DNA of 64,000 nt from Gammaproteobacteria bacterium DTU037 (GTDB lineage: Bacteria > Pseudomonadota > Gammaproteobacteria > Pseudomonadales > Pseudomonadaceae). The translations under genes and the position numbers were made by a program. The stretch is taken from assembly GCA_001513025.1 (NCBI GenBank), contig LFRZ01000019.1, forward strand, positions 1 to 64,000, read 5' to 3'. Below the pieces are notes generated by a model. That model worked only from the letters and a program-made list of their open reading frames with translations, had not been told where the DNA came from and searched no databases. This document shows positions 1 to 64,000 of the stretch, piece by piece (positions within the stretch are counted from its first letter, which is position 1; the number at the start of each line of letters is the position of its first letter).

Positions 1-3000
1 CTATTCGAGAACGACGTTTTCGATACGGCTAATAATCTAGAGACCCTATCGATCTCAGCTGACGCAGGCATAATCTTCACCGAAGTGGGCGTGGGCACCA
101 CGCTGCAAGGAGAATACGGCACACTGGCTGTGAATGCGGACGGCAGTTACACTTATACACCAGACGCAGCTTTGGTACATTTCACCGCACCGGTAGATGA
201 TGTATTCACCTATCAAGTGACCTTTACCGACGGAACGACCGAGCAGGCCAGTCTAACAGTTACGCTCAAGCCCTCTGGCGCTGGCATTTCTGAAATGCCA
301 TTTGCGCCAATTGTAGACATTGGCGATGGTAATGATTTCATCACCGCTGATGAAATTAATGCTGAAAATAAAGTAACAGTGACCATTCAATTACCAGCGA
401 CTGCTGAGGCTGATGACACTATCAGAGGTCTCGGTGAAGATATTATTCTGACTGAAGCGGACATCACCGCTAAGCAAGTGGCTGTTACTGTTGCCACACC
501 GGATGAAGGTGAATCACTCAGTGTATCTGTGGTTCTTATAGACTCTGCAGGTAACAAGAGCTATCCAGGCACTGCAACGGCGATTGTTGATACAACAGCA
601 CCATCAATGCCGATCGTAGCGATTGGTAATGATGACGACTTTATTACTGCTGATGAGATTGTTGGCGGTAAAGTGACTCTAACTGTGACGTTGCCTGATA
701 ATGCAGCGGTCGGCGACACTGTTAATGGTCTTGATAAAGTCATTACGCTAACCCAGGCGAATCTTGACGCCGGTCAGGTGACAGGCACCCTTGCTGCACC
801 GGCTGAAGGTGAGACGCTTGAAGCATCCGTGACGCTCACCGACCGCGCTGGTAATACGAGCGTTCCGGGCACCGCTGAGGCGACTGTTGATACAACAGCA
901 CCCGCTGAGCCAACGATTGAGACTGAGATCGACGGCGCTGTAGTTGTGACACCTGAGGCAGATGACACTACAGAAGTGAGCATTGTTTACACCGATGAAA
1001 ACGGTGATGAGCAAACGGTGGTTGTCACTAAAGGTTCAGATGATACTTGGAGTGCAGATAGCACGGATGTAACGGTTGATCCAGTCACGGGCGTGACCAC
1101 GATTCCTACTGATCAAGTGGATACTAGCAAGGACGTCACTGCGACGGCCAAAGACCCCGCGGGCAACACCGCTGAGGCAACCCAGAACGGTGATACTGAA
1201 GCACCAGGCCAACCGACAGTAATCATTGGCAATGGTGATAATTACATCACTGCCGACGAGATCGATACGAACAACAAAGTCACGCTGACTGTAGAGCTGC
1301 CTACTAATGCAGTTGCGGGCGATACGCTCACCGGCTTAGGTGATCCAATCGTTCTCGACGATGCTGATATCACCGCGGGTCAAGTTAGCGGAGCTGTTGC
1401 AGCGCCGGCTGATGGCGAAACACTGCATGTGGTTGTGAGCATCACAGACACTGCGGGTAACGTTGGACCTGATGGCACTGCGATTGCGACTGTAGACACA
1501 GAAGCACCTACATTAACGATCACGACCCCAATTGCCGGCGATGATGTTGTCAATATTATCGAAGCTGCAGCTGGTTTTGCCGTGACGGGTACGGGCACTG
1601 CCGGTGACCTCATCACTTTGACCAACGAAGCAGGTCAAAAAATAGGTACAACAACGGTTACGCCTGAAAACACTTGGAGTATTGCGGTAGATGCAACGCA
1701 TATTGCGGCGATGGGACAAGGTAGCGAGACATTGACTGCTACTGCCAAAGATCCGGCCGGTAATACGACCGTTAAGATTGCAATCATCATGGTTGACAGC
1801 GAAATTATTGCTGGGGCGGATAACCTTGTTGATTTTCAGTTAACAGCTGTCCCCCTGAGTACAGACAATCCAAATCCTGGAAGCTTAAATAAAACAGGAT
1901 TTACGGTTGTAGGAGCAGGGTTAGGGCCAGTATTAGGCGCTGGTGTTATCGATAACGTCATCAAAAATTCGGTGCAGTTTAATGTCGATGAAAATCAGGT
2001 TCGCGAGGTTACAGTTTATGCTGACGCTGGGGGTGTCACGGTCGGCACCATGAATCTCAACCTTTACAAAATGAATGAAACGACCCGCGAATGGGAGTTG
2101 CAATCGGTAAAAGAGAATTGGGTGACTGCTGTATTGGGTGGTAAATCTAAAGACACTGATTTTGTCTTAGATGAAGGTCAGTGGATGTTTGTGATGTCTG
2201 GTGGCTTAGGGCTCGCAATATTAACTGGTTATACACTTAAATTTACCAGCGATACGACGCTAGATTATGCTAATGCAACGTCTATAAGTGGTGCTATTCC
2301 AGGTAATATTTTAATTGATAATGACTCGAATTTTAGCTATGACGAGTTGCCTGCAGGCACGATTCTGGCATCTGTTAATAGCACCGCTGTTTCTGAGTCT
2401 GGCACCACAAATATTGTTGCTGAACATGGCACTTTAACTGTTCGTGCCAATGGTTCCTATGATTATCAAGTTGATCCTGATTTCCGTGGGCCTTATGGTT
2501 ATGAAGAGGTATTCACTTATAAGGCAATGTCACCGAAGGGCAGTGTTATTTCTGCAACGCTAACCATTCAGCTCAATATCTTCCCTATTGATAAGCAGGT
2601 TAAAATAGATGAGAACCTTATTGTTGATATCGAACCCACTGTAACGCTGGATACGGCTGAATCTGTAATTAAAAATGCTGTTGGCTTCGCGGTTCTAGAG
2701 CTAAGTGCTGGGTCTTCATCAGTATTGGATCTTAATCTTCTAGGTGGCAAGCCACCCTTGGAGTTTACTGTTGGTGAGAACCAGGTACGTGAACTAACTT
2801 TACATGGCAGTGCTGGAGGCTTAGAAATTGCAAAAACTTATAGTATGGCTGTCTACAAATTAGATGAAAATACGGACAATTATGTTCAGATTCATTTTCA
2901 GGAAAATTGGTTTAACGCGCCGCTTTTTGGTGGCGCATCAGGACCGTTAACTTTGAAGTTTGGCGAGGGTGATTATAAGGCTATTCTGTTAACAGCTGGG

Positions 3001-4464
3001 GGGATAGGGGCTCTTAGCGGTAATGGTTTGTATGTAGATCACGATAAAATCTACGATTACAACACTCCTTTTAAGTTTACCGGCTTGCTTGAAGGCGATG
3101 TAACCCCAGAGGCAGGCACTGTCTTACTTAAGGTGGGTGAGGAATGGGTTGATCCAGACTCAATTACACCACTGACATTCCAAGGTCAGTATGGTGAGTT
3201 GAATATCTCTGCCGATGGTACATATAGCTACAGCGTGGCTACGTCAGCTGACCCCGCCTGGAAGCCGCCTTATGGCGCAGTTGAGTCATTCCGCCTCGTC
3301 ACTCTAGACGCAGAGGGTAAAGCTGCTGTTGAAACATTGAATATCAAGGTTGCCACGCACACTGCGGTTAATGATTTCAATGATGTGAGTGTTGCAGAGC
3401 AGAATACCGTCACTACAATTAAGTATGATGAGCGGGATAAAGCAGGGAATTACGGCGATTCTTACTCGAAAGAGTTTGAGGTGGCTGAACACTCAGCGGC
3501 AGCGCCAGTAACGATTAAGGCTACTGCCAGCTCAGCTAATATTGCGCTCGCTCCGAATGTAATTATTACATATACGTTATTGAACACTACTACTGGGGAA
3601 AATTTTATAAAAACAGTAGAGGGTACAAAAGAGAGCGCTACTCTGAATAAGAGCCTAGTTGATTTACCAGCGGGACAGTATGAGCTGACAGTTACAACCA
3701 ATAAGGGCAACTTACAGAGCATTTACTTTGAATCAACGGTAATACACTCGGAGAAGTACACCCCAACGGCGATTAACCCAGTCACTGGAGCCTTGCTCCA
3801 AGGCGCTGGTAATGACCAAGGCACGCAGAACATTGCTGAACTGAAAGTCGGAACTCAAACTGTCTTTGTAAGTGACCCAAATAAAGGTGCAGAATCGATC
3901 AAAATTGAAGGCCTCTACGGAACCTTGATCGTCGATAAAAACGGTGACTACAGCTACTTACCCAATGGTGAAAAGTTCGGTATTGAGACCTTTGCCTACG
4001 AAACTACCTCGGTGATAGGTATCAAAGAAGCCGCCACTTTAGAGATTAATGTGGGGCAGGCCATCACTGCCTCGGAGCATGCAGATATCGCTGTCAGTTC
4101 TGCGGCAGATGATGTGTTCACTATGGGCGATGGTGCAGATACCGTCAGCTTTGAAAACTTAGGAGGACTGTTAGAAGGCGGTAATGGTAACAATGGCCTT
4201 GATGAATGGACTGACTATGATTCAAGCCAAGGCGATGTAATTGATCTCACTGAGCTGTTGGATGGCGAGCAGACTGAAGTAAATCTTGATGGATACTTGA
4301 AGTATGCCGATGGCAAGCTGCAAGTCGACCGCAATGGTGGCGGTGATGAGTTTGAGGATCTATTAGTGGTTGCTGATGCAGCTGATACTTCGGTATTGAT
4401 TATTTGGGGTGACATAGAGGATCCGTTATATAACTTACTCACCTCTGAACTACTTATAGGTTAA
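1..4464 (+). CDS. Large Bap/LapF-type adhesin, C-terminal part (5' truncated by window start); Ig-like/VCBS-like repeats and type I secretion-like C-terminus
   Basis: Frame 1 is open from base 1 (LFENDVFDTANNLETLSISADAG...), so the 85 GTG start is only a track artifact. Repeats of the type DTTAPxxPxxxIGxxxDFITADEI...; VCBS-like GTYGTLxVxADGSYxY segments; acidic C-terminus with DVFTMGDGADTVSFENLGGLLEGGNG and DVIDLTELL. Confidence 0.85.
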   Translation, partial: LFENDVFDTANNLETLSISADAGIIFTEVGVGTTLQGEYGTLAVNADGSYTYTPDAALVHFTAPVDDVFTYQVTFTDGTTEQASLTVTLKPSGAGISEMPFAPIVDIGDGNDFITADEINAENKVTVTIQLPATAEADDTIRGLGEDIILTEADITAKQVAVTVATPDEGESLSVSVVLIDSAGNKSYPGTATAIVDTTAPSMPIVAIGNDDDFITADEIVGGKVTLTVTLPDNAAVGDTVNGLDKVITLTQANLDAGQVTGTLAAPAEGETLEASVTLTDRAGNTSVPGTAEATVDTTAPAEPTIETEIDGAVVVTPEADDTTEVSIVYTDENGDEQTVVVTKGSDDTWSADSTDVTVDPVTGVTTIPTDQVDTSKDVTATAKDPAGNTAEATQNGDTEAPGQPTVIIGNGDNYITADEIDTNNKVTLTVELPTNAVAGDTLTGLGDPIVLDDADITAGQVSGAVAAPADGETLHVVVSITDTAGNVGPDGTAIATVDTEAPTLTITTPIAGDDVVNIIEAAAGFAVTGTGTAGDLITLTNEAGQKIGTTTVTPENTWSIAVDATHIAAMGQGSETLTATAKDPAGNTTVKIAIIMVDSEIIAGADNLVDFQLTAVPLSTDNPNPGSLNKTGFTVVGAGLGPVLGAGVIDNVIKNSVQFNVDENQVREVTVYADAGGVTVGTMNLNLYKMNETTREWELQSVKENWVTAVLGGKSKDTDFVLDEGQWMFVMSGGLGLAILTGYTLKFTSDTTLDYANATSISGAIPGNILIDNDSNFSYDELPAGTILASVNSTAVSESGTTNIVAEHGTLTVRANGSYDYQVDPDFRGPYGYEEVFTYKAMSPKGSVISATLTIQLNIFPIDKQVKIDENLIVDIEPTVTLDTAESVIKNAVGFAVLELSAGSSSVLDLNLLGGKPPLEFTVGENQVRELTLHGSAGGLEIAKTYSMAVYKLDENTDNYVQIHFQENWFNAPLFGGASGPLTLKFGEGDYKAILLTAGGIGALSGNGLYVDHDKIYDYNTPFKFTGLLEGDVTPEAGTVLLKVGEEWVDPDSITPLTFQGQYGELNISADGTYSYSVATSADPAWKPPYGAVESFRLVTLDAEGKAAVETLNIKVATHTAVNDFNDVSVAEQNTVTTIKYDERDKAGNYGDSYSKEFEVAEHSAAAPVTIKATASSANIALAPNVIITYTLLNTTTGENFIKTVEGTKESATLNKSLVDLPAGQYELTVTTNKGNLQSIYFESTVIHSEKYTPTAINPVTGALLQGAGNDQGTQNIAELKVGTQTVFVSDPNKGAESIKIEGLYGTLIVDKNGDYSYLPNGEKFGIETFAYETTSVIGIKEAATLEINVGQAITASEHADIAVSSAADDVFTMGDGADTVSFENLGGLLEGGNGNNGLDEWTDYDSSQGDVIDLTELLDGEQTEVNLDGYLKYADGKLQVDRNGGGDEFEDLLVVADAADTSVLIIWGDIEDPLYNLLTSELLIG
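301..1509 (+). repeat. Three tandem protein-level Ig-like repeats with the xxIGxxxx(F/Y)ITADEI motif inside the adhesin, the third separated by a different Ig-like unit
   Basis: PIVDIGDGNDFITADEI, PIVAIGNDDDFITADEI and PTVIIGNGDNYITADEI, each followed by ~95 aa of similar sequence ending in ATVDT(T/E)AP. Confidence 0.8.
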
Positions 4465-4474
4465 TCGCCTAAAA

Positions 4475-4500
4475 AGCCGGGCCAATTAGCCCGGTTTTTT
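4475..4500 (+). terminator. Rho-independent terminator after adhesin
   Basis: CCGGGC-caatta-GCCCGG followed by TTTTTT. Confidence 0.9.
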
Positions 4501-4600
4501 GTTTAAAAGGGTTTTATCGCTTATATTTAAAAGTAGAGGTGTAGACCGCTACAGTTCAGATGCTGCTTGAGTCAAAATCATAGATAAAAAGGATAAAAAT

Positions 4601-4972
4601 ATGAATTGGTATTTAGATGTCTTAAAGCAATACGCGATATTTAGCGGCAGGGCAAGACGTAAAGAATATTGGTATTTTATTTTGTTCAATCTAATTATCA
4701 GTATTGTTCTTGCTGCAATTGATGGGGCAATGGGAAGTTATAGTGCCGGAACTGGAATGGGTTTACTGGGCAGTGTTTATACCTTAGCTATATTGCTGCC
4801 AGGCATCGGCGTATCAATACGACGACTGCATGACACTGGACGTAGCGGCTGGTGGATGCTGGTTGGCTTTGTACCGCTGATTGGTGTCCTTGTATTGCTT
4901 GTGTTTATGGCCCAAGACAGCAAGCCAGGGCAGAATCAATATGGTGCAAATCCAAAAGGCGTAACCGCCTAA
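4601..4972 (+). CDS. DUF805 family inner membrane protein (YhaH-like)
   Basis: MNWYLDVLKQYAIFSGRARRKEYWYF...IRRLHDTGRSGWW..., typical DUF805 motifs. Confidence 0.9.
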   Translation: MNWYLDVLKQYAIFSGRARRKEYWYFILFNLIISIVLAAIDGAMGSYSAGTGMGLLGSVYTLAILLPGIGVSIRRLHDTGRSGWWMLVGFVPLIGVLVLLVFMAQDSKPGQNQYGANPKGVTA

Positions 4973-5067
4973 TAAGACGTTTCAGCGGGCAGATTGCTGC
5001 CCGCCGCTATACTTGATAGGAGGCTTGGGGCTGGATCGGGCTATGCGACAGCCATACCATGATGGCA

Positions 5068-5391
5068 TTAGCTACTACGCTCCACCAACTGCGGCAACAC
5101 ATGCCGCCACTCTTCAAAACCGCCATCCATGCTGTACAGATCGCTAAAGTCTTGGCTGTGTAAATAAGCAGCAGCGCTTTGGCTAGAGTGACCGTGGTAG
5201 CACACGACAATGGTGGGTAAATCCAGGTCCGCTTGGGCGATAAAGGTGGCTAATGACTGGTTATCCAGATGAATGGCGCCGCGTGGATGTCCGTTAGCAA
5301 AGCTTTCGGGATCACGAATATCCACCATCACTGCGCCTTCGGCACAGAGTTGCTGGGCTTGTGTCACGTTAATGCGTTTAAAAGCGTCCAT
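5068..5391 (-). CDS. glpE: Thiosulfate sulfurtransferase GlpE (rhodanese)
   Basis: Single rhodanese domain with active-site loop [13 protein letters not shown]; next to apaH as in pseudomonads. Start chosen at MDAFKRINV. Confidence 0.9.
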
Positions 5392-5415
5392 AAGGTCCTC
5401 GTGCAATAGCAGTGA

Positions 5416-6237
5416 TTATTTAGCCGGCGGGCAAGCGCAGCGTTCAAAATGTTGGGTGTCGATATTATACAACGACATTTTTCCGCCCCACACGCAGCCG
5501 GTATCCAATGCAATCGTATTGGCAGCAGGACAGCGACCTTCGAGGGCGGCCCAGTGACCAAATAACAGAGTGTCATTTTTAGTTAAACGTTCTGGGTGAC
5601 TGAACCAAGGAGCAAAGCCATTGGGTGCTGTGTCGATACCTTCTTTACCATTGAGATCAAGCACGCCGGTGGCGCTGCAAAAGCGCATGCGGGTGAAGTA
5701 GTTGGTGATCACGCGTAAGCGTTCAATACCGCTCAGGTCATCACTCCAGCGGGTCGGATGATCGCCGTACATGCCATCTAAATAAGGAATAAATAAGCTG
5801 TCATCACGTAACACCACATGCATTTCTTCGGCATGTGCCAGTGCGTCTTGAATGCTCCACTGCGGCGGGATGCCGGCATGCACCATGCTGATCTGACGCT
5901 CGGCATCATGGTGCATCAGCGGTAACTGGCGCAGCCAAAAAAGCAGGTCCGCACAGTCTGGCGCATTTAGCACGTCACGTAAGGTATCTTTCTTTTTTAG
6001 GCGGGCGGCATGGTTGGCAACTGCGAGCAAGTGCAAGTCATGATTACCGAGTACGCTGACCACTGAATCACGCATGGCATACAAAAAGCGCAGGGTTTCG
6101 AGCGATTGCGGACCACGGTTGACCAAGTCACCGACTAACCACAGTGTATCTTGACTTGGATCGAATTTGACTCGATCCAAGAGGCACTTAAGCGGCTCTA
6201 AACAGCCTTGTACATCACCAACAGCGTATGTCGCCAT
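5416..6237 (-). CDS. apaH: Symmetrical diadenosine tetraphosphatase ApaH
   Basis: [20 protein letters not shown]...[18 protein letters not shown]...GNHDLHLLA; ApaH signature. Confidence 0.95.
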
Positions 6238-6617
6238 TAATGTAACACCCCAGGCACGGCTAAGCTAAATGGCGCGATGGGAGCATCAAACTCTTCACCA
6301 TCGGGTGTTTTCATGGTGAAGCTGCCTTGCATACTGCCAACTGCGGTGGCCATTAAGGTGCCGCTGCTGTAACTAAACTCATCATTGGCATCAATCACCG
6401 GTTGTTCACCGACTACGCCGTCGCCACGTACTTCTTGGGTTTTGCCGTCGCCATCAGTAATGATCCAGTGCCGACTTAATAACTGTGCAGACTCGTTACC
6501 GTTATTACGGATAGTGATGTCATAGGCAAACACATAGCGGTTTTCTTCCGGATGTGAGTGCTCAGCTAAGTAGCGCGTTTTTACATTGATATCAATGGTG
6601 TCACACAGATCAGTCAT
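6237..6617 (-). CDS. apaG: ApaG (Co2+/Mg2+ efflux-associated protein)
   Basis: [51 protein letters not shown]; ApaG signature. Start chosen at [12 protein letters not shown]. Confidence 0.95.
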
Positions 6618-6625
6618 AGCGATTC

Positions 6626-7438
6626 TCAAGATAATTCTGCGGCCTGCTGCTCAGACAGTTGGTCGGCTAAGCGTACAAACGCGGCCATGTCTAATTGTTC
6701 AGGGCGTAAACTTCCATCGACACCGGCGGCTTCAATCGCTTCGGCGGATAAAAGATTTTTTAAGGTGTTACGCAAGGTTTTGCGACGCTGATTAAAGGCT
6801 TCGCGAACCACGCGGTCTAACGCTCGTGCATCTTTAGCGGGGTAAGGTAGCTCTGCATAAGGGGTTAAGCGCACAATCGCTGAATCTACTTTAGGGGGGG
6901 GGCTAAAGGAGCCAGGGCCCACATTAAAGAGATGCTCAACGCGGCAATGGTACTGCACCATAATCGATAAACGCCCCCAATCACCACCACCGGGCTTCGC
7001 CGCCATGCGTTGCACCACTTCTTTTTGTAGCATAAAGTGCATATCACGCACTAAATGAGCATTGTTGAGCAGGTGGAAAATCAGCGGTGTAGAAATATTG
7101 TAGGGTAGGTTACCGACCACTCGTAGGCTGCTTGGCGCAGGATCAAGACGGGCAAAATCGAACTTTAGCGCATCACCTTCGTGCAAGGTAAAATTAGGCG
7201 TAAGGGCAAATTTCACTTTGAGTATGGAGGCTAGGTCGCGGTCGATTTCGATCACGTCGAGCTGTGCATGGCTGTTGACTAAACCTTCAGTGAGCGCGCC
7301 TTGGCCTGGGCCGATTTCTAGCAGTCGATCGCCTTCACGGGGTGAGATCGCACGAATAATACGATCAATCACGCCAGTGTCGTGTAAGAAGTTTTGACCA
7401 AAGCGCTTACGGGCGCGGTGCTGATAGATATCCGACAT
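6626..7438 (-). CDS. rsmA: 16S rRNA (adenine(1518)-N(6)/adenine(1519)-N(6))-dimethyltransferase RsmA
   Basis: RARKRFGQNFLHDTGVIDRIIRAI...LEIGPGQGALTEGL...VVGNLPYNISTPLIFHLL. Confidence 0.96.
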   Translation of the reverse strand: MSDIYQHRARKRFGQNFLHDTGVIDRIIRAISPREGDRLLEIGPGQGALTEGLVNSHAQLDVIEIDRDLASILKVKFALTPNFTLHEGDALKFDFARLDPAPSSLRVVGNLPYNISTPLIFHLLNNAHLVRDMHFMLQKEVVQRMAAKPGGGDWGRLSIMVQYHCRVEHLFNVGPGSFSPPPKVDSAIVRLTPYAELPYPAKDARALDRVVREAFNQRRKTLRNTLKNLLSAEAIEAAGVDGSLRPEQLDMAAFVRLADQLSEQQAAELS

Positions 7439-7503
7439 TCGGCTGCTCCAATTAACAAGCCCAGCAGTTTAGCAAAAAACCAGCAGAGCTTCGCCTTTAT
7501 CGG

Positions 7504-8535
7504 TTATTGATGCTGAAAAATAGCTAGACCTGAGCCAGACATCTTCAGCAATAACGAGGCCATGCCCAGCCACGCATCGCCTATGGTTTGCCCTTTACTC
7601 TGTTCATCAATCAATTGTGCATCTTTGAGTAGCAACTGCCATTGTCCACCAGATAGGCGTTTCAGCGCTTTAGCGAACAGTGGTTTGCGCGCCGCCGGCC
7701 AGACCTTAGACAGGGCTCGATCGAGACTGGTGCCTTGGCTGAGCTGCTGAGCGAGTGCGGCTAATTGGCGAATATCACGGGCTACGGCCCATAAGATAAT
7801 CGGGATATCCACGCCTTCACTGCGCAACCCCGCCAACATGCGCAAGCTGCGCTCAGTATCGCCTTCCAGTGCGGCATCGACTAAACCGAAGACATCATAG
7901 CGCGCGCTATCCGCGATGCTGGCTTGGATGGTCGCTAAATCAAGATGGGTGGCGTTGCTGAGTAATTTAAGTTTTTCAATTTCTTGCACCGCCGCCAGTA
8001 AGTTGCCTTCAGTGCGCGCAACAATTAAATCAATGGCTTCGGGATCCGCGCTTAAGCCTTGCTGCGCCAAGCGTTGATTGATCCAGTTAGGCAGTTGATC
8101 AATACTGATAGTGGGCAGCTGAATAAAGCCGCACAGTGGGCTATCGATTAAGGCTTTGGCCCACTTGGTTTTTAGCGTACTGCTATCCAGGCGCGGTACG
8201 TTAATCAATAGCACCGTATCTTCAGCCGGACGCGCTAAGTATTCTTGTAATACCAGACTGCCTTGATCACCGGGTTTACCTGAATTAATGCGCAGTTCCA
8301 GTAAGCGTTTTTCGGCAAATAGCGAGAGGCTGGCGTTGGCTTCGCGGATGATGTTCCAATCAAAACCACGCTCAACATGAAACACTTGGCGCTCGCTGTA
8401 ATCGGCTTGACGACAGGCCCTGCGCAGGGTGTCACTGGCCTCTTGTGCTAATAACGGCTCGTCACTGCTGACTAAATAAATAGGCAGCAGTGCTTGTTTA
8501 AGTTGGCCGGCGAGTTTTTCAGGGTAAATGCGCAT
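7504..8535 (-). CDS. holA: DNA polymerase III subunit delta (HolA)
   Basis: MRIYPEKLAGQLKQALLPIYLVSSDEPLLAQEA...; downstream of lptE/leuS. Confidence 0.93.
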   Translation of the reverse strand: MRIYPEKLAGQLKQALLPIYLVSSDEPLLAQEASDTLRRACRQADYSERQVFHVERGFDWNIIREANASLSLFAEKRLLELRINSGKPGDQGSLVLQEYLARPAEDTVLLINVPRLDSSTLKTKWAKALIDSPLCGFIQLPTISIDQLPNWINQRLAQQGLSADPEAIDLIVARTEGNLLAAVQEIEKLKLLSNATHLDLATIQASIADSARYDVFGLVDAALEGDTERSLRMLAGLRSEGVDIPIILWAVARDIRQLAALAQQLSQGTSLDRALSKVWPAARKPLFAKALKRLSGGQWQLLLKDAQLIDEQSKGQTIGDAWLGMASLLLKMSGSGLAIFQHQ

Positions 8536-8576
8536 AGGGCAAGGGTGGGGTCTTGTGTGCACAAGACCCTAACGCT

Positions 8577-9179
8577 CTAGGGTAAAGAGATCGGTGATTG
8601 TTGTGGCTCATCAAAGCGCTGGGCCCGGATTGCAGCATCGCGTGCTTGTGCTTCAGCATCCTGACGGCGTTGAGCTTGATCTTGTAATCCTTGCAATTGC
8701 GTGGGGTTGACCGCTTGCAGGCGCATCATCAACTGCATGACTAACTCAGCGCGCATTTCTTGACGCAGTAAGGCTTCTTCCTGGCTAGAACCTGTGACAT
8801 TGTCTTGGTTGTACGCATAACTGCGCTGCACTTTGACGCTGTCTTGGATTAACGCCGGTAAACTGCCAGAACGCAGTTCATAGTTGGCCGAACTGGTCAG
8901 GGTGTACTCAGCGCTGCGCGTACCAGGGGTAAAGCTGGCGGTGCGTCTGCTGTTCTCTTCTGCACCTAAGTACAGAGTGAAAGGCGCACTGCTGGAGATG
9001 GTGACATTATTGTTGGCCAGACTTTCTGTCACCTGTTTGCCAAGTGGACTGAACGCATCACGGGCGGCAAAGTTCAGTTCGCTCAGGGCCATCTGTGTGG
9101 TACCTGTGCCGCGTAAGTGAAAGCCGCAAGCGGTCAGTAAAAAAGCCAGACCCAGTACGGTAAAAGAGCGTTTTAACAT
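8577..9179 (-). CDS. lptE: LPS-assembly lipoprotein LptE
   Basis: Lipobox LLTACGFHLRG typical of LptE; between leuS and holA. Confidence 0.93.
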   Translation of the reverse strand: MLKRSFTVLGLAFLLTACGFHLRGTGTTQMALSELNFAARDAFSPLGKQVTESLANNNVTISSSAPFTLYLGAEENSRRTASFTPGTRSAEYTLTSSANYELRSGSLPALIQDSVKVQRSYAYNQDNVTGSSQEEALLRQEMRAELVMQLMMRLQAVNPTQLQGLQDQAQRRQDAEAQARDAAIRAQRFDEPQQSPISLP

Positions 9180-9245
9180 GGTGTGTCCTCTGTGCCTAAC
9201 CTCGTGCTGAGGTTAGGCCGGGGTGAGTAAAAAAACATAACTCAA

Positions 9246-11876
<2,631 letters not shown>

Positions 11877-12203
11877 TTATCGTCAAGAAAGTCATAAGGA
11901 CGATACGCCGCAGCGCATCAATTAAAAATATCTGCCTAGCATACATGAGGCGGGCGCAAGGAGGGAAACTGCATCTTTATATCGATTGTGATTGTGCAGT
12001 ACGGCAATGCGCTAAGGCTTTCATCTCGACAATCCTGTTAATCTCTAAAGCACAGCGATAGCAGATAAAAGTCAGGTGCAGTGGTATTGCGGGGTAATCT
12101 TATTTATTCTGAATTTGCACTACAAGTGCTGCGTGTCTGGTTTTCCAGCGCTATTTTTCCGGCGCTGGGTGTGTGTTTTCAATCATTGTTTTAGGAGGTC
12201 AGC

Positions 12204-12590
12204 TTGACTGCAGTATCGCCTCAGCGCGTGTTAATTCTGGTGACCAGTGGTCCGAGCACGCCGGCACGCTGCGCAGCACCTTTTCACATTGCTACGCTGT
12301 TAGCCTGTATGGACGCCGAGGTCACACTGTATTTGACCGGTGAGGCGGCGCAGTTTGCCTATCTAGGTGTAGCGGAGACAGTATTCCCTGAGGAGGGCGG
12401 TGCGCCAGTGCTGCATTTTATTCGCCAAGCCAAGCAAATGGGCGTGCGCTTATTGCTCTGTCGTAAGCCACCAATTGCCGGGCAAACGACTCTTGTCGAG
12501 CCGGTCTTAATTGCTGAAGTGGACGATTACGGTAGCGGCGGTGAACTGGCGACGATGATTCTCGAATACGAAAAGGTGCTCTCATTATGA
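12204..12590 (+). CDS. DsrE/TusD-like sulfur carrier family protein
   Basis: DsrE-like fold pattern (RVLILVTSGPSTPARCAAPFHIATLLACMDAEVTLYLTGEA...GVRLLLCRKP, with Cys at the expected position). TTG start preceded by AGGAGG. Confidence 0.7.
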   Translation: MTAVSPQRVLILVTSGPSTPARCAAPFHIATLLACMDAEVTLYLTGEAAQFAYLGVAETVFPEEGGAPVLHFIRQAKQMGVRLLLCRKPPIAGQTTLVEPVLIAEVDDYGSGGELATMILEYEKVLSL

Positions 12591-13054
12591 TATTGGATGC
12601 TATGCGTTTTCCTGATGGGCTCTGGTACGCCCCCGAGCACAGCATGTGGCTGCGCGAGGAAACAGAGGGTGCAGTGACCTTAGGATTGACCGATTACGGC
12701 GTGGCTTTGTTTGGTGATATTTTTGCTTTTACCCCTAAACGTTTGGGTTTGCATATCGAGGCTGACCGCAGTTTAGGCGTGGTGGAGTTTGCCAAGGCTG
12801 CGGCTTCGGCAAAAAGTCCGATTGCCGGTACGGTGGTGGCGCACAACGAGTCGCTGTCGCAGCGTCCAGCGTTGATCAATCGAGACTGTTACGGTGCTGG
12901 CTGGATGATTCGCCTACGCCCTGATGATTGGGCCAGTGCTCAGTTGCAGTTGTTACGCGGTGAACAAGCGCTGGCTGCTTTTGTTGCACAAGCACAAAGT
13001 GACGGTTTTGATCCAGATGATGAAAGTGTTCAGGCGCTGAAGTTGAAAGATTGA
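12587..13054 (+). CDS. GcvH-like lipoyl-carrier protein
   Basis: GcvH-like core: LGLTDYGVALFGDI...LGVVEFAKAAASAKSPIAGTVVAHNESL...DCYGAGWMIRL, with candidate lipoyl Lys in VEFAKA. ATGA overlap with the preceding gene. Confidence 0.8.
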   Translation: MILDAMRFPDGLWYAPEHSMWLREETEGAVTLGLTDYGVALFGDIFAFTPKRLGLHIEADRSLGVVEFAKAAASAKSPIAGTVVAHNESLSQRPALINRDCYGAGWMIRLRPDDWASAQLQLLRGEQALAAFVAQAQSDGFDPDDESVQALKLKD

Positions 13055-13080
13055 ATTTGAAACCTTGGATTGCTGCGAAG

Positions 13081-13176
13081 TGGCGGAGGGCAGTGGGAGT
13101 CGAACCCACCCAGGAACGGCTGCCGTCCCCAACCGGATTTGAAATCCGGCCACACCACCGGATATGATTGCCCTCC
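13081..13176 (-). tRNA. selC: tRNA-Sec (anticodon TCA)
   Basis: Reverse complement GGAGGGCAATCATATCCGGTGGTGTGGCCGGATTTCAAATCCGGTTGGGGACGGCAGCCGTTCCTGGGTGGGTTCGACTCCCACTGCCCTCCGCCA: long acceptor stem, anticodon loop TTTCAAA, long variable arm, CCA encoded. Confidence 0.97.
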
Positions 13177-13190
13177 GTATGCGCCACATA

Positions 13191-15116
13191 CTAACGGGTT
13201 TTGATGCGCAGCACTAGGCTACTGTCTGCACGGATTCGACGTTGGTTGCCGAAGCGCCGCGTCACGCCAAGACGGTCGAGGTATTCCAATAACTGCACGC
13301 AACGTTTACGCCCCAAACCCAAAGCATCGCGAAACGCCACCACTTCTAGGGTGTTATCGCTGGCAGCCAAGCGCATGGCGTATTCTGCCAGTTGCTCGAT
13401 GGCGGGTTCGGGATAAAACAAGTCGCGCACCACCTGATGCAATTGTCCTAAACGCGCCAGTTTCAGCAGCAGTGCACGCACTGTGGCTTCGTCAATGTTT
13501 TCAAGCTGCGCAAGGTCTCGCACCCAAGGTGGATTAATACCGGCAACTTCGAGATGTGGCCAGAGCTGGGCTTTCAGTGTGTCTTCGGCCTCGCTTAAAC
13601 GCACCTGAAAGTCTGGCATGTGCAGCCATGGGCCGCTGCTCGTGACACTGGCATCATTTAAAGCCTCATCCAGCACTGCACTGAAGACGCCAGGTTCTAA
13701 ATGGGGGAGACCATAACGACGCAAGCGGCTCCGGTCAGGTCCTGACTCGTCTGGCTGCTCCTGATGAAAGCGTGTTAACGCCGCGGTCAGCGTTAAGCGA
13801 TGCTGTTGCCAGAGCGCCTCAGCGAACAAACGTGGGCCACTCGAGGTTTTCTGGGTGACAGTGCCTTGCGGCAATAACCAGCCGTGCTGGGGTCGGTTGA
13901 ATTTGCATTCTAAGGACGCTGGCGCCAAGCCGTTATCGGCAGCGCTAAGTAAGACTGGCAGTGCGATTTCGAGCCCGCCTTGTTGCAACGCTTGCAATTG
14001 CGCCAGTCGTGCTGGCGTGCGCCGTTGTCGAGTCGGTGCATTTGGATCAAGCACAACGCCGCCACCCAGTGTGTGCCAAGCGGATTGGTCGCGCAGCACC
14101 ACGCGATCACCATAGACGGCTTGTGTTGTCTCATCCAGCACCAGTTGCGCCAAAGCACTGCTACCGGGGACGAGACGCGTATCTTCCAGCAGTGCCACGC
14201 GTCCGGTTAAACGCTGCGCGCCGAGGTGTACATGCACTGGCGTCCAGTGCTCTAGCGCTCGAGCAGCATCGGGTAATAGGCTGAGTTGGATATCCAGTCT
14301 GCGGCTAGGGCTTAACAACGCGGTGGGTAGCAGCCAATTGCCGCGATGGATGTGTTGTGCTTTAAGTCGATCGCCAGCCAGATTAAGGGCAACCCGTTGG
14401 CCCGCTTGAGCGCTCTCGGCGACACAGTTTTGCGCATGCAAACCGCGTACCCGTACGGTTTGATGAGCGCCCTTTGCGTCCACCAATAACAGGTTGTCGC
14501 CGACCGTTACCCGTCCGGACAAGGCGGTGCCGGTTACCACGGTGCCAGAACCGGAAATGCTAAAAGCGCGATCTACCGAGAGACGAAAATGGGTGTGGTC
14601 GGCATGCTGCGCGATATGGCTGGCTTCTGCTAACAGCGCCTCGCGTAGTGCAGCAATGCCGTCACCGTTGGTGCTTGAAACAGAAAAAATGGGCGCGTCA
14701 GCGTAGGGACTTACCGCCAGCAAAGACTTGATTTCAATTTCTGCAGCAGTCTGACGTTGCGTATCGACTCGGTCGCATTTGCTCAGTACCACCCATAAAT
14801 GCGCAATACCCAGCAGGGCTAGGATCGCTAAGTGCTCGCGGGTTTGCGGCATCACACCGTCATCGGCAGCGACCACGAGCAGGGCCAAATCAACCCCAGT
14901 CGCACCGGCCAGCATGTTATGCACGAAACGCTCATGGCCCGGCACGTCGATAAAACCTAGGGTTGCTTGACCGCCTAAATCTGCATAACGGTAACCCAGA
15001 TCGATGGTAATGCCGCGCTCCTGTTCCTCGCGGCGCTGATCGCCAGTTTGCCCTGTCAGCGCTTCTAATAGTGCAGTTTTACCGTGATCGATGTGCCCTG
15101 CAGTAGCGATAATCAT
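13191..15116 (-). CDS. selB: Selenocysteine-specific translation elongation factor SelB
   Basis: [22 protein letters not shown]...[12 protein letters not shown]...; EF-Tu-like GTPase with C-terminal winged-helix region; adjacent to selA and tRNA-Sec. Confidence 0.97.
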
Positions 15117-16528
15117 GTGTTGCTCACTTGTAGTTCCGAGAGCTGAGCAATGAATAGATTTTCATCATCCAATTGGCGCAGATCGAGCCATAAAGCGTCG
15201 TCATCAAGACGACCCACTACGGCAATCGGTAGAGCACGTAAGGCCGCCATTAACGCGGTCAGTGCGCGGTTACGTTGTTTGCGCGCGCCGTGCGGACGAA
15301 TGCACAGCGCGGCGCTGGGCAGACGGGCGATAGGTTGTGCGCCGCTGCCGATCATGCCGAGCGCCGCACATACATCGACCTGCCAACCTGAGCCTAACTG
15401 CTGTGCTATGAGTGGCGCTATGTGTTGCGCCTGCGCCTCGATGTCTATTGCGGGTCGCGTCAGGATACGTAGGCTGGTGAGGCGCTCAGCCAAGCGGTCG
15501 GGGTCTTGGTAGAGACGCAGAACTGCCTCTAGCGCGGCGAGGATCAGTTTATCCACACGCAGTGCACGCTTGAGTGGGTGCGCTTTGATTCGATCAATCA
15601 GATCGCGGCGGCCCACGATGATCCCCGCCTGCGGACCGCCGAGCAGCTTATCACCGCTAAAGGTGACGATATCTGCGCCGTCAGCCAGAGACTCCTGTAC
15701 CAGCGGTTCGCGTGGCAAATCCCATTGAGATAGATCGATTAAGCTGCCGCTGCCGAGGTCTTCCAGCAGCGGTAAGCCGTTATCATGGGCAATGGCGGCC
15801 AGATGTTTGGTTGCGACGCTGGCGGTAAAGCCTTGAATTACATAGTTACTGGGATGCACGCGCAAAATCAGCCCTGTATTCTGGTTAATTGCGGCTTGGT
15901 AATCGCGCGGGTGCGTACGGTTGGTGGTGCCCACCTCATGCAGAATAACGCCGGCCTGAGCCATAATATCGGGAATACGGAAGGAGCCGCCGATCTCAAT
16001 CAGCTCACCGCGTGAGATCACCGCCTCTTTGCCGGCGCCGATGGCGCTCAGTGCCAAGAGCACGGCGGCGGCATTGTTGTTGACCACCGTGGCCGCCTCG
16101 GCACCAGTCAGCTCGCAGATTAACTGCTCGACGAGACTGTCGCGGTCGCCGCGTTGGCCGCTGTTTAGATCAAATTCGAGATTGGTTGGGTAGCGCGCCG
16201 CCAGCGTCATGGCTTGAATGGCTTCCTCCGGTAGCAGTGCGCGACCTAAATTGGTGTGCAACACTGTTCCCGTCAGATTAAACATACGCCGCACGTTAGG
16301 GGTGTGCGCGCGAGCTAAGCGCGCCGCCACTTCACTCGCTAGCGCTTGCGTTGTCAGCATCTGTGGTCGCAGTTCGCTGCGCTGATAGGCGTCTCCCAGC
16401 TCGGCTAAATAGTCACGAACCACTGTGCGCAGTAAAGTGCGACCATAACGCTCTTGCAGGCTGGGCATGCCGTCGGCATTCAGCAGTTGCTCTACCGAGG
16501 GAGGGTGCGGTCGTTGCGGTGCATTCAT
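15113..16528 (-). CDS. selA: L-seryl-tRNA(Sec) selenium transferase SelA
   Basis: [20 protein letters not shown]...; PLP-binding [13 protein letters not shown]. Confidence 0.97.
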
Positions 16529-17472
16529 TAATTGCCGTCCTCTTGCTCACCGTCACCACCCGGCGCCAACAGTAAGTTTGGCGTACGACGCTGCCAGTTC
16601 TGTTCCGCCAAGTACAGGTCCAAATCGAGGCTGGCAAGGTCGGCGCTGAGCGCTTCAGCGTTGGGGTCAAGCTCAAGATAAATTTGTTTTAAATAAGTAT
16701 GGCACTCGGGGCAGGCTTCAGCTTTGATCGCGTGTGGGCTGTTATCAAAGTGCAAATAGTCGAGTTCCCGCGTGCTTCGGCAATGACTGCATTTTAGGCG
16801 AACATAGTGCCACTCAGCGGCGCACAGCGAACACATCAGATAGCGCACGCCGTCGATGGGACGGCGCTGATGGATAACCCCTGCGACGGGCAGCGAGCCG
16901 CAGCAGGGGCACTCGGTTTGATCTTCGCGTTCGCGGATCTCGTCGATATCAATGGCTTTTAACCAATGCCGCCAAGCAAGTTGCAAGGCGGCGCCAAGAA
17001 AAGGCACCAGCGCTTCGGGCACTGCGCTAAAACGACCACCTAGCAACGCGGTCGCCCAGGTTTGGCGTTGTGTTGCATCGGCCTCGTGCAGGCGTTGCAG
17101 TGCGGTGCGCACCGCGTCAGGTATGTCGCTATTTTGCTCAGTGAACGCGGCCAGCCAAGCGTCCAATTGGGTTTGCCAGCCGCTGTCGTGAAGTAAGGAA
17201 TCCACTGCCAGTGGCGGCATCTGGTGCTCGAAAGCAGCGCTGATGTTGGTGGCGCTGAGTTCAGGTAGCTTGGGCGGTGCATCAAACACCGTTTGTTGCG
17301 CGCGGCAAATGCTGGCCAGTAGGCGCAGATAAGCGCTCATCGGATGGTCTACGGCTAAGCTTTCAAAGCGCTGGGCGCGTTTGTAAAACACATCTGGCGG
17401 CGGCAGTTGCACGAAGGGCGGCGTCATGGCCGCGCTTTCGATCTCCCCCGGTTCGAGAATTTTTGATGACAT
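16528..17472 (-). CDS. fdhE: Formate dehydrogenase accessory protein FdhE
   Basis: Four CxxC motifs ([36 protein letters not shown]); between selA and fdn genes. Confidence 0.95.
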
Positions 17473-17525
17473 GGGCTGAATCCTTGTCTAAGTAAGTCTG
17501 GACGTGCGTTGTTGTGATCATAGAG

Positions 17526-17561
17526 TAAAAACAAACAGGCAGCGCATTTCTACGCTGCCTG
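17526..17561 (-). terminator. Rho-independent terminator after fdnI (separates fdnGHI from fdhE-selAB)
   Basis: CAGGCAGCG-N8-CGCTGCCTG, followed on the minus strand by TTTGTTTTT. Confidence 0.8.
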
Positions 17562-17623
17562 GCTACAACTCCTGTGTAGGCATAGTGTTCAGGCCGAAAG
17601 TCTTCGAAACTGAACGGTAGGGC

Positions 17624-18286
17624 TCAGCGCTCTTTTTTGCGCATTTCGTCATACCAGAGTTTGTGGTGCTTGCGCGCCCAAGCCCGGCTGACCTTGCCGG
17701 AGGTCATGGCACCTATTGAGCCTTTTACCCAGATCGCCGCGTAGATGTGGACGACGATGCTGGAAATCAGCACAAAGGCGAAGAACGCATGCAAGACACT
17801 GGCAAGGCGGATCAGACCAATGGCGAAGAAGCCGCTGAAGTACTCGCGCCAGATCACGATGCCACTGAGCAGCAACATCAGCATGCTGAGTACCAGTACC
17901 CAGAACAACAGCTTCTGGCCAGCGTTGTACTTGCCTACTGGCGGTACGTCTTCTTCGTTGTTAGTGATCACCTTGCGCCACTGCGCCAGCCATTGACGAT
18001 CGTGCGCTTTCATCCGGTTGCGACCGGCAAAGCGTAAGGCCATTAAGACAAACAGGATCGACATCAGTACCCCGAGGAAGGGGTGCAGAATCCGTGTCCA
18101 AGGCCCACCGCCAAACAGGTTGCTCAACCAGAATAACGCCGGATGGAAGAGCGCGAGGCCCGATAGAGCAGACAGGATAAATAGCAGCGCAACCCCCCAG
18201 TGATTGGAACGTTCGTTGGCATTGTAGCGCTGCAGGTCTTGCTTCATGTCCTTGTTCATATCACTCTCCTCCCGCGCTAGGGTCAC
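17624..18286 (-). CDS. fdnI: Formate dehydrogenase cytochrome b556 gamma subunit
   Basis: [30 protein letters not shown]; multi-TM b556 family. The true start may be the internal [16 protein letters not shown]. Confidence 0.92.
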
Positions 18287-19190
18287 GGCGCTCGGCAGGG
18301 TCGAAGTGTTCGACCGATGCTAACGTCTGCTGGGCTTCCTCGTCGTCTTCGACGCGGTTCGGCCCGACCCGTATGTAATGGAAGAACCCAGCCAGCGCTG
18401 TGGCCGCTATAGCTGCCATGGCCAAGGGTTTGGTCACGCCTTTCCAGACGCCGACCATTGGGCTGATACTTGGGTTTTGTGGCAAGCCGCTGTATAAACC
18501 TGCCTTATCAGCATGGTGTAGCACATACATCACGTGGGTTCCGCCCACGCCTTGAGGGTCATAGAGTCCGGCATTTTCATAGCCGCGCTGTTTTAGATCG
18601 GCAATGCGCCAGTCGGCATGCTCCTTCATGTCCTGCTTGGTACCGAAGACGATCGCCCCAGTGGGGCAGACCTTCACGCAGGCCGGTTCAAGACCGACTG
18701 CCACCCGATCAGAGCACAAGGTGCATTTGTACGCTTTGTTGTCCTTTTTTGAAATGCGCGGCACGTCAAACGGACAACCCGTGATGCAGTAGCCGCAGCC
18801 AATACATTTATCTTGGTTGAAGTCGACGATGCCGTTAGCGTATTTAATGATTGCACCAGGACTTGGGCAGGCTTTGAGGCAGCCTGGGTCTTCGCAGTGC
18901 ATGCAGCCATCTTTGCGGATCAGCCATTCAAGGTCTTCATCAGTGGTTTCGTGCTCGGCAAAGCGCATCACTGTCCATGAGTCGGCCGTCAAATCGCTGG
19001 GGTTGTCATACACCCCAACGTTAGTGCCGACTTCATCGCGCAGATCATTCCATTCTGAACACGCCACTTGGCAGGCCTTGCAGCCGATGCACTGGGTGGT
19101 GTCGATCAGTTTTGCCACTTCGTCGATTTGACGTACCGAGGGACTCGCCGTGGTCGTGGCAGAGCGTGCGATTATGTCTTGTGTGGCCAT
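18261..19190 (-). CDS. fdnH: Formate dehydrogenase iron-sulfur beta subunit
   Basis: Multiple 4Fe-4S motifs ([46 protein letters not shown]) and C-terminal TM anchor. Confidence 0.95.
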
Positions 19191-19192
19191 GA

Positions 19193-22100
19193 TTACACCC
19201 TCTCCACGTTAACTAGGAAAGATTTAAATTCCGGCGTATGGGTGTTGCCGTCACCAACGAAGGGTGTCAGCGTATTGGTCAGGTAACCGTTTTTGGCCAC
19301 CCCGACAAAGCCCCAGTGCAGCGGAATACCGACGTGATGCACGATCTTGCCGTCTACCAGCAGCGGCCTGAGGCGCTTAGTGACCACCGCTACGGCTTCA
19401 ATAAAGCCGCGGTTGGATGACACCCGCACCCGATCACCGGCCTTGATCCCTAGTTCGCCAGCCATTACCGCGCCGAGTTCGACAAACTGTTGTGGCTGCA
19501 TGATCGCGTTGATCCGGCTGTGCTTGGTCCAGAAGTGAAAGTGCTCAGTGAGTCGATAGGTGGTCGCCGCATAGGGAAACTCCTTCGCCGTGCCGAACAC
19601 ATCCATATCGTTACGGAACACCCGTGCTGCTGGGTTACTGGTTACTCCGGCTGAAGTGGGATGCAATGGGTTGCGCCCGATCGGTGTCTCGAAGGGTTCA
19701 TAGTGCTCAGGGAATGGGCCTTCGGCCATGTTGCCGCGAGCGAAGAAACGCGCCACACCTTCGGGGTTCATAATGAACGGATTCATTTTATCTTCTGGCG
19801 CTGAGGTCGCAGCAAAGTCGGGGACATCGGTACCGGTCCACTTGCTGCCATCCCACCAGACCAAACGCTTGTCTTTGTCGTTCCAAGGTTTACCCGCTGG
19901 GTCTGCCGAGGCACGGTTGTAAAGGATGCGACGGTTGGCTGGCCATGACCAGGCCCAACCTAAAGTCTGGCCCATATCATAGGGGTCAGCGTTGTCGCGC
20001 CGTGCCATCTGATTGCCTGCTTCGGTCCAAGAGCCGCAGAACAGCCAGCAGCCACTTGAGGTGCTGCCGTCATCGCGCAGTTGACTAAAGCCTGCCAGTT
20101 GTTGTCCAGCACGCACCAGCACTTCGCCGGTGTTTGGATCTTTGAGGTCGACCAGCGCTTTACCGTTGTATTCCTTGGCAATTTCTTCGGGGGCTGGCTC
20201 ATCGGGACGTAGGTAGGACCAGTCCAAATTCATGATTGGATCTGGGAAAGCACCGCCTTCTTTGGCATAGAGCGCACGCAGACGATGGAATAAACCACCC
20301 ATAATCGCCACGTCAGGACGCGCTTCACCGGGTGGCTCAGCACCTTTCCAGTGCCACTGTAACCAGCGACTGCTGTTGACCAGCGAACCATCCTCTTCGG
20401 CGAAGCAACTGGTGGGCAGGCGGAAGACCGTGGTCTGAATACTGGCGGTATCCACATCGTTGTATTCATCAACGTGTTTCCAGAATTCCGAGGTTTCGGT
20501 CACCAGCGGATCCATGATCACGAGATACTTCAGACGTGCCAGTGCTGCGCCGATTTTTGCCTTGTTGGGAAACGCGGCAATCGGGTTGAAGCCTTGACAG
20601 AAGTAACCGTTGACCTTGCCTTCGTACATCATATCGAAGTACTTCAGCACGTCATACATTGGCTCATCGAGTTTGGGTAGCCAGTCGTAGCCCCAGTTGT
20701 TTTCTTCGGTAACCGCGTCGCCGTACCACGCCTTCATCAGGCTGACATGAAAGCGTCCATAGTGTTGCCAGTACGACATTTGCCCAGGACGCAGTGCCTG
20801 AGGGGCGCGCTTGGCAATATAGGCGTCGTAGTCTTGTTCATCATCACGCGGCAGGGTCAGGTAACCCGGCAACAGATTGGAGAGCAGACCTAGATCGGTT
20901 AAACCTTGGATGTTAGAGTGACCGCGTAGGGCGTTCACACCACCACCAGGCATGCCGATATTACCCAGCAGCAACTGCAGCATGGCACCGGCGCGAATCA
21001 TCTGTGAACCCACCGAGTGCTGGGTCCAGCCTAGCGCATAGAGAATGGTCATGGTCTTGCCAGGCACCGCAGTCTCAGCAATATGATCCCATATTTGCAT
21101 CATGCGTTTGAGCGGTGTGCCGCAGATGCTACTGACCATCTCTGGGGTATAACGGCTGTAGTGTTTTTTCAGCAGTTGATAGACACAGTTTGGGTGCTGC
21201 AGGGTCATATCAACCTTGGCATGCCCATTTTCGTCAAGTTCGTAATCCCAGTCGCTCTTGTCGGGATAGCTGCGCGAGTCGGCGTCATAACCGTTGAACA
21301 AGCCCTCTTCAAAGCTAAAGCCTTGCTTTACGATAAACGGCATGTCGGTGTAGTTACGCACGTATTCGTGCTGAATCTGATCGGTTTCCAGTAAATAACG
21401 AATCAAACCACCTAAGAAAGCGATATCCGTGCCGGTACGAATCGGCGCGTAGACATCGGCCAATGAGGCTGTCCGAGTGAAGCGTGGATCCACCACCAGC
21501 AGCTTGGCCTGGTTATGCGCTTTAGCTTCAGTAACCCACTTAAAACCGCACGGGTGCGCTTCTGCGGCATTGCCGCCCATCACTAACACCAAGTTGGCGT
21601 TTTTGATGTCGCTCCAGTGATTGGTCATGGCTCCACGGCCAAACGTCGGGGCAAGACCTGCCACCGTCGGACCGTGTCAAACGCGCGCCTGGTTGTCGAA
21701 ACCCAGAATACCCAGTGAACGTACCACTTTGTGCGTCATATAGCCGGCTTCGCTGGACGCCGCTGACGCGGCTAGAAAGCCTGTGGTCAACCAACGGTTG
21801 ACGGTTTGTCCAGCGTCGTTTTTCTCAATGAAGTTGGCGTCACGGTCATCTTTCACTAAACGTGCAATACGGGTTAAGGCATCCTCCCAGCTGAGACGTT
21901 TCCACTCGTTGCTGCCCGCTTCGCGCACTTGCGGGTACTGCAGGCGATTGGGGCTGCGAATGAAGTCAATCAGGCCGGCACCCTTTGGACATAAGGTGCC
22001 ACGGTTAACCGGATGGTCTGCGTCACCTTCAATATGGAAGATTTCTTGGCTGACGTTTTTGCCACCGCTACCACGGCTATACATGATCAGGCCACAGCCC

Positions 22101-22276
22101 ACCGAGCAGTAGGGACAAGTGTTACGCGTCTCTTTAGTGTTGGCGAGCTTGAAATGGCGGACCGATTCGGCAAAGGCCGGCGCCGGTGCCATACCGAGCG
22201 CGGCAAGGCTTGATGCGGCGATTCCCACGCCGCAAAATTTGAAAAACTCTCGACGGTTAATATCCATCGTGATCAT
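19193..22276 (-). CDS. fdnG: Selenocysteine-containing formate dehydrogenase major (alpha) subunit, FdnG/FdoG type; in-frame UGA read as Sec
   Basis: ORFs 21677..22276 and 19193..21664 are in the same frame. The intervening TGA (21677-21679) sits in [32 protein letters not shown]-terminal Tat-like [13 protein letters not shown] and [10 protein letters not shown] Fe-S motif. Confidence 0.96.
21640..21676 (-). promoter_or_regulatory. Bacterial SECIS element immediately 3' of the Sec UGA in fdnG
   Basis: Minus strand CACGGTCCGACGGTGGCAGGTCTTGCCCCGACG; apical GGCA-GGTCT-TGCC hairpin matches the E. coli-type SECIS loop. Confidence 0.85.
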
Positions 22277-22697
22277 CTCCTCTTGTGCTTGGGCGCTGGC
22301 AACTGTCGCTTGTTAAATCAGCAACTGATCAGCAAACCACCGCAAGCAAACCAGAAAAATAGGCCAACTGCGCACTGGCAGAGGGCGGGGAATGTATTGG
22401 TATCAGTCAGGCAAACACACATAGCCTTAATTGAACTTAGCAGACGTATAACTTTTTGACTAGTGAGTCAAACCGATAACTGCGGATTTTTCAGCGCAAT
22501 TGCAAGCGTTGAGCTGGAGGGTATGAGTTAACCTGTGTACAAGACGCAGAGGCCTGAGCACTGAATCGGTGTTATGGAGCAATCAGAAGGCGAGTGGGGG
22601 TTTAAACAAGGGCGCTAGCCAGCAAGGCAGTGTGATTGCCTGAGACTGGCTATTACTGGCGGGCGCTCAGTGTAAGGGGCGTATTTGTTTGTGTGAG

Positions 22698-23468
22698 TTA
22701 CTCTGCTGCGCTATAGCTTAAGCGGTACAACAGGGCACCAATCGCCTCATTGAGTAAAGCTGTGTTGTGCCACATGGCTTTGCTTTCCGGCATCCAGCCA
22801 TTTAGCGGGCGAGCATTGGCGCCGCCTAAAAAGCCCACAGGTGCGCTTAGCACCTGAAAACCAAACTGCTCGTAACTCCAGCGTGAGCGTGGCATATGCC
22901 ACGCATCAGTCACTAAAACCACGCGCTGAATACCTTCAGCCTGCAGCATCTGTGCGCTGTATTGTGCATTTTCCCAAGTGGTGCGGCTCTGACCTTCTAG
23001 CCAACGCGTATTGACGTTAAAGTCTTGCGCCAAGCTGTCCGCCATAATCTGCGCTTCACTGGGCGGCTGGCCGTAATGCAAGCCACCCGAGACCAGCACC
23101 GGCAATTGCGAGGCTTTGGCTAAACGTGCGGCATAACGCAGACGCTGCATCGCCATCAGCGAAGGTTGATCTGCTTGCCAAGCCGGATCATTAACTTCAC
23201 GCCCGCCGCCCAGCACCACTATGGCATCGGCATGCTGCGCTAATGTGCTCCATTGTTCGAGTAATAAGGGCGCTTCCGTTTCTAAGGCGCGCGCGGCATA
23301 CTCAACCGTAATCGGCAAACTCATTATATAAAGACCGCTGCTGCTGATCACAAAACTGGCTAAGGCCAGTTTCGGCCAGCGCTTGCGTAACAAGAACGCG
23401 CAGAGTAAGAGTAATAATAAGCTGCTGGGTGGAAAGGCCAGTTGCTTGATAATATAGCGCCAAGTCAT
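22698..23468 (-). CDS. YdcF/ElyC-like DUF218 membrane protein
   Basis: ADAIVVLGGGRE...LPVLVSGG...SRTTWENAQYSA...RVVLVTDAWHMPRSRW. Confidence 0.88.
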   Translation of the reverse strand: MTWRYIIKQLAFPPSSLLLLLLCAFLLRKRWPKLALASFVISSSGLYIMSLPITVEYAARALETEAPLLLEQWSTLAQHADAIVVLGGGREVNDPAWQADQPSLMAMQRLRYAARLAKASQLPVLVSGGLHYGQPPSEAQIMADSLAQDFNVNTRWLEGQSRTTWENAQYSAQMLQAEGIQRVVLVTDAWHMPRSRWSYEQFGFQVLSAPVGFLGGANARPLNGWMPESKAMWHNTALLNEAIGALLYRLSYSAAE

Positions 23469-23612
23469 GTTTGCACTCTAAGGATATAGGGGTAAGAATT
23501 CATAGTGTGCCTATATCTTAACTTAGAGAACATCTATTGCTGCTCTGCTTGACCCTAGCCTGTTGGCTGGGCATGCTTTACCCCTCTCTTTTTAAACCAG
23601 TCTTGAGTATTA

Positions 23613-24890
23613 GTGATGAAACCAGAAACAATTGCGATCCATGTGGGCTACAGTTCTGATCCCACCACCAAGTCCGCTGCGGTGCCGATTTATCAAACCA
23701 CGTCTTATACTTTTGATGATACGCAGCACGGAGCGGATCTATTTAATCTGAAAGTTCCAGGCAATATCTATACGCGCATCACTAACCCGACTAACGATAT
23801 TTTAGAAAAACGTGTCGCAGCCTTAGAAGGCGGTGTGGCGGCGTTAGCGATGGCTTCAGGTATGGCGGCGATTACTGCAACGATTCAGACCATTGCTGAA
23901 GCGGGCGATAATATAGTTTCTGTGGCGAAGTTGTATGGTGGTACTTATAACCTGTTTGCCCACACTTTGCCGCGTCAAGGTTTAGAAGTCCGTTTCGCGC
24001 CGCATGATGATATTGCTGCGTTAGAAAAATTAATTGATAGCAAAACTAAAGCTGTGTTCTGCGAAAGTATTGGTAATCCAGCGGGTAATATCGTTGATAT
24101 CCAAGCCTTAGCTGATGCTGCGCACCGCCATGGTGTGCCGTTGATTGTTGATAACACTGTGGCCACGCCGGTGTTATGCCGTCCTTTTGATTATGGTGCA
24201 GATATTGTTGTACATGCGCTGACCAAGTATATGGGTGGCCACGGCACAACCATTGCGGGTGCTATTGTTGATTCGGGCAAATTCCCATGGGCAGAGCACA
24301 AAGAGCGTTTCCCACTATTGAATACGCCAGATGTGTCCTATCACGGCGTGGTGTACACCCAAGATTTTGGTGCCGCGGCCTTTATTGCGCGCTGCCGTGT
24401 GGTGCCACTGCGTAATATGGGTGCGGCTTTATCTCCTTTTAATGCCTTTTTGATTATGCAAGGCATGGAGACACTGTCGCTGCGCATGGAGCGTCATTGT
24501 GAGAACGCGCAAAAAGTTGCTGAGTTCTTAGACGCTCATCCGCAAGTGGCATGGGTGCAGTATGCGGGCTTGCCAACGCACCCTGATCACGCTTTAGCGC
24601 AAAAATATATGGGGGGTAAGCCCTCTTCTATTTTGTGCTTTGGTATTCATGGCGGCCAAGCTGCTGGTGCTAAGTTTATTGATGCGCTGCAGATGTTCTA
24701 CCGCTTGGTGAATATTGGTGATGCTAAGTCACTGGCTTGCCATCCAGCGACGACCACGCACCGTCAATTAACCCCAGATGAAATGGCCAGTGCTGGGGTG
24801 AGTCTCGATCTGATCCGTTTGTCGATTGGTATTGAGCACATTGATGATATTTTAGCGGACTTAACCCAAGCGTTAGACGCCGCCAAGTAA
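23613..24890 (+). CDS. metY: O-acetylhomoserine aminocarboxypropyltransferase / sulfhydrylase (Cys/Met metabolism PLP enzyme)
   Basis: TIAIHVGYSSDPTTKSAAVPIYQTTSYTFDDTQHGADLFNL...YTRITNPTNDILEKRVAALEGG; PLP Lys in HALTKYMGGHGT. Confidence 0.93.
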   Translation: MMKPETIAIHVGYSSDPTTKSAAVPIYQTTSYTFDDTQHGADLFNLKVPGNIYTRITNPTNDILEKRVAALEGGVAALAMASGMAAITATIQTIAEAGDNIVSVAKLYGGTYNLFAHTLPRQGLEVRFAPHDDIAALEKLIDSKTKAVFCESIGNPAGNIVDIQALADAAHRHGVPLIVDNTVATPVLCRPFDYGADIVVHALTKYMGGHGTTIAGAIVDSGKFPWAEHKERFPLLNTPDVSYHGVVYTQDFGAAAFIARCRVVPLRNMGAALSPFNAFLIMQGMETLSLRMERHCENAQKVAEFLDAHPQVAWVQYAGLPTHPDHALAQKYMGGKPSSILCFGIHGGQAAGAKFIDALQMFYRLVNIGDAKSLACHPATTTHRQLTPDEMASAGVSLDLIRLSIGIEHIDDILADLTQALDAAK

Positions 24891-24959
24891 CGGCCCATGC
24901 GCGTAAACGAGTGTGCCGTTTGCGCGCCTCTTTTGGTCTTTTAAAAGGAATGCACATTT

Positions 24960-25769
24960 ATGCAACATATTATGGTTGCCCATGATCTGAGCACCACAGC
25001 ACAGATTGCCCTGCAGCGCGGTGTGCAATTGGCACAGCAGCATCAAGCGCGCTTGAGTGTGATCTATGTTTTAGAAGATCATTTACCGATGGCTGTGTTA
25101 GAAAAACAGATGCTGGCTGCGGATGCTTTACTCACTCAGCAGTTGCGCGACTGTCATGCTGAAAATGCCCAGGTTTTAATTAAAATGGGCCGCCCAGCAC
25201 AGACGATTGTTGCTGCGCAAAAAGCCCATAGTGTGGATTTTATGGTGATGGGTGATCATCACCAAGATTCGGCTGAGTATTTTTCTGGCACCACGCTGGA
25301 GCGCGTATTACAGCGTAGCGCCGTGCCTGTGTTATTAGCGATTGAGCCGTCTGCAAGCCCTTATCAACGCGCTTTAGTGCCCTTAGATTTTTCTTTGTGT
25401 GCCTGCCATGCACTGCATCATGTGTTTAAGTTATTGCCGAAGACCGCCTTCATCCATGCCCTGCATGTGCTGGAAATGGCTGAGGTGCATGGGGCTGACA
25501 GCGATGCAGAAATCACTTGGCAAGCCTCTTTGTTTGACCAGTTGGTGATGGATGAGCGCGCTAAATTACCCGAGGCAGGTCCGCAGATCAGCCATGAGCT
25601 ACGCCAAGGCGAGTTACATAATTGTTTGGCGCAGGTGATTGCGGAGCAACAGCCGCAGATTTTAGCTATTGGTAAGCATGGGCGTGGGGTTTTAGCTGAT
25701 GCCTTGTTGGGCAGTTTGGCGCAGCACTTTTTAGAATACCCACCTTGTGATGTCTTAGTGGTTAAGTAA
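24960..25769 (+). CDS. Universal stress protein, tandem UspA domains
   Basis: MQHIMVAHDLSTTAQIALQRGVQLAQQH...; second Usp domain ending in LAIGKHGRGVLADALLGSLAQHFLEYPPCDVLVVK. Confidence 0.9.
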   Translation: MQHIMVAHDLSTTAQIALQRGVQLAQQHQARLSVIYVLEDHLPMAVLEKQMLAADALLTQQLRDCHAENAQVLIKMGRPAQTIVAAQKAHSVDFMVMGDHHQDSAEYFSGTTLERVLQRSAVPVLLAIEPSASPYQRALVPLDFSLCACHALHHVFKLLPKTAFIHALHVLEMAEVHGADSDAEITWQASLFDQLVMDERAKLPEAGPQISHELRQGELHNCLAQVIAEQQPQILAIGKHGRGVLADALLGSLAQHFLEYPPCDVLVVK

Positions 25770-25771
25770 GA

Positions 25772-25801
25772 ATTAGGTTGAGCAGGTCTACTCAACCTAA
25801 T
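25772..25801. terminator. Hairpin between convergent usp and lipoprotein genes
   Basis: ATTAGGTTGAG-N8-CTCAACCTAAT, perfect 11-bp stem; no clear T-tract on either side. Confidence 0.5.
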
Positions 25802-25831
25802 GTATCGCGTGCCACGCTAAATCTCTGTCGC

Positions 25832-26455
25832 TCAACGGTAACTACTGAGCATATTGGCAATGGCTTTACGCAATGCCTCTTCAGTGGTCTGTCCCTGTAG
25901 ATCGCTGCTGACGGTGCTTTGCGTACGCCATACCGATTGCTGTGTTTGTGCATCCGTAAAGGACAGCGTCAGCTGCTGATAATACTCAGTGTAACTGCGC
26001 GACCTGATGGGCATATTAACGCCAATCCCAGAGTAACGATGGCGATCATAATAGGCATCGCCATGCCCATAACCATAGCCATAATTGGCCGATGGGTAAT
26101 CATCATAGACGCGACGCTCATGTTGGCGCTGGCTGCTGCTGAGTTGCACTTTCAGTTGGCACGGCTGGGCTGCGGAAGCTGGACGCAAACCATGCTGCTC
26201 AAGTTGTTCAGTTAAGATCCGCTGTGCGCTCGCCTGAGCAGAGGCGCTAGGTGCAGGGCTTAGATTTTGATCGTGCCAGCACCAATAATTGTAGCTTTTT
26301 GCACTGATCTGAGCAGGGTAAGCGCTGGCATCAAAATGTGTTGCGGCTGCCGCTGGTGCTGGAGGTAACGGCACACTTGCGCCTGGGTAGGGGTTGCTGG
26401 CTTGGCAACCGAGCAAAAAGAGAGTCGCCACACTGGGCAGTAGATAACGAAGCAT
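25832..26455 (-). CDS. DUF4136-type lipoprotein
   Basis: Lipobox LFLLGCQA when started at MLRYLLPSV; C-terminus QTTEEALRKAIANMLSSYR. Confidence 0.7.
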   Translation of the reverse strand: MLRYLLPSVATLFLLGCQASNPYPGASVPLPPAPAAAATHFDASAYPAQISAKSYNYWCWHDQNLSPAPSASAQASAQRILTEQLEQHGLRPASAAQPCQLKVQLSSSQRQHERRVYDDYPSANYGYGYGHGDAYYDRHRYSGIGVNMPIRSRSYTEYYQQLTLSFTDAQTQQSVWRTQSTVSSDLQGQTTEEALRKAIANMLSSYR

Positions 26456-26484
26456 AGCGTGCCTCCCAAGAGTCTGAAGAAGGC

Positions 26485-27276
26485 TTAGTCTACTGCGATC
26501 GCACGAGGCTGGCAAAGCCAATGCAGGTAACGTCCTAAGCCGGATAAGGCAGGGTGGCGGCGGTAACTCAGTTCGGTACTGATCAGTTCTTCTGCGGCAA
26601 TCTTCTGCCGAAATTGTGGTGGCATATAATCATGAAATACGCGAATACCGCTGCGCTGTTGGATCAGCCACAGTGGCTCAACTTGTGCGGCTAGTTCACG
26701 TGGATCCAACGGCTGTTGTGGCGTCAGTCCGCCGGCGTCGCCGGTAAAGCGCTGCTGGCTGAGTTTGCGTAAATTACCTTTAATCAGGTTTTGCAAAATC
26801 AGCCCGTCTTTATTGTAAAAAGCCAGTGAGAGCCAGCCGTCAGCAGTCGTTAAACGGTGCAATGCGGCTAAAATGCCGCTGGGTTCCGCCAGCCATTCCA
26901 ATACCGCATGGCACAGCACTAGGTCATAGGGCGGGTGTTCTTGTTGAGCAAAGCTTTGCCAGTCTGAGTGAATAAAGATTGCCTGAGATTGTGCATCAGC
27001 AAAACGTTGCTGTGCCGTTTGCAGCATCGCTAAGGCCGGTTCCACTAAAGTGACCTGATGACCCTGTTGGGCCAACCAAAGCGACATATGCCCCAAGCCC
27101 GCGCCAATATCTAACACGCGTAATGGGCGCTGGGGTAAGACCTCGTTGAGATCGGCCTGCAGCACGGCCAAACGTATCGCGCCTTTATTGCTGCCGTAAA
27201 TCTTTTGCGCAAAACGAATTGCGAGTTCATCAAAGTGCTGATCGTGCATAGGGTTACTCTTTAAAATGTCGCGCAT
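26485..27276 (-). CDS. cmoM: tRNA 5-carboxymethoxyuridine methyltransferase CmoM (SmtA-like)
   Basis: SAM motif VLDIGAGLGHMSLWLAQQGHQVTLVEPA, CHAVLEWLAEP, FYNKDGLILQNLIKGN typical of CmoM. Confidence 0.85.
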   Translation of the reverse strand: MRDILKSNPMHDQHFDELAIRFAQKIYGSNKGAIRLAVLQADLNEVLPQRPLRVLDIGAGLGHMSLWLAQQGHQVTLVEPALAMLQTAQQRFADAQSQAIFIHSDWQSFAQQEHPPYDLVLCHAVLEWLAEPSGILAALHRLTTADGWLSLAFYNKDGLILQNLIKGNLRKLSQQRFTGDAGGLTPQQPLDPRELAAQVEPLWLIQQRSGIRVFHDYMPPQFRQKIAAEELISTELSYRRHPALSGLGRYLHWLCQPRAIAVD

Positions 27277-27379
27277 CTTAGCCTGCTTGCTTGCTTCACC
27301 CTAAACAAAAAGGTCTTGCTGATGCTGCAGAGATTTGGCTTTAGCAGGTTAGGGCGATACGGGTGCAAAGCGGATAGGT

Positions 27380-27982
27380 TTATTTTTTCGGTTGATCCTT
27401 TAACGGGCACTCTGGGCGTCGCCCATAATCATCTGTGCTGCAGGGATTCACCCGGCGTCTATCATTTAAGGTGGTTTGTCGTAAATGGAAAGGTTGTGCT
27501 GGGGTGCGCTCAAGTACCGCCCCTTGCGCATTGATAATTTCGACCGCCACTAGATGTCTGCCGCGTTCAAGCTCTTTGAGAGGGAAAACAGGGCTGCGCG
27601 TTGGCTCGCCGATTGTGTTGCCATCTAATAATAAGCGGTAATGGTGCCCTTCAAGCAGTTTCGGTTCACTGTAGACTGTGACGATCAATGTCCGCTCATT
27701 GGCGCGAATCGTGGCATTGGGTTCTGGCAGCAAAATACGTAGCAATTGATACTGCACAGGTCGAGCTTCAAGTGGCTCTTGATAGACGGGCGGCGGGTTA
27801 ATCACTGGGGTACTGGGCACTTGATTGGCTGGCGCGAGATCCAGCCTTTTGGCCGCTTGTTGCTGGGGCGGCTGATCGGTAAAGGCGCGCGCGCCACTGG
27901 CATCAATATAAGTATAAATAGCGGCCGAGGCGAGTTGCGCTGCACCAAGGAGCAGAGCGCCGAGTAGATAGCTGAGTTTCAT
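27380..27982 (-). CDS. DUF4124 domain protein
   Basis: Signal peptide, then IYTYIDASGARAFTDQPP (DUF4124 motif). Confidence 0.85.
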   Translation of the reverse strand: MKLSYLLGALLLGAAQLASAAIYTYIDASGARAFTDQPPQQQAAKRLDLAPANQVPSTPVINPPPVYQEPLEARPVQYQLLRILLPEPNATIRANERTLIVTVYSEPKLLEGHHYRLLLDGNTIGEPTRSPVFPLKELERGRHLVAVEIINAQGAVLERTPAQPFHLRQTTLNDRRRVNPCSTDDYGRRPECPLKDQPKK

Positions 27983-28542
27983 GGCTTAGCGGGCGGTGTC
28001 GGTTTAGTGTGGAATGCCGGGCTGCCGGTGTGCACGCGCTGCACACTCAATGTTTGTTCGTCACTGCTTTGCAGTACCTGCTCACCGGCTAAGACTTGTA
28101 CCGCAAGGCGATGCTCACCGCGAGCAAGATTATTGACCTGAAGGCGGGTGGTTGCACTGCTTGCGCCATAGGCTTGTCCGTCCACCACTAGTTGCAGACG
28201 GTGTTGATTGGCGAGAGGCGGAGTGATCTGAACCCTGAGGGTGAAGTTGCCGTTGTTGGCGCGTAGGGCTTCAGCATCAGGTAATCCACTGATCTGCAAC
28301 TCAGTGTAAGGCGCAGTGTGCTCCGGCATCTCGCTATTCGTCGCGTAGGCGGGCTGGTTCTGACTCTGCTTGGCAGGATTGTGCACACTGTTAATGGAGC
28401 GCAACTCAATGCTATTGGCATCCACGCCGAGCGGCGGCCGGTCTGTGTAGACAGGGTTACCTTTGGCATCGGTATATTGATAAATCTGTGCAGTCACCGG
28501 CAATGCTGCAGTGAGCATGACCATGGCCAAAACAAGGCGCAT
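27979..28542 (-). CDS. DUF4124 domain protein
   Basis: Signal peptide, then IYQYTDAKGNPVYTDRPP; overlaps its downstream paralog by 4 bp. Confidence 0.85.
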   Translation of the reverse strand: MRLVLAMVMLTAALPVTAQIYQYTDAKGNPVYTDRPPLGVDANSIELRSINSVHNPAKQSQNQPAYATNSEMPEHTAPYTELQISGLPDAEALRANNGNFTLRVQITPPLANQHRLQLVVDGQAYGASSATTRLQVNNLARGEHRLAVQVLAGEQVLQSSDEQTLSVQRVHTGSPAFHTKPTPPAKP

Positions 28543-28890
28543 AATCCATTCCTTTTAATGATGTGCTAAGCGTTACATGCTCGGCAGACTTAGGCAAGTG
28601 TTTCGCTGGCTGGCGGCGCAAAAGGGTCAGCTATGGCGATTGTTTGAAATACTGTATCGCGACGTAAGAAAAAACAAAATTGTGTTCCTTTGCCGCGTAG
28701 ACTATAAAAGGTTATGCTTTTTTGCTTTGATTGTTGTGCCCTGTGTCGATTATTACCCTGTTTTTTTCTAATAGTGTAAGTTTGGGGCTAGCGCTGATCG
28801 CGGGCAACAGTCAAAATAGCACGCCGAATGTATATTACGCGTCTCGCCCTCGGTTTTGACACACTCCTTGTCCTGCCGAGACAGGAAATG

Positions 28891-28905
28891 TGGCGAGCGC
28901 ACTGC
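28891..28905 (+). promoter_or_regulatory. Candidate sigma-54 -24/-12 element upstream of glnA
   Basis: TGGCgagcgcacTGC has the correct GG-N10-GC spacing, ~50 bp before the glnA ATG; deviates from TGGCACG-N4-TTGCW. Confidence 0.4.
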
Positions 28906-28955
28906 CTGAAAGCCTGTTGCTGGGCGGGCACCTCGTTTATGAAATCTTGGAGACC

Positions 28956-30362
28956 ATGATGTCAAAGTCGCTCGAACTGATACAAACCCATAATGCAAAA
29001 TGGATCGATTTGCGTTTTACCGATATTGGTGGGCAACAGCACCATATCACTATGCCGGCACGTGATGCTGATGATGATTTTTTCGAGCAAGGAAAGATGT
29101 TTGACGGCTCTTCTATGGCCGGTTGGAAAGGCATTGAAGCATCGGATATGATCCTGCTGCCCGATGACAGCACTGCGGTGATGGATCCTTTCACCCAAGA
29201 GCCTACCTTGATTTTAGTCTGCGATGTGATTGAACCATCGACCATGCAAGGCTATGACCGTGACCCTCGTGCGATTGCCTCTCGAGCCGAAGAGTACTTA
29301 AAATCAACAGGGATTGGCGATACTGTCTTTGTCGGTCCTGAACCTGAGTTTTTTATCTTTGATCAGGTTAAGTTTAAGTCGGATATTTCGGGCTCGATGT
29401 TTAAAATCTATTCTGAGCAAGCCGCTTGGAACAGTGATGCTGATATCGAAGGCGGCAATAAAGGTCACCGTGTGCCGGTTAAAGGCGGTTACCTGCCAAC
29501 CCAGCCTAGCGATTATGACCATGAAATTCGCACCGCAATGTGCAACGCCCTAGAAGAAATGGGCCAGTTTGTTGAAGTGCACCACCATGAAGTGGCGACT
29601 GCTGGTCAAAACGAAATTGGTGTTAAATTTAACACGCTAGTGGCTAAAGCCGATGAAGTGCAGGCGTTAAAATACGTGGTGCATAATGTCGCCGATGCTT
29701 ACGGTCGTACCGCGACCTTTATGCCTAAGCCTTTGTTTGGTGATAACGGTTCCGGCATGCATGTGCATTTGTCGATTGCGGCTGGTGGCAAAAATATCTT
29801 CTCTGGCGAAGGCTATGCCGGCTTGTCAGATACCGCGCTGTATTTTGTTGGCGGAATTATTAAACACGGTAAAGCATTGAATGCGCTGACCAACCCGTCA
29901 ACCAACTCCTATAAGCGTTTAGTGCCAGGTTTTGAAGCGCCGGTGATGCTGGCCTATTCTGCGCGTAACCGCTCTGCATCGATTCGCATTCCTTATGTGA
30001 CCAGCCCAAAAGCGCGTCGTATTGAAGCACGTTTCCCAGATCCAGCAGCAAACCCTTATTTAGCCTTTGCGGCGCTGTTAATGGCCGGTCTTGATGGTAT
30101 TCAAAACCGTATTCATCCTGGCGATCCAGCGGATAAAAACCTTTATGATTTGCCACCAGAAGAATCTAAACAGATTCCGCAAGTGTGTGGCAGCTTAAAG
30201 GAAGCGCTGGAAGCGCTAGACGCAGATCGTGATTTTCTACTGCGCGGCGGTGTGTTCAGTAATGAATTCTTAGATGCCTTTATTGCACTCAAAGCCGAAG
30301 AAGAGTTGCGTGTGCGCACCTTTGTTCACCCGCTGGAGTACGAGTTGTACTACAGCTGCTAA
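28956..30362 (+). CDS. glnA: Type I glutamine synthetase
   Basis: [31 protein letters not shown]...[17 protein letters not shown]...[34 protein letters not shown]. Start moved to MMSKSLEL, preceded by GGAG. Confidence 0.97.
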
Positions 30363-30380
30363 GATAAAATACTATTCAAT

Positions 30381-30420
30381 AAGCAGAGCGCCGTGTTAAA
30401 TCTTGCACAGCGCTCTGCTT
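30381..30420 (+). terminator. Hairpin terminator after glnA
   Basis: AAGCAGAGCGC-N18-GCGCTCTGCTT, 11-bp perfect stem, followed by gttgttt. Confidence 0.6.
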
Positions 30421-30512
30421 GTTGTTTGAGTATTTCGCTAGAAAAGCTGCTATAATATGCGCCACATTTTGTGGTTGCTTTGGTGACCCATCCTAGCGAC
30501 CTGTAGTGTGCC

Positions 30513-32000
30513 ATGAAACTAATTCTAAAATCTTTTCCTGAAATTACTATTAAAAGCCGTCCTGTACGCAAGCAGTTTATGCGTCAGCTGGGCAAGAATA
30601 TCCGCACCGTATTACGCGATCTTGATCCTGATGTGAAGGTGGTCGGTGAGTGGGATAATTTAGAATTATTTACTGCGCTGGAAGACCCTGCACAGTTACA
30701 AGAGTTGTATGCGCGTCTGCGTTGTACTCCTGGTATTTCACATTTTTTCCAGATACTGGAATACCCTCTTGGTGATTTTGATGATATTACCCAGCACTGC
30801 AAGGCTCACTACGCCGATCTATTGAAAGGTCGTATGTTTTCTGTGCGTTGTAAGCGTGGCGGTAAGCATGATTTTTCTTCGATGGATGTTGAGCGCTATG
30901 TGGGCAGTCAGTTGCGTCAGCAATGCGGCGCTGCTGGGATTGACTTGCGCCATCCAGAGATTGAAGTGCGCTTCGAGATTCGCAACCAGCGCTTGTTGAT
31001 TGAATATGAGCGTCACCAAGGTATTGGCGGTTATCCGTTAGGTAGCGTAGAGCAGGCACTGGTGTTGATGTCCGGCGGTTTTGACTCCACTGTCGCCGCC
31101 TATAAAATGATGCGCCGTGGCTTATTAACCCACTTTTGTTTTTTCAACTTAGGTGGATATGCTCACGAACTTGGCGTTAAAGAAGTGGCGCAATACCTCT
31201 GGAAAAAGTACGGCAGTTCGCATCGGGTGCTTTTTGTCAGTGTCCCCTTTGAAGAAGTGCTGGGTGATATTTTAGAAAACGTTGATGACAGCCATATGGG
31301 TGTTGTACTTAAACGTATGATGCTCAAAGCTGCGGATATCATCGCGCAAGATTTAGAGCTGGATACCCTAGTCACTGGCGAAGCGATTTCACAAGTGGCC
31401 AGCCAAACCCTGAGCAATCTGGCGGTAATTGATAAAGCCACCGATAAGCTGGTATTACGCCCTCTGATTACTGAGCATAAACAAGATATTATTCGTACGG
31501 CAGTGGAGATTGGTACGGCTGAGTTTGCTGAAAATATGCCTGAATATTGCGGTGTTATTTCTGTCAGCCCCAAAACCCGCGCCAAGCTAGGCCGTGTGGT
31601 GTATGAAGAAAGTCAGTTGGATGCGAGTATCTTACAGCGGGCTATTGAGCGCACAACACGGGTCACCATGGACAAGGTTCTTGATCAGCTGAGTCAAGAT
31701 ATCCAAGTCGAAGAAGTCCGCGAGGCATTGCCCGGGCAGATCGTGATCGATATTCGCCATCCTGACCAAGTCGAAGATCAGCCGCTTGATTTAGGTATCA
31801 TTGAGCAGCTGGCTGTGCCATTTTATGCAATTAATAGCCGTTTTAAAGATTTTGATCCTAATCGCCAATATCTACTGTATTGCGATCAAGGTATGATGAG
31901 TAAATTGCATGCGCATCATTTATTGCATGAAGGTTATGCAAATGTGCGAGTTTACCGTCCTGACCCAGTGCAACAGCCGCGCGCGCGCAGTTACGCATGA
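30513..32000 (+). CDS. thiI: tRNA 4-thiouridine synthase ThiI with C-terminal rhodanese domain
   Basis: [24 protein letters not shown]-loop [11 protein letters not shown]; rhodanese Cys in [11 protein letters not shown]. Confidence 0.96.
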
Positions 32001-32144
32001 TGAGATACCTATTATGGGTGTGTTTGTGGAGCTGTGTGGCAACGCCGCAACAGTTGCGCCCACCTGACCCATAAAGTTTTGCCACTTTGCTTCGAACTGA
32101 CGCGTTTTGCGTGCAGCCTACATATTTTTACTTGAGATAAGCTT

Positions 32145-33959
32145 GTGATTGAGAATTTACGTAATATTGCCATTATCGCTCACGTTGACCACGGTAAAAC
32201 GACCTTGGTTGATGCCCTGTTACGTGCATCTGGAACGCTAGATCGTAAAGAGCTCGACTCTGAGCGCATTATGGATTCCAACGACCAGGAAAAAGAGCGC
32301 GGGATTACTATTCTGGCAAAAAACACTGCTATTAAATGGCACGACTACAATATTAATATCGTGGACACCCCAGGCCACGCCGACTTCGGTGGTGAAGTTG
32401 AGCGCGTCATGAGCATGGTTGACTGCGTATTATTGGTGGTTGACTCCATTGATGGCCCAATGCCACAAACCCGTTTTGTAACACAAAAAGCCTTCCAGTC
32501 AGGTTTGAACCCTATTGTTGTGATCAACAAAGTTGACCGTCCTGGTGCGCGTCCGGATTGGGTGGTTGATCAGGTATTTGACCTGTTTGATAACTTGGGT
32601 GCGACTGAAGCGCAACTGGATTTCCCAATCGTGTACACCAGTGCACTGAACGGTGTGTCAGGTTTAGATCCCGCTGAAATGACTGAGAACATGGATGTCT
32701 TGTTCCAGTCGATTGTTGATTTTGTTGAGCCGCCTAAAGTTGACTTGGATGGCCCATTCCAGATGCAAATTTCTGCACTGGACTACAATAACTTCCTCGG
32801 CATTATCGGTATTGGCCGTATTGCTCGTGGTCGTATCAAAGCCAACAGCCCAGTGACTTCAATTGATGCTGAAGGCAAGCGCCGTAATGGTCGTATCCTG
32901 AAGCTGATGGGTCACCACGGTTTGCACCGCGTTGAAGTAGAAGAAGCACAAGCGGGTGATATCGTTTGTATCAGTGGTTTTGATCCCTTGTTTATTTCTG
33001 ACACTTTGTGCGACCAAGCACACGTTGAAGCATTACCGCCGTTAAGCGTTGATGAGCCAACCGTGAGTATGACGTTCCAAGTCAATGATTCTCCATTTGC
33101 CGGTAAAGAAGGTAAGTTCGTTACCAGTCGTAATCTGAAAGAGCGTCTGGAAAAAGAATTACTGCACAACGTGGCATTGCGTGTTGTGCAAGGCGATGAC
33201 GTGGATAAGTTTAAAGTGTCTGGCCGTGGTGAATTACACTTGTCAGTGTTGATTGAAACCATGCGTCGTGAAGGCTACGAGATGGGTATTTCCCGTCCAG
33301 AAGTGGTGATCAAAGAAGTTGACGGTGTTAAACAAGAACCGTACGAAAACGTTATTTTGGACATCGAAGAGCAGCACCAAGGTTCGATTATGGAACAATT
33401 TGGTCTGCGTAAAGGTGAACTGACTGATATGGTTCCAGACGGCAAAGGTCGTATCCGTCTTGAGTACACTGTGCCTTCACGTGGTTTGATTGGTTTCCGT
33501 AACCAGTTTATGACTATGACTTCAGGTACAGGTATTTTAACCGGAATGTTCAGTCATTACGGCCCAATCAAAAGTGGTGAAGTGACCAGCCGTCAACAAG
33601 GCGTGTTGGTCTCTATGGCGACCGGTAAAGCACTGACTTACTCGCTGGAAACATTACAAGAGCGCGGTAAGTTGTTCTTATCTCCAGGTGAAGAAATTTA
33701 CGAAGGCCAATTGGCGGGTATTCACAGCCGCGACAATGACTTGGCGATTAACCCGACTAAAGCGAAAAAACTCGATAACATGCGTGTATCGGGCAAAGAA
33801 GAAACCACCGCATTGGTTCCGCCAATCCGTTTCTCTTTGGAGCAAGCGCTTGAGTTCATCGAAGACGATGAGTTGGTTGAAGTGACGCCTAAGTCAATTC
33901 GCCTACGTAAAAAGTACTTAACTGAAAACGACCGTAAGCGTCACAGTCGCAGTAAGTAA
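32145..33959 (+). CDS. typA: Ribosome-associated GTPase TypA/BipA
   Basis: [31 protein letters not shown]...; 604 aa. GTG start. Confidence 0.97.
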
Positions 33960-33972
33960 GCTTTACTGATTG

Positions 33973-34013
33973 AAAACCCGCAGTCTTGTTTATTCGAGGC
34001 TGCGGGTTTTTTT
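33973..34013 (+). terminator. Rho-independent terminator after typA
   Basis: AAAACCCGCAG-N16-CTGCGGGTTTT with 7-T tract. Confidence 0.9.
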
Positions 34014-34108
34014 ATGCTGTTTATTTGAGTGTTAGCTTTACCTTGGCTAACAGGCGGCCTCAGGCTGTTTTAACAGCGACTGTGCAGCGCAGTCGCCAAG
34101 TCATCATT

Positions 34109-34126
34109 TTGTCATAGCTTTGTCAA
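34109..34126 (+). promoter_or_regulatory. Pho box (PhoB site) upstream of phoX
   Basis: TTGTCAT-AGCT-TTGTCAA: 7-4-7 direct repeat close to CTGTCAT-N4-CTGTCAT. Confidence 0.75.
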
Positions 34127-34190
34127 AGTACTGACATCCGATCGGGCTAAGCTTGCTTTATCTAAGTCAGCCGTTTAATAAGGACGAGCC

Positions 34191-36092
34191 ATGAGCCGGT
34201 TTGAACATCAAGATGAATTAAATCATCCCCGTGAAGAAACCCCAGAATTTACCCAGATGGTTGAGCAAGGTGTATCACGCCGCCGTTTTCTCGGTGTAGG
34301 CGCAGCCTTTGGTGCTGTCGCTTTTTTTGCTATGGCACCGATAAGCCGATCCATTGCAGCAGCGCTGGCGCCAACTGCCAGCCCTTTACTTGGCTTTAAA
34401 GCAGTGCCAGCGAGTACTGCCGATAAGGTGATAGTGCCTGAGGGCTATCAAGTGGAACGTTTGATTTCCTGGGGTGATCCTTTATTTGCCGATGCGGCAG
34501 AGTTTTCGAACCAGCTCAAAAATAACACTGCGGCCAATCAACAACGCCAATTTGGCGATAACAATGATGGCATGAGTTTTTTTCCTATCGATCAGCAGAC
34601 CGCTATTTTGGCGGTGAATAATGAGTACAGTAACTATGAGCTGATGTTTGAGCATCAGGGGCATAAGATGACTGCGGCGGATGTGCAGTATGCACAAGCC
34701 GCGCACGGTGTTTCGGTGATGACGTTGACCAAGCAAGCACAAGGCTGGCGTTTTGATAAAAATGGCCGCTTTAATCGCCGTATTGATGCCAATACGCCCA
34801 TGCGCATCAGTGGCCCGGCCAAAGGCCATGCGTTATTACAGACCCGCGCCGATCCTAAAGGTGAAATAGCTTTAGGTACCTTTAATAACTGCGCCAATGG
34901 TATGACCCCTTGGGGCACTTACTTAACCTGTGAAGAAAACTTTAATGGTTATTTTGGCAGTGATGCGCAGGTGGACATCAGCTCGAGCTTTGCGCGCTAC
35001 GGTATTGGTACTAAGGATGCGGGCTACAGCTGGTATAAATTTGATCCGCGTTTTGATTTAGCGCAAGAACCAAATGAGCCGCATCGTTTTGGTTGGGTGG
35101 TGGAAATTGATCCGCTTGATCCCAAGGCAACACCGATTAAACGTACGGCTTTAGGGCGTTTTAAGCATGAAAATGCTGAGTTGGTCATTGCTGAAGATGG
35201 TCATGTGGTGGTCTATTTGGGCGATGATGAGCGAGGTGAGCATATCTATCGTTTTGTCAGTCGCAATACATATAACCCCACTGATCAGGCTGCCAATAGA
35301 AATCTGTTGGACGATGGAGAACTCTTTGTGGCTCGGTTTAATGAAGATGGCAGCGGCGAGTGGTTAAGTCTGGCCCATGGGCAAAATGGTTTAACCCCAG
35401 ACAATGGTTTTCAGAGCCAAGCGCAGATTTTAATTCATGCGCGTTTGGCTGCGACTCAGGTAGGAGCGACCACTATGGATCGGCCCGAATGGGTGGCAGT
35501 GCATCCCCATGAGCCGATGGTGTTTTGCACTTTAACGAATAATAAAAACCGTGGAATAGAAACTCATCAGGCGGTGAACGGGCCCAATCCCCGTGCTGAA
35601 AACCATTATGGGCAAATTGTCCGTTGGCTGCCCAGCGCAGGGCAACACAACGCTAAAGATTTTCAGTGGGATTTGTTTTTAATGGCGGGTAACCCTGAAG
35701 TGCATGGAGGGACGCCTTATGCTGGCTCTAGCAATATCACTGGCGATAATATGTTTAACAGCCCTGACGGTATTGGTTTTGATCAGGGCGGACGTTTATG
35801 GATTCAGTCGGACGGCAATTATTCAAATCAAGGTGATTTTGCTGGCCAGGGCAATAACCAAATGCTCAGTGCGGATCCAAAAACAGGTGAAATCCGACGT
35901 TTCTTAACTGGGCCTGTGGCTTGTGAAATTACCGGCTTGGCTTTTACCGAGGATCACAAAAGCTTATTTATCGGCGTGCAACATCCGGGTGAGAAAGGCG
36001 CGCCCTCAAGCTTTCCTATGGGCGGTGCAGCCGTGCCGCGCTCCAGTGTGATGGTGATTACCCGTACCGATGGCGGTGTGATTGGCGCTTAA
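34191..36092 (+). CDS. phoX: PhoX-family (DUF839) Tat-exported alkaline phosphatase
   Basis: Twin-arginine signal SRRRFLGVGAAFGAVAFFAM; LAVNNEYSN, GTFNNCANGMTPWGTYLTCEENFNGYF, RFGWVVEIDP. Confidence 0.9.
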   Translation: MSRFEHQDELNHPREETPEFTQMVEQGVSRRRFLGVGAAFGAVAFFAMAPISRSIAAALAPTASPLLGFKAVPASTADKVIVPEGYQVERLISWGDPLFADAAEFSNQLKNNTAANQQRQFGDNNDGMSFFPIDQQTAILAVNNEYSNYELMFEHQGHKMTAADVQYAQAAHGVSVMTLTKQAQGWRFDKNGRFNRRIDANTPMRISGPAKGHALLQTRADPKGEIALGTFNNCANGMTPWGTYLTCEENFNGYFGSDAQVDISSSFARYGIGTKDAGYSWYKFDPRFDLAQEPNEPHRFGWVVEIDPLDPKATPIKRTALGRFKHENAELVIAEDGHVVVYLGDDERGEHIYRFVSRNTYNPTDQAANRNLLDDGELFVARFNEDGSGEWLSLAHGQNGLTPDNGFQSQAQILIHARLAATQVGATTMDRPEWVAVHPHEPMVFCTLTNNKNRGIETHQAVNGPNPRAENHYGQIVRWLPSAGQHNAKDFQWDLFLMAGNPEVHGGTPYAGSSNITGDNMFNSPDGIGFDQGGRLWIQSDGNYSNQGDFAGQGNNQMLSADPKTGEIRRFLTGPVACEITGLAFTEDHKSLFIGVQHPGEKGAPSSFPMGGAAVPRSSVMVITRTDGGVIGA

Positions 36093-36108
36093 ACTTGGGG
36101 TCGACTCA

Positions 36109-36137
36109 AAACAGGCGCAGGACAACTGCGCCTGTTT
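36109..36137. terminator. Hairpin terminator between convergent phoX and UPF0126 gene
   Basis: AAACAGGCGCAG-gacaa-CTGCGCCTGTTT, perfect 12-bp stem. Confidence 0.8.
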
Positions 36138-36176
36138 CGTTGTCTATTTGGCTGGCAGCCTGTGCTGGCTTTAGAT

Positions 36177-36797
36177 TCAGTCGCCCCAGCGGCCGGGTGA
36201 GTAAGAAAACACCGGTAACGACAGCTGCCAGCGGATGGCTGAGAGGCGCAAGGCTAGGCCAAAGCTAAAGGAGGCGAGGGTATTGATATCATCGGAGACG
36301 CCTTGCGCCTTTAAGAATAAGTACACAATAGCCACCGCTAAGGAAACGCTGGCGTAGAGCTCATGGCGCAGTACTTGTGGGGTGCGGTTGCACATAATAT
36401 CGCGCAAGATGCCGCCAAAAATACCCGTAGTAATTCCCGCCATAATCACCACTGGGGTTTCATAACCCAGTTTTAAAGCGACATTACAGCCAATGATGGT
36501 AAAGGCCACCAGCCCCATGGAGTCGAGGATCAGAAAGATCTGGTTGAGCTTGTGCATAAAACGCGCCACCAGCATGGTGGCCAGGCCTGAACCAATGGTC
36601 AGGTAGATATAGGGCGGGTGTTGCGTCCAGGTCACAGGGTAATTGCCCAGTAACATATCACGCACGGTACCGCCGCCTAAAGCCGTGATAAAGGCGATCA
36701 GGGCGACACCAAACATGTCCATATTACGCCGCCCAGCGGCAAGTGCGCCGGACATGGCTTCAGCTGTAATGGCAATCAGATAAATATAGGTAAGCAC
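36177..36797 (-). CDS. UPF0126 / TRIC-channel family membrane protein (putative glycine transporter)
   Basis: ALAAGRRNMDMFGVALIAFITALGGGTVRDMLLG and TTGIFGGILRDIMCNRTPQVL; duplicated GG..RD motif. GTG start after AGGAG. Confidence 0.9.
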   Translation of the reverse strand: MLTYIYLIAITAEAMSGALAAGRRNMDMFGVALIAFITALGGGTVRDMLLGNYPVTWTQHPPYIYLTIGSGLATMLVARFMHKLNQIFLILDSMGLVAFTIIGCNVALKLGYETPVVIMAGITTGIFGGILRDIMCNRTPQVLRHELYASVSLAVAIVYLFLKAQGVSDDINTLASFSFGLALRLSAIRWQLSLPVFSYSPGRWGD

Positions 36798-36830
36798 ACA
36801 GGACTCCTGCTGACAGTAACGCCTCTCCCT

Positions 36831-37005
36831 CTGTCCTGTGTACCTGAGAGTTTACGCAGCAGTTTGCCGCTTGCCCCTTCGGTGGATTGCCTTAAGCAAT
36901 CGCTCTCCAGTTGGCGAATCTAAGTTGTTTCGCAGTACATGAGCCTGAGCGTTTATGGGAGTTTGCGCCTTCGGCGGAGCAGAGTTGTAACTGCTCTCTC
37001 TCCTG
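36831..37005 (-). promoter_or_regulatory. Tandem glycine riboswitch (two aptamers)
   Basis: Minus strand has two units: GGAGAGAGC...CCGCCGAAGGCGCAAACTCCC...CGCTCAGGCTC and GGAGAGCG...CCACCGAAGGGGCAAGCGG...CTCTCAGGTAC, ~34 nt upstream of the UPF0126 GTG. Confidence 0.93.
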
Positions 37006-37101
37006 CGAGCGCGCATTATACGATGTGTTTTTAAATAAAGAAGCTTATTCTTTAGCGCTTTTAGTCGAGTACTGCGCCGCGTGTTGTGCTGTTGGCTAAG
37101 A

Positions 37102-37632
37102 TTATTTGATGGCCGGGCTGTCAAATACATAGCGATACACCTGCTGGGCTTCGGCACGATAGCCGGTATCACCCAGTTCGCTGCTAAAAGATTCAACACT
37201 GAGCCGGCCTTCAATCCAGTAGGGCTGCCATATATCGCCCATGGCCACGCCGCCTTCACTGGTGACATACACCATTTGATTGGACGGCGGCGGTGGCACA
37301 TGGATGCAGGCACCAAAGTAAGGCACCAGTAAAAACTCGGTGATGCGGCTGTTCTCGTCAATACTTAAGGGCACGATATAGCCAGGTAATTTAATATTTA
37401 AGCCATTCAATTCAGGTACTACAGGTGCGTTGGGGTATTGCTGCTCTGCACCAGGGCCACTTTCTGCAGTGAGGATATCGGCCAGTTGGTCTAAGTTATG
37501 TAGCGCTTGCGGTGGTGGCAAGGGTGCTGCATCCGCGGGCACCATTTCTTCCCATTTTAGCGTGCGCAGTTCCGCAGCAAAAACCAGATTTAAAGTGCAC
37601 AGCAGTAGTGTCATAAAGAATATTTTTCGCAT
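37102..37632 (-). CDS. DUF3299 periplasmic protein
   Basis: Signal peptide; IKLPGYIVPLSIDENSRITEFLLVPYFGACIHVPPPPSNQMVYV (DUF3299 core). Confidence 0.88.
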   Translation of the reverse strand: MRKIFFMTLLLCTLNLVFAAELRTLKWEEMVPADAAPLPPPQALHNLDQLADILTAESGPGAEQQYPNAPVVPELNGLNIKLPGYIVPLSIDENSRITEFLLVPYFGACIHVPPPPSNQMVYVTSEGGVAMGDIWQPYWIEGRLSVESFSSELGDTGYRAEAQQVYRYVFDSPAIK

Positions 37633-37675
37633 CTGGTATGCACCTCAGTTGAGTGCTGATTATTTTAATTAAGGG

Positions 37676-38971
37676 TTATAAACGGATATTTAAGCCATCG
37701 CTTAAGGACTGACGGTAGGCCCGCCAAGCGGGAATAACGCCCATTAAAACCCCTGCCAACAGCACTGCACCGAGCAGCGCCCATTCGTAAAGGCTGGGTG
37801 CTGAGAAGGGCAGATATAGGCCGTAATAGCTTTGTAGAGGCGCTTGGGCCACGGCAATCGCCACATATAACAAGGTCACCCCTAGTACAATGCCAGCCAA
37901 TGCCAAAGCGAAGGCCTCAAGAATCAATAAGCCAGCAATATGCCAAGGCCGTGCACCCACTGAGCGTAAAATAGCCATCTCGCGGCGGCGCTCATTGAGG
38001 CTGGTTAAAATTGCGGTGAGCATGCCGATCAGGCCTGTTAATACCACAAACAGTGATACGACAAAGAGGGCTTTTTCCGCTGTACCCATCAGGCTCCACA
38101 GTTCTTGTAGGGCAACGCCCGGCAAAATGGCCAGTAAGGGTTCGCCGCGCCATTGGTTAATTTCTCGCTGCAGGGCAAAGGTGGCAATTTTACTCTTTAA
38201 ACCCAGCAGCATGGCGGTGATGTCTTTAGGCTGCAGATCCATTTGCAAGGCTTGTTCGGCACTGATTTTTCGCTTGCCATAGGCCGGAGCGCCATGCTGC
38301 CAGTCAATATGAATGGCCTCCATGCCGGCTAAGGCAATATGTAAAGTGCGGTCAACCGGAGTACCGGTGCGCTCTAAGATACCCACAGTGGTGAAAGGTT
38401 TGTCGTCGTGATTGACCAAACTGACAGTGGCCATGCCATGTGCTAAAACAATCTCTTGGCCCAACTGATAGTTTAATGCATCAGCCACTTCCGCACCCAG
38501 TACCACTTCAAAGGGCGCTTGATCGCTAAAGAAGCGCCCCTCACGCAACTTTAAATGTTGTTTGCGACCATGTTGATAGTGTGTGTAATAGTCTGCCGAG
38601 GTGCCCAGCACACGATAGCCATGGTGGGAGTCACCCAAGGACAGTGGCACTGCCCATTTGACTTGCGGGTGCTGAGCAAAGTGCTCAAAGCTACTCCAGC
38701 GAATATTGTTGGTGGCGTTACCAATGCGAAATACCGAATAGAGGAGTAAGTTCACTGAGCCTGAGCGTGCGCCAACAATCAGGTCGGTTGAGCTGATGGT
38801 GCTGGCAAAGCTGGAGCGGGTTTCAGTGCGCACCCGCTCAACCGCTAAGAGCAAAGTAATGGATAGGGCAATGGCAAAGATGGTTAATAGAGCGGTAAAG
38901 CGGCGGTTGTTTAAGCTGCGCAAAGCTATGCGGAGTAAATGCACCTTAAAGCTCCTGCGTGCGGATGGCAC
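37676..38971 (-). CDS. ABC transporter permease (FtsX/MacB-like)
   Basis: N-terminal TM, MacB-like periplasmic domain, FtsX-like C-terminal TMs (LNERRREMAILRSVGARPWHI). Confidence 0.92.
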   Translation of the reverse strand: MPSARRSFKVHLLRIALRSLNNRRFTALLTIFAIALSITLLLAVERVRTETRSSFASTISSTDLIVGARSGSVNLLLYSVFRIGNATNNIRWSSFEHFAQHPQVKWAVPLSLGDSHHGYRVLGTSADYYTHYQHGRKQHLKLREGRFFSDQAPFEVVLGAEVADALNYQLGQEIVLAHGMATVSLVNHDDKPFTTVGILERTGTPVDRTLHIALAGMEAIHIDWQHGAPAYGKRKISAEQALQMDLQPKDITAMLLGLKSKIATFALQREINQWRGEPLLAILPGVALQELWSLMGTAEKALFVVSLFVVLTGLIGMLTAILTSLNERRREMAILRSVGARPWHIAGLLILEAFALALAGIVLGVTLLYVAIAVAQAPLQSYYGLYLPFSAPSLYEWALLGAVLLAGVLMGVIPAWRAYRQSLSDGLNIRL

Positions 38972-39674
38972 GGTTGAGTTGGCTCAGGTCAATACTGCGG
39001 TCAAAACGTTTGGCCAGTGCCTGATCATGGCTGACAAATAAAAGGCTGGCGCCCGCCGCTTTACATTCGGCAAACAACAACTGCAAAAACGCCTCACGGC
39101 TGTCGGCATCCAGTGCTGAGGTGGGTTCGTCAGCAATCACTAATTTGGGCTGGCCAATTAAGGCTCGCGCTGCAGCCACCCGTTGTTGTTGGCCGATGGA
39201 CAGCTCGCCGGCCAGCTGTTGCTGCAGTTGCACTGGCAAACCTAAATGGTCCAGTAAGGCCTGCGCCGCTGCTCGTATCGAGCCGTGACGCTGGATCGCT
39301 TGCTGTGTACGATGTTTGGAAAACTGGCAGGGTAGGAGGACATTGTCTAATACCGATAAAAAAGGCAGTAAATTAAATTGTTGAAAAATAAAGCCGCTGT
39401 GATCAGCCCGAAAACGGTCGCGAGCACTGGCACTGAGCTGGCTTAAGTCTTGCCCTAATAAACGAATACTGCCGCTTTGTGCTAACTGTACGCCGCCAAG
39501 CAAGCCCAATAGCGTGGTTTTACCACTGCCGGATGGGCCTTTTAAAAATAAGCGTTGCCCAGGCTCAAGACGAAAGCTTTCGATATCTAGCAAGGTGGCT
39601 TGCTTAGGCCAAGCAAAGCGCAAATCCTGCAGTTCGATAATTGGGGTAGTGGTCATGGCGGATCTCAGGAGCAA
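38946..39674 (-). CDS. ABC transporter ATP-binding protein (LolD-like)
   Basis: Walker A GPSGSGKTTLLG, signature LSIGQQQRVAAARAL, Walker B LVIADEPTSALD. Confidence 0.95.
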   Translation of the reverse strand: MLLRSAMTTTPIIELQDLRFAWPKQATLLDIESFRLEPGQRLFLKGPSGSGKTTLLGLLGGVQLAQSGSIRLLGQDLSQLSASARDRFRADHSGFIFQQFNLLPFLSVLDNVLLPCQFSKHRTQQAIQRHGSIRAAAQALLDHLGLPVQLQQQLAGELSIGQQQRVAAARALIGQPKLVIADEPTSALDADSREAFLQLLFAECKAAGASLLFVSHDQALAKRFDRSIDLSQLNRAIRTQEL

Positions 39675-39721
39675 ATGGACTTAGGCCTGCGTAGCAAGGT
39701 TAACGCAGGCACATGTCGAGC

Positions 39722-40300
39722 TTACCAGCTTAGTACCGGATTGCTGGGCGAGAGTTCAACGCCGTGCTGTGCATCGGGTGTAATCAGTTGCACAGTGAGT
39801 TTTTCAGTCTGTGGAAATGCGCTAAAAAACCCCGCTAAATTTATGCTGCTGAGCTTATCTGGTGTGGTGCAGTTAAATAGATAGCGGGCTTGGATATCCG
39901 CGTGCGGATGTTCGTCTGGATGCTTATCGTGCTCGCTGTGCTGATCGTCATCCTGATGTTGATCTGCCAGATCATTATCAATTGTCATCGCACTCAAGGC
40001 GCACTGTGCTGCAGGAGTCAATTTGAATAAGTCCTGCTCATTTTTCAACGCTCGTTCTGCGGCAAGCAGCGCGTGTTTGTCGGCAGCAGAGCTGGGCTTG
40101 TATTCAAAACCTACGATATTCATCGCCGGACTGTTGAGTTGCAGTTCGAGCTGTTGATCGTCTAAGGCTATATTCAATGTGGCCACGCCGTGCAGATGAG
40201 CGCTTAAGCTTTGCTCATGCTCATGCTCATGCTCATCTACAGCAAGGCTTAAGGGGCTGAGTGCAAAAATAATCGGGGCTAATAAATAAGAAAAACGCAT
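39722..40300 (-). CDS. DUF2796 / ZrgA-like His-rich zinc-uptake protein
   Basis: Signal peptide, HEHEHE and HQDDDQHSEHDKHPDEHPHADI metal-binding stretches, HLHGVATLNIALDDQQLELQLNSPAMNIVGFE. Confidence 0.9.
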   Translation of the reverse strand: MRFSYLLAPIIFALSPLSLAVDEHEHEHEQSLSAHLHGVATLNIALDDQQLELQLNSPAMNIVGFEYKPSSAADKHALLAAERALKNEQDLFKLTPAAQCALSAMTIDNDLADQHQDDDQHSEHDKHPDEHPHADIQARYLFNCTTPDKLSSINLAGFFSAFPQTEKLTVQLITPDAQHGVELSPSNPVLSW

Positions 40301-40330
40301 GCTAAAACTCCATTAATGCAAATCAATTTG

Positions 40331-40343
40331 GTTATACTATAAC
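40331..40343 (-). promoter_or_regulatory. Zur-type box upstream of the DUF2796-ABC-DUF3299 operon
   Basis: Perfect palindrome GTTATA-C-TATAAC, ~31 bp upstream of the DUF2796 start. Confidence 0.85.
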
Positions 40344-40531
40344 TTTACAACTGTGTGCCATATATAAGCAAGTCAGCAGCAGAATTAAGCGTGCGCCTAG
40401 ATTGCGCAGCTAAATAGCAGGTTTAAGGTCTGTTTTTGTTAAAAAAGTGTAGTTTTTTCTATCACAAGGTGCCCTTGCACTGATAAAGTCGGGTAGTTTT
40501 GAACAATGACCGTACATGTGCGGTGTGCTGA

Positions 40532-41881
<1,350 letters not shown>

Positions 41882-41905
41882 CCTTTAATCGCTTACAGCA
41901 GCAGT

Positions 41906-41943
41906 AAAAATGCCTCGTTGAGTAATCACGGGGCATTTTTTTT
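41906..41943 (+). terminator. Rho-independent terminator after gdhA
   Basis: AAAAATGCC...GGGCATTTTT followed by TTT. Confidence 0.8.
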
Positions 41944-42068
41944 GCTCTTGTAGTATCTTCATAGACTGATTGATTAGATATCAGTACTTTGCACTGTAGT
42001 GCCTTCTGCAGGCTTATTTTTAATGGTAGTTTCACTATACGTTTGTTTATTTTTTAGGAGAGGTTGTT

Positions 42069-42383
42069 ATGACGGACATTAGCCTACGTAAGCGTTTAGA
42101 AACGCTGATCAGTGAGTACAGTCATCGAGCAGAGGCCATTGAGCGTGACTTGTCACGGGAACATGCGCAAAGCTTTTCTGAGCAAGCCACAGAACGCCAG
42201 AATGATATGGTGTTGCAAGGCTTGTTGGCCGATGCGCGCGTCAGTATCAAAGAGGTGCAGCACGCCTTAGTGCGTTTGGACGAAGGTACTTATGGTGAAT
42301 GTGAAGTATGCGGTGAGCTCATTAGTGCTGCGCGTCTTGACGCTTTGCCCGCTGCGCGTCAGTGTATTAACTGCGCCGAGTAA
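42069..42383 (+). CDS. TraR/DksA family zinc-finger protein
   Basis: GTYGECEVCGELISAARLDALPAARQCINCAE. Confidence 0.9.
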   Translation: MTDISLRKRLETLISEYSHRAEAIERDLSREHAQSFSEQATERQNDMVLQGLLADARVSIKEVQHALVRLDEGTYGECEVCGELISAARLDALPAARQCINCAE

Positions 42384-42445
42384 CCTTTCATCGCGTGTTA
42401 AAGACGGTCTATACAAAAATATCTACCCAGTGTTGCGTGGCTGCT

Positions 42446-42572
42446 GCTGCGCCGTTGGTGAACCCTATTCGGGCTCAACTGCGGCGCAGCCTATAACACT
42501 GGCACAATCTAATCAGCACAGCGGTTGCAGCATCGTTATAAACGGGTATTTAGTGGATAATCAGCCACTAAA
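42446..42572 (+). other. Run of stable inverted repeats in the dksA-like/lon-like intergenic region
   Basis: GCTGCGCCG (42446-42454)/CGGCGCAGC (42482-42490), with inner CCC-tattc-GGG; TTTAGTGG (42549-42556)/CCACTAAA (42565-42572). Confidence 0.5.
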
Positions 42573-42669
42573 CAGCCTTCTTTATACATGCTCCTTGCAC
42601 AGAGCCATCCAGCAAGGCCAGAATGCGCCGTTCACTTCGCGGCGTGGCCGCTAGCTGCAAGGAATTCTA

Positions 42670-45066
42670 ATGCCTGATTCAACTGTTAATGCACAGCGTT
42701 TATTACCCGAACAACTGACTCGCACCTTTAATGGGCACTTTAACTTTAGCAGTACAGCCGAGCTTGAACCCTTAACCGGTGTTCTGGGGCAGACGCGTGC
42801 TGTACAGGCGTTGCAGTTCGGTATTTCCATGCAGCGTCCTGGCTATAACGTCTTTGTTATGGGTGATTCAGGTACGGGCCGCTTCTCTTATGTGAAGCGC
42901 TATCTCTCTGAACAAGCAAAGCAACGGCCCACACCCTCTGATTGGCTGTATGTTAATCACTTTAATGAAATGCGTGAGCCGCATGCACTGCAGTTGCCGC
43001 CCGGTGAAGGCAGTTGCTTTTGTGCAGATATCAGTGTCCTGCTTGATAATCTTTTAGCCACCTTTCCTGCGGTATTTGAAACGCCGGCTTGGCAGCAGAA
43101 AAAAAGCGCCATTGATCGCAGCTTTAATCGACGTTATGACAAAGCCCTAGATGTGGTTGAAAAGCTGGCGCTAGAAAAAAATATTGCCCTGTATCGCGAT
43201 AGCGTCAATATTGCGTTTACCCCTATGTTTGAAGGTAAGGCCTTAGATGAGGCCGAATTTGCCCAGCGTCCAGATAGCGAGCGTGAGCAGTTTCATAACG
43301 ATATCGCTGTGCTTGAAGAACATTTGAATAAAGAGTTATCCAGTTTGCCGCTGTGGAAGCGCGAGTCCAGTAATCAATTGCGTCAGCTCAATGAAGAAAC
43401 CATCGCATTGGCACTGCAGCCTTTATTGGCACCGCTGGCGCAGAAGTATGCCGAGCATCCTTGCGTGGTCAACTACTTACAGGCCATGCAGGCTAACTTA
43501 TTAAAAACCGTGGTGGAGCAGCTGGTCGATGAAGAGCACAGCGATGCGCTAGCGCGTAAATTATTAGAAGAACAGTACAGTCCCAATCTAGTGGTGGGAC
43601 ATGCGCCTGATGAGGGCGCGCCAGTGGTGTTTGAATCACACCCCACCTACGATAATTTATTTGGCCGGATTGAATACAGCACCGATCAGGGCGTGCTCTA
43701 CACCAGCTATCGGCAGTTGCGTTCAGGTGCTTTGCATCAAGCCAATGGCGGCTATTTAATTTTAGAAGCGGAAAAACTGCTCTCTGAACCCTTTGTTTGG
43801 GAAGCACTGAAGCGTGCGCTGCACTCGCGTCAATTAAAAATGGAGTCGCCGCTGGTTGAATTAGGCCGTGTTGCAGCGGCCACCTTAATTCCGCAAGTGA
43901 TTCCCTTGCAGGTTAAAGTCGTCGTGATTGGCTCACGCGATTTATATTACGCGTTGCAAGAGCTGGATCCTGATTTTCAGGAGATGTTTCGTCTGTTGGT
44001 GGACTTTGACGAAGATATCCCGCTGACCGATGAGACCTTAACTCAGTTTGCGCAATTATTGTGCGCACGCACCAGTGAGGAAGGCATGGCGCCATTGACT
44101 GCGGCGGCGGTGCAACACTTGGCCCGTTACAGTGCCCGTTTGGTTGAACATCAAGAGCGCATTTCCGCAGGTCTGGCTGATTTATTCCAAGTGGTCAGTG
44201 AAGCTGATTTCTTGCGGCACAGCGCAGGTGCAGAACTGACCGATGCCGAGCATGTGGACAGAGCGATCGCGGCGAGGATAATCCGTACCGGCCGAGTCTC
44301 TGAACGGATTATGGACGATATGTTGTCTGGGGTGATTTTAATTGATACCCAAGGCGCCGCCGTGGGTAAGTGCAATGGCCTAACCGTGCTGGCTGTGGGT
44401 GACTCTATTTTTGGGGTGCCCGCGCGTATTTCTGCCTCAGTTTATCCGGGTAGCAGCGGTATTGTCGATATTGAACGTGAAGTCAGTTTAGGACAGTCGA
44501 TTCACTCGAAAGGGGTGATGATTCTCACCGGCTATCTGGGCAGCCGTTATGCGCAAGAGTTTCCATTAGCCATCTCTGCCAGTATTGCCTTGGAACAGTC
44601 CTATGGCTATGTCGATGGCGACAGTGCCTCCTTGGGTGAGGTCTGTGCGCTGATCTCGGCGTTATCGCGCACGCCGTTAAAGCAGTCTTTCGCCATTACC
44701 GGCTCGATTAATCAGTTTGGTGAAGTGCAAGCGGTCGGTGGCGTGAATGAGAAAATCGAAGGGTTCTTCCGCTTATGCCAAGCTCGCGGCTTAACCGGTG
44801 AGCAGGGCGTGATTATTCCACGCTCTAATATTATCAACCTACTCTTGGATAAGGCGGTGGTAGCGGCGGTACGCGACGGACAGTTTAATATTTATGCGGT
44901 GAGTCATGTGGATCAAGCCTTGTGCTTGCTCAGCGGGGTTGAAGCAGGCTGTGCCGATGCTGACGATAGCTTCCCTGATGGTTCAATTAACGCCCAGGTT
45001 GTGGAGCGCTTACGCAGTATTGCTGAGCTAGACTTGGAAACTGAAGAGCCTAAAACCCCAAGTTAA
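42670..45066 (+). CDS. Lon-like (S16) ATP-dependent protease; AsrA-like in pseudomonads
   Basis: P-loop MGDSGTGRFSYVKRYL; S16 catalytic Ser in YVDGDSASLGEVCALIS and Lys in GGVNEKIEGFF. Confidence 0.92.
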   Translation: MPDSTVNAQRLLPEQLTRTFNGHFNFSSTAELEPLTGVLGQTRAVQALQFGISMQRPGYNVFVMGDSGTGRFSYVKRYLSEQAKQRPTPSDWLYVNHFNEMREPHALQLPPGEGSCFCADISVLLDNLLATFPAVFETPAWQQKKSAIDRSFNRRYDKALDVVEKLALEKNIALYRDSVNIAFTPMFEGKALDEAEFAQRPDSEREQFHNDIAVLEEHLNKELSSLPLWKRESSNQLRQLNEETIALALQPLLAPLAQKYAEHPCVVNYLQAMQANLLKTVVEQLVDEEHSDALARKLLEEQYSPNLVVGHAPDEGAPVVFESHPTYDNLFGRIEYSTDQGVLYTSYRQLRSGALHQANGGYLILEAEKLLSEPFVWEALKRALHSRQLKMESPLVELGRVAAATLIPQVIPLQVKVVVIGSRDLYYALQELDPDFQEMFRLLVDFDEDIPLTDETLTQFAQLLCARTSEEGMAPLTAAAVQHLARYSARLVEHQERISAGLADLFQVVSEADFLRHSAGAELTDAEHVDRAIAARIIRTGRVSERIMDDMLSGVILIDTQGAAVGKCNGLTVLAVGDSIFGVPARISASVYPGSSGIVDIEREVSLGQSIHSKGVMILTGYLGSRYAQEFPLAISASIALEQSYGYVDGDSASLGEVCALISALSRTPLKQSFAITGSINQFGEVQAVGGVNEKIEGFFRLCQARGLTGEQGVIIPRSNIINLLLDKAVVAAVRDGQFNIYAVSHVDQALCLLSGVEAGCADADDSFPDGSINAQVVERLRSIAELDLETEEPKTPS

Positions 45067-45076
45067 TATAAGCGTG

Positions 45077-45233
45077 CACAGAGTTATCCACAGGATGCTC
45101 TGTGCGTTAGCGTACTAAGTTATTCTGTGTTTATTTTATTGTCGTTTTAAATCAATGGCTTGCCTGTATTTTTTATAGTTTTTTAGAGTCCGTGTACAAT
45201 TTTACACAGATTGCCCACAGAGTTATCCACAGG
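45077..45233 (+). repeat. 18-bp direct repeat CACAGAGTTATCCACAGG (45077-45094 and 45216-45233), each copy holding an exact DnaA box TTATCCACA
   Basis: Direct reading; copies 139 bp apart, AT-rich DNA between. First copy overlaps inverted repeat GCACAGAG (45076-45083)/CTCTGTGC (45098-45105). Confidence 0.85.
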
Positions 45234-45352
45234 TAAGGATGGGGCGTTATGCCGCAGTTGTTAAGCACAGAGTATTGGCTTTAAGTGTTTGGAAAGCCTA
45301 AGGTTTATAGCGTCTATTATTTAAGCGTTTTGGTTCAAGGAGTATATGACCT

Positions 45353-46774
45353 ATGACGGCAACAGCGTTTCGTTCTGAACATGATTTGTTAGGCTCTTTG
45401 CCTGTTCCTAAAGAGGCGTATTACGGTATTCAGACGCTTCGAGCCATGCATAATTTTCATCTTAGCGGTGTGCCCTTGTCACATTACCCTAAGTTTGTCT
45501 GTGCGTTGGCCATGGTTAAACAGGCGGCTGCTGATGCCAACCATCAGTTGGGTTACTTAAATGATCAAAAACATAGCGCTATTTCTGCAGCCTGTACTCA
45601 ACTGATTGAGGGTCAGCATCATGATCAATTTATTGTTGATATGATCCAAGGCGGTGCTGGCACCTCAACCAATATGAATGCCAATGAAGTGATTGCCAAC
45701 TTAGCGTTAGAGGCCATGGGTAAAGATAAAGGCCAGTACAGTTTTTTACATCCCAATAATGATGTGAATATGGCGCAATCCACTAACGATGCCTATCCCA
45801 CCGCGATTCGTGTCGGTTTGCTACTTGGGCATAATGATTTGCTGCTCAGTTTAGAGCGTTTGATTGGCGCCTTTGCCGATAAGGGCGACGAGTTTGCCCA
45901 TGTACTGAAAATGGGCCGCACCCAGCTGCAAGATGCGGTGCCTATGACCTTGGGTCAGGAATTTAAAGCCTTTGCGGCTAACTTGAGTCAAGACTTACAT
46001 CGCTTGAAAAGTATGGCTGAAGAATTGTTTGCTTCAGTTAACTTGGGTGGTACGGCCATTGGTACCGGGATTAATGCTGATCCGCGTTATCAAGGCATTG
46101 CAGTTGAACGCTTAGCGGCGATTTGTGGCTATCCAATTAAGGCGGCATCTGACTTGATTGAAGCTACCTCGGATATGGGGTCTTTTGTCGCGTTCTCCGG
46201 CATGCTTAAGCGCACCGCGGTGAAACTCTCGAAAATCTGTAATGACTTACGCTTACTGTCCAGCGGCCCACGCACTGGAATTAATGAAATCAATCTGCCG
46301 CCACGTCAGCCTGGCAGCTCGATTATGCCAGGTAAGGTCAATCCAGTGATTCCTGAGGCGGTGAGTCAGGTGGCCTATGAAGTGATTGGTAACGACCTAT
46401 CGTTGACCATGGCCGCCGAAGCGGGGCAGTTACAGCTCAATGTGATGGAGCCTTTGATCGCGTGGAAGATGTTTGATTCGATTCGCCTGTTGCGCCGCGC
46501 CATGGATATGCTGCGTGAGCATTGCGTGGTGGGTATCACCGCCAACGAAGAGCGCTGCCGCATGCTGGTCGAGCACTCGATTGGTTTGATTACGGCGCTC
46601 AATCCCTATATTGGCTATGACAATGCCACGCGGATTGCTAAGTTGGCATTAGAGAGCGGGCGCGGGGTGCTTGAGTTGGTGCGTGAAGAGCAGCTGTTGG
46701 ATGATGATTTATTGGCTGATATTTTGCGCCCTGAAAATATGATTGCGCCGCGTTTAGTGCCGTTAAAAGATTAA
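45353..46774 (+). CDS. aspA: Aspartate ammonia-lyase
   Basis: FRSEHDLLGSLPVPKEAYYGIQTLRAMHNF...; signature GSSIMPGKVNPVIPE. Confidence 0.95.
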   Translation: MTATAFRSEHDLLGSLPVPKEAYYGIQTLRAMHNFHLSGVPLSHYPKFVCALAMVKQAAADANHQLGYLNDQKHSAISAACTQLIEGQHHDQFIVDMIQGGAGTSTNMNANEVIANLALEAMGKDKGQYSFLHPNNDVNMAQSTNDAYPTAIRVGLLLGHNDLLLSLERLIGAFADKGDEFAHVLKMGRTQLQDAVPMTLGQEFKAFAANLSQDLHRLKSMAEELFASVNLGGTAIGTGINADPRYQGIAVERLAAICGYPIKAASDLIEATSDMGSFVAFSGMLKRTAVKLSKICNDLRLLSSGPRTGINEINLPPRQPGSSIMPGKVNPVIPEAVSQVAYEVIGNDLSLTMAAEAGQLQLNVMEPLIAWKMFDSIRLLRRAMDMLREHCVVGITANEERCRMLVEHSIGLITALNPYIGYDNATRIAKLALESGRGVLELVREEQLLDDDLLADILRPENMIAPRLVPLKD

Positions 46775-46831
46775 GGATGCGCTGTGTGCCCAGGGCTTAC
46801 GTGGACAGCTAAGCCCTAGGTCACTCACTGA

Positions 46832-47350
46832 CTAGTGGGCAGTGCCAGAATTAATCCCGCTATTTTTGCGTATTAGTAAAAACGTGGCAAACACGAACAT
46901 CGCGGCAAAGCTGACGATGCTCAGTTCAGCAATACTGAAACCCAATAAGGTCCAATCCACTTTGGCGCAGTCGGCGGTGCCATGTAGCATTTTGCTGATA
47001 ATGTCCTGCAGTGGAAAGGCTTCGATCATAAATTCTAGTGGCGGCAGACAGGCGGGTAGCTGATCTTCCGGTAAACCTTGCAACCAAATTTGTCGACCCG
47101 CAGTGGCGATGCCAAAGGCTGCCGCAAGCATCGCGAGAACAGCATAGAGGCGTTGTCCCAAACGTGCCGGGTTATGCACGCTTGCCAATAAGCATATTAA
47201 GCCAAATAAGACCACGGCAAAGCGCTGTACATGACAAAGCGGGCAAGGTATCAAACCGACCACATGCTCCAAGTATAAGGCCATTGCGATAAGACCCGCG
47301 CAGCCTAGAAAGGCCAGGAAAAACAGTTGGCGAGTAGGGGGTAAGTGCAT
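46832..47350 (-). CDS. dsbB: Disulfide bond formation protein DsbB
   Basis: Four-TM protein with GLIPCPLCHVQRF (CxxC) and a periplasmic Cys pair (LPACLPP, TADCAKVDW). Confidence 0.93.
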   Translation of the reverse strand: MHLPPTRQLFFLAFLGCAGLIAMALYLEHVVGLIPCPLCHVQRFAVVLFGLICLLASVHNPARLGQRLYAVLAMLAAAFGIATAGRQIWLQGLPEDQLPACLPPLEFMIEAFPLQDIISKMLHGTADCAKVDWTLLGFSIAELSIVSFAAMFVFATFLLIRKNSGINSGTAH

Positions 47351-47459
47351 TGAAAATCCTCGGTATAGCAGTCAATCAGCGGTAGAAGGTAAGCCGCTGG
47401 CGTAGCGCGCAGCGGCAGATCGGATCTAGGTATACACAGCAGGGGGCTGGTGCTGCTTG

Positions 47460-48710
47460 TTACGAAGTGGCTGACTCCTTGCCAAGTACTGGTTGTGGTA
47501 ATGCCGGTAACGAATGCTCAAGTAAACTAAAGCTTTCGGCAAACAACTGATTACTGCGCTGGGTATCGCCTAAATGGTTGAGCAAACGCGCTAATTCGGC
47601 ACAGGTATGTGCTTGGCGGTGCAGACGCAAGCTGCTTTCAAAGTAGTCACGGGCTTTGCCCCAGAGTTGATTGCGTAAGCTTAAACGGCCTAAGGTGCGC
47701 AACAAGATCGGGTTGTTCGGTGCTTGTTTGAGCCAGCTTTCTGCCAGCTGCAGTTGTCGCGAAGTATCTTTAGCCTGAGTGCGGCCGTAGAGTTCGATAA
47801 GCGCGTCATTTAAGTTGTTGTTTAAAGTATGCCGCAGCAACGATTCTGCCTGTTGCTGGGCATTAAGACGCAGCAACTCAGTGGCATAGGCGGCGACCAG
47901 TTGCGGATCGTGCTGGAGTTTTCCAGACAAGCCTTGCCAGGCACTGTCTAAGGATTTAAGCGCCTCTTGCTGGTCTGTATTGAGCGTGCATATGGTGCTT
48001 AAGCGTCCGGACCAGGCTTGGTGCTCAATACGTTGCAGCTGCTCGCTACTTAGGCGTTTACACTTACGTAGCGCTGGCAATAAACCAATCAAGGCTGACC
48101 AGTCTTGACGCTGGCGCAGTAAAGCTTGCAGGCGTAACAGTACTTCGCTGTGCTGAGGGTGTAACTCATGCATCGCTTGTAAGGTTTCTTGCGCACCTGC
48201 ATCATCAGCGCGCTGCAGTTGTAAGTCGGCATGGGCTAAGGCAATCGCTACTTCGGCAGAAGGTTGCTTGTTTAAGGCTTGCTCCAGCAGTTGATCGGCT
48301 TCTTCGCTATAGCCCAGTTTCTCCGCCGCAGTGGCCGCACCCAATAAGTACACCAAAGGTTTAGCTTCACCTTCAGCGGCACGGCGTAGATGGCGTAGCG
48401 CTTCTTTCCAGTGACCTTGTGCCAGATCTAAAATCCCTTGCTCGGCAGCGAGACGTAAACGGCGACCTTGGTTGCGACGCGACCAGGGATTGACCAGTCC
48501 GGTTGAGACTAAGGTCATTTTGATCAGCGTGCGTAATCCATAGAGCAGGGCGAGCACCGCGGTGAGAAGGGCAAGGAACATCCATAGGCTGGATTCATAG
48601 CGAAATGATTTCCAAGAGATCAGGACATAGCCTGTGTGTTCTACGATAAACATGCCCAATACAGCGGCACAGGCCACCACAATCAGTAAAATAAGGTAGG
48701 TCCGTTTCAT
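47460..48710 (-). CDS. hemY: HemY-like heme biosynthesis-associated TPR protein
   Basis: N-terminal TMs, TPR-like repeats; downstream of hemCDX. Confidence 0.92.
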   Translation of the reverse strand: MKRTYLILLIVVACAAVLGMFIVEHTGYVLISWKSFRYESSLWMFLALLTAVLALLYGLRTLIKMTLVSTGLVNPWSRRNQGRRLRLAAEQGILDLAQGHWKEALRHLRRAAEGEAKPLVYLLGAATAAEKLGYSEEADQLLEQALNKQPSAEVAIALAHADLQLQRADDAGAQETLQAMHELHPQHSEVLLRLQALLRQRQDWSALIGLLPALRKCKRLSSEQLQRIEHQAWSGRLSTICTLNTDQQEALKSLDSAWQGLSGKLQHDPQLVAAYATELLRLNAQQQAESLLRHTLNNNLNDALIELYGRTQAKDTSRQLQLAESWLKQAPNNPILLRTLGRLSLRNQLWGKARDYFESSLRLHRQAHTCAELARLLNHLGDTQRSNQLFAESFSLLEHSLPALPQPVLGKESATS

Positions 48711-48712
48711 GA

Positions 48713-49924
48713 TTAGTTGGACTCCTCTGGACTTGATTCTTGTGGTGCTGAACGGGTGCTAATATAGGCTTGCAAGGTGATAAGCGCGGTATTTAAATTG
48801 GGTAGTTCTTGGCTGATTTTTTGTTCATGCAGCTCGCTGAGTTGGGCTCTTAAACTGCTCACACTCGAATCTTTGACACTAAAGTGCGCATCTAAAATAG
48901 CCAGCGCTTGTTTGAGTGCTTGCTGGTACACCTCAGTTGCGCCATTAAGCGCAGCCCATTGTGCTTGCTCTAAGGCTAAACCTAAGGCGAGACGCACTTG
49001 TGTCAGGCTTTGCCCAGCTAAGAGCGGCTGTACTTGCTCGCTTGCATTAAAGTCGATACGCACATAGCGAGAGATGTGTTCCCACCATTGCGCCCAGCGT
49101 CCAGCGCCATCACCTTGCGCAACCTCAGCTTGTTGGCCTGGGCCTTGGACAAACTCTGGGGCTAAATGGGTCAGTTGGCTGGCCTGTTGATGCAAGGCAC
49201 CGAGCTGCACAAATAAACCGGTGCGGTCTAAGGTGTTGCTGCTGTTCAGCGCGGCGATACTCAGCGCCAGTTGTTCACGTGCGGCAAAGGCGGCCGGATC
49301 ATCTTGCTCGACTAAAATATGGTCAGCGGCTTGCAGTAGGAAGCGTGCGCTGCTGGTGTCGTGTAATGCGGTGAGGCGCAAGCTGGCCATGCGCAGCAGG
49401 TGTTCGGCTTCAGCGAGACGCCAATCTTGGCGGCTGGCACCTAAAATGGTTTCCAAGCGTTGCGTGAGCAGTTGCTGCTCCGCTTGTACGCTGGCTAAGA
49501 GCTCACGGCCTTGCTGTAATTGGCTGGCCGATGGCATCTGTGCCAAGGTTTGACTCAGTCGCTGTTCGCGAGCGATTAAATCAGCCGTTTGTGTGCGCAT
49601 GCTGGTCAGCTGTTGTTGCTGTTGCGCAGAGAGGTCGCCAGCGCTTTGGATATGTAAGACGCTCCAGATACCTGCGCCCAAGCCACCTAAACCAAATAAT
49701 AAAGCGAGTACGGCTAAACCTTTGCCTGATGACGAGGCTTCTTGCGCGTGCTTGGTCGGTGCTGCTGCACTGCTTGCTGGTTTGGCCGCCGATGGCGCGT
49801 TGGCCGGTTGTTCAGGTTTCGACGCGCTGTTTTGTTTGGTTGCGTCTGCTGCTGTATCTGTTGGGGCTTCGGGCTTTTCTGAAGAGTGGGTCATGCTTAA
49901 ATCCTTATGCTGTTGGTGCGGCAT
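48713..49924 (-). CDS. hemX: HemX-like uroporphyrinogen III C-methyltransferase family protein
   Basis: Single-TM protein with coiled coil; AEAEHLLRMASLRLTALHDTSSARFLLQAADHIL; position hemD-hemX-hemY. Confidence 0.92.
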   Translation of the reverse strand: MPHQQHKDLSMTHSSEKPEAPTDTAADATKQNSASKPEQPANAPSAAKPASSAAAPTKHAQEASSSGKGLAVLALLFGLGGLGAGIWSVLHIQSAGDLSAQQQQQLTSMRTQTADLIAREQRLSQTLAQMPSASQLQQGRELLASVQAEQQLLTQRLETILGASRQDWRLAEAEHLLRMASLRLTALHDTSSARFLLQAADHILVEQDDPAAFAAREQLALSIAALNSSNTLDRTGLFVQLGALHQQASQLTHLAPEFVQGPGQQAEVAQGDGAGRWAQWWEHISRYVRIDFNASEQVQPLLAGQSLTQVRLALGLALEQAQWAALNGATEVYQQALKQALAILDAHFSVKDSSVSSLRAQLSELHEQKISQELPNLNTALITLQAYISTRSAPQESSPEESN

Positions 49925-50675
49925 GCGCGGCCAAAGCCTTTAATAACGCCGAGTTGCTCGCACCTCGGCAATCAATGACGTGCTCTGCACCTAACTCTTG
50001 GGCGATCTGTGCCACGCGAGGGCTGGGCACAAATAAAGCTAAAGATGCCAGCTGCGGCCAAGCATCGCCAGCTAATTCAATTAAGTGGCGCAGACCTTGT
50101 TCGCTACTGACCACTAAGCCATTGAGCTGTTGTTGTTGGATACGCGCGACCAAGGTACCGCTAGGATAAACGGGTAAGCTGCGGCGATAAAGCGGTAAAA
50201 AGTCCACCTGTACGCCGCGCTGCTTTAATTGTTCCGCGAGAAAGTTTCGGCCGACATCGGCACGCATAATTAATACGCGCGGATTATAGGTTTTGAGGCT
50301 GTCGATAAACTGCGGCAGTGCTAATAACGCCTCACTGTCATCCCCCTGTTCGGGCCAGCTGACAGATAGGCCATAGTCGGCCAGGATGCGACCTGTGCCA
50401 GCGCCCACGCTAAACCAGTGTTGCTCCGCGAGGGGTTGCGGCCAGTATTGGTCAAGGCGCTGTAAACCCAATGTGGCGGCTGGTTTACTCACGACAATCA
50501 CTGCGCAGTACTGATCGAGATTGAACATCAGCGAACGTTGTGCGGGCGTTTCTGGCAACGCTTGAATCTCTAACAGGGGTAAACTGCTGCTATAGATGTG
50601 CTGTTCGGCCAACAGTTCAGCCAATACGGCGCTGTCTGCTGCGGGCCGAGTGATCAATAAGCGCCACTGCTTCAC
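49905..50675 (-). CDS. hemD: Uroporphyrinogen-III synthase
   Basis: [19 protein letters not shown]...; overlaps hemC by 4 bp. Confidence 0.93.
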
Positions 50676-51631
50676 GTTACTGGGGTCTCTTGTGCATAGA
50701 GCGTCGCAAGAATTTCGCCCGCACCTTGTGCTAAAAGATCTTCCGCCACAGCAACACCTAAGGCTTGCGCATCATTTCTATGGGCACGTTGTTCTGCATA
50801 CAGCAGTACCGATGCATCAGGTTGGCCAACGAAACCACGCAACCATAATTGCTCGCCTTCTAGTATGGCGTAACAGGCAATCGGCACTTGGCAGCCGCCA
50901 TTGAGGTGCGTATTGAGCGCACGTTCAGCGGTGACACGCACTGCCGTATCTGCATGATGCAGCGGCTGGAGTAACGCATGGATCTCGCTGTCATCACTGC
51001 GACATTCAATCCCTACCGCGCCTTGTCCGCCGGCCGGCAAGCTGCTGTTAACATCGAGGCTGCTACGAATACGCTCAGCAAAGCCCAAACGCAACAGGCC
51101 TGCTGCAGCGAGAATAATCGCGTCATATTCACCCGCATCCAGTTTTGCCAAGCGCGTATTGACGTTGCCACGTAAAAAGTTAATTTGTAAATCTGGGCGC
51201 TGCGCTAATAGCTGTGCTTGGCGACGCAGGCTGGAGGTGCCGACAATACTGCCTTGCGGTAAATCATCTAAGCAGGCATAGGCATTGGAAACAAAGGCAT
51301 CGCGTGGATCTTCACGCTCACAGATGCAGTACAAGCCTAAGCCTTGTGGAAACGCCATGGGTACATCTTTCATTGAGTGCACGGCAATATCGGCTTCTTT
51401 AGCCAGTAGAGCCGCTTCGAGTTCTTTAACGAAAAGACCTTTGCCGCCAATTTTTGATAAAGGTGAATCCAACAGTTGATCACCACGACTGACCATAGGC
51501 ACTAAGGTCACGGTCAAGTGTGGGTGGGCTGCTTCAAGTTCGGCTTTAACAAATTCGGCTTGCCATAAAGCTAAAGCACTTTTGCGCGTGGCAATACGGA
51601 TTTCACGGACAGACTGTTCAGTTGCAAACAT
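50672..51631 (-). CDS. hemC: Hydroxymethylbilane synthase
   Basis: [23 protein letters not shown]...; cofactor Cys in [11 protein letters not shown]. Confidence 0.97.
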
Positions 51632-51726
51632 AGTTATGATCCAAAGTTATAAAGTCTAATAATAGGAATGATAACAGGCACAGCGCAGGCTTGCCTCATG
51701 CGCTGCCGCAAGTTTTCTACAGAAAG

Positions 51727-52467
51727 TTACAACGCTTCCATTAGTTTACGCAGGCCAGCAACGTGGCGGCGGCTGACGCTAAGTGCTTCTGGTACATCAC
51801 GCAGGTGCAGTTGGTAGTGTCCGCTGGGCGTACGCTGTAAGCGTTCAATATGGTTGCGGCTGACCAGTGCGTTGCGATGAATACGCACAAAATATTCGGC
51901 AAATTCTTCTTCGAGAGATTTAAGCGACTCATCCAACAAGGTTTCCCCCTCGGTATGGCGCAAGGTGACATATTTGTTATCTGCGATACAGTGCGTCACC
52001 TGCGCTAGTGGAATCAGCTCAATACCTTTATGGGTACGCGCACTGAGGTGGCTGCGGGCTGCACCGAGGGTGCGCGGCGCACGCGATAAAGTTGCCAATT
52101 GCAGAGGCGTTAGGTACTGGGCCTGTACTAAGGCTGTCTGCAACTGTTCTGTGTAGATCGGTTTGAGTAGATAGCTGGTCGCGCTAAGGTCAAAGGCTTG
52201 CGTGGCATACTCATGCTGCGCGAGACAAAATATCACGGCGGGTGCATCGTTTTGTGCACAGAGTTGCGCAGCGACTTGCAGGCCATCGAGCCCAGGCAAG
52301 CCAATATCCAAGAGTAAAATATCAGGTTTTAAACGCTGCACCAGTTGCAGTGTGTCATAACCGTTTTCAGCATCGGGCTGCAGAACTGTGCAATCGGGTA
52401 TGTGTTTAAGTAGGCGAGTTAAGCGTTCGCGAGCTAAAGGCTCATCATCAGCGATTAAGATCTTCAT
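51727..52467 (-). CDS. algR: LytTR response regulator AlgR
   Basis: MKILIADDEPLARERLTRLL...; LytTR C-terminal domain (YFVRIHRNALVSRNHIERL); upstream of hemC as in Pseudomonas. Confidence 0.93.
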   Translation of the reverse strand: MKILIADDEPLARERLTRLLKHIPDCTVLQPDAENGYDTLQLVQRLKPDILLLDIGLPGLDGLQVAAQLCAQNDAPAVIFCLAQHEYATQAFDLSATSYLLKPIYTEQLQTALVQAQYLTPLQLATLSRAPRTLGAARSHLSARTHKGIELIPLAQVTHCIADNKYVTLRHTEGETLLDESLKSLEEEFAEYFVRIHRNALVSRNHIERLQRTPSGHYQLHLRDVPEALSVSRRHVAGLRKLMEAL

Positions 52468-52493
52468 CTTATTTGCGTGCCTCTGCTGAAGGT

Positions 52494-52703
52494 CTAGAGC
52501 TGAGAGCGCCCAGAGCTGTGATGTAACAAAAGTCTGTGCTGAAGGCCATAGATCACCGCATTGTTGAATAAGGGCTGCAGGGTTAAATGGGGCATGGGTA
52601 CCTCAGGAGCTACACCCTCAATAGTTGATTCTTCTCTATAGACGCTGACCGAGTCGATATTGTTCAATGCTCGGCTGGTATTTTGCTTATGCTTACGGCA
52701 CAT
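52494..52703 (-). pseudogene. Probable remnant of the algZ/fimS LytS-type sensor histidine kinase
   Basis: PEVPMPHLTLQPLFNNAVIYGLQ resembles the LytS/AlgZ-family N-box region (PxLxLQPLVENAIxHG); located directly upstream of algR; only ~20-25 aa recognisable. Confidence 0.6.
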
Positions 52704-52831
52704 GCCATATCACTTGTCAGACAGACGGCGTTGCTCTTGGCTATCTGTGCCTTAGTAGTGTTGCCTGATCTAGTAAGGGGCGGCAAGCACTGTTATGGAT
52801 AAAAGCCTTAATAATCTGGCTCGGGAGGCTC

Positions 52832-53332
52832 TCAATTGCAGCGAGCCTGTTCTGCTGCATTTTCTGCTGTGCTGGCGCTACGTAAGCGACCTTGGCGATT
52901 AAGAATCAGTTGCCAGCTGATATCTTGCTGATCGCAACTATAAAAGCGACCGTTACCGATTGGGCTAATGCCATTGCTATGAAACTTAATGGTTGACTGG
53001 AAACCACTCCATTGCAAGCGTGGTTGCTGTGTATTAAGTTGAGTTACCGCCACTGGAGTCGATTGATTGATCTCACGCAGCAGCCAACCCTGTGACCAAT
53101 CACTGACGCAAGATAAACCATCCTGGCTGCCGCATAATTCAACGCCTACGCGATGGGTCACGGCATAGGCCCGGGCATTATGCAGCGCCCGAGCAATTTG
53201 ATTGGATAAGGCGTGTTGTTGATTGCGCTGGATAAAATCGTGCATGGCAGGCAGCGCAAACTGAGCTAAAATTGCCAATAAAGTCAGCACAATCAGTAGC
53301 TCAACTAAAGTAAATGCGCGTTGCTGCTGCAT
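52832..53332 (-). CDS. GspH/FimT-family type IV pseudopilin
   Basis: Prepilin motif RAFTLVELLIVLTLLAILAQFALPA; start chosen at MQQQRAFTLVELL. Confidence 0.9.
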   Translation of the reverse strand: MQQQRAFTLVELLIVLTLLAILAQFALPAMHDFIQRNQQHALSNQIARALHNARAYAVTHRVGVELCGSQDGLSCVSDWSQGWLLREINQSTPVAVTQLNTQQPRLQWSGFQSTIKFHSNGISPIGNGRFYSCDQQDISWQLILNRQGRLRSASTAENAAEQARCN

Positions 53333-53485
53333 AAACAAACAGCCTCCATACTCTGTGTGGTGATCCATTCATACTTAAAGTTTTAGACTAAAAAACGGCA
53401 ATGGGCAAATAACTGCTTTAGAGGCTGGGCTATATAGTTAATAATTAGGTAGAGTGTTGTTATCTTCAATCAAGAGGACGTCAAA

Positions 53486-53926
53486 ATGACTGCATCTATT
53501 GTTGTGCCTTGCGCACATTGTGCGACCTTAAACCGCATTCCCAGTGATAAACGTGACGCACAGCCACAATGTGGTTCGTGTAAGAAAGATATATTTATCA
53601 GCGAGCCCTTGGATTTGGATCCAGCCACCTTTGCCAAGCAAAGCAAGGGTGATGTACCTTTATTAGTGGACGTTTGGGCCAGTTGGTGTGGGCCATGCCG
53701 CCAATTTGCACCGACCTTTAGTCAGGCCGCAGCACAGCTGAGCACCCAGTGCCGTTTTGCTAAGCTCGACAGCGAAGCGCATCCAGCCCTTTCCGGCGAA
53801 CTGGGTGTGCGCTCGATTCCCAGTTTGATTCTATTTCGCCACGGTAAAGAGGTGGCCAGACAAAGCGGCGCTTTGCCTTTAACGCAGCTATTGAGTTGGC
53901 TCAAACAATATGGCGTACATAATTAA
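53486..53926 (+). CDS. trxC: Thioredoxin 2 (TrxC)
   Basis: N-terminal zinc ribbon (CAHCATLNRIP...CGSCKK) plus thioredoxin WASWCGPCRQF. Confidence 0.95.
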   Translation: MTASIVVPCAHCATLNRIPSDKRDAQPQCGSCKKDIFISEPLDLDPATFAKQSKGDVPLLVDVWASWCGPCRQFAPTFSQAAAQLSTQCRFAKLDSEAHPALSGELGVRSIPSLILFRHGKEVARQSGALPLTQLLSWLKQYGVHN

Positions 53927-53999
53927 GTATGGGACGGCATAAGCGTGCGTCATCCTGTTATTATGTGCGCATCTTTTATTGATTAGCTGGGCAGGTTCA

Positions 54000-55394
54000 A
54001 TGAGTAACGAGAAAACCAATCAGTCGTGGGGCGGCCGTTTTAGTGAGCCGGTCGATGCTTTTGTCGCACGTTTCACTGCCTCGGTGGATTTTGATCAACG
54101 TCTGTATCGTCATGACATTATGGGCTCAATTGCCCATGCTACGATGTTAGCCAAAGTTGGCGTGTTAACAACGGGTGAGTGTGACACTGTGGTCGCGGGT
54201 TTGCAGGCGATTGAGCAGGAAATCGAAGCCGGACAGTTCGTCTGGAGTACCGCGTTGGAAGATGTGCATATGAACATCGAAGCACGCCTCACTGAGCAGG
54301 TCGGTATCGTTGGTAAAAAGCTGCATACGGGACGTAGTCGTAATGACCAAGTGGCCACCGATATTCGTCTGTGGTTGCGTGATGAAATTGACTTGATTTT
54401 GTCTGAATTGACACGCCTACAAAGTGGTTTGCTGGGCTTGGCCGGGGCACATGCCGACACCATTATGCCGGGCTTTACCCACTTGCAAACCGCGCAGCCG
54501 GTGACTTTTGGTCATCATATGCTGGCTTGGTTTGAAATGCTCTCGCGCGATTACGAGCGTTTAGTCGATTGCCGTAAGCGTACCAACCGTATGCCTTTGG
54601 GCAGCGCAGCCTTGGCCGGTACCACCTATCCCATTGACCGTGAATTGACCTGTGAGCTGCTGGGCTTTGAAGCCGTTTCTGGTAACTCGCTGGATGGTGT
54701 ATCGGATCGTGACTTTGCCATAGAATTTTGTGCCGCGGCCAGTATCGCCATGATGCACTTATCACGTTTCTCGGAAGAGTTGGTGTTGTGGACCTCGGCG
54801 CAGTTCCAGTTTATTGACTTGCCCGACCGCTTTTGCACCGGCAGTTCGATTATGCCGCAAAAGAAAAACCCTGATGTGCCAGAATTAGTCCGCGGTAAAA
54901 GTGGCCGTGTGTTTGGCGCCTTAATGGGCTTGTTAACTTTGATGAAAGGCCAGCCTTTGGCGTACAACAAAGATAACCAAGAAGATAAAGAGCCGCTGTT
55001 TGATACGGCGGATACTTTACGCGATAGCCTGCGCGCTTTCGCCGATATGGTGCCAGCGATTGTGCCTAAGCAAGAAATGATGCGCGAAGCTGCGTTACGT
55101 GGTTTCTCTACCGCAACGGACTTGGCGGATTACTTGGTGGGTAAGGGTTTACCTTTTCGTGATTGCCATGAAATTGTTGGTCATGCGGTGGGTTACGGTG
55201 TTAAACAGGGTAAAGATTTAGCACAAATGAGTTTGGCTGAGTTGCAGCAGTTCAGCACTGAAATTGGTGACGATGTGTTTGAGGTGCTGACCTTGGAAGG
55301 CTCAGTCAATGCGCGTAACCATATTGGTGGTACTGCGCCGGCACAAGTGCGTGCGGCAGTGCAACATGGTCGTGAATTATTGGCCAGTCGCTAA
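54000..55394 (+). CDS. argH: Argininosuccinate lyase
   Basis: [34 protein letters not shown]; signature [12 protein letters not shown]. Start at MSNEKTNQ. Confidence 0.97.
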
Positions 55395-55442
55395 GTGCAG
55401 CGTGTTTGCGACTGAATGGATCAAGTGTTTTTGGAGGTTAGC

Positions 55443-55928
55443 GTGACGGATAAACCGAGAGATGTGCGTTTTCAAGTATCGGCGGATCGCGCTTCAGCCA
55501 GTCGCAAGGTACGTTATGTGGAAACCAACCAAGGTGATGCAGATGATTGTATGCTGTGTCAGCTTGATGAAGGTGGGGTGCCGGTTGGTGATAGTGATCA
55601 GTCCGCGTCTGTCGCGCCTGAAGCGCAGCCCGATACTCGAGTGTCGGCTGTCGATGATGCCGTTGATGAAGACGCTGAAGATCAGTTTGTTGAAGAAAAG
55701 CTGATGGATGCCATTGAAAATCAGTTGGTTGCACAACAGCCGCCAGCAGTACAAGCGGTACTGAATAAGCTGACATTAGTCGGACATACACGCGAAGACG
55801 CTGTGCAGATGATGGCGCAGGTTTTGGCGTGGCAAATTAGTGACATGTTAAAGACGGAGCAGCCTTTTGATTTGGTTGCTTATGAGCGCGCATTACGTGC
55901 ATTACCGCAGCTGCCTGATGCGCCTTAA
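55443..55928 (+). CDS. Conserved-looking hypothetical protein, acidic
   Basis: ORF with GGAGG before GTG at 55443; no family recognised. Confidence 0.6.
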   Translation: MTDKPRDVRFQVSADRASASRKVRYVETNQGDADDCMLCQLDEGGVPVGDSDQSASVAPEAQPDTRVSAVDDAVDEDAEDQFVEEKLMDAIENQLVAQQPPAVQAVLNKLTLVGHTREDAVQMMAQVLAWQISDMLKTEQPFDLVAYERALRALPQLPDAP

Positions 55929-55986
55929 AATGCATGGGCGTTGTTACGCAAGTCCTTTATTACCTAATAAATAGGTGGAGTAGATT

Positions 55987-56223
55987 ATGTCTTGGACCCC
56001 TGAGATTGTCGCGGAACTCGAAGTGTTATGCTTATACAATTTAGATAGCACACTAGAAGGCATTAAAGTACATAGCAGTGCTGGAGCTGAGCGTGTTGCT
56101 GCTGTTCAGCGTTTATTTGAAAAAGGCCTTATCAGCCAAGACGATGGCGGTTACTTAACCAGCCTGGGTCTTGAAACTGCTGCACATGCGCAAGCTGTGC
56201 TAACTGTTCTAGAGGCAAACTAA
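55987..56223 (+). CDS. TIGR02647-like small protein
   Basis: MSWTPEIVAELEVLCLYNLDSTLEGIKVHSSA...; size and locus typical of this family in pseudomonads. Confidence 0.75.
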   Translation: MSWTPEIVAELEVLCLYNLDSTLEGIKVHSSAGAERVAAVQRLFEKGLISQDDGGYLTSLGLETAAHAQAVLTVLEAN

Positions 56224-56239
56224 AGCAGTTTGAGAGGTC

Positions 56240-58360
56240 ATGGTTGAGATCCGCTTGGATAGTGATACAGGTATTGATGATCAAGACCTGTATCGTGTGC
56301 GTCAGCGTTTTTTAAGCGTCAACCATGATCGCTTACAGCGAGCTTATTTAGTGTTGTCGCAGCACCAGCAATCGGTGCTGCGTTTATTGCCTCTATTGCT
56401 GCATCTCAATCATCCACTGTTACCCGGCTATGTCTCCAGCCGCACGCCTGCCGGTTTAAGTGCGTATCAGCCCAGCGCTGATTTAGTTCAATATGCGCAG
56501 TTTTTTGCCCCTTCCTTTACTTATCAAGCATCGCGCGCTAATCAGGCTGCACAGCCTTTGCATGGGTTGTTTTTGATGGGTAGCTTAGGCTCTGTCGCCT
56601 ATGCTGAAGACAGTGATATGGATTTTTGGTTATGCCATAGCGCTGCTTTAACGCCCACAGAGTTGCAGAGTCTGCGCAAAAAATGCGATCTATTGCAGGA
56701 CTGGGCGGCGAGTTGTGGGGCAAAAATGAGTCTGTTTTTAATTGAGCCCCAGCAGTTTGCCCGCGGCCAATCCAGCCATCGAACACTCAGCATCGATGAT
56801 TGTGGTAGCACTCAGCACTACTTGCTCTTGGATGAGTTTTATCGCACGGCCTTATGGTTGGCTGGGCGCACACTTTTGTGGTGGTTGGTACCGGCTGACG
56901 AAGAGCATCGTTACCAAGACTATTGCGCTATTTTATTCGCCAAGCGTTACGTGCGAGATGACGAGGTGATTGATTTAGGTGGCTTGGCGCATATCCCCAG
57001 TGGTGAATTTATCAGTGCAGGGGTATGGCAGTTGTATAAAGGCATTGAGTCGCCGTACAAATCTTTGCTGAAGTTATTACTGCTTGAAGTGTATGCCACC
57101 GAGCAGCCACAGATTGAGTGTCTAAGCTTGAGCTTCAAGCGTGCTATTTATGCCAATCAGCTGAATTTGGATGAGTTGGATGCCTATGTAATGCTCTATC
57201 GGCGACTCGAAGCTTACTTGCTTGAGCGTCATGAACTGGGACGCTTAGAAGTGGTACGCCGCTGCTTTTATCTTAAGGTGGGCAAGCGTTTAACGCAGGG
57301 GCGCTTGCCGGGTTCGAGTAGCTGGCGGCGCAGGCTACTCGAACAACTGACCGATACCTGGGGCTGGCACCTAGTGTTGCTCAGCGATCTTGATCGCCGT
57401 CCGCAGTGGAAGGTCTTACAGGTACAACAAGAACGCTGCGTATTGGTGCATGAGCTGATCTACAGCTACCGGTGTTTAACGCAGTTGTCACAACAGAGGC
57501 AGGCGCCTCAACAGGTGCAGCCTAGCCGTGATTTAACAGTGCTGTGGCATCGCTTATATGCGGCTTTTGCGCATACCAAAGACAAGATTGAGTACCTTGA
57601 TCCCGGCATTGCACCTGACTTATCCGAGCCGACCTTAACCTTTGTGCGGTCTACAGAGTACGCCTTTGAGCAGGCGAGTTGGGGGGTGTTTCGTGGCCGT
57701 TTAGATGGCCAAGAGTGGCACGCACAGACACCGCTTCAGCGCCACCAAACACTGTTGTCTATACTGGTTTGGGCGTATTTAAATGGTGTGATAGATGATT
57801 CGACGCAGTTGCATTGCGAGGCGTCTGACAGTGGGTTAAGTGTGCGCGAGTTATATGCCATCCTTAGCCGTTTGCGCCGCGTGCTGCCCTTGCCACTGCC
57901 GGCGGTGACTGAGGACATATTATTGCTTCGTAGTTATCCAGTGACTGTTTTATTACTGGTTAATCTTACTGGTGATCCCGCGCCGCAGTGCAGCCCAGTG
58001 TATCAGAATAAAATCAGCGAACCGAGAGCAGCTTTTAGTGGCTCAGGGCTGACTGAAAGGACACATCTGAGTATTGATCAGGTTGTCTTAAACAGCTGGA
58101 ACGAACTGACGGTCAGTCAGGTGAGTGGTGAGGCAGCTGTGCAGCAGAGTTTGACTCAATTGTTTAATCACTGCGCTGAGCACAATGCTGAGTTACACGT
58201 CCATATGGGCTGTTTTTCTGGTGCTCAACCCGACTTGTTGGTTCGACGCCTTGAGCAATTGTTGGCTCAAGCGTTTACTGACAGTCGAGTTGAGGCGCAC
58301 AGGGTAAGCAATAAAGCCTGCACATTTTACCGGGTGAGACGAGAGTCGCTTAGCGTTTAA
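56240..58360 (+). CDS. cyaA: Class I adenylate cyclase (CyaA-like), apparently short at the C-terminus
   Basis: Nucleotidyltransferase motif LFLMGSLGSVAYAEDSDMDFWLCH; locus next to rnk/cyaY; 706 aa. Confidence 0.88.
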   Translation: MVEIRLDSDTGIDDQDLYRVRQRFLSVNHDRLQRAYLVLSQHQQSVLRLLPLLLHLNHPLLPGYVSSRTPAGLSAYQPSADLVQYAQFFAPSFTYQASRANQAAQPLHGLFLMGSLGSVAYAEDSDMDFWLCHSAALTPTELQSLRKKCDLLQDWAASCGAKMSLFLIEPQQFARGQSSHRTLSIDDCGSTQHYLLLDEFYRTALWLAGRTLLWWLVPADEEHRYQDYCAILFAKRYVRDDEVIDLGGLAHIPSGEFISAGVWQLYKGIESPYKSLLKLLLLEVYATEQPQIECLSLSFKRAIYANQLNLDELDAYVMLYRRLEAYLLERHELGRLEVVRRCFYLKVGKRLTQGRLPGSSSWRRRLLEQLTDTWGWHLVLLSDLDRRPQWKVLQVQQERCVLVHELIYSYRCLTQLSQQRQAPQQVQPSRDLTVLWHRLYAAFAHTKDKIEYLDPGIAPDLSEPTLTFVRSTEYAFEQASWGVFRGRLDGQEWHAQTPLQRHQTLLSILVWAYLNGVIDDSTQLHCEASDSGLSVRELYAILSRLRRVLPLPLPAVTEDILLLRSYPVTVLLLVNLTGDPAPQCSPVYQNKISEPRAAFSGSGLTERTHLSIDQVVLNSWNELTVSQVSGEAAVQQSLTQLFNHCAEHNAELHVHMGCFSGAQPDLLVRRLEQLLAQAFTDSRVEAHRVSNKACTFYRVRRESLSV

Positions 58361-58410
58361 ATCAGGCGTTTTGCCGAGACAGTTAACGTTAACATAATGC
58401 CCATATGTGT

Positions 58411-58818
58411 TTATAGGGTGAATTCGCCGTGCGCTTCGGGCTGATACTCAACATGCTTTAAGGTTAATTTTAGTGTTTTGCCTTTTGGCGTTTGCCAATC
58501 GATGCTTTGTCCTACACTAAGGCCGAGTAGCGCCATGCCAATAGGTGCCAAAATCGAAACATGTCCATCCTTACCGCCTTGCTCAGGGTAGGCCAGAGTT
58601 AACTGGTAGTCCTTTGCGCTGCAGTCCTCATAGAAGTGGGCTTTGGAGTTCATGGTGACGATATTATTGGCGATTTCTGTATGACCAACAAAATTCGCGC
58701 GGGCAAGTTCTGCTTCTAAGGCTTCGGCTGCTGCATCATAGTCGGCTAGATTGTCGAGCATCTGCTCAAGGCGTTGCATATCTAAACGAGTGACGGTGAT
58801 CGCGGGTTTGTTGCTCAT
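58411..58818 (-). CDS. rnk: Regulator of nucleoside diphosphate kinase (Rnk)
   Basis: ITVTRLDMQRLEQML...; GreA/GreB-like C-terminus (VSILAPIGMALLGLSVGQSIDW). Confidence 0.92.
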   Translation of the reverse strand: MSNKPAITVTRLDMQRLEQMLDNLADYDAAAEALEAELARANFVGHTEIANNIVTMNSKAHFYEDCSAKDYQLTLAYPEQGGKDGHVSILAPIGMALLGLSVGQSIDWQTPKGKTLKLTLKHVEYQPEAHGEFTL

Positions 58819-58852
58819 GGTCTTTGTGGCCCTCCTAGGGCTTAACTCAAAA

Positions 58853-58889
58853 TCAAAAAAGACAAAACCCCGCCGAAAGACGAGGTTTT
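58853..58889 (-). terminator. Rho-independent terminator after cyaY
   Basis: Minus strand AAAACCTCG-N8-CGGGGTTTT then gTCTTTTTT. Confidence 0.7.
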
Positions 58890-58989
58890 GAGGTGCTGTT
58901 TATTCTTTACAGCGCATGTATGCAACGTATCACAGCTATCTAAATAAGCAAGCATCGGCGCAGAAACAATCGCTAGGGCGATGTCTCGC

Positions 58990-59322
58990 TTACAGGCTAT
59001 TTAAGTCAAAGGTGTGCTGCGTGTGTGCCAGCAAAATCGTGCTGAGCATTTGCGCTAATGTTTGTTGAGTGCTGGCACAGTGCCAGAGGCTCCGTTCGCT
59101 ATCATAATCAAAATGAAAACCACCGCTACGGTCGGCCAACCATAACTGTTTGAGAGGCTCTTGGCGGCTTAAAATCAGTTGGTGCTGATTTTCGAAGGTC
59201 AGGGTCAAAATACCGGCGCTATTTTCAAGATCAATGTCAGCATCGTTGGCGTCAATAATATCTTCTAGGTTACGTTGTGTGGCATCGACAAGGTCATGGA
59301 ACTGGTGATTACTTAGGCTCAT
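58990..59322 (-). CDS. cyaY: Frataxin-like iron donor CyaY
   Basis: MSLSNHQFHDLVDATQRNLEDIIDANDADIDLENSAGILTLTFENQHQLILSRQEPLKQLWLA. Confidence 0.95.
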   Translation of the reverse strand: MSLSNHQFHDLVDATQRNLEDIIDANDADIDLENSAGILTLTFENQHQLILSRQEPLKQLWLADRSGGFHFDYDSERSLWHCASTQQTLAQMLSTILLAHTQHTFDLNSL

Positions 59323-59504
59323 GGAGAGCTCCTTTATATTTTTGCATGGCTAAACAGAGGAATGTGCAGAAAATGGGTCAATGAGATGGGTAATAATACG
59401 TCTTTTTCATGACTATCCTAGTGCGTCAGTCTATTGCGCGCATAGGCAAGATTATGAGGGGTCGGTATACTCATGGCATTCATGGTTTTGACGAAGGGTT
59501 TATT

Positions 59505-59645
59505 ATGAAGCGTATTCTGCTTCCGTTTCTTATGTTATCGGTGATGCTGTTGGGCTTAACGGCTTGTGGTCAAAAAGGTCCGCTCTATCATCCGGATGAT
59601 GAAAAAGCTGCGCATGAACACCGTAAAGATCGTTATGAACTCTAA
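59505..59645 (+). CDS. lptM: LPS translocon maturation lipoprotein LptM (YifL-like)
   Basis: Short lipoprotein [18 protein letters not shown]; start at MKRILLPF. Confidence 0.9.
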
Positions 59646-59656
59646 TGGGGGCGAAC

Positions 59657-60907
59657 ATGCAAGCATTTACCTATAAAAACGCTGAATTACATGCAGAGAA
59701 TGTTGCCTTGACGGCAATTGCACAGCAGTTTGGCACGCCCACCTATGTTTATTCACGGGCACATATTGAAGCACAATACCGCAGCTATGCTGATGCTTTA
59801 CAAGGTGTTGAGCATTTGGTTTGTTTTGCCGTAAAAGCCAATTCTAATCTTGCCGTGTTAAATGTTTTAGCACGCTTGGGTGCAGGCTTTGACATTGTGT
59901 CGCTTGGCGAATTAGAGCGGGTCCTGGCTGCCGGGGGCTTACCTGAGAAAATAGTGTTTTCGGGGGTTGGCAAAACTCGCGAAGAAATGCAGCGCGCACT
60001 GGAAGTGGGTGTGCATTGCTTTAACGTTGAGTCGGTTGATGAGCTGGATCGTCTGCAAGATGTTGCAGCACACATGGGCGTGCTGGCGCCGGTTTCTCTG
60101 CGCGTGAATCCCGATGTGGATGCTGGTACTCATCCATATATTTCGACCGGTCTAAAAGACAATAAATTTGGTATTGATATCAATATTGCCGAGTCGGTCT
60201 ATCAGCATGCGGCCACTTTGAGTCATATTGACATCAAAGGGGTGGATTGCCATATTGGTTCGCAATTAACCTCATTGACGCCTTTTCTAGATGCGCTGGA
60301 TCGGGTCTTATTGTTGGTTGATCGTTTGGCTGAGAATGGCATTGCGATCCGTCACTTGGATTTGGGCGGCGGCTTAGGTGTGCGCTATCAAGATGAGCAG
60401 CCGCCTTGTGCGGGTGACTATATGGCGGCGGTGCGTGAGCGTGTTGCGGGCCGTCAGCTGGCTTTGGTGTTTGAGCCGGGTCGCTATATTGTGGCCAATG
60501 CTGGTGTGTTGCTGATGCAGGTGGAATACCTTAAGCATACCGAATATAAAGATTTTGCCATTGTTGATGCGGCGATGAATGACATGCTGCGTCCGGCCTT
60601 GTATCAAGCCTGGATGGATGTGCAAGCGGTACAGCCACGTAGTGGTACGACACGTTGTTATGACATTGTTGGGCCTGTCTGCGAGACTGGGGACTTCTTA
60701 GCTAAAGAGCGTGATATGGCCTTAGCTGAAGGCGATTTACTGGCCTTATGCTCCGCGGGTGCGTACGGTTTTGTGATGAGTTCCAATTACAACAGTCGCG
60801 GCCGCGCTGCTGAAGTGCTTGTGGATGGCGAGCAGGCGTACTTGGTACGTCGGCGTGAAACCATTGAAGAATTGTACGCCCTCGAAAGCCTACTGCCGGA
60901 GTCATAA
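59657..60907 (+). CDS. lysA: Diaminopimelate decarboxylase
   Basis: PLP Lys in LVCFAVKANSNLAVL; GPVCETGDFLAKERD; start at MQAFTYKN. Confidence 0.96.
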   Translation: MQAFTYKNAELHAENVALTAIAQQFGTPTYVYSRAHIEAQYRSYADALQGVEHLVCFAVKANSNLAVLNVLARLGAGFDIVSLGELERVLAAGGLPEKIVFSGVGKTREEMQRALEVGVHCFNVESVDELDRLQDVAAHMGVLAPVSLRVNPDVDAGTHPYISTGLKDNKFGIDINIAESVYQHAATLSHIDIKGVDCHIGSQLTSLTPFLDALDRVLLLVDRLAENGIAIRHLDLGGGLGVRYQDEQPPCAGDYMAAVRERVAGRQLALVFEPGRYIVANAGVLLMQVEYLKHTEYKDFAIVDAAMNDMLRPALYQAWMDVQAVQPRSGTTRCYDIVGPVCETGDFLAKERDMALAEGDLLALCSAGAYGFVMSSNYNSRGRAAEVLVDGEQAYLVRRRETIEELYALESLLPES

Positions 60908-60908
60908 C

Positions 60909-61742
60909 ATGCTCTTGCGTTTTACCAAAATGCATGGCGTGGGCAATGATTTAATGGTGCTGGATTTAATCAGTCAGCACGCGTATATCCAGCCGCAGCA
61001 TGTCCGCGCGTGGAGTGATCGGCGTACGGGTGTGGGTTTTCGGCGTTTGGCGTTGATTGAGGTGCCACAGCATCCCGATGTTGACTTTAGTTGCCGCATG
61101 TTTGATCAGGACGGTGCCGAGGTTGATTGGTTGGCCAGTGATCTATGCTGTGTGGCGCGCTTGGTTGCCGATAAACGCCTGATCTCTAAAGCGCAGATGC
61201 GCGTTGAGCTGCGCCATGCGGTGATTGACGTGCAGGTGCATACGGATGGTTCGGTGTCTGTGCCGCTGGAGCGGCCGGATACTTTGACCGATCCTATTGC
61301 CTTGCCGCGTGGCTTTATTGAGCAGCAAGGGCAATCTTCTTGGCTATTGGCTAATGGGTTTAGTATGTTGTCGAGCCATGGGTTGCATGCGGTGCTGCAG
61401 GTGTCTGATCTGAGCCAAGTGCCGATGGCCGCGTTAGCTGACTATCTCGAACGGCATACGTGTTTACCGCGCGGCACTACTGTTAGCGCGGTGCAGGTGC
61501 AAGACAGTCATAATCTGAGTGTGCTGATTTGGCAGCTGGGGGTGGGTGCTGTTGATAGTTTTCATCCGGCTTTATGTGCTATTGCTGTATCGGCAATGGC
61601 GCAAGGCTGGGTCAATCAACAGGTGCATATTGCATTTACCGATGGCAAAACCAGGGCCTGGTTGCAGTGCTTAGACACTGAGCGCTATCTACAGTTTACC
61701 GGCTCGGCAACTCGTATTTATGAAGGGCAGGTTCGTTTATGA
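60909..61742 (+). CDS. DapF-like protein lacking both canonical catalytic-Cys motifs
   Basis: MLLRFTKMHGVGNDLMVLDLISQ...FSCRMFDQDGAEVDWLASDLCCVARLV...IWQLGVGAVDSFHPALCAIAV...[18 protein letters not shown]; DapF fold markers without AxCGNGxR and ERGxGxTxACGTG. Confidence 0.88.
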   Translation: MLLRFTKMHGVGNDLMVLDLISQHAYIQPQHVRAWSDRRTGVGFRRLALIEVPQHPDVDFSCRMFDQDGAEVDWLASDLCCVARLVADKRLISKAQMRVELRHAVIDVQVHTDGSVSVPLERPDTLTDPIALPRGFIEQQGQSSWLLANGFSMLSSHGLHAVLQVSDLSQVPMAALADYLERHTCLPRGTTVSAVQVQDSHNLSVLIWQLGVGAVDSFHPALCAIAVSAMAQGWVNQQVHIAFTDGKTRAWLQCLDTERYLQFTGSATRIYEGQVRL

Positions 61743-62437
61743 GCAAGAAGCAGCAGGTAAAGCCGGCCGTGGCTGAAGAGCAAGTGGTGGCTTATTTAAG
61801 CGCGCATCCTGAGTTTTTTGTGACTCAGGATGCGTTGCTGGCGCAGTTGCGTATTCCGCATCAGCGCGGTGATTCAATTTCTTTGGTGGAGCGGCAGATA
61901 GCGCTCTTGCGTGAACGCAACAGCGATCTGAGCAAGCGCTTAACCCATTTGCTGGATATGGCGCGCGATAATGGCCGTCTATTTGATAAAACCAAGCGTC
62001 TTGTTTTAGAAATGCTGGATGCGCAGACCCTCGATGAGTTGGTTGGGGTGGTAGATGACAGCTTACGTCATTCGTTTGGCGTACCTTTTGTCGGCTTGAC
62101 CCTGTTTAGTGAGCAGTCAGTGGGTGCTGGCCGCAGTCAAACCTTAAAATCTGCACAGCAGAATATTGCCGGTGTGCTGGGCGGTGCTAAAGCGCTGTGT
62201 GGCGTCTTGCGTCCTAAAGAACTGGTGTTCTTATTTGGTCAAGAACAGGCGGAGCAGATCAAGTCGGCAGCGGTGGTAGTGCTTGAACACCAAGGCCTGC
62301 AAGGTGTGCTGGCGGTGGGCAGTAGTGATCCTCAGCACTACAGTCACTCGGTTGATACCTTATTCTTAAGTTATCTCGCCGATGTTCTGGCGCGTTTATT
62401 ACCGGCCATGTTGGCAGCATTACGTGCGGTGAAATAA
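61739..62437 (+). CDS. DUF484 (GAF-like) family protein
   Basis: [49 protein letters not shown]; between dapF-like and xerC. Confidence 0.94.
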
Positions 62438-62460
62438 ATGCTTATTGTGTGGGGTGCAGC

Positions 62461-63354
62461 ATGCAGCTTCAGCTAGCGGCTTACATTGAGTATTTGCAGT
62501 CTGAGCGCCAAGTCTCTGCGCATACTTTAAGTGCTTATCACAGTGACTTGGCTAAAGTGTTGGATTTCACCCAGCAACAGCATGTCGATACTTGGGGTGA
62601 GTTGCAGGTTGCGCATGTGCGGCAGCTGGTGGCTCAGCTGCATAAAGGCGGTTTGTCTGGGCGCAGCATTGCGCGCTTATTGTCTGCAGTACGTGGTTTA
62701 TATGCCTACTTAGTGCGCGAAGGGCTATGTCAGCACGATCCTGCCGCAGGGATTAGGCCGCCAAAAGGGCCTCGTAAACTACCTAAAGTCCTCGATGTCG
62801 ATCGCGCCCAGCAGTTGCTGGACAGTCCGGTCGCTGATGATTTTTCTGCCTGCCGTGACCATGCTATTTTAGAGTTGTTGTACTCCTCGGGTTTGCGCCT
62901 GTCGGAGTTGGTCGGCTTAAATCGTGCTGATATCGATTTAGCACAAGGCTTGGTCTTAGTGCTGGGTAAAGGTAATAAACAGCGCTTGCTCCCCGTCGGC
63001 AGTAAAGCGATTGCCGCTGTGCAGCACTGGCTGACTGTACGTGATCAGGTTCAATCCCATGATCAAGCTTTATTTATTGGCGTGCGTGGGCGACGTATGA
63101 GTCCGCAATTGGTGCGTGAGCGAGTGCGTCAAGCGGGCGCGCGTGAGCTGGGTCAGCATCTGCATCCGCATATGTTAAGGCATTCTTTTGCCAGTCATAT
63201 CCTTGAGTCATCCCATGATTTACGTGCTGTGCAAGAATTACTGGGGCATACGGATATCAGTACTACACAAATTTATACGCACCTTGATTTTCAGCATTTA
63301 GCCCAAGTTTATGATCAAGCTCACCCACGCGCGAGGCGTAAACCAACAGAATGA
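62461..63354 (+). CDS. xerC: Site-specific tyrosine recombinase XerC
   Basis: Catalytic motifs [40 protein letters not shown]; start at [12 protein letters not shown]. Confidence 0.96.
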
Positions 63355-64000
63355 GTATTGGCTTAATTACCTTTGATTTAGACGACACCCTATGGTCGGT
63401 TAAACCTGTGATCATCGCTGCGGACGATGCGTTACGTGCTTGGCTGTTAGCTCATGCCGCGCGCTTAGAGGCGCTGACGCCGGAGCGTTTGCAACAGTTA
63501 CGTGGCGAAGTGGTAGAGCAGCAGCCTGAGCTGGATCGACGTGTCAGCGAGCTGCGTTATCAAGTGTTGTTACGCGCTTTATTGCAATCAGGTTATGCGC
63601 GGCGTGAGGCGCAAGAGATTGCTGAGCACGCCTTCCAGGTGTTTCTCGCGGCGCGGCAAAACGTTGAATTGTTTGCTGATGTTTTACCTACTTTAGAGTA
63701 TTTGCGCAGTCGCTATATGCTGGGTGCCTTGAGCAATGGTAATGCCGATATACGTCGTGTTGGTTTGGGCGAGTATTTTTCTTTTGCGCTGAATGCCGAC
63801 ATGCTCGGCGTGGCTAAACCTGAGCCGCAAGTGTTTTTAGCTGCTTTAGCGCGTGCGCAAGTTGAGCCGACGCGCAGTATTCATATTGGTGATCATCCAC
63901 AGGATGATATTTTTGGCGCACAGCAAGTGGGTATGCGTACTATTTGGTTTAATCCGGATCATAAGGATTGGAGTGGTGAGCATGAGCCTGATGCGCAGAT
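63351..64000 (+). CDS. HAD-IA family hydrolase (3' truncated by window end)
   Basis: [15 protein letters not shown]...[15 protein letters not shown]...[14 protein letters not shown]...[17 protein letters not shown] overlap with xerC; open to last base. Confidence 0.93.

Follow-up and report, generated by a model that had tools for sequence, protein, structure and literature searches.

What does a cell keep when the gene in the dapF position of its lysA operon stays open and the two catalytic cysteines of the enzyme are gone? The question is raised by one locus in the 64,000-nucleotide stretch of DNA analysed here (the window), for which a first-pass annotation had described an intact DapF-like open reading frame in the order lysA-dapF-DUF484-xerC. 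The reading frame and its neighbours are as described. We call the product psDapF. Its ATG start lies 1 nt after lysA and its stop overlaps the start of DUF484 in an ATGA of 4 nt, an overlap that is also present at four sister-genus loci and makes translational coupling possible. The locus and its parts, all on the plus strand, are as follows.

59645-60907, plus strand: lysA, the intact upstream neighbour, which uses meso-DAP
60909-61742, plus strand: psDapF, a DapF-like pseudoenzyme of 277 aa, uninterrupted and with no internal stop
60909-61259, plus strand: N-lobe, residues 1-117, strongly conserved (pN/pS 0.106)
61122-61160, plus strand: former first catalytic loop, VDWLASDLCCVAR, with C73 replaced by L75 (alignments)
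61260-61697, plus strand: C-lobe, residues 118-263, relaxed and fast-evolving (pN/pS 0.445)
61533-61577, plus strand: former second catalytic loop, QLGVGAVDSFHPALC, with C217 replaced by F218 and E208 by Q209 (alignments)
61698-61739, plus strand: C-terminal strand, residues 264-277, conserved like the N-lobe (pN/pS 0.143)
61739-61742, plus strand: 4-nt ATGA stop/start overlap of psDapF with DUF484
61739-62437, plus strand: DUF484 gene, the downstream neighbour (PF04340 in relatives)
62449-63354, plus strand: xerC, after DUF484

Descent from DapF is evident in both sequence and fold. The protein matches Pfam PF01678 above the cut-off, shares about 40% identity with Pseudomonas DapF and yields an AlphaFold2 model (pLDDT 89.2, pTM 0.84) whose top Foldseek match is P. 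aeruginosa DapF (8qzy, TM 0.85). Its likeness to canonical DapF (TIGR00652) extends to locus, length and the dimer residues R36 and Y268; it differs in lacking the catalytic Cys pair, in a replaced pocket, in a relaxed C-lobe and in a score of 106.8 bits, below the NCBIfam equivalog cut-off of 114.65.

The extent of active-site loss was read from an alignment with 96 canonical DapF sequences, using E. coli numbering. Catalytic C73 has become L75 and C217 has become F218. At the first loop the neighbouring G74 and N75 are A76 and S77, followed by D78, and at the second E208, R209, G218 and T/S219 are Q209, L210, H219 and P220. These assignments agree with the first-pass readings of Cys to Leu and GNG to ASD at one loop, and of Cys to Phe with loss of the ERG..T region at the other. 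Elsewhere in the site Q44 is replaced by R46, N64 by D66, N157 by G158 and N190 by T191, and the only survivors among the listed substrate-site residues are N11 (N13) and H159 (H160). These residues, which from established knowledge of the family we take to be DAP-binding, are invariant across the 96 canonical sequences with the exception of S/T219. From the DAP-contact set N11, Q44, N64, N157, N190, E208 and R209, the window protein retains N11 alone, and in the sister genus that position is Asp. The Cys pair is missing from all 11 distinct psDapF sequences of the genus. The supported reading of these alignments is a DapF-fold pseudoenzyme that would be unable to use the two-Cys mechanism, as the first-pass annotation had proposed, since both cysteines and nearly every substrate-binding residue are replaced. 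A sequencing error, which it had named as an outcome that would overturn this reading, was rejected: relatives whose genomes were assembled independently carry these replacements too, including a Denitrificimonas caeni RefSeq record (NZ_CAJHOA010000002.1).

The altered gene is a property of a clade. In the genus, to which Denitrificimonas caeni belongs, psDapF was found in 12/12 searched genomes, and in a sister genus (g8) in 4/4, each time between lysA and DUF484; two carriers (G003 and G006) are single-contig genomes. The reading frame is intact in all 16. The sister-genus copies, read from the lysA-DUF484 interval, are more diverged than those of the genus, and one of them (G047, L099:4114-4713) is a protein of 199 aa that retains the N-lobe and C-terminal strand and has lost most of the C-lobe. 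In a survey of 149 genomes of the family, canonical DapF was present nearly everywhere outside the genus, the exception being g8, with weak or no matches; one surveyed assembly with no DapF match (G049) is 78% complete. Probably, psDapF descends vertically from the DapF of the lysA operon and has become a conserved pseudoenzyme.

How, then, is meso-DAP supplied? The first-pass annotation had supposed that a competent epimerase is encoded elsewhere, and this was not upheld in that form. A second gene, dapF2, occurs in 4/12 genus genomes: that of the window (C94:135902-136692; L001, L104), G001, G002 and G007. It adjoins an NAD synthase gene, and its copies retain the motifs EQCGNGARC and ACGSG. 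In a tree built by maximum likelihood, the intact copies of G001, G002 and G007 group with gammaproteobacteria from outside the Pseudomonadaceae (100/99 branch), separate from the native genes of that family, and dapF2 was therefore probably acquired horizontally. The search of the window's own genome for a second dapF with catalytic motifs thus returned a gene, but a frameshifted one, which lacks 1 nt near codon 102 and diverges at its 3' end; an assembly error in this one genome is possible. A second competent epimerase was rejected as the general answer, as 8/12 genus genomes have none, psDapF being their sole PF01678 protein, and the window's own copy is frameshifted.

The general replacement is instead meso-DAP dehydrogenase (Ddh). 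Profile searches, on which all gene absences given here rest, compared the 16 clade genomes (12 genus, 4 sister) with 5 canonical controls. Ddh is present in 11/12 genus genomes, the one miss being an 82%-complete assembly, and in 4/4 sister genomes, and is missing from 4/5 controls; the copy in the window's own genome scores 480 bits against a TIGR01921 cut-off of 180.6. Because Ddh bypasses the epimerase step, meso-DAP can still be made without an epimerase. The expectation that a cell with an intact lysA still makes meso-DAP was thus sound, with Ddh in 15/16 genomes. In the genus, as in the window's own genome (L090:3276-4262, contig C86), ddh is part of the tryptophan operon, flanked by trpE and trpG. 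Wherever the flank was available in either genus, ddh directly adjoins trpE, except for a diverged copy in G011 (L054; 66% identity to the others), for which no trpE neighbour was found and which is possibly a contaminant contig (the assembly is 76% complete with 4% contamination) or a second transfer. The simplest reading is that ddh was gained once, in the common ancestor of both genera.

The remainder of the succinylase branch has been dismantled, a point beyond the first-pass annotation. dapE exceeds its cut-off in 0/16 clade genomes versus 5/5 controls, with one weak 27-bit match in G002; dapC does so in 0/16 versus 4/5; and dapD was found in 0/4 sister genomes and only below the cut-off in 12/12 genus genomes. 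The clade shares the tetrahydrodipicolinate to meso-DAP route of the known Ddh bypass (TIGR01921; Corynebacterium and Ureibacillus type), and here the bypass replaces the succinylase branch through loss of dapC and dapE, whereas it coexists with the full branch in control G015, where ddh is located elsewhere and not at trpE. These findings bear on whether psDapF could still be a DAP epimerase that works by a Cys-free mechanism and is needed where canonical dapF is absent. The eight genus genomes that hold no other PF01678 protein would fit such a role, but neither acid/base cysteine and hardly any DAP-contact residue survives, Ddh gives meso-DAP directly, and the dapC and dapE genes needed to make LL-DAP are gone; we regard this explanation as highly improbable.

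A DapD-like protein accompanies these losses in 12/12 genus genomes (L078:2765-3754; C2:12764-13753 in the window's own genome). Full-length copies reach 395-421 bits, short of the cut-off of 518. Relative to PaDapD, Glu221 is replaced by Asp, Arg223 by Cys and Arg317 mostly by Tyr; the CoA-phosphate residues Lys289 and Lys304 are also replaced, a loop is shortened by 2 to 3 residues and the C-terminal helix is gone. Its omega is 0.074 despite the loss of dapC and dapE. It is probably another remnant of the succinylase branch that has been conserved in a catalytically altered form.

Selection was examined on the two lobes of psDapF. Omega, estimated with a codon model (iqtree) and approximate given that synonymous sites are near saturation, was 0.057 for residues 1-115, 0.185 for the rest and 0.148 for the whole protein; the same halves of canonical DapF gave 0.036 and 0.098, and comparison genes gave 0.043 (lysA), 0.073 (xerC), 0.105 (DUF484) and 0.060 (Ddh). 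Pairwise pN/pS within the genus showed the same division, at 0.11 for residues 1-115 against 0.42 for the other residues. With the N-lobe taken, as in the H. influenzae structure, to be residues 1-117 plus the last strand, pN/pS was 0.106 (0.071-0.146) in the N-lobe, 0.445 (0.388-0.496) in the C-lobe and 0.143 in the C-terminal strand. Positions outside the site that are invariant in canonical DapF follow this pattern, 26/46 being retained in the N-lobe and 7/47 in the C-lobe. As pS is equal in the two halves (0.66 and 0.675), the constraint acts on the protein and not on DNA or RNA. psDapF is under protein-level purifying selection that is split by lobe, and a constraint that is mainly one-lobed is again a point that the first-pass annotation did not contain.

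This evidence also disposes of nucleotide-level constraint, which was rejected on the equality of pS. That a sequencing error or a nucleotide-level element (an overlapping gene or an RNA) lies behind the conservation has a negligible probability in our view, given the agreement of independent assemblies and the equal, saturated pS of both halves. Nor is psDapF a lone pseudogene, an outcome that had been envisaged as fatal to the pseudoenzyme reading: relatives share the replaced loops with low dN/dS, and the protein is clade-wide and intact. It combines an intact reading frame with an omega well below 1 across species, as expected of a pseudoenzyme and not of a pseudogene. A subtler form of decay would be a slowly eroding remnant whose frame stays open only through translational coupling, via the ATGA, to DUF484 and xerC. 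The conserved overlap, the relaxed C-lobe, mostly deleted in G047, and the weaker N-lobe constraint in the sister genus (pN/pS 0.36 in the N-lobe versus 0.47 in the C-lobe) are all compatible with such a remnant. Coupling, however, requires an open frame and not specific residues, the N-lobe omega equals that of working enzymes, and intact frames in 16/16 species are accompanied by derived residues fixed across two genera; we therefore consider this explanation unlikely.

The derived residues form a set of seven, each fixed in at least 14/15 psDapF sequences from both genera and each found in <5% of the 96 canonical sequences: F13 to L15, Q44 to R46, Y60 to C62, N64 to D66, G76 to D78, R78 to C80 and E208 to Q209. 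D78 is fixed in 15/15 and C80 in 14/15. Most of these positions line the old pocket, and we see in them signs of reuse rather than decay. Q44 and N64 of DapF normally contact the substrate, and a salt bridge between their replacements R46 and D66 may close off the former DAP site. Alternatively, the N-lobe half of the pocket (R46, C62, D66, D78 and C80/C81) may have been rebuilt for a metal or another small molecule; psDapF would then be a novel enzyme or a sensor of some ligand. The fixation of mostly pocket-lining residues, two Cys and two Asp among them, would suit this explanation, as would the capacity of the DapF fold to host other chemistries: PhzF and hydroxyproline enzymes are among the structural matches. 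PhzF, hydroxyproline epimerase and O-ureidoserine racemase (7vdy) have the fold in common with psDapF, but they are far more distant from it in sequence than is Pseudomonas DapF, and they retain a two-lobed active site. The active site of the DapF fold lies between the two lobes, one of which is fast-evolving here and nearly absent in G047, and each of C80 and C81 has another residue in one species. On balance a new enzyme or sensor seems to us rather doubtful, if less so than a decaying remnant.

Residues of the dimer interface are retained. R36 is kept as R38 in 15/15 psDapF sequences, and the position of Y268, which is Y271 in the C-terminal strand of the window protein, is Y or F in 15/15. 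In E. coli DapF, double mutation of R36 and Y268 disrupts the dimer (PMC7144940). Together, these features make a retained, non-catalytic N-lobe dimer used in protein interaction the likeliest reading of the psDapF sequence. Against this reading, the new residues round the pocket might just as well reflect a new ligand, and the sister-genus N-lobe is less constrained.

The course of events that we propose starts with steps that are well supported: Ddh was gained beside trpE in the common ancestor of the genus and its sister; the succinylase branch was then no longer needed, with loss of dapC and dapE and loss or alteration of dapD; DapF was stripped of its Cys pair and its substrate pocket; and purifying selection held the frame open, above all in the N-lobe and C-terminal strand. 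We infer that psDapF acts without catalysis, its N-lobe dimer binding another protein. In its general outline, a pseudoenzyme kept under selection after replacement by Ddh, this account is probably correct.

The identity of a partner is a separate and much more tentative step, at which the gene may have been retained as an mRNA-decay factor once its metabolic job had been taken over. E. coli DapF is an RppH-stimulating factor (Lee 2014, PMC4227774); RppH-DapF complexes are 6d13 and 6vck; and to our knowledge, catalysis-independent stimulation of RppH is the only documented precedent for a non-catalytic DapF function. RppH is the likeliest candidate partner because catalytically dead E. coli DapF, DapF(C73&217A), still forms a complex with RppH and stimulates it (PMC4227774). 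As binding of RppH by E. coli DapF is independent of the DapF dimer (PMC7144940), the retained dimer residues are no evidence for RppH. RppH is encoded in 16/16 clade genomes and every control (21/21 searched), so its presence does not discriminate. The analogy is one of a DapF protein that would work without epimerase activity in a cell that has RppH; the difference is that E. coli DapF is also the cell's epimerase, while psDapF is without catalysis and its RppH interaction is putative. For this step alone we hold RppH to be a possible partner, though a rather doubtful one.

No DapF pseudoenzyme was described by title or abstract in the open-licence literature searched. The parts are known, namely pseudoenzymes, the Ddh bypass and DapF moonlighting; absent from that literature is their combination, a clade-wide, one-lobe DapF pseudoenzyme that follows replacement of the pathway. 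psDapF could, more speculatively, be a natural separation of function, with one working lobe in a non-metabolic role (RppH control of RNA decay or binding of a new ligand) that was kept or gained once epimerisation had passed to an enzyme acquired horizontally, and with the DapD-like protein persisting as a second survivor.

The locus carries a caution for annotation, since 'dapF next to lysA' can mislead, and the DAP route in these bacteria is via Ddh. DapF moonlights on RppH, but because it also serves in peptidoglycan synthesis the two functions are difficult to tell apart in vivo. In this clade they appear to have come apart, with catalysis gone and the protein kept, and identifying what selection preserves in psDapF would reveal a function of DapF that is independent of the cell wall.
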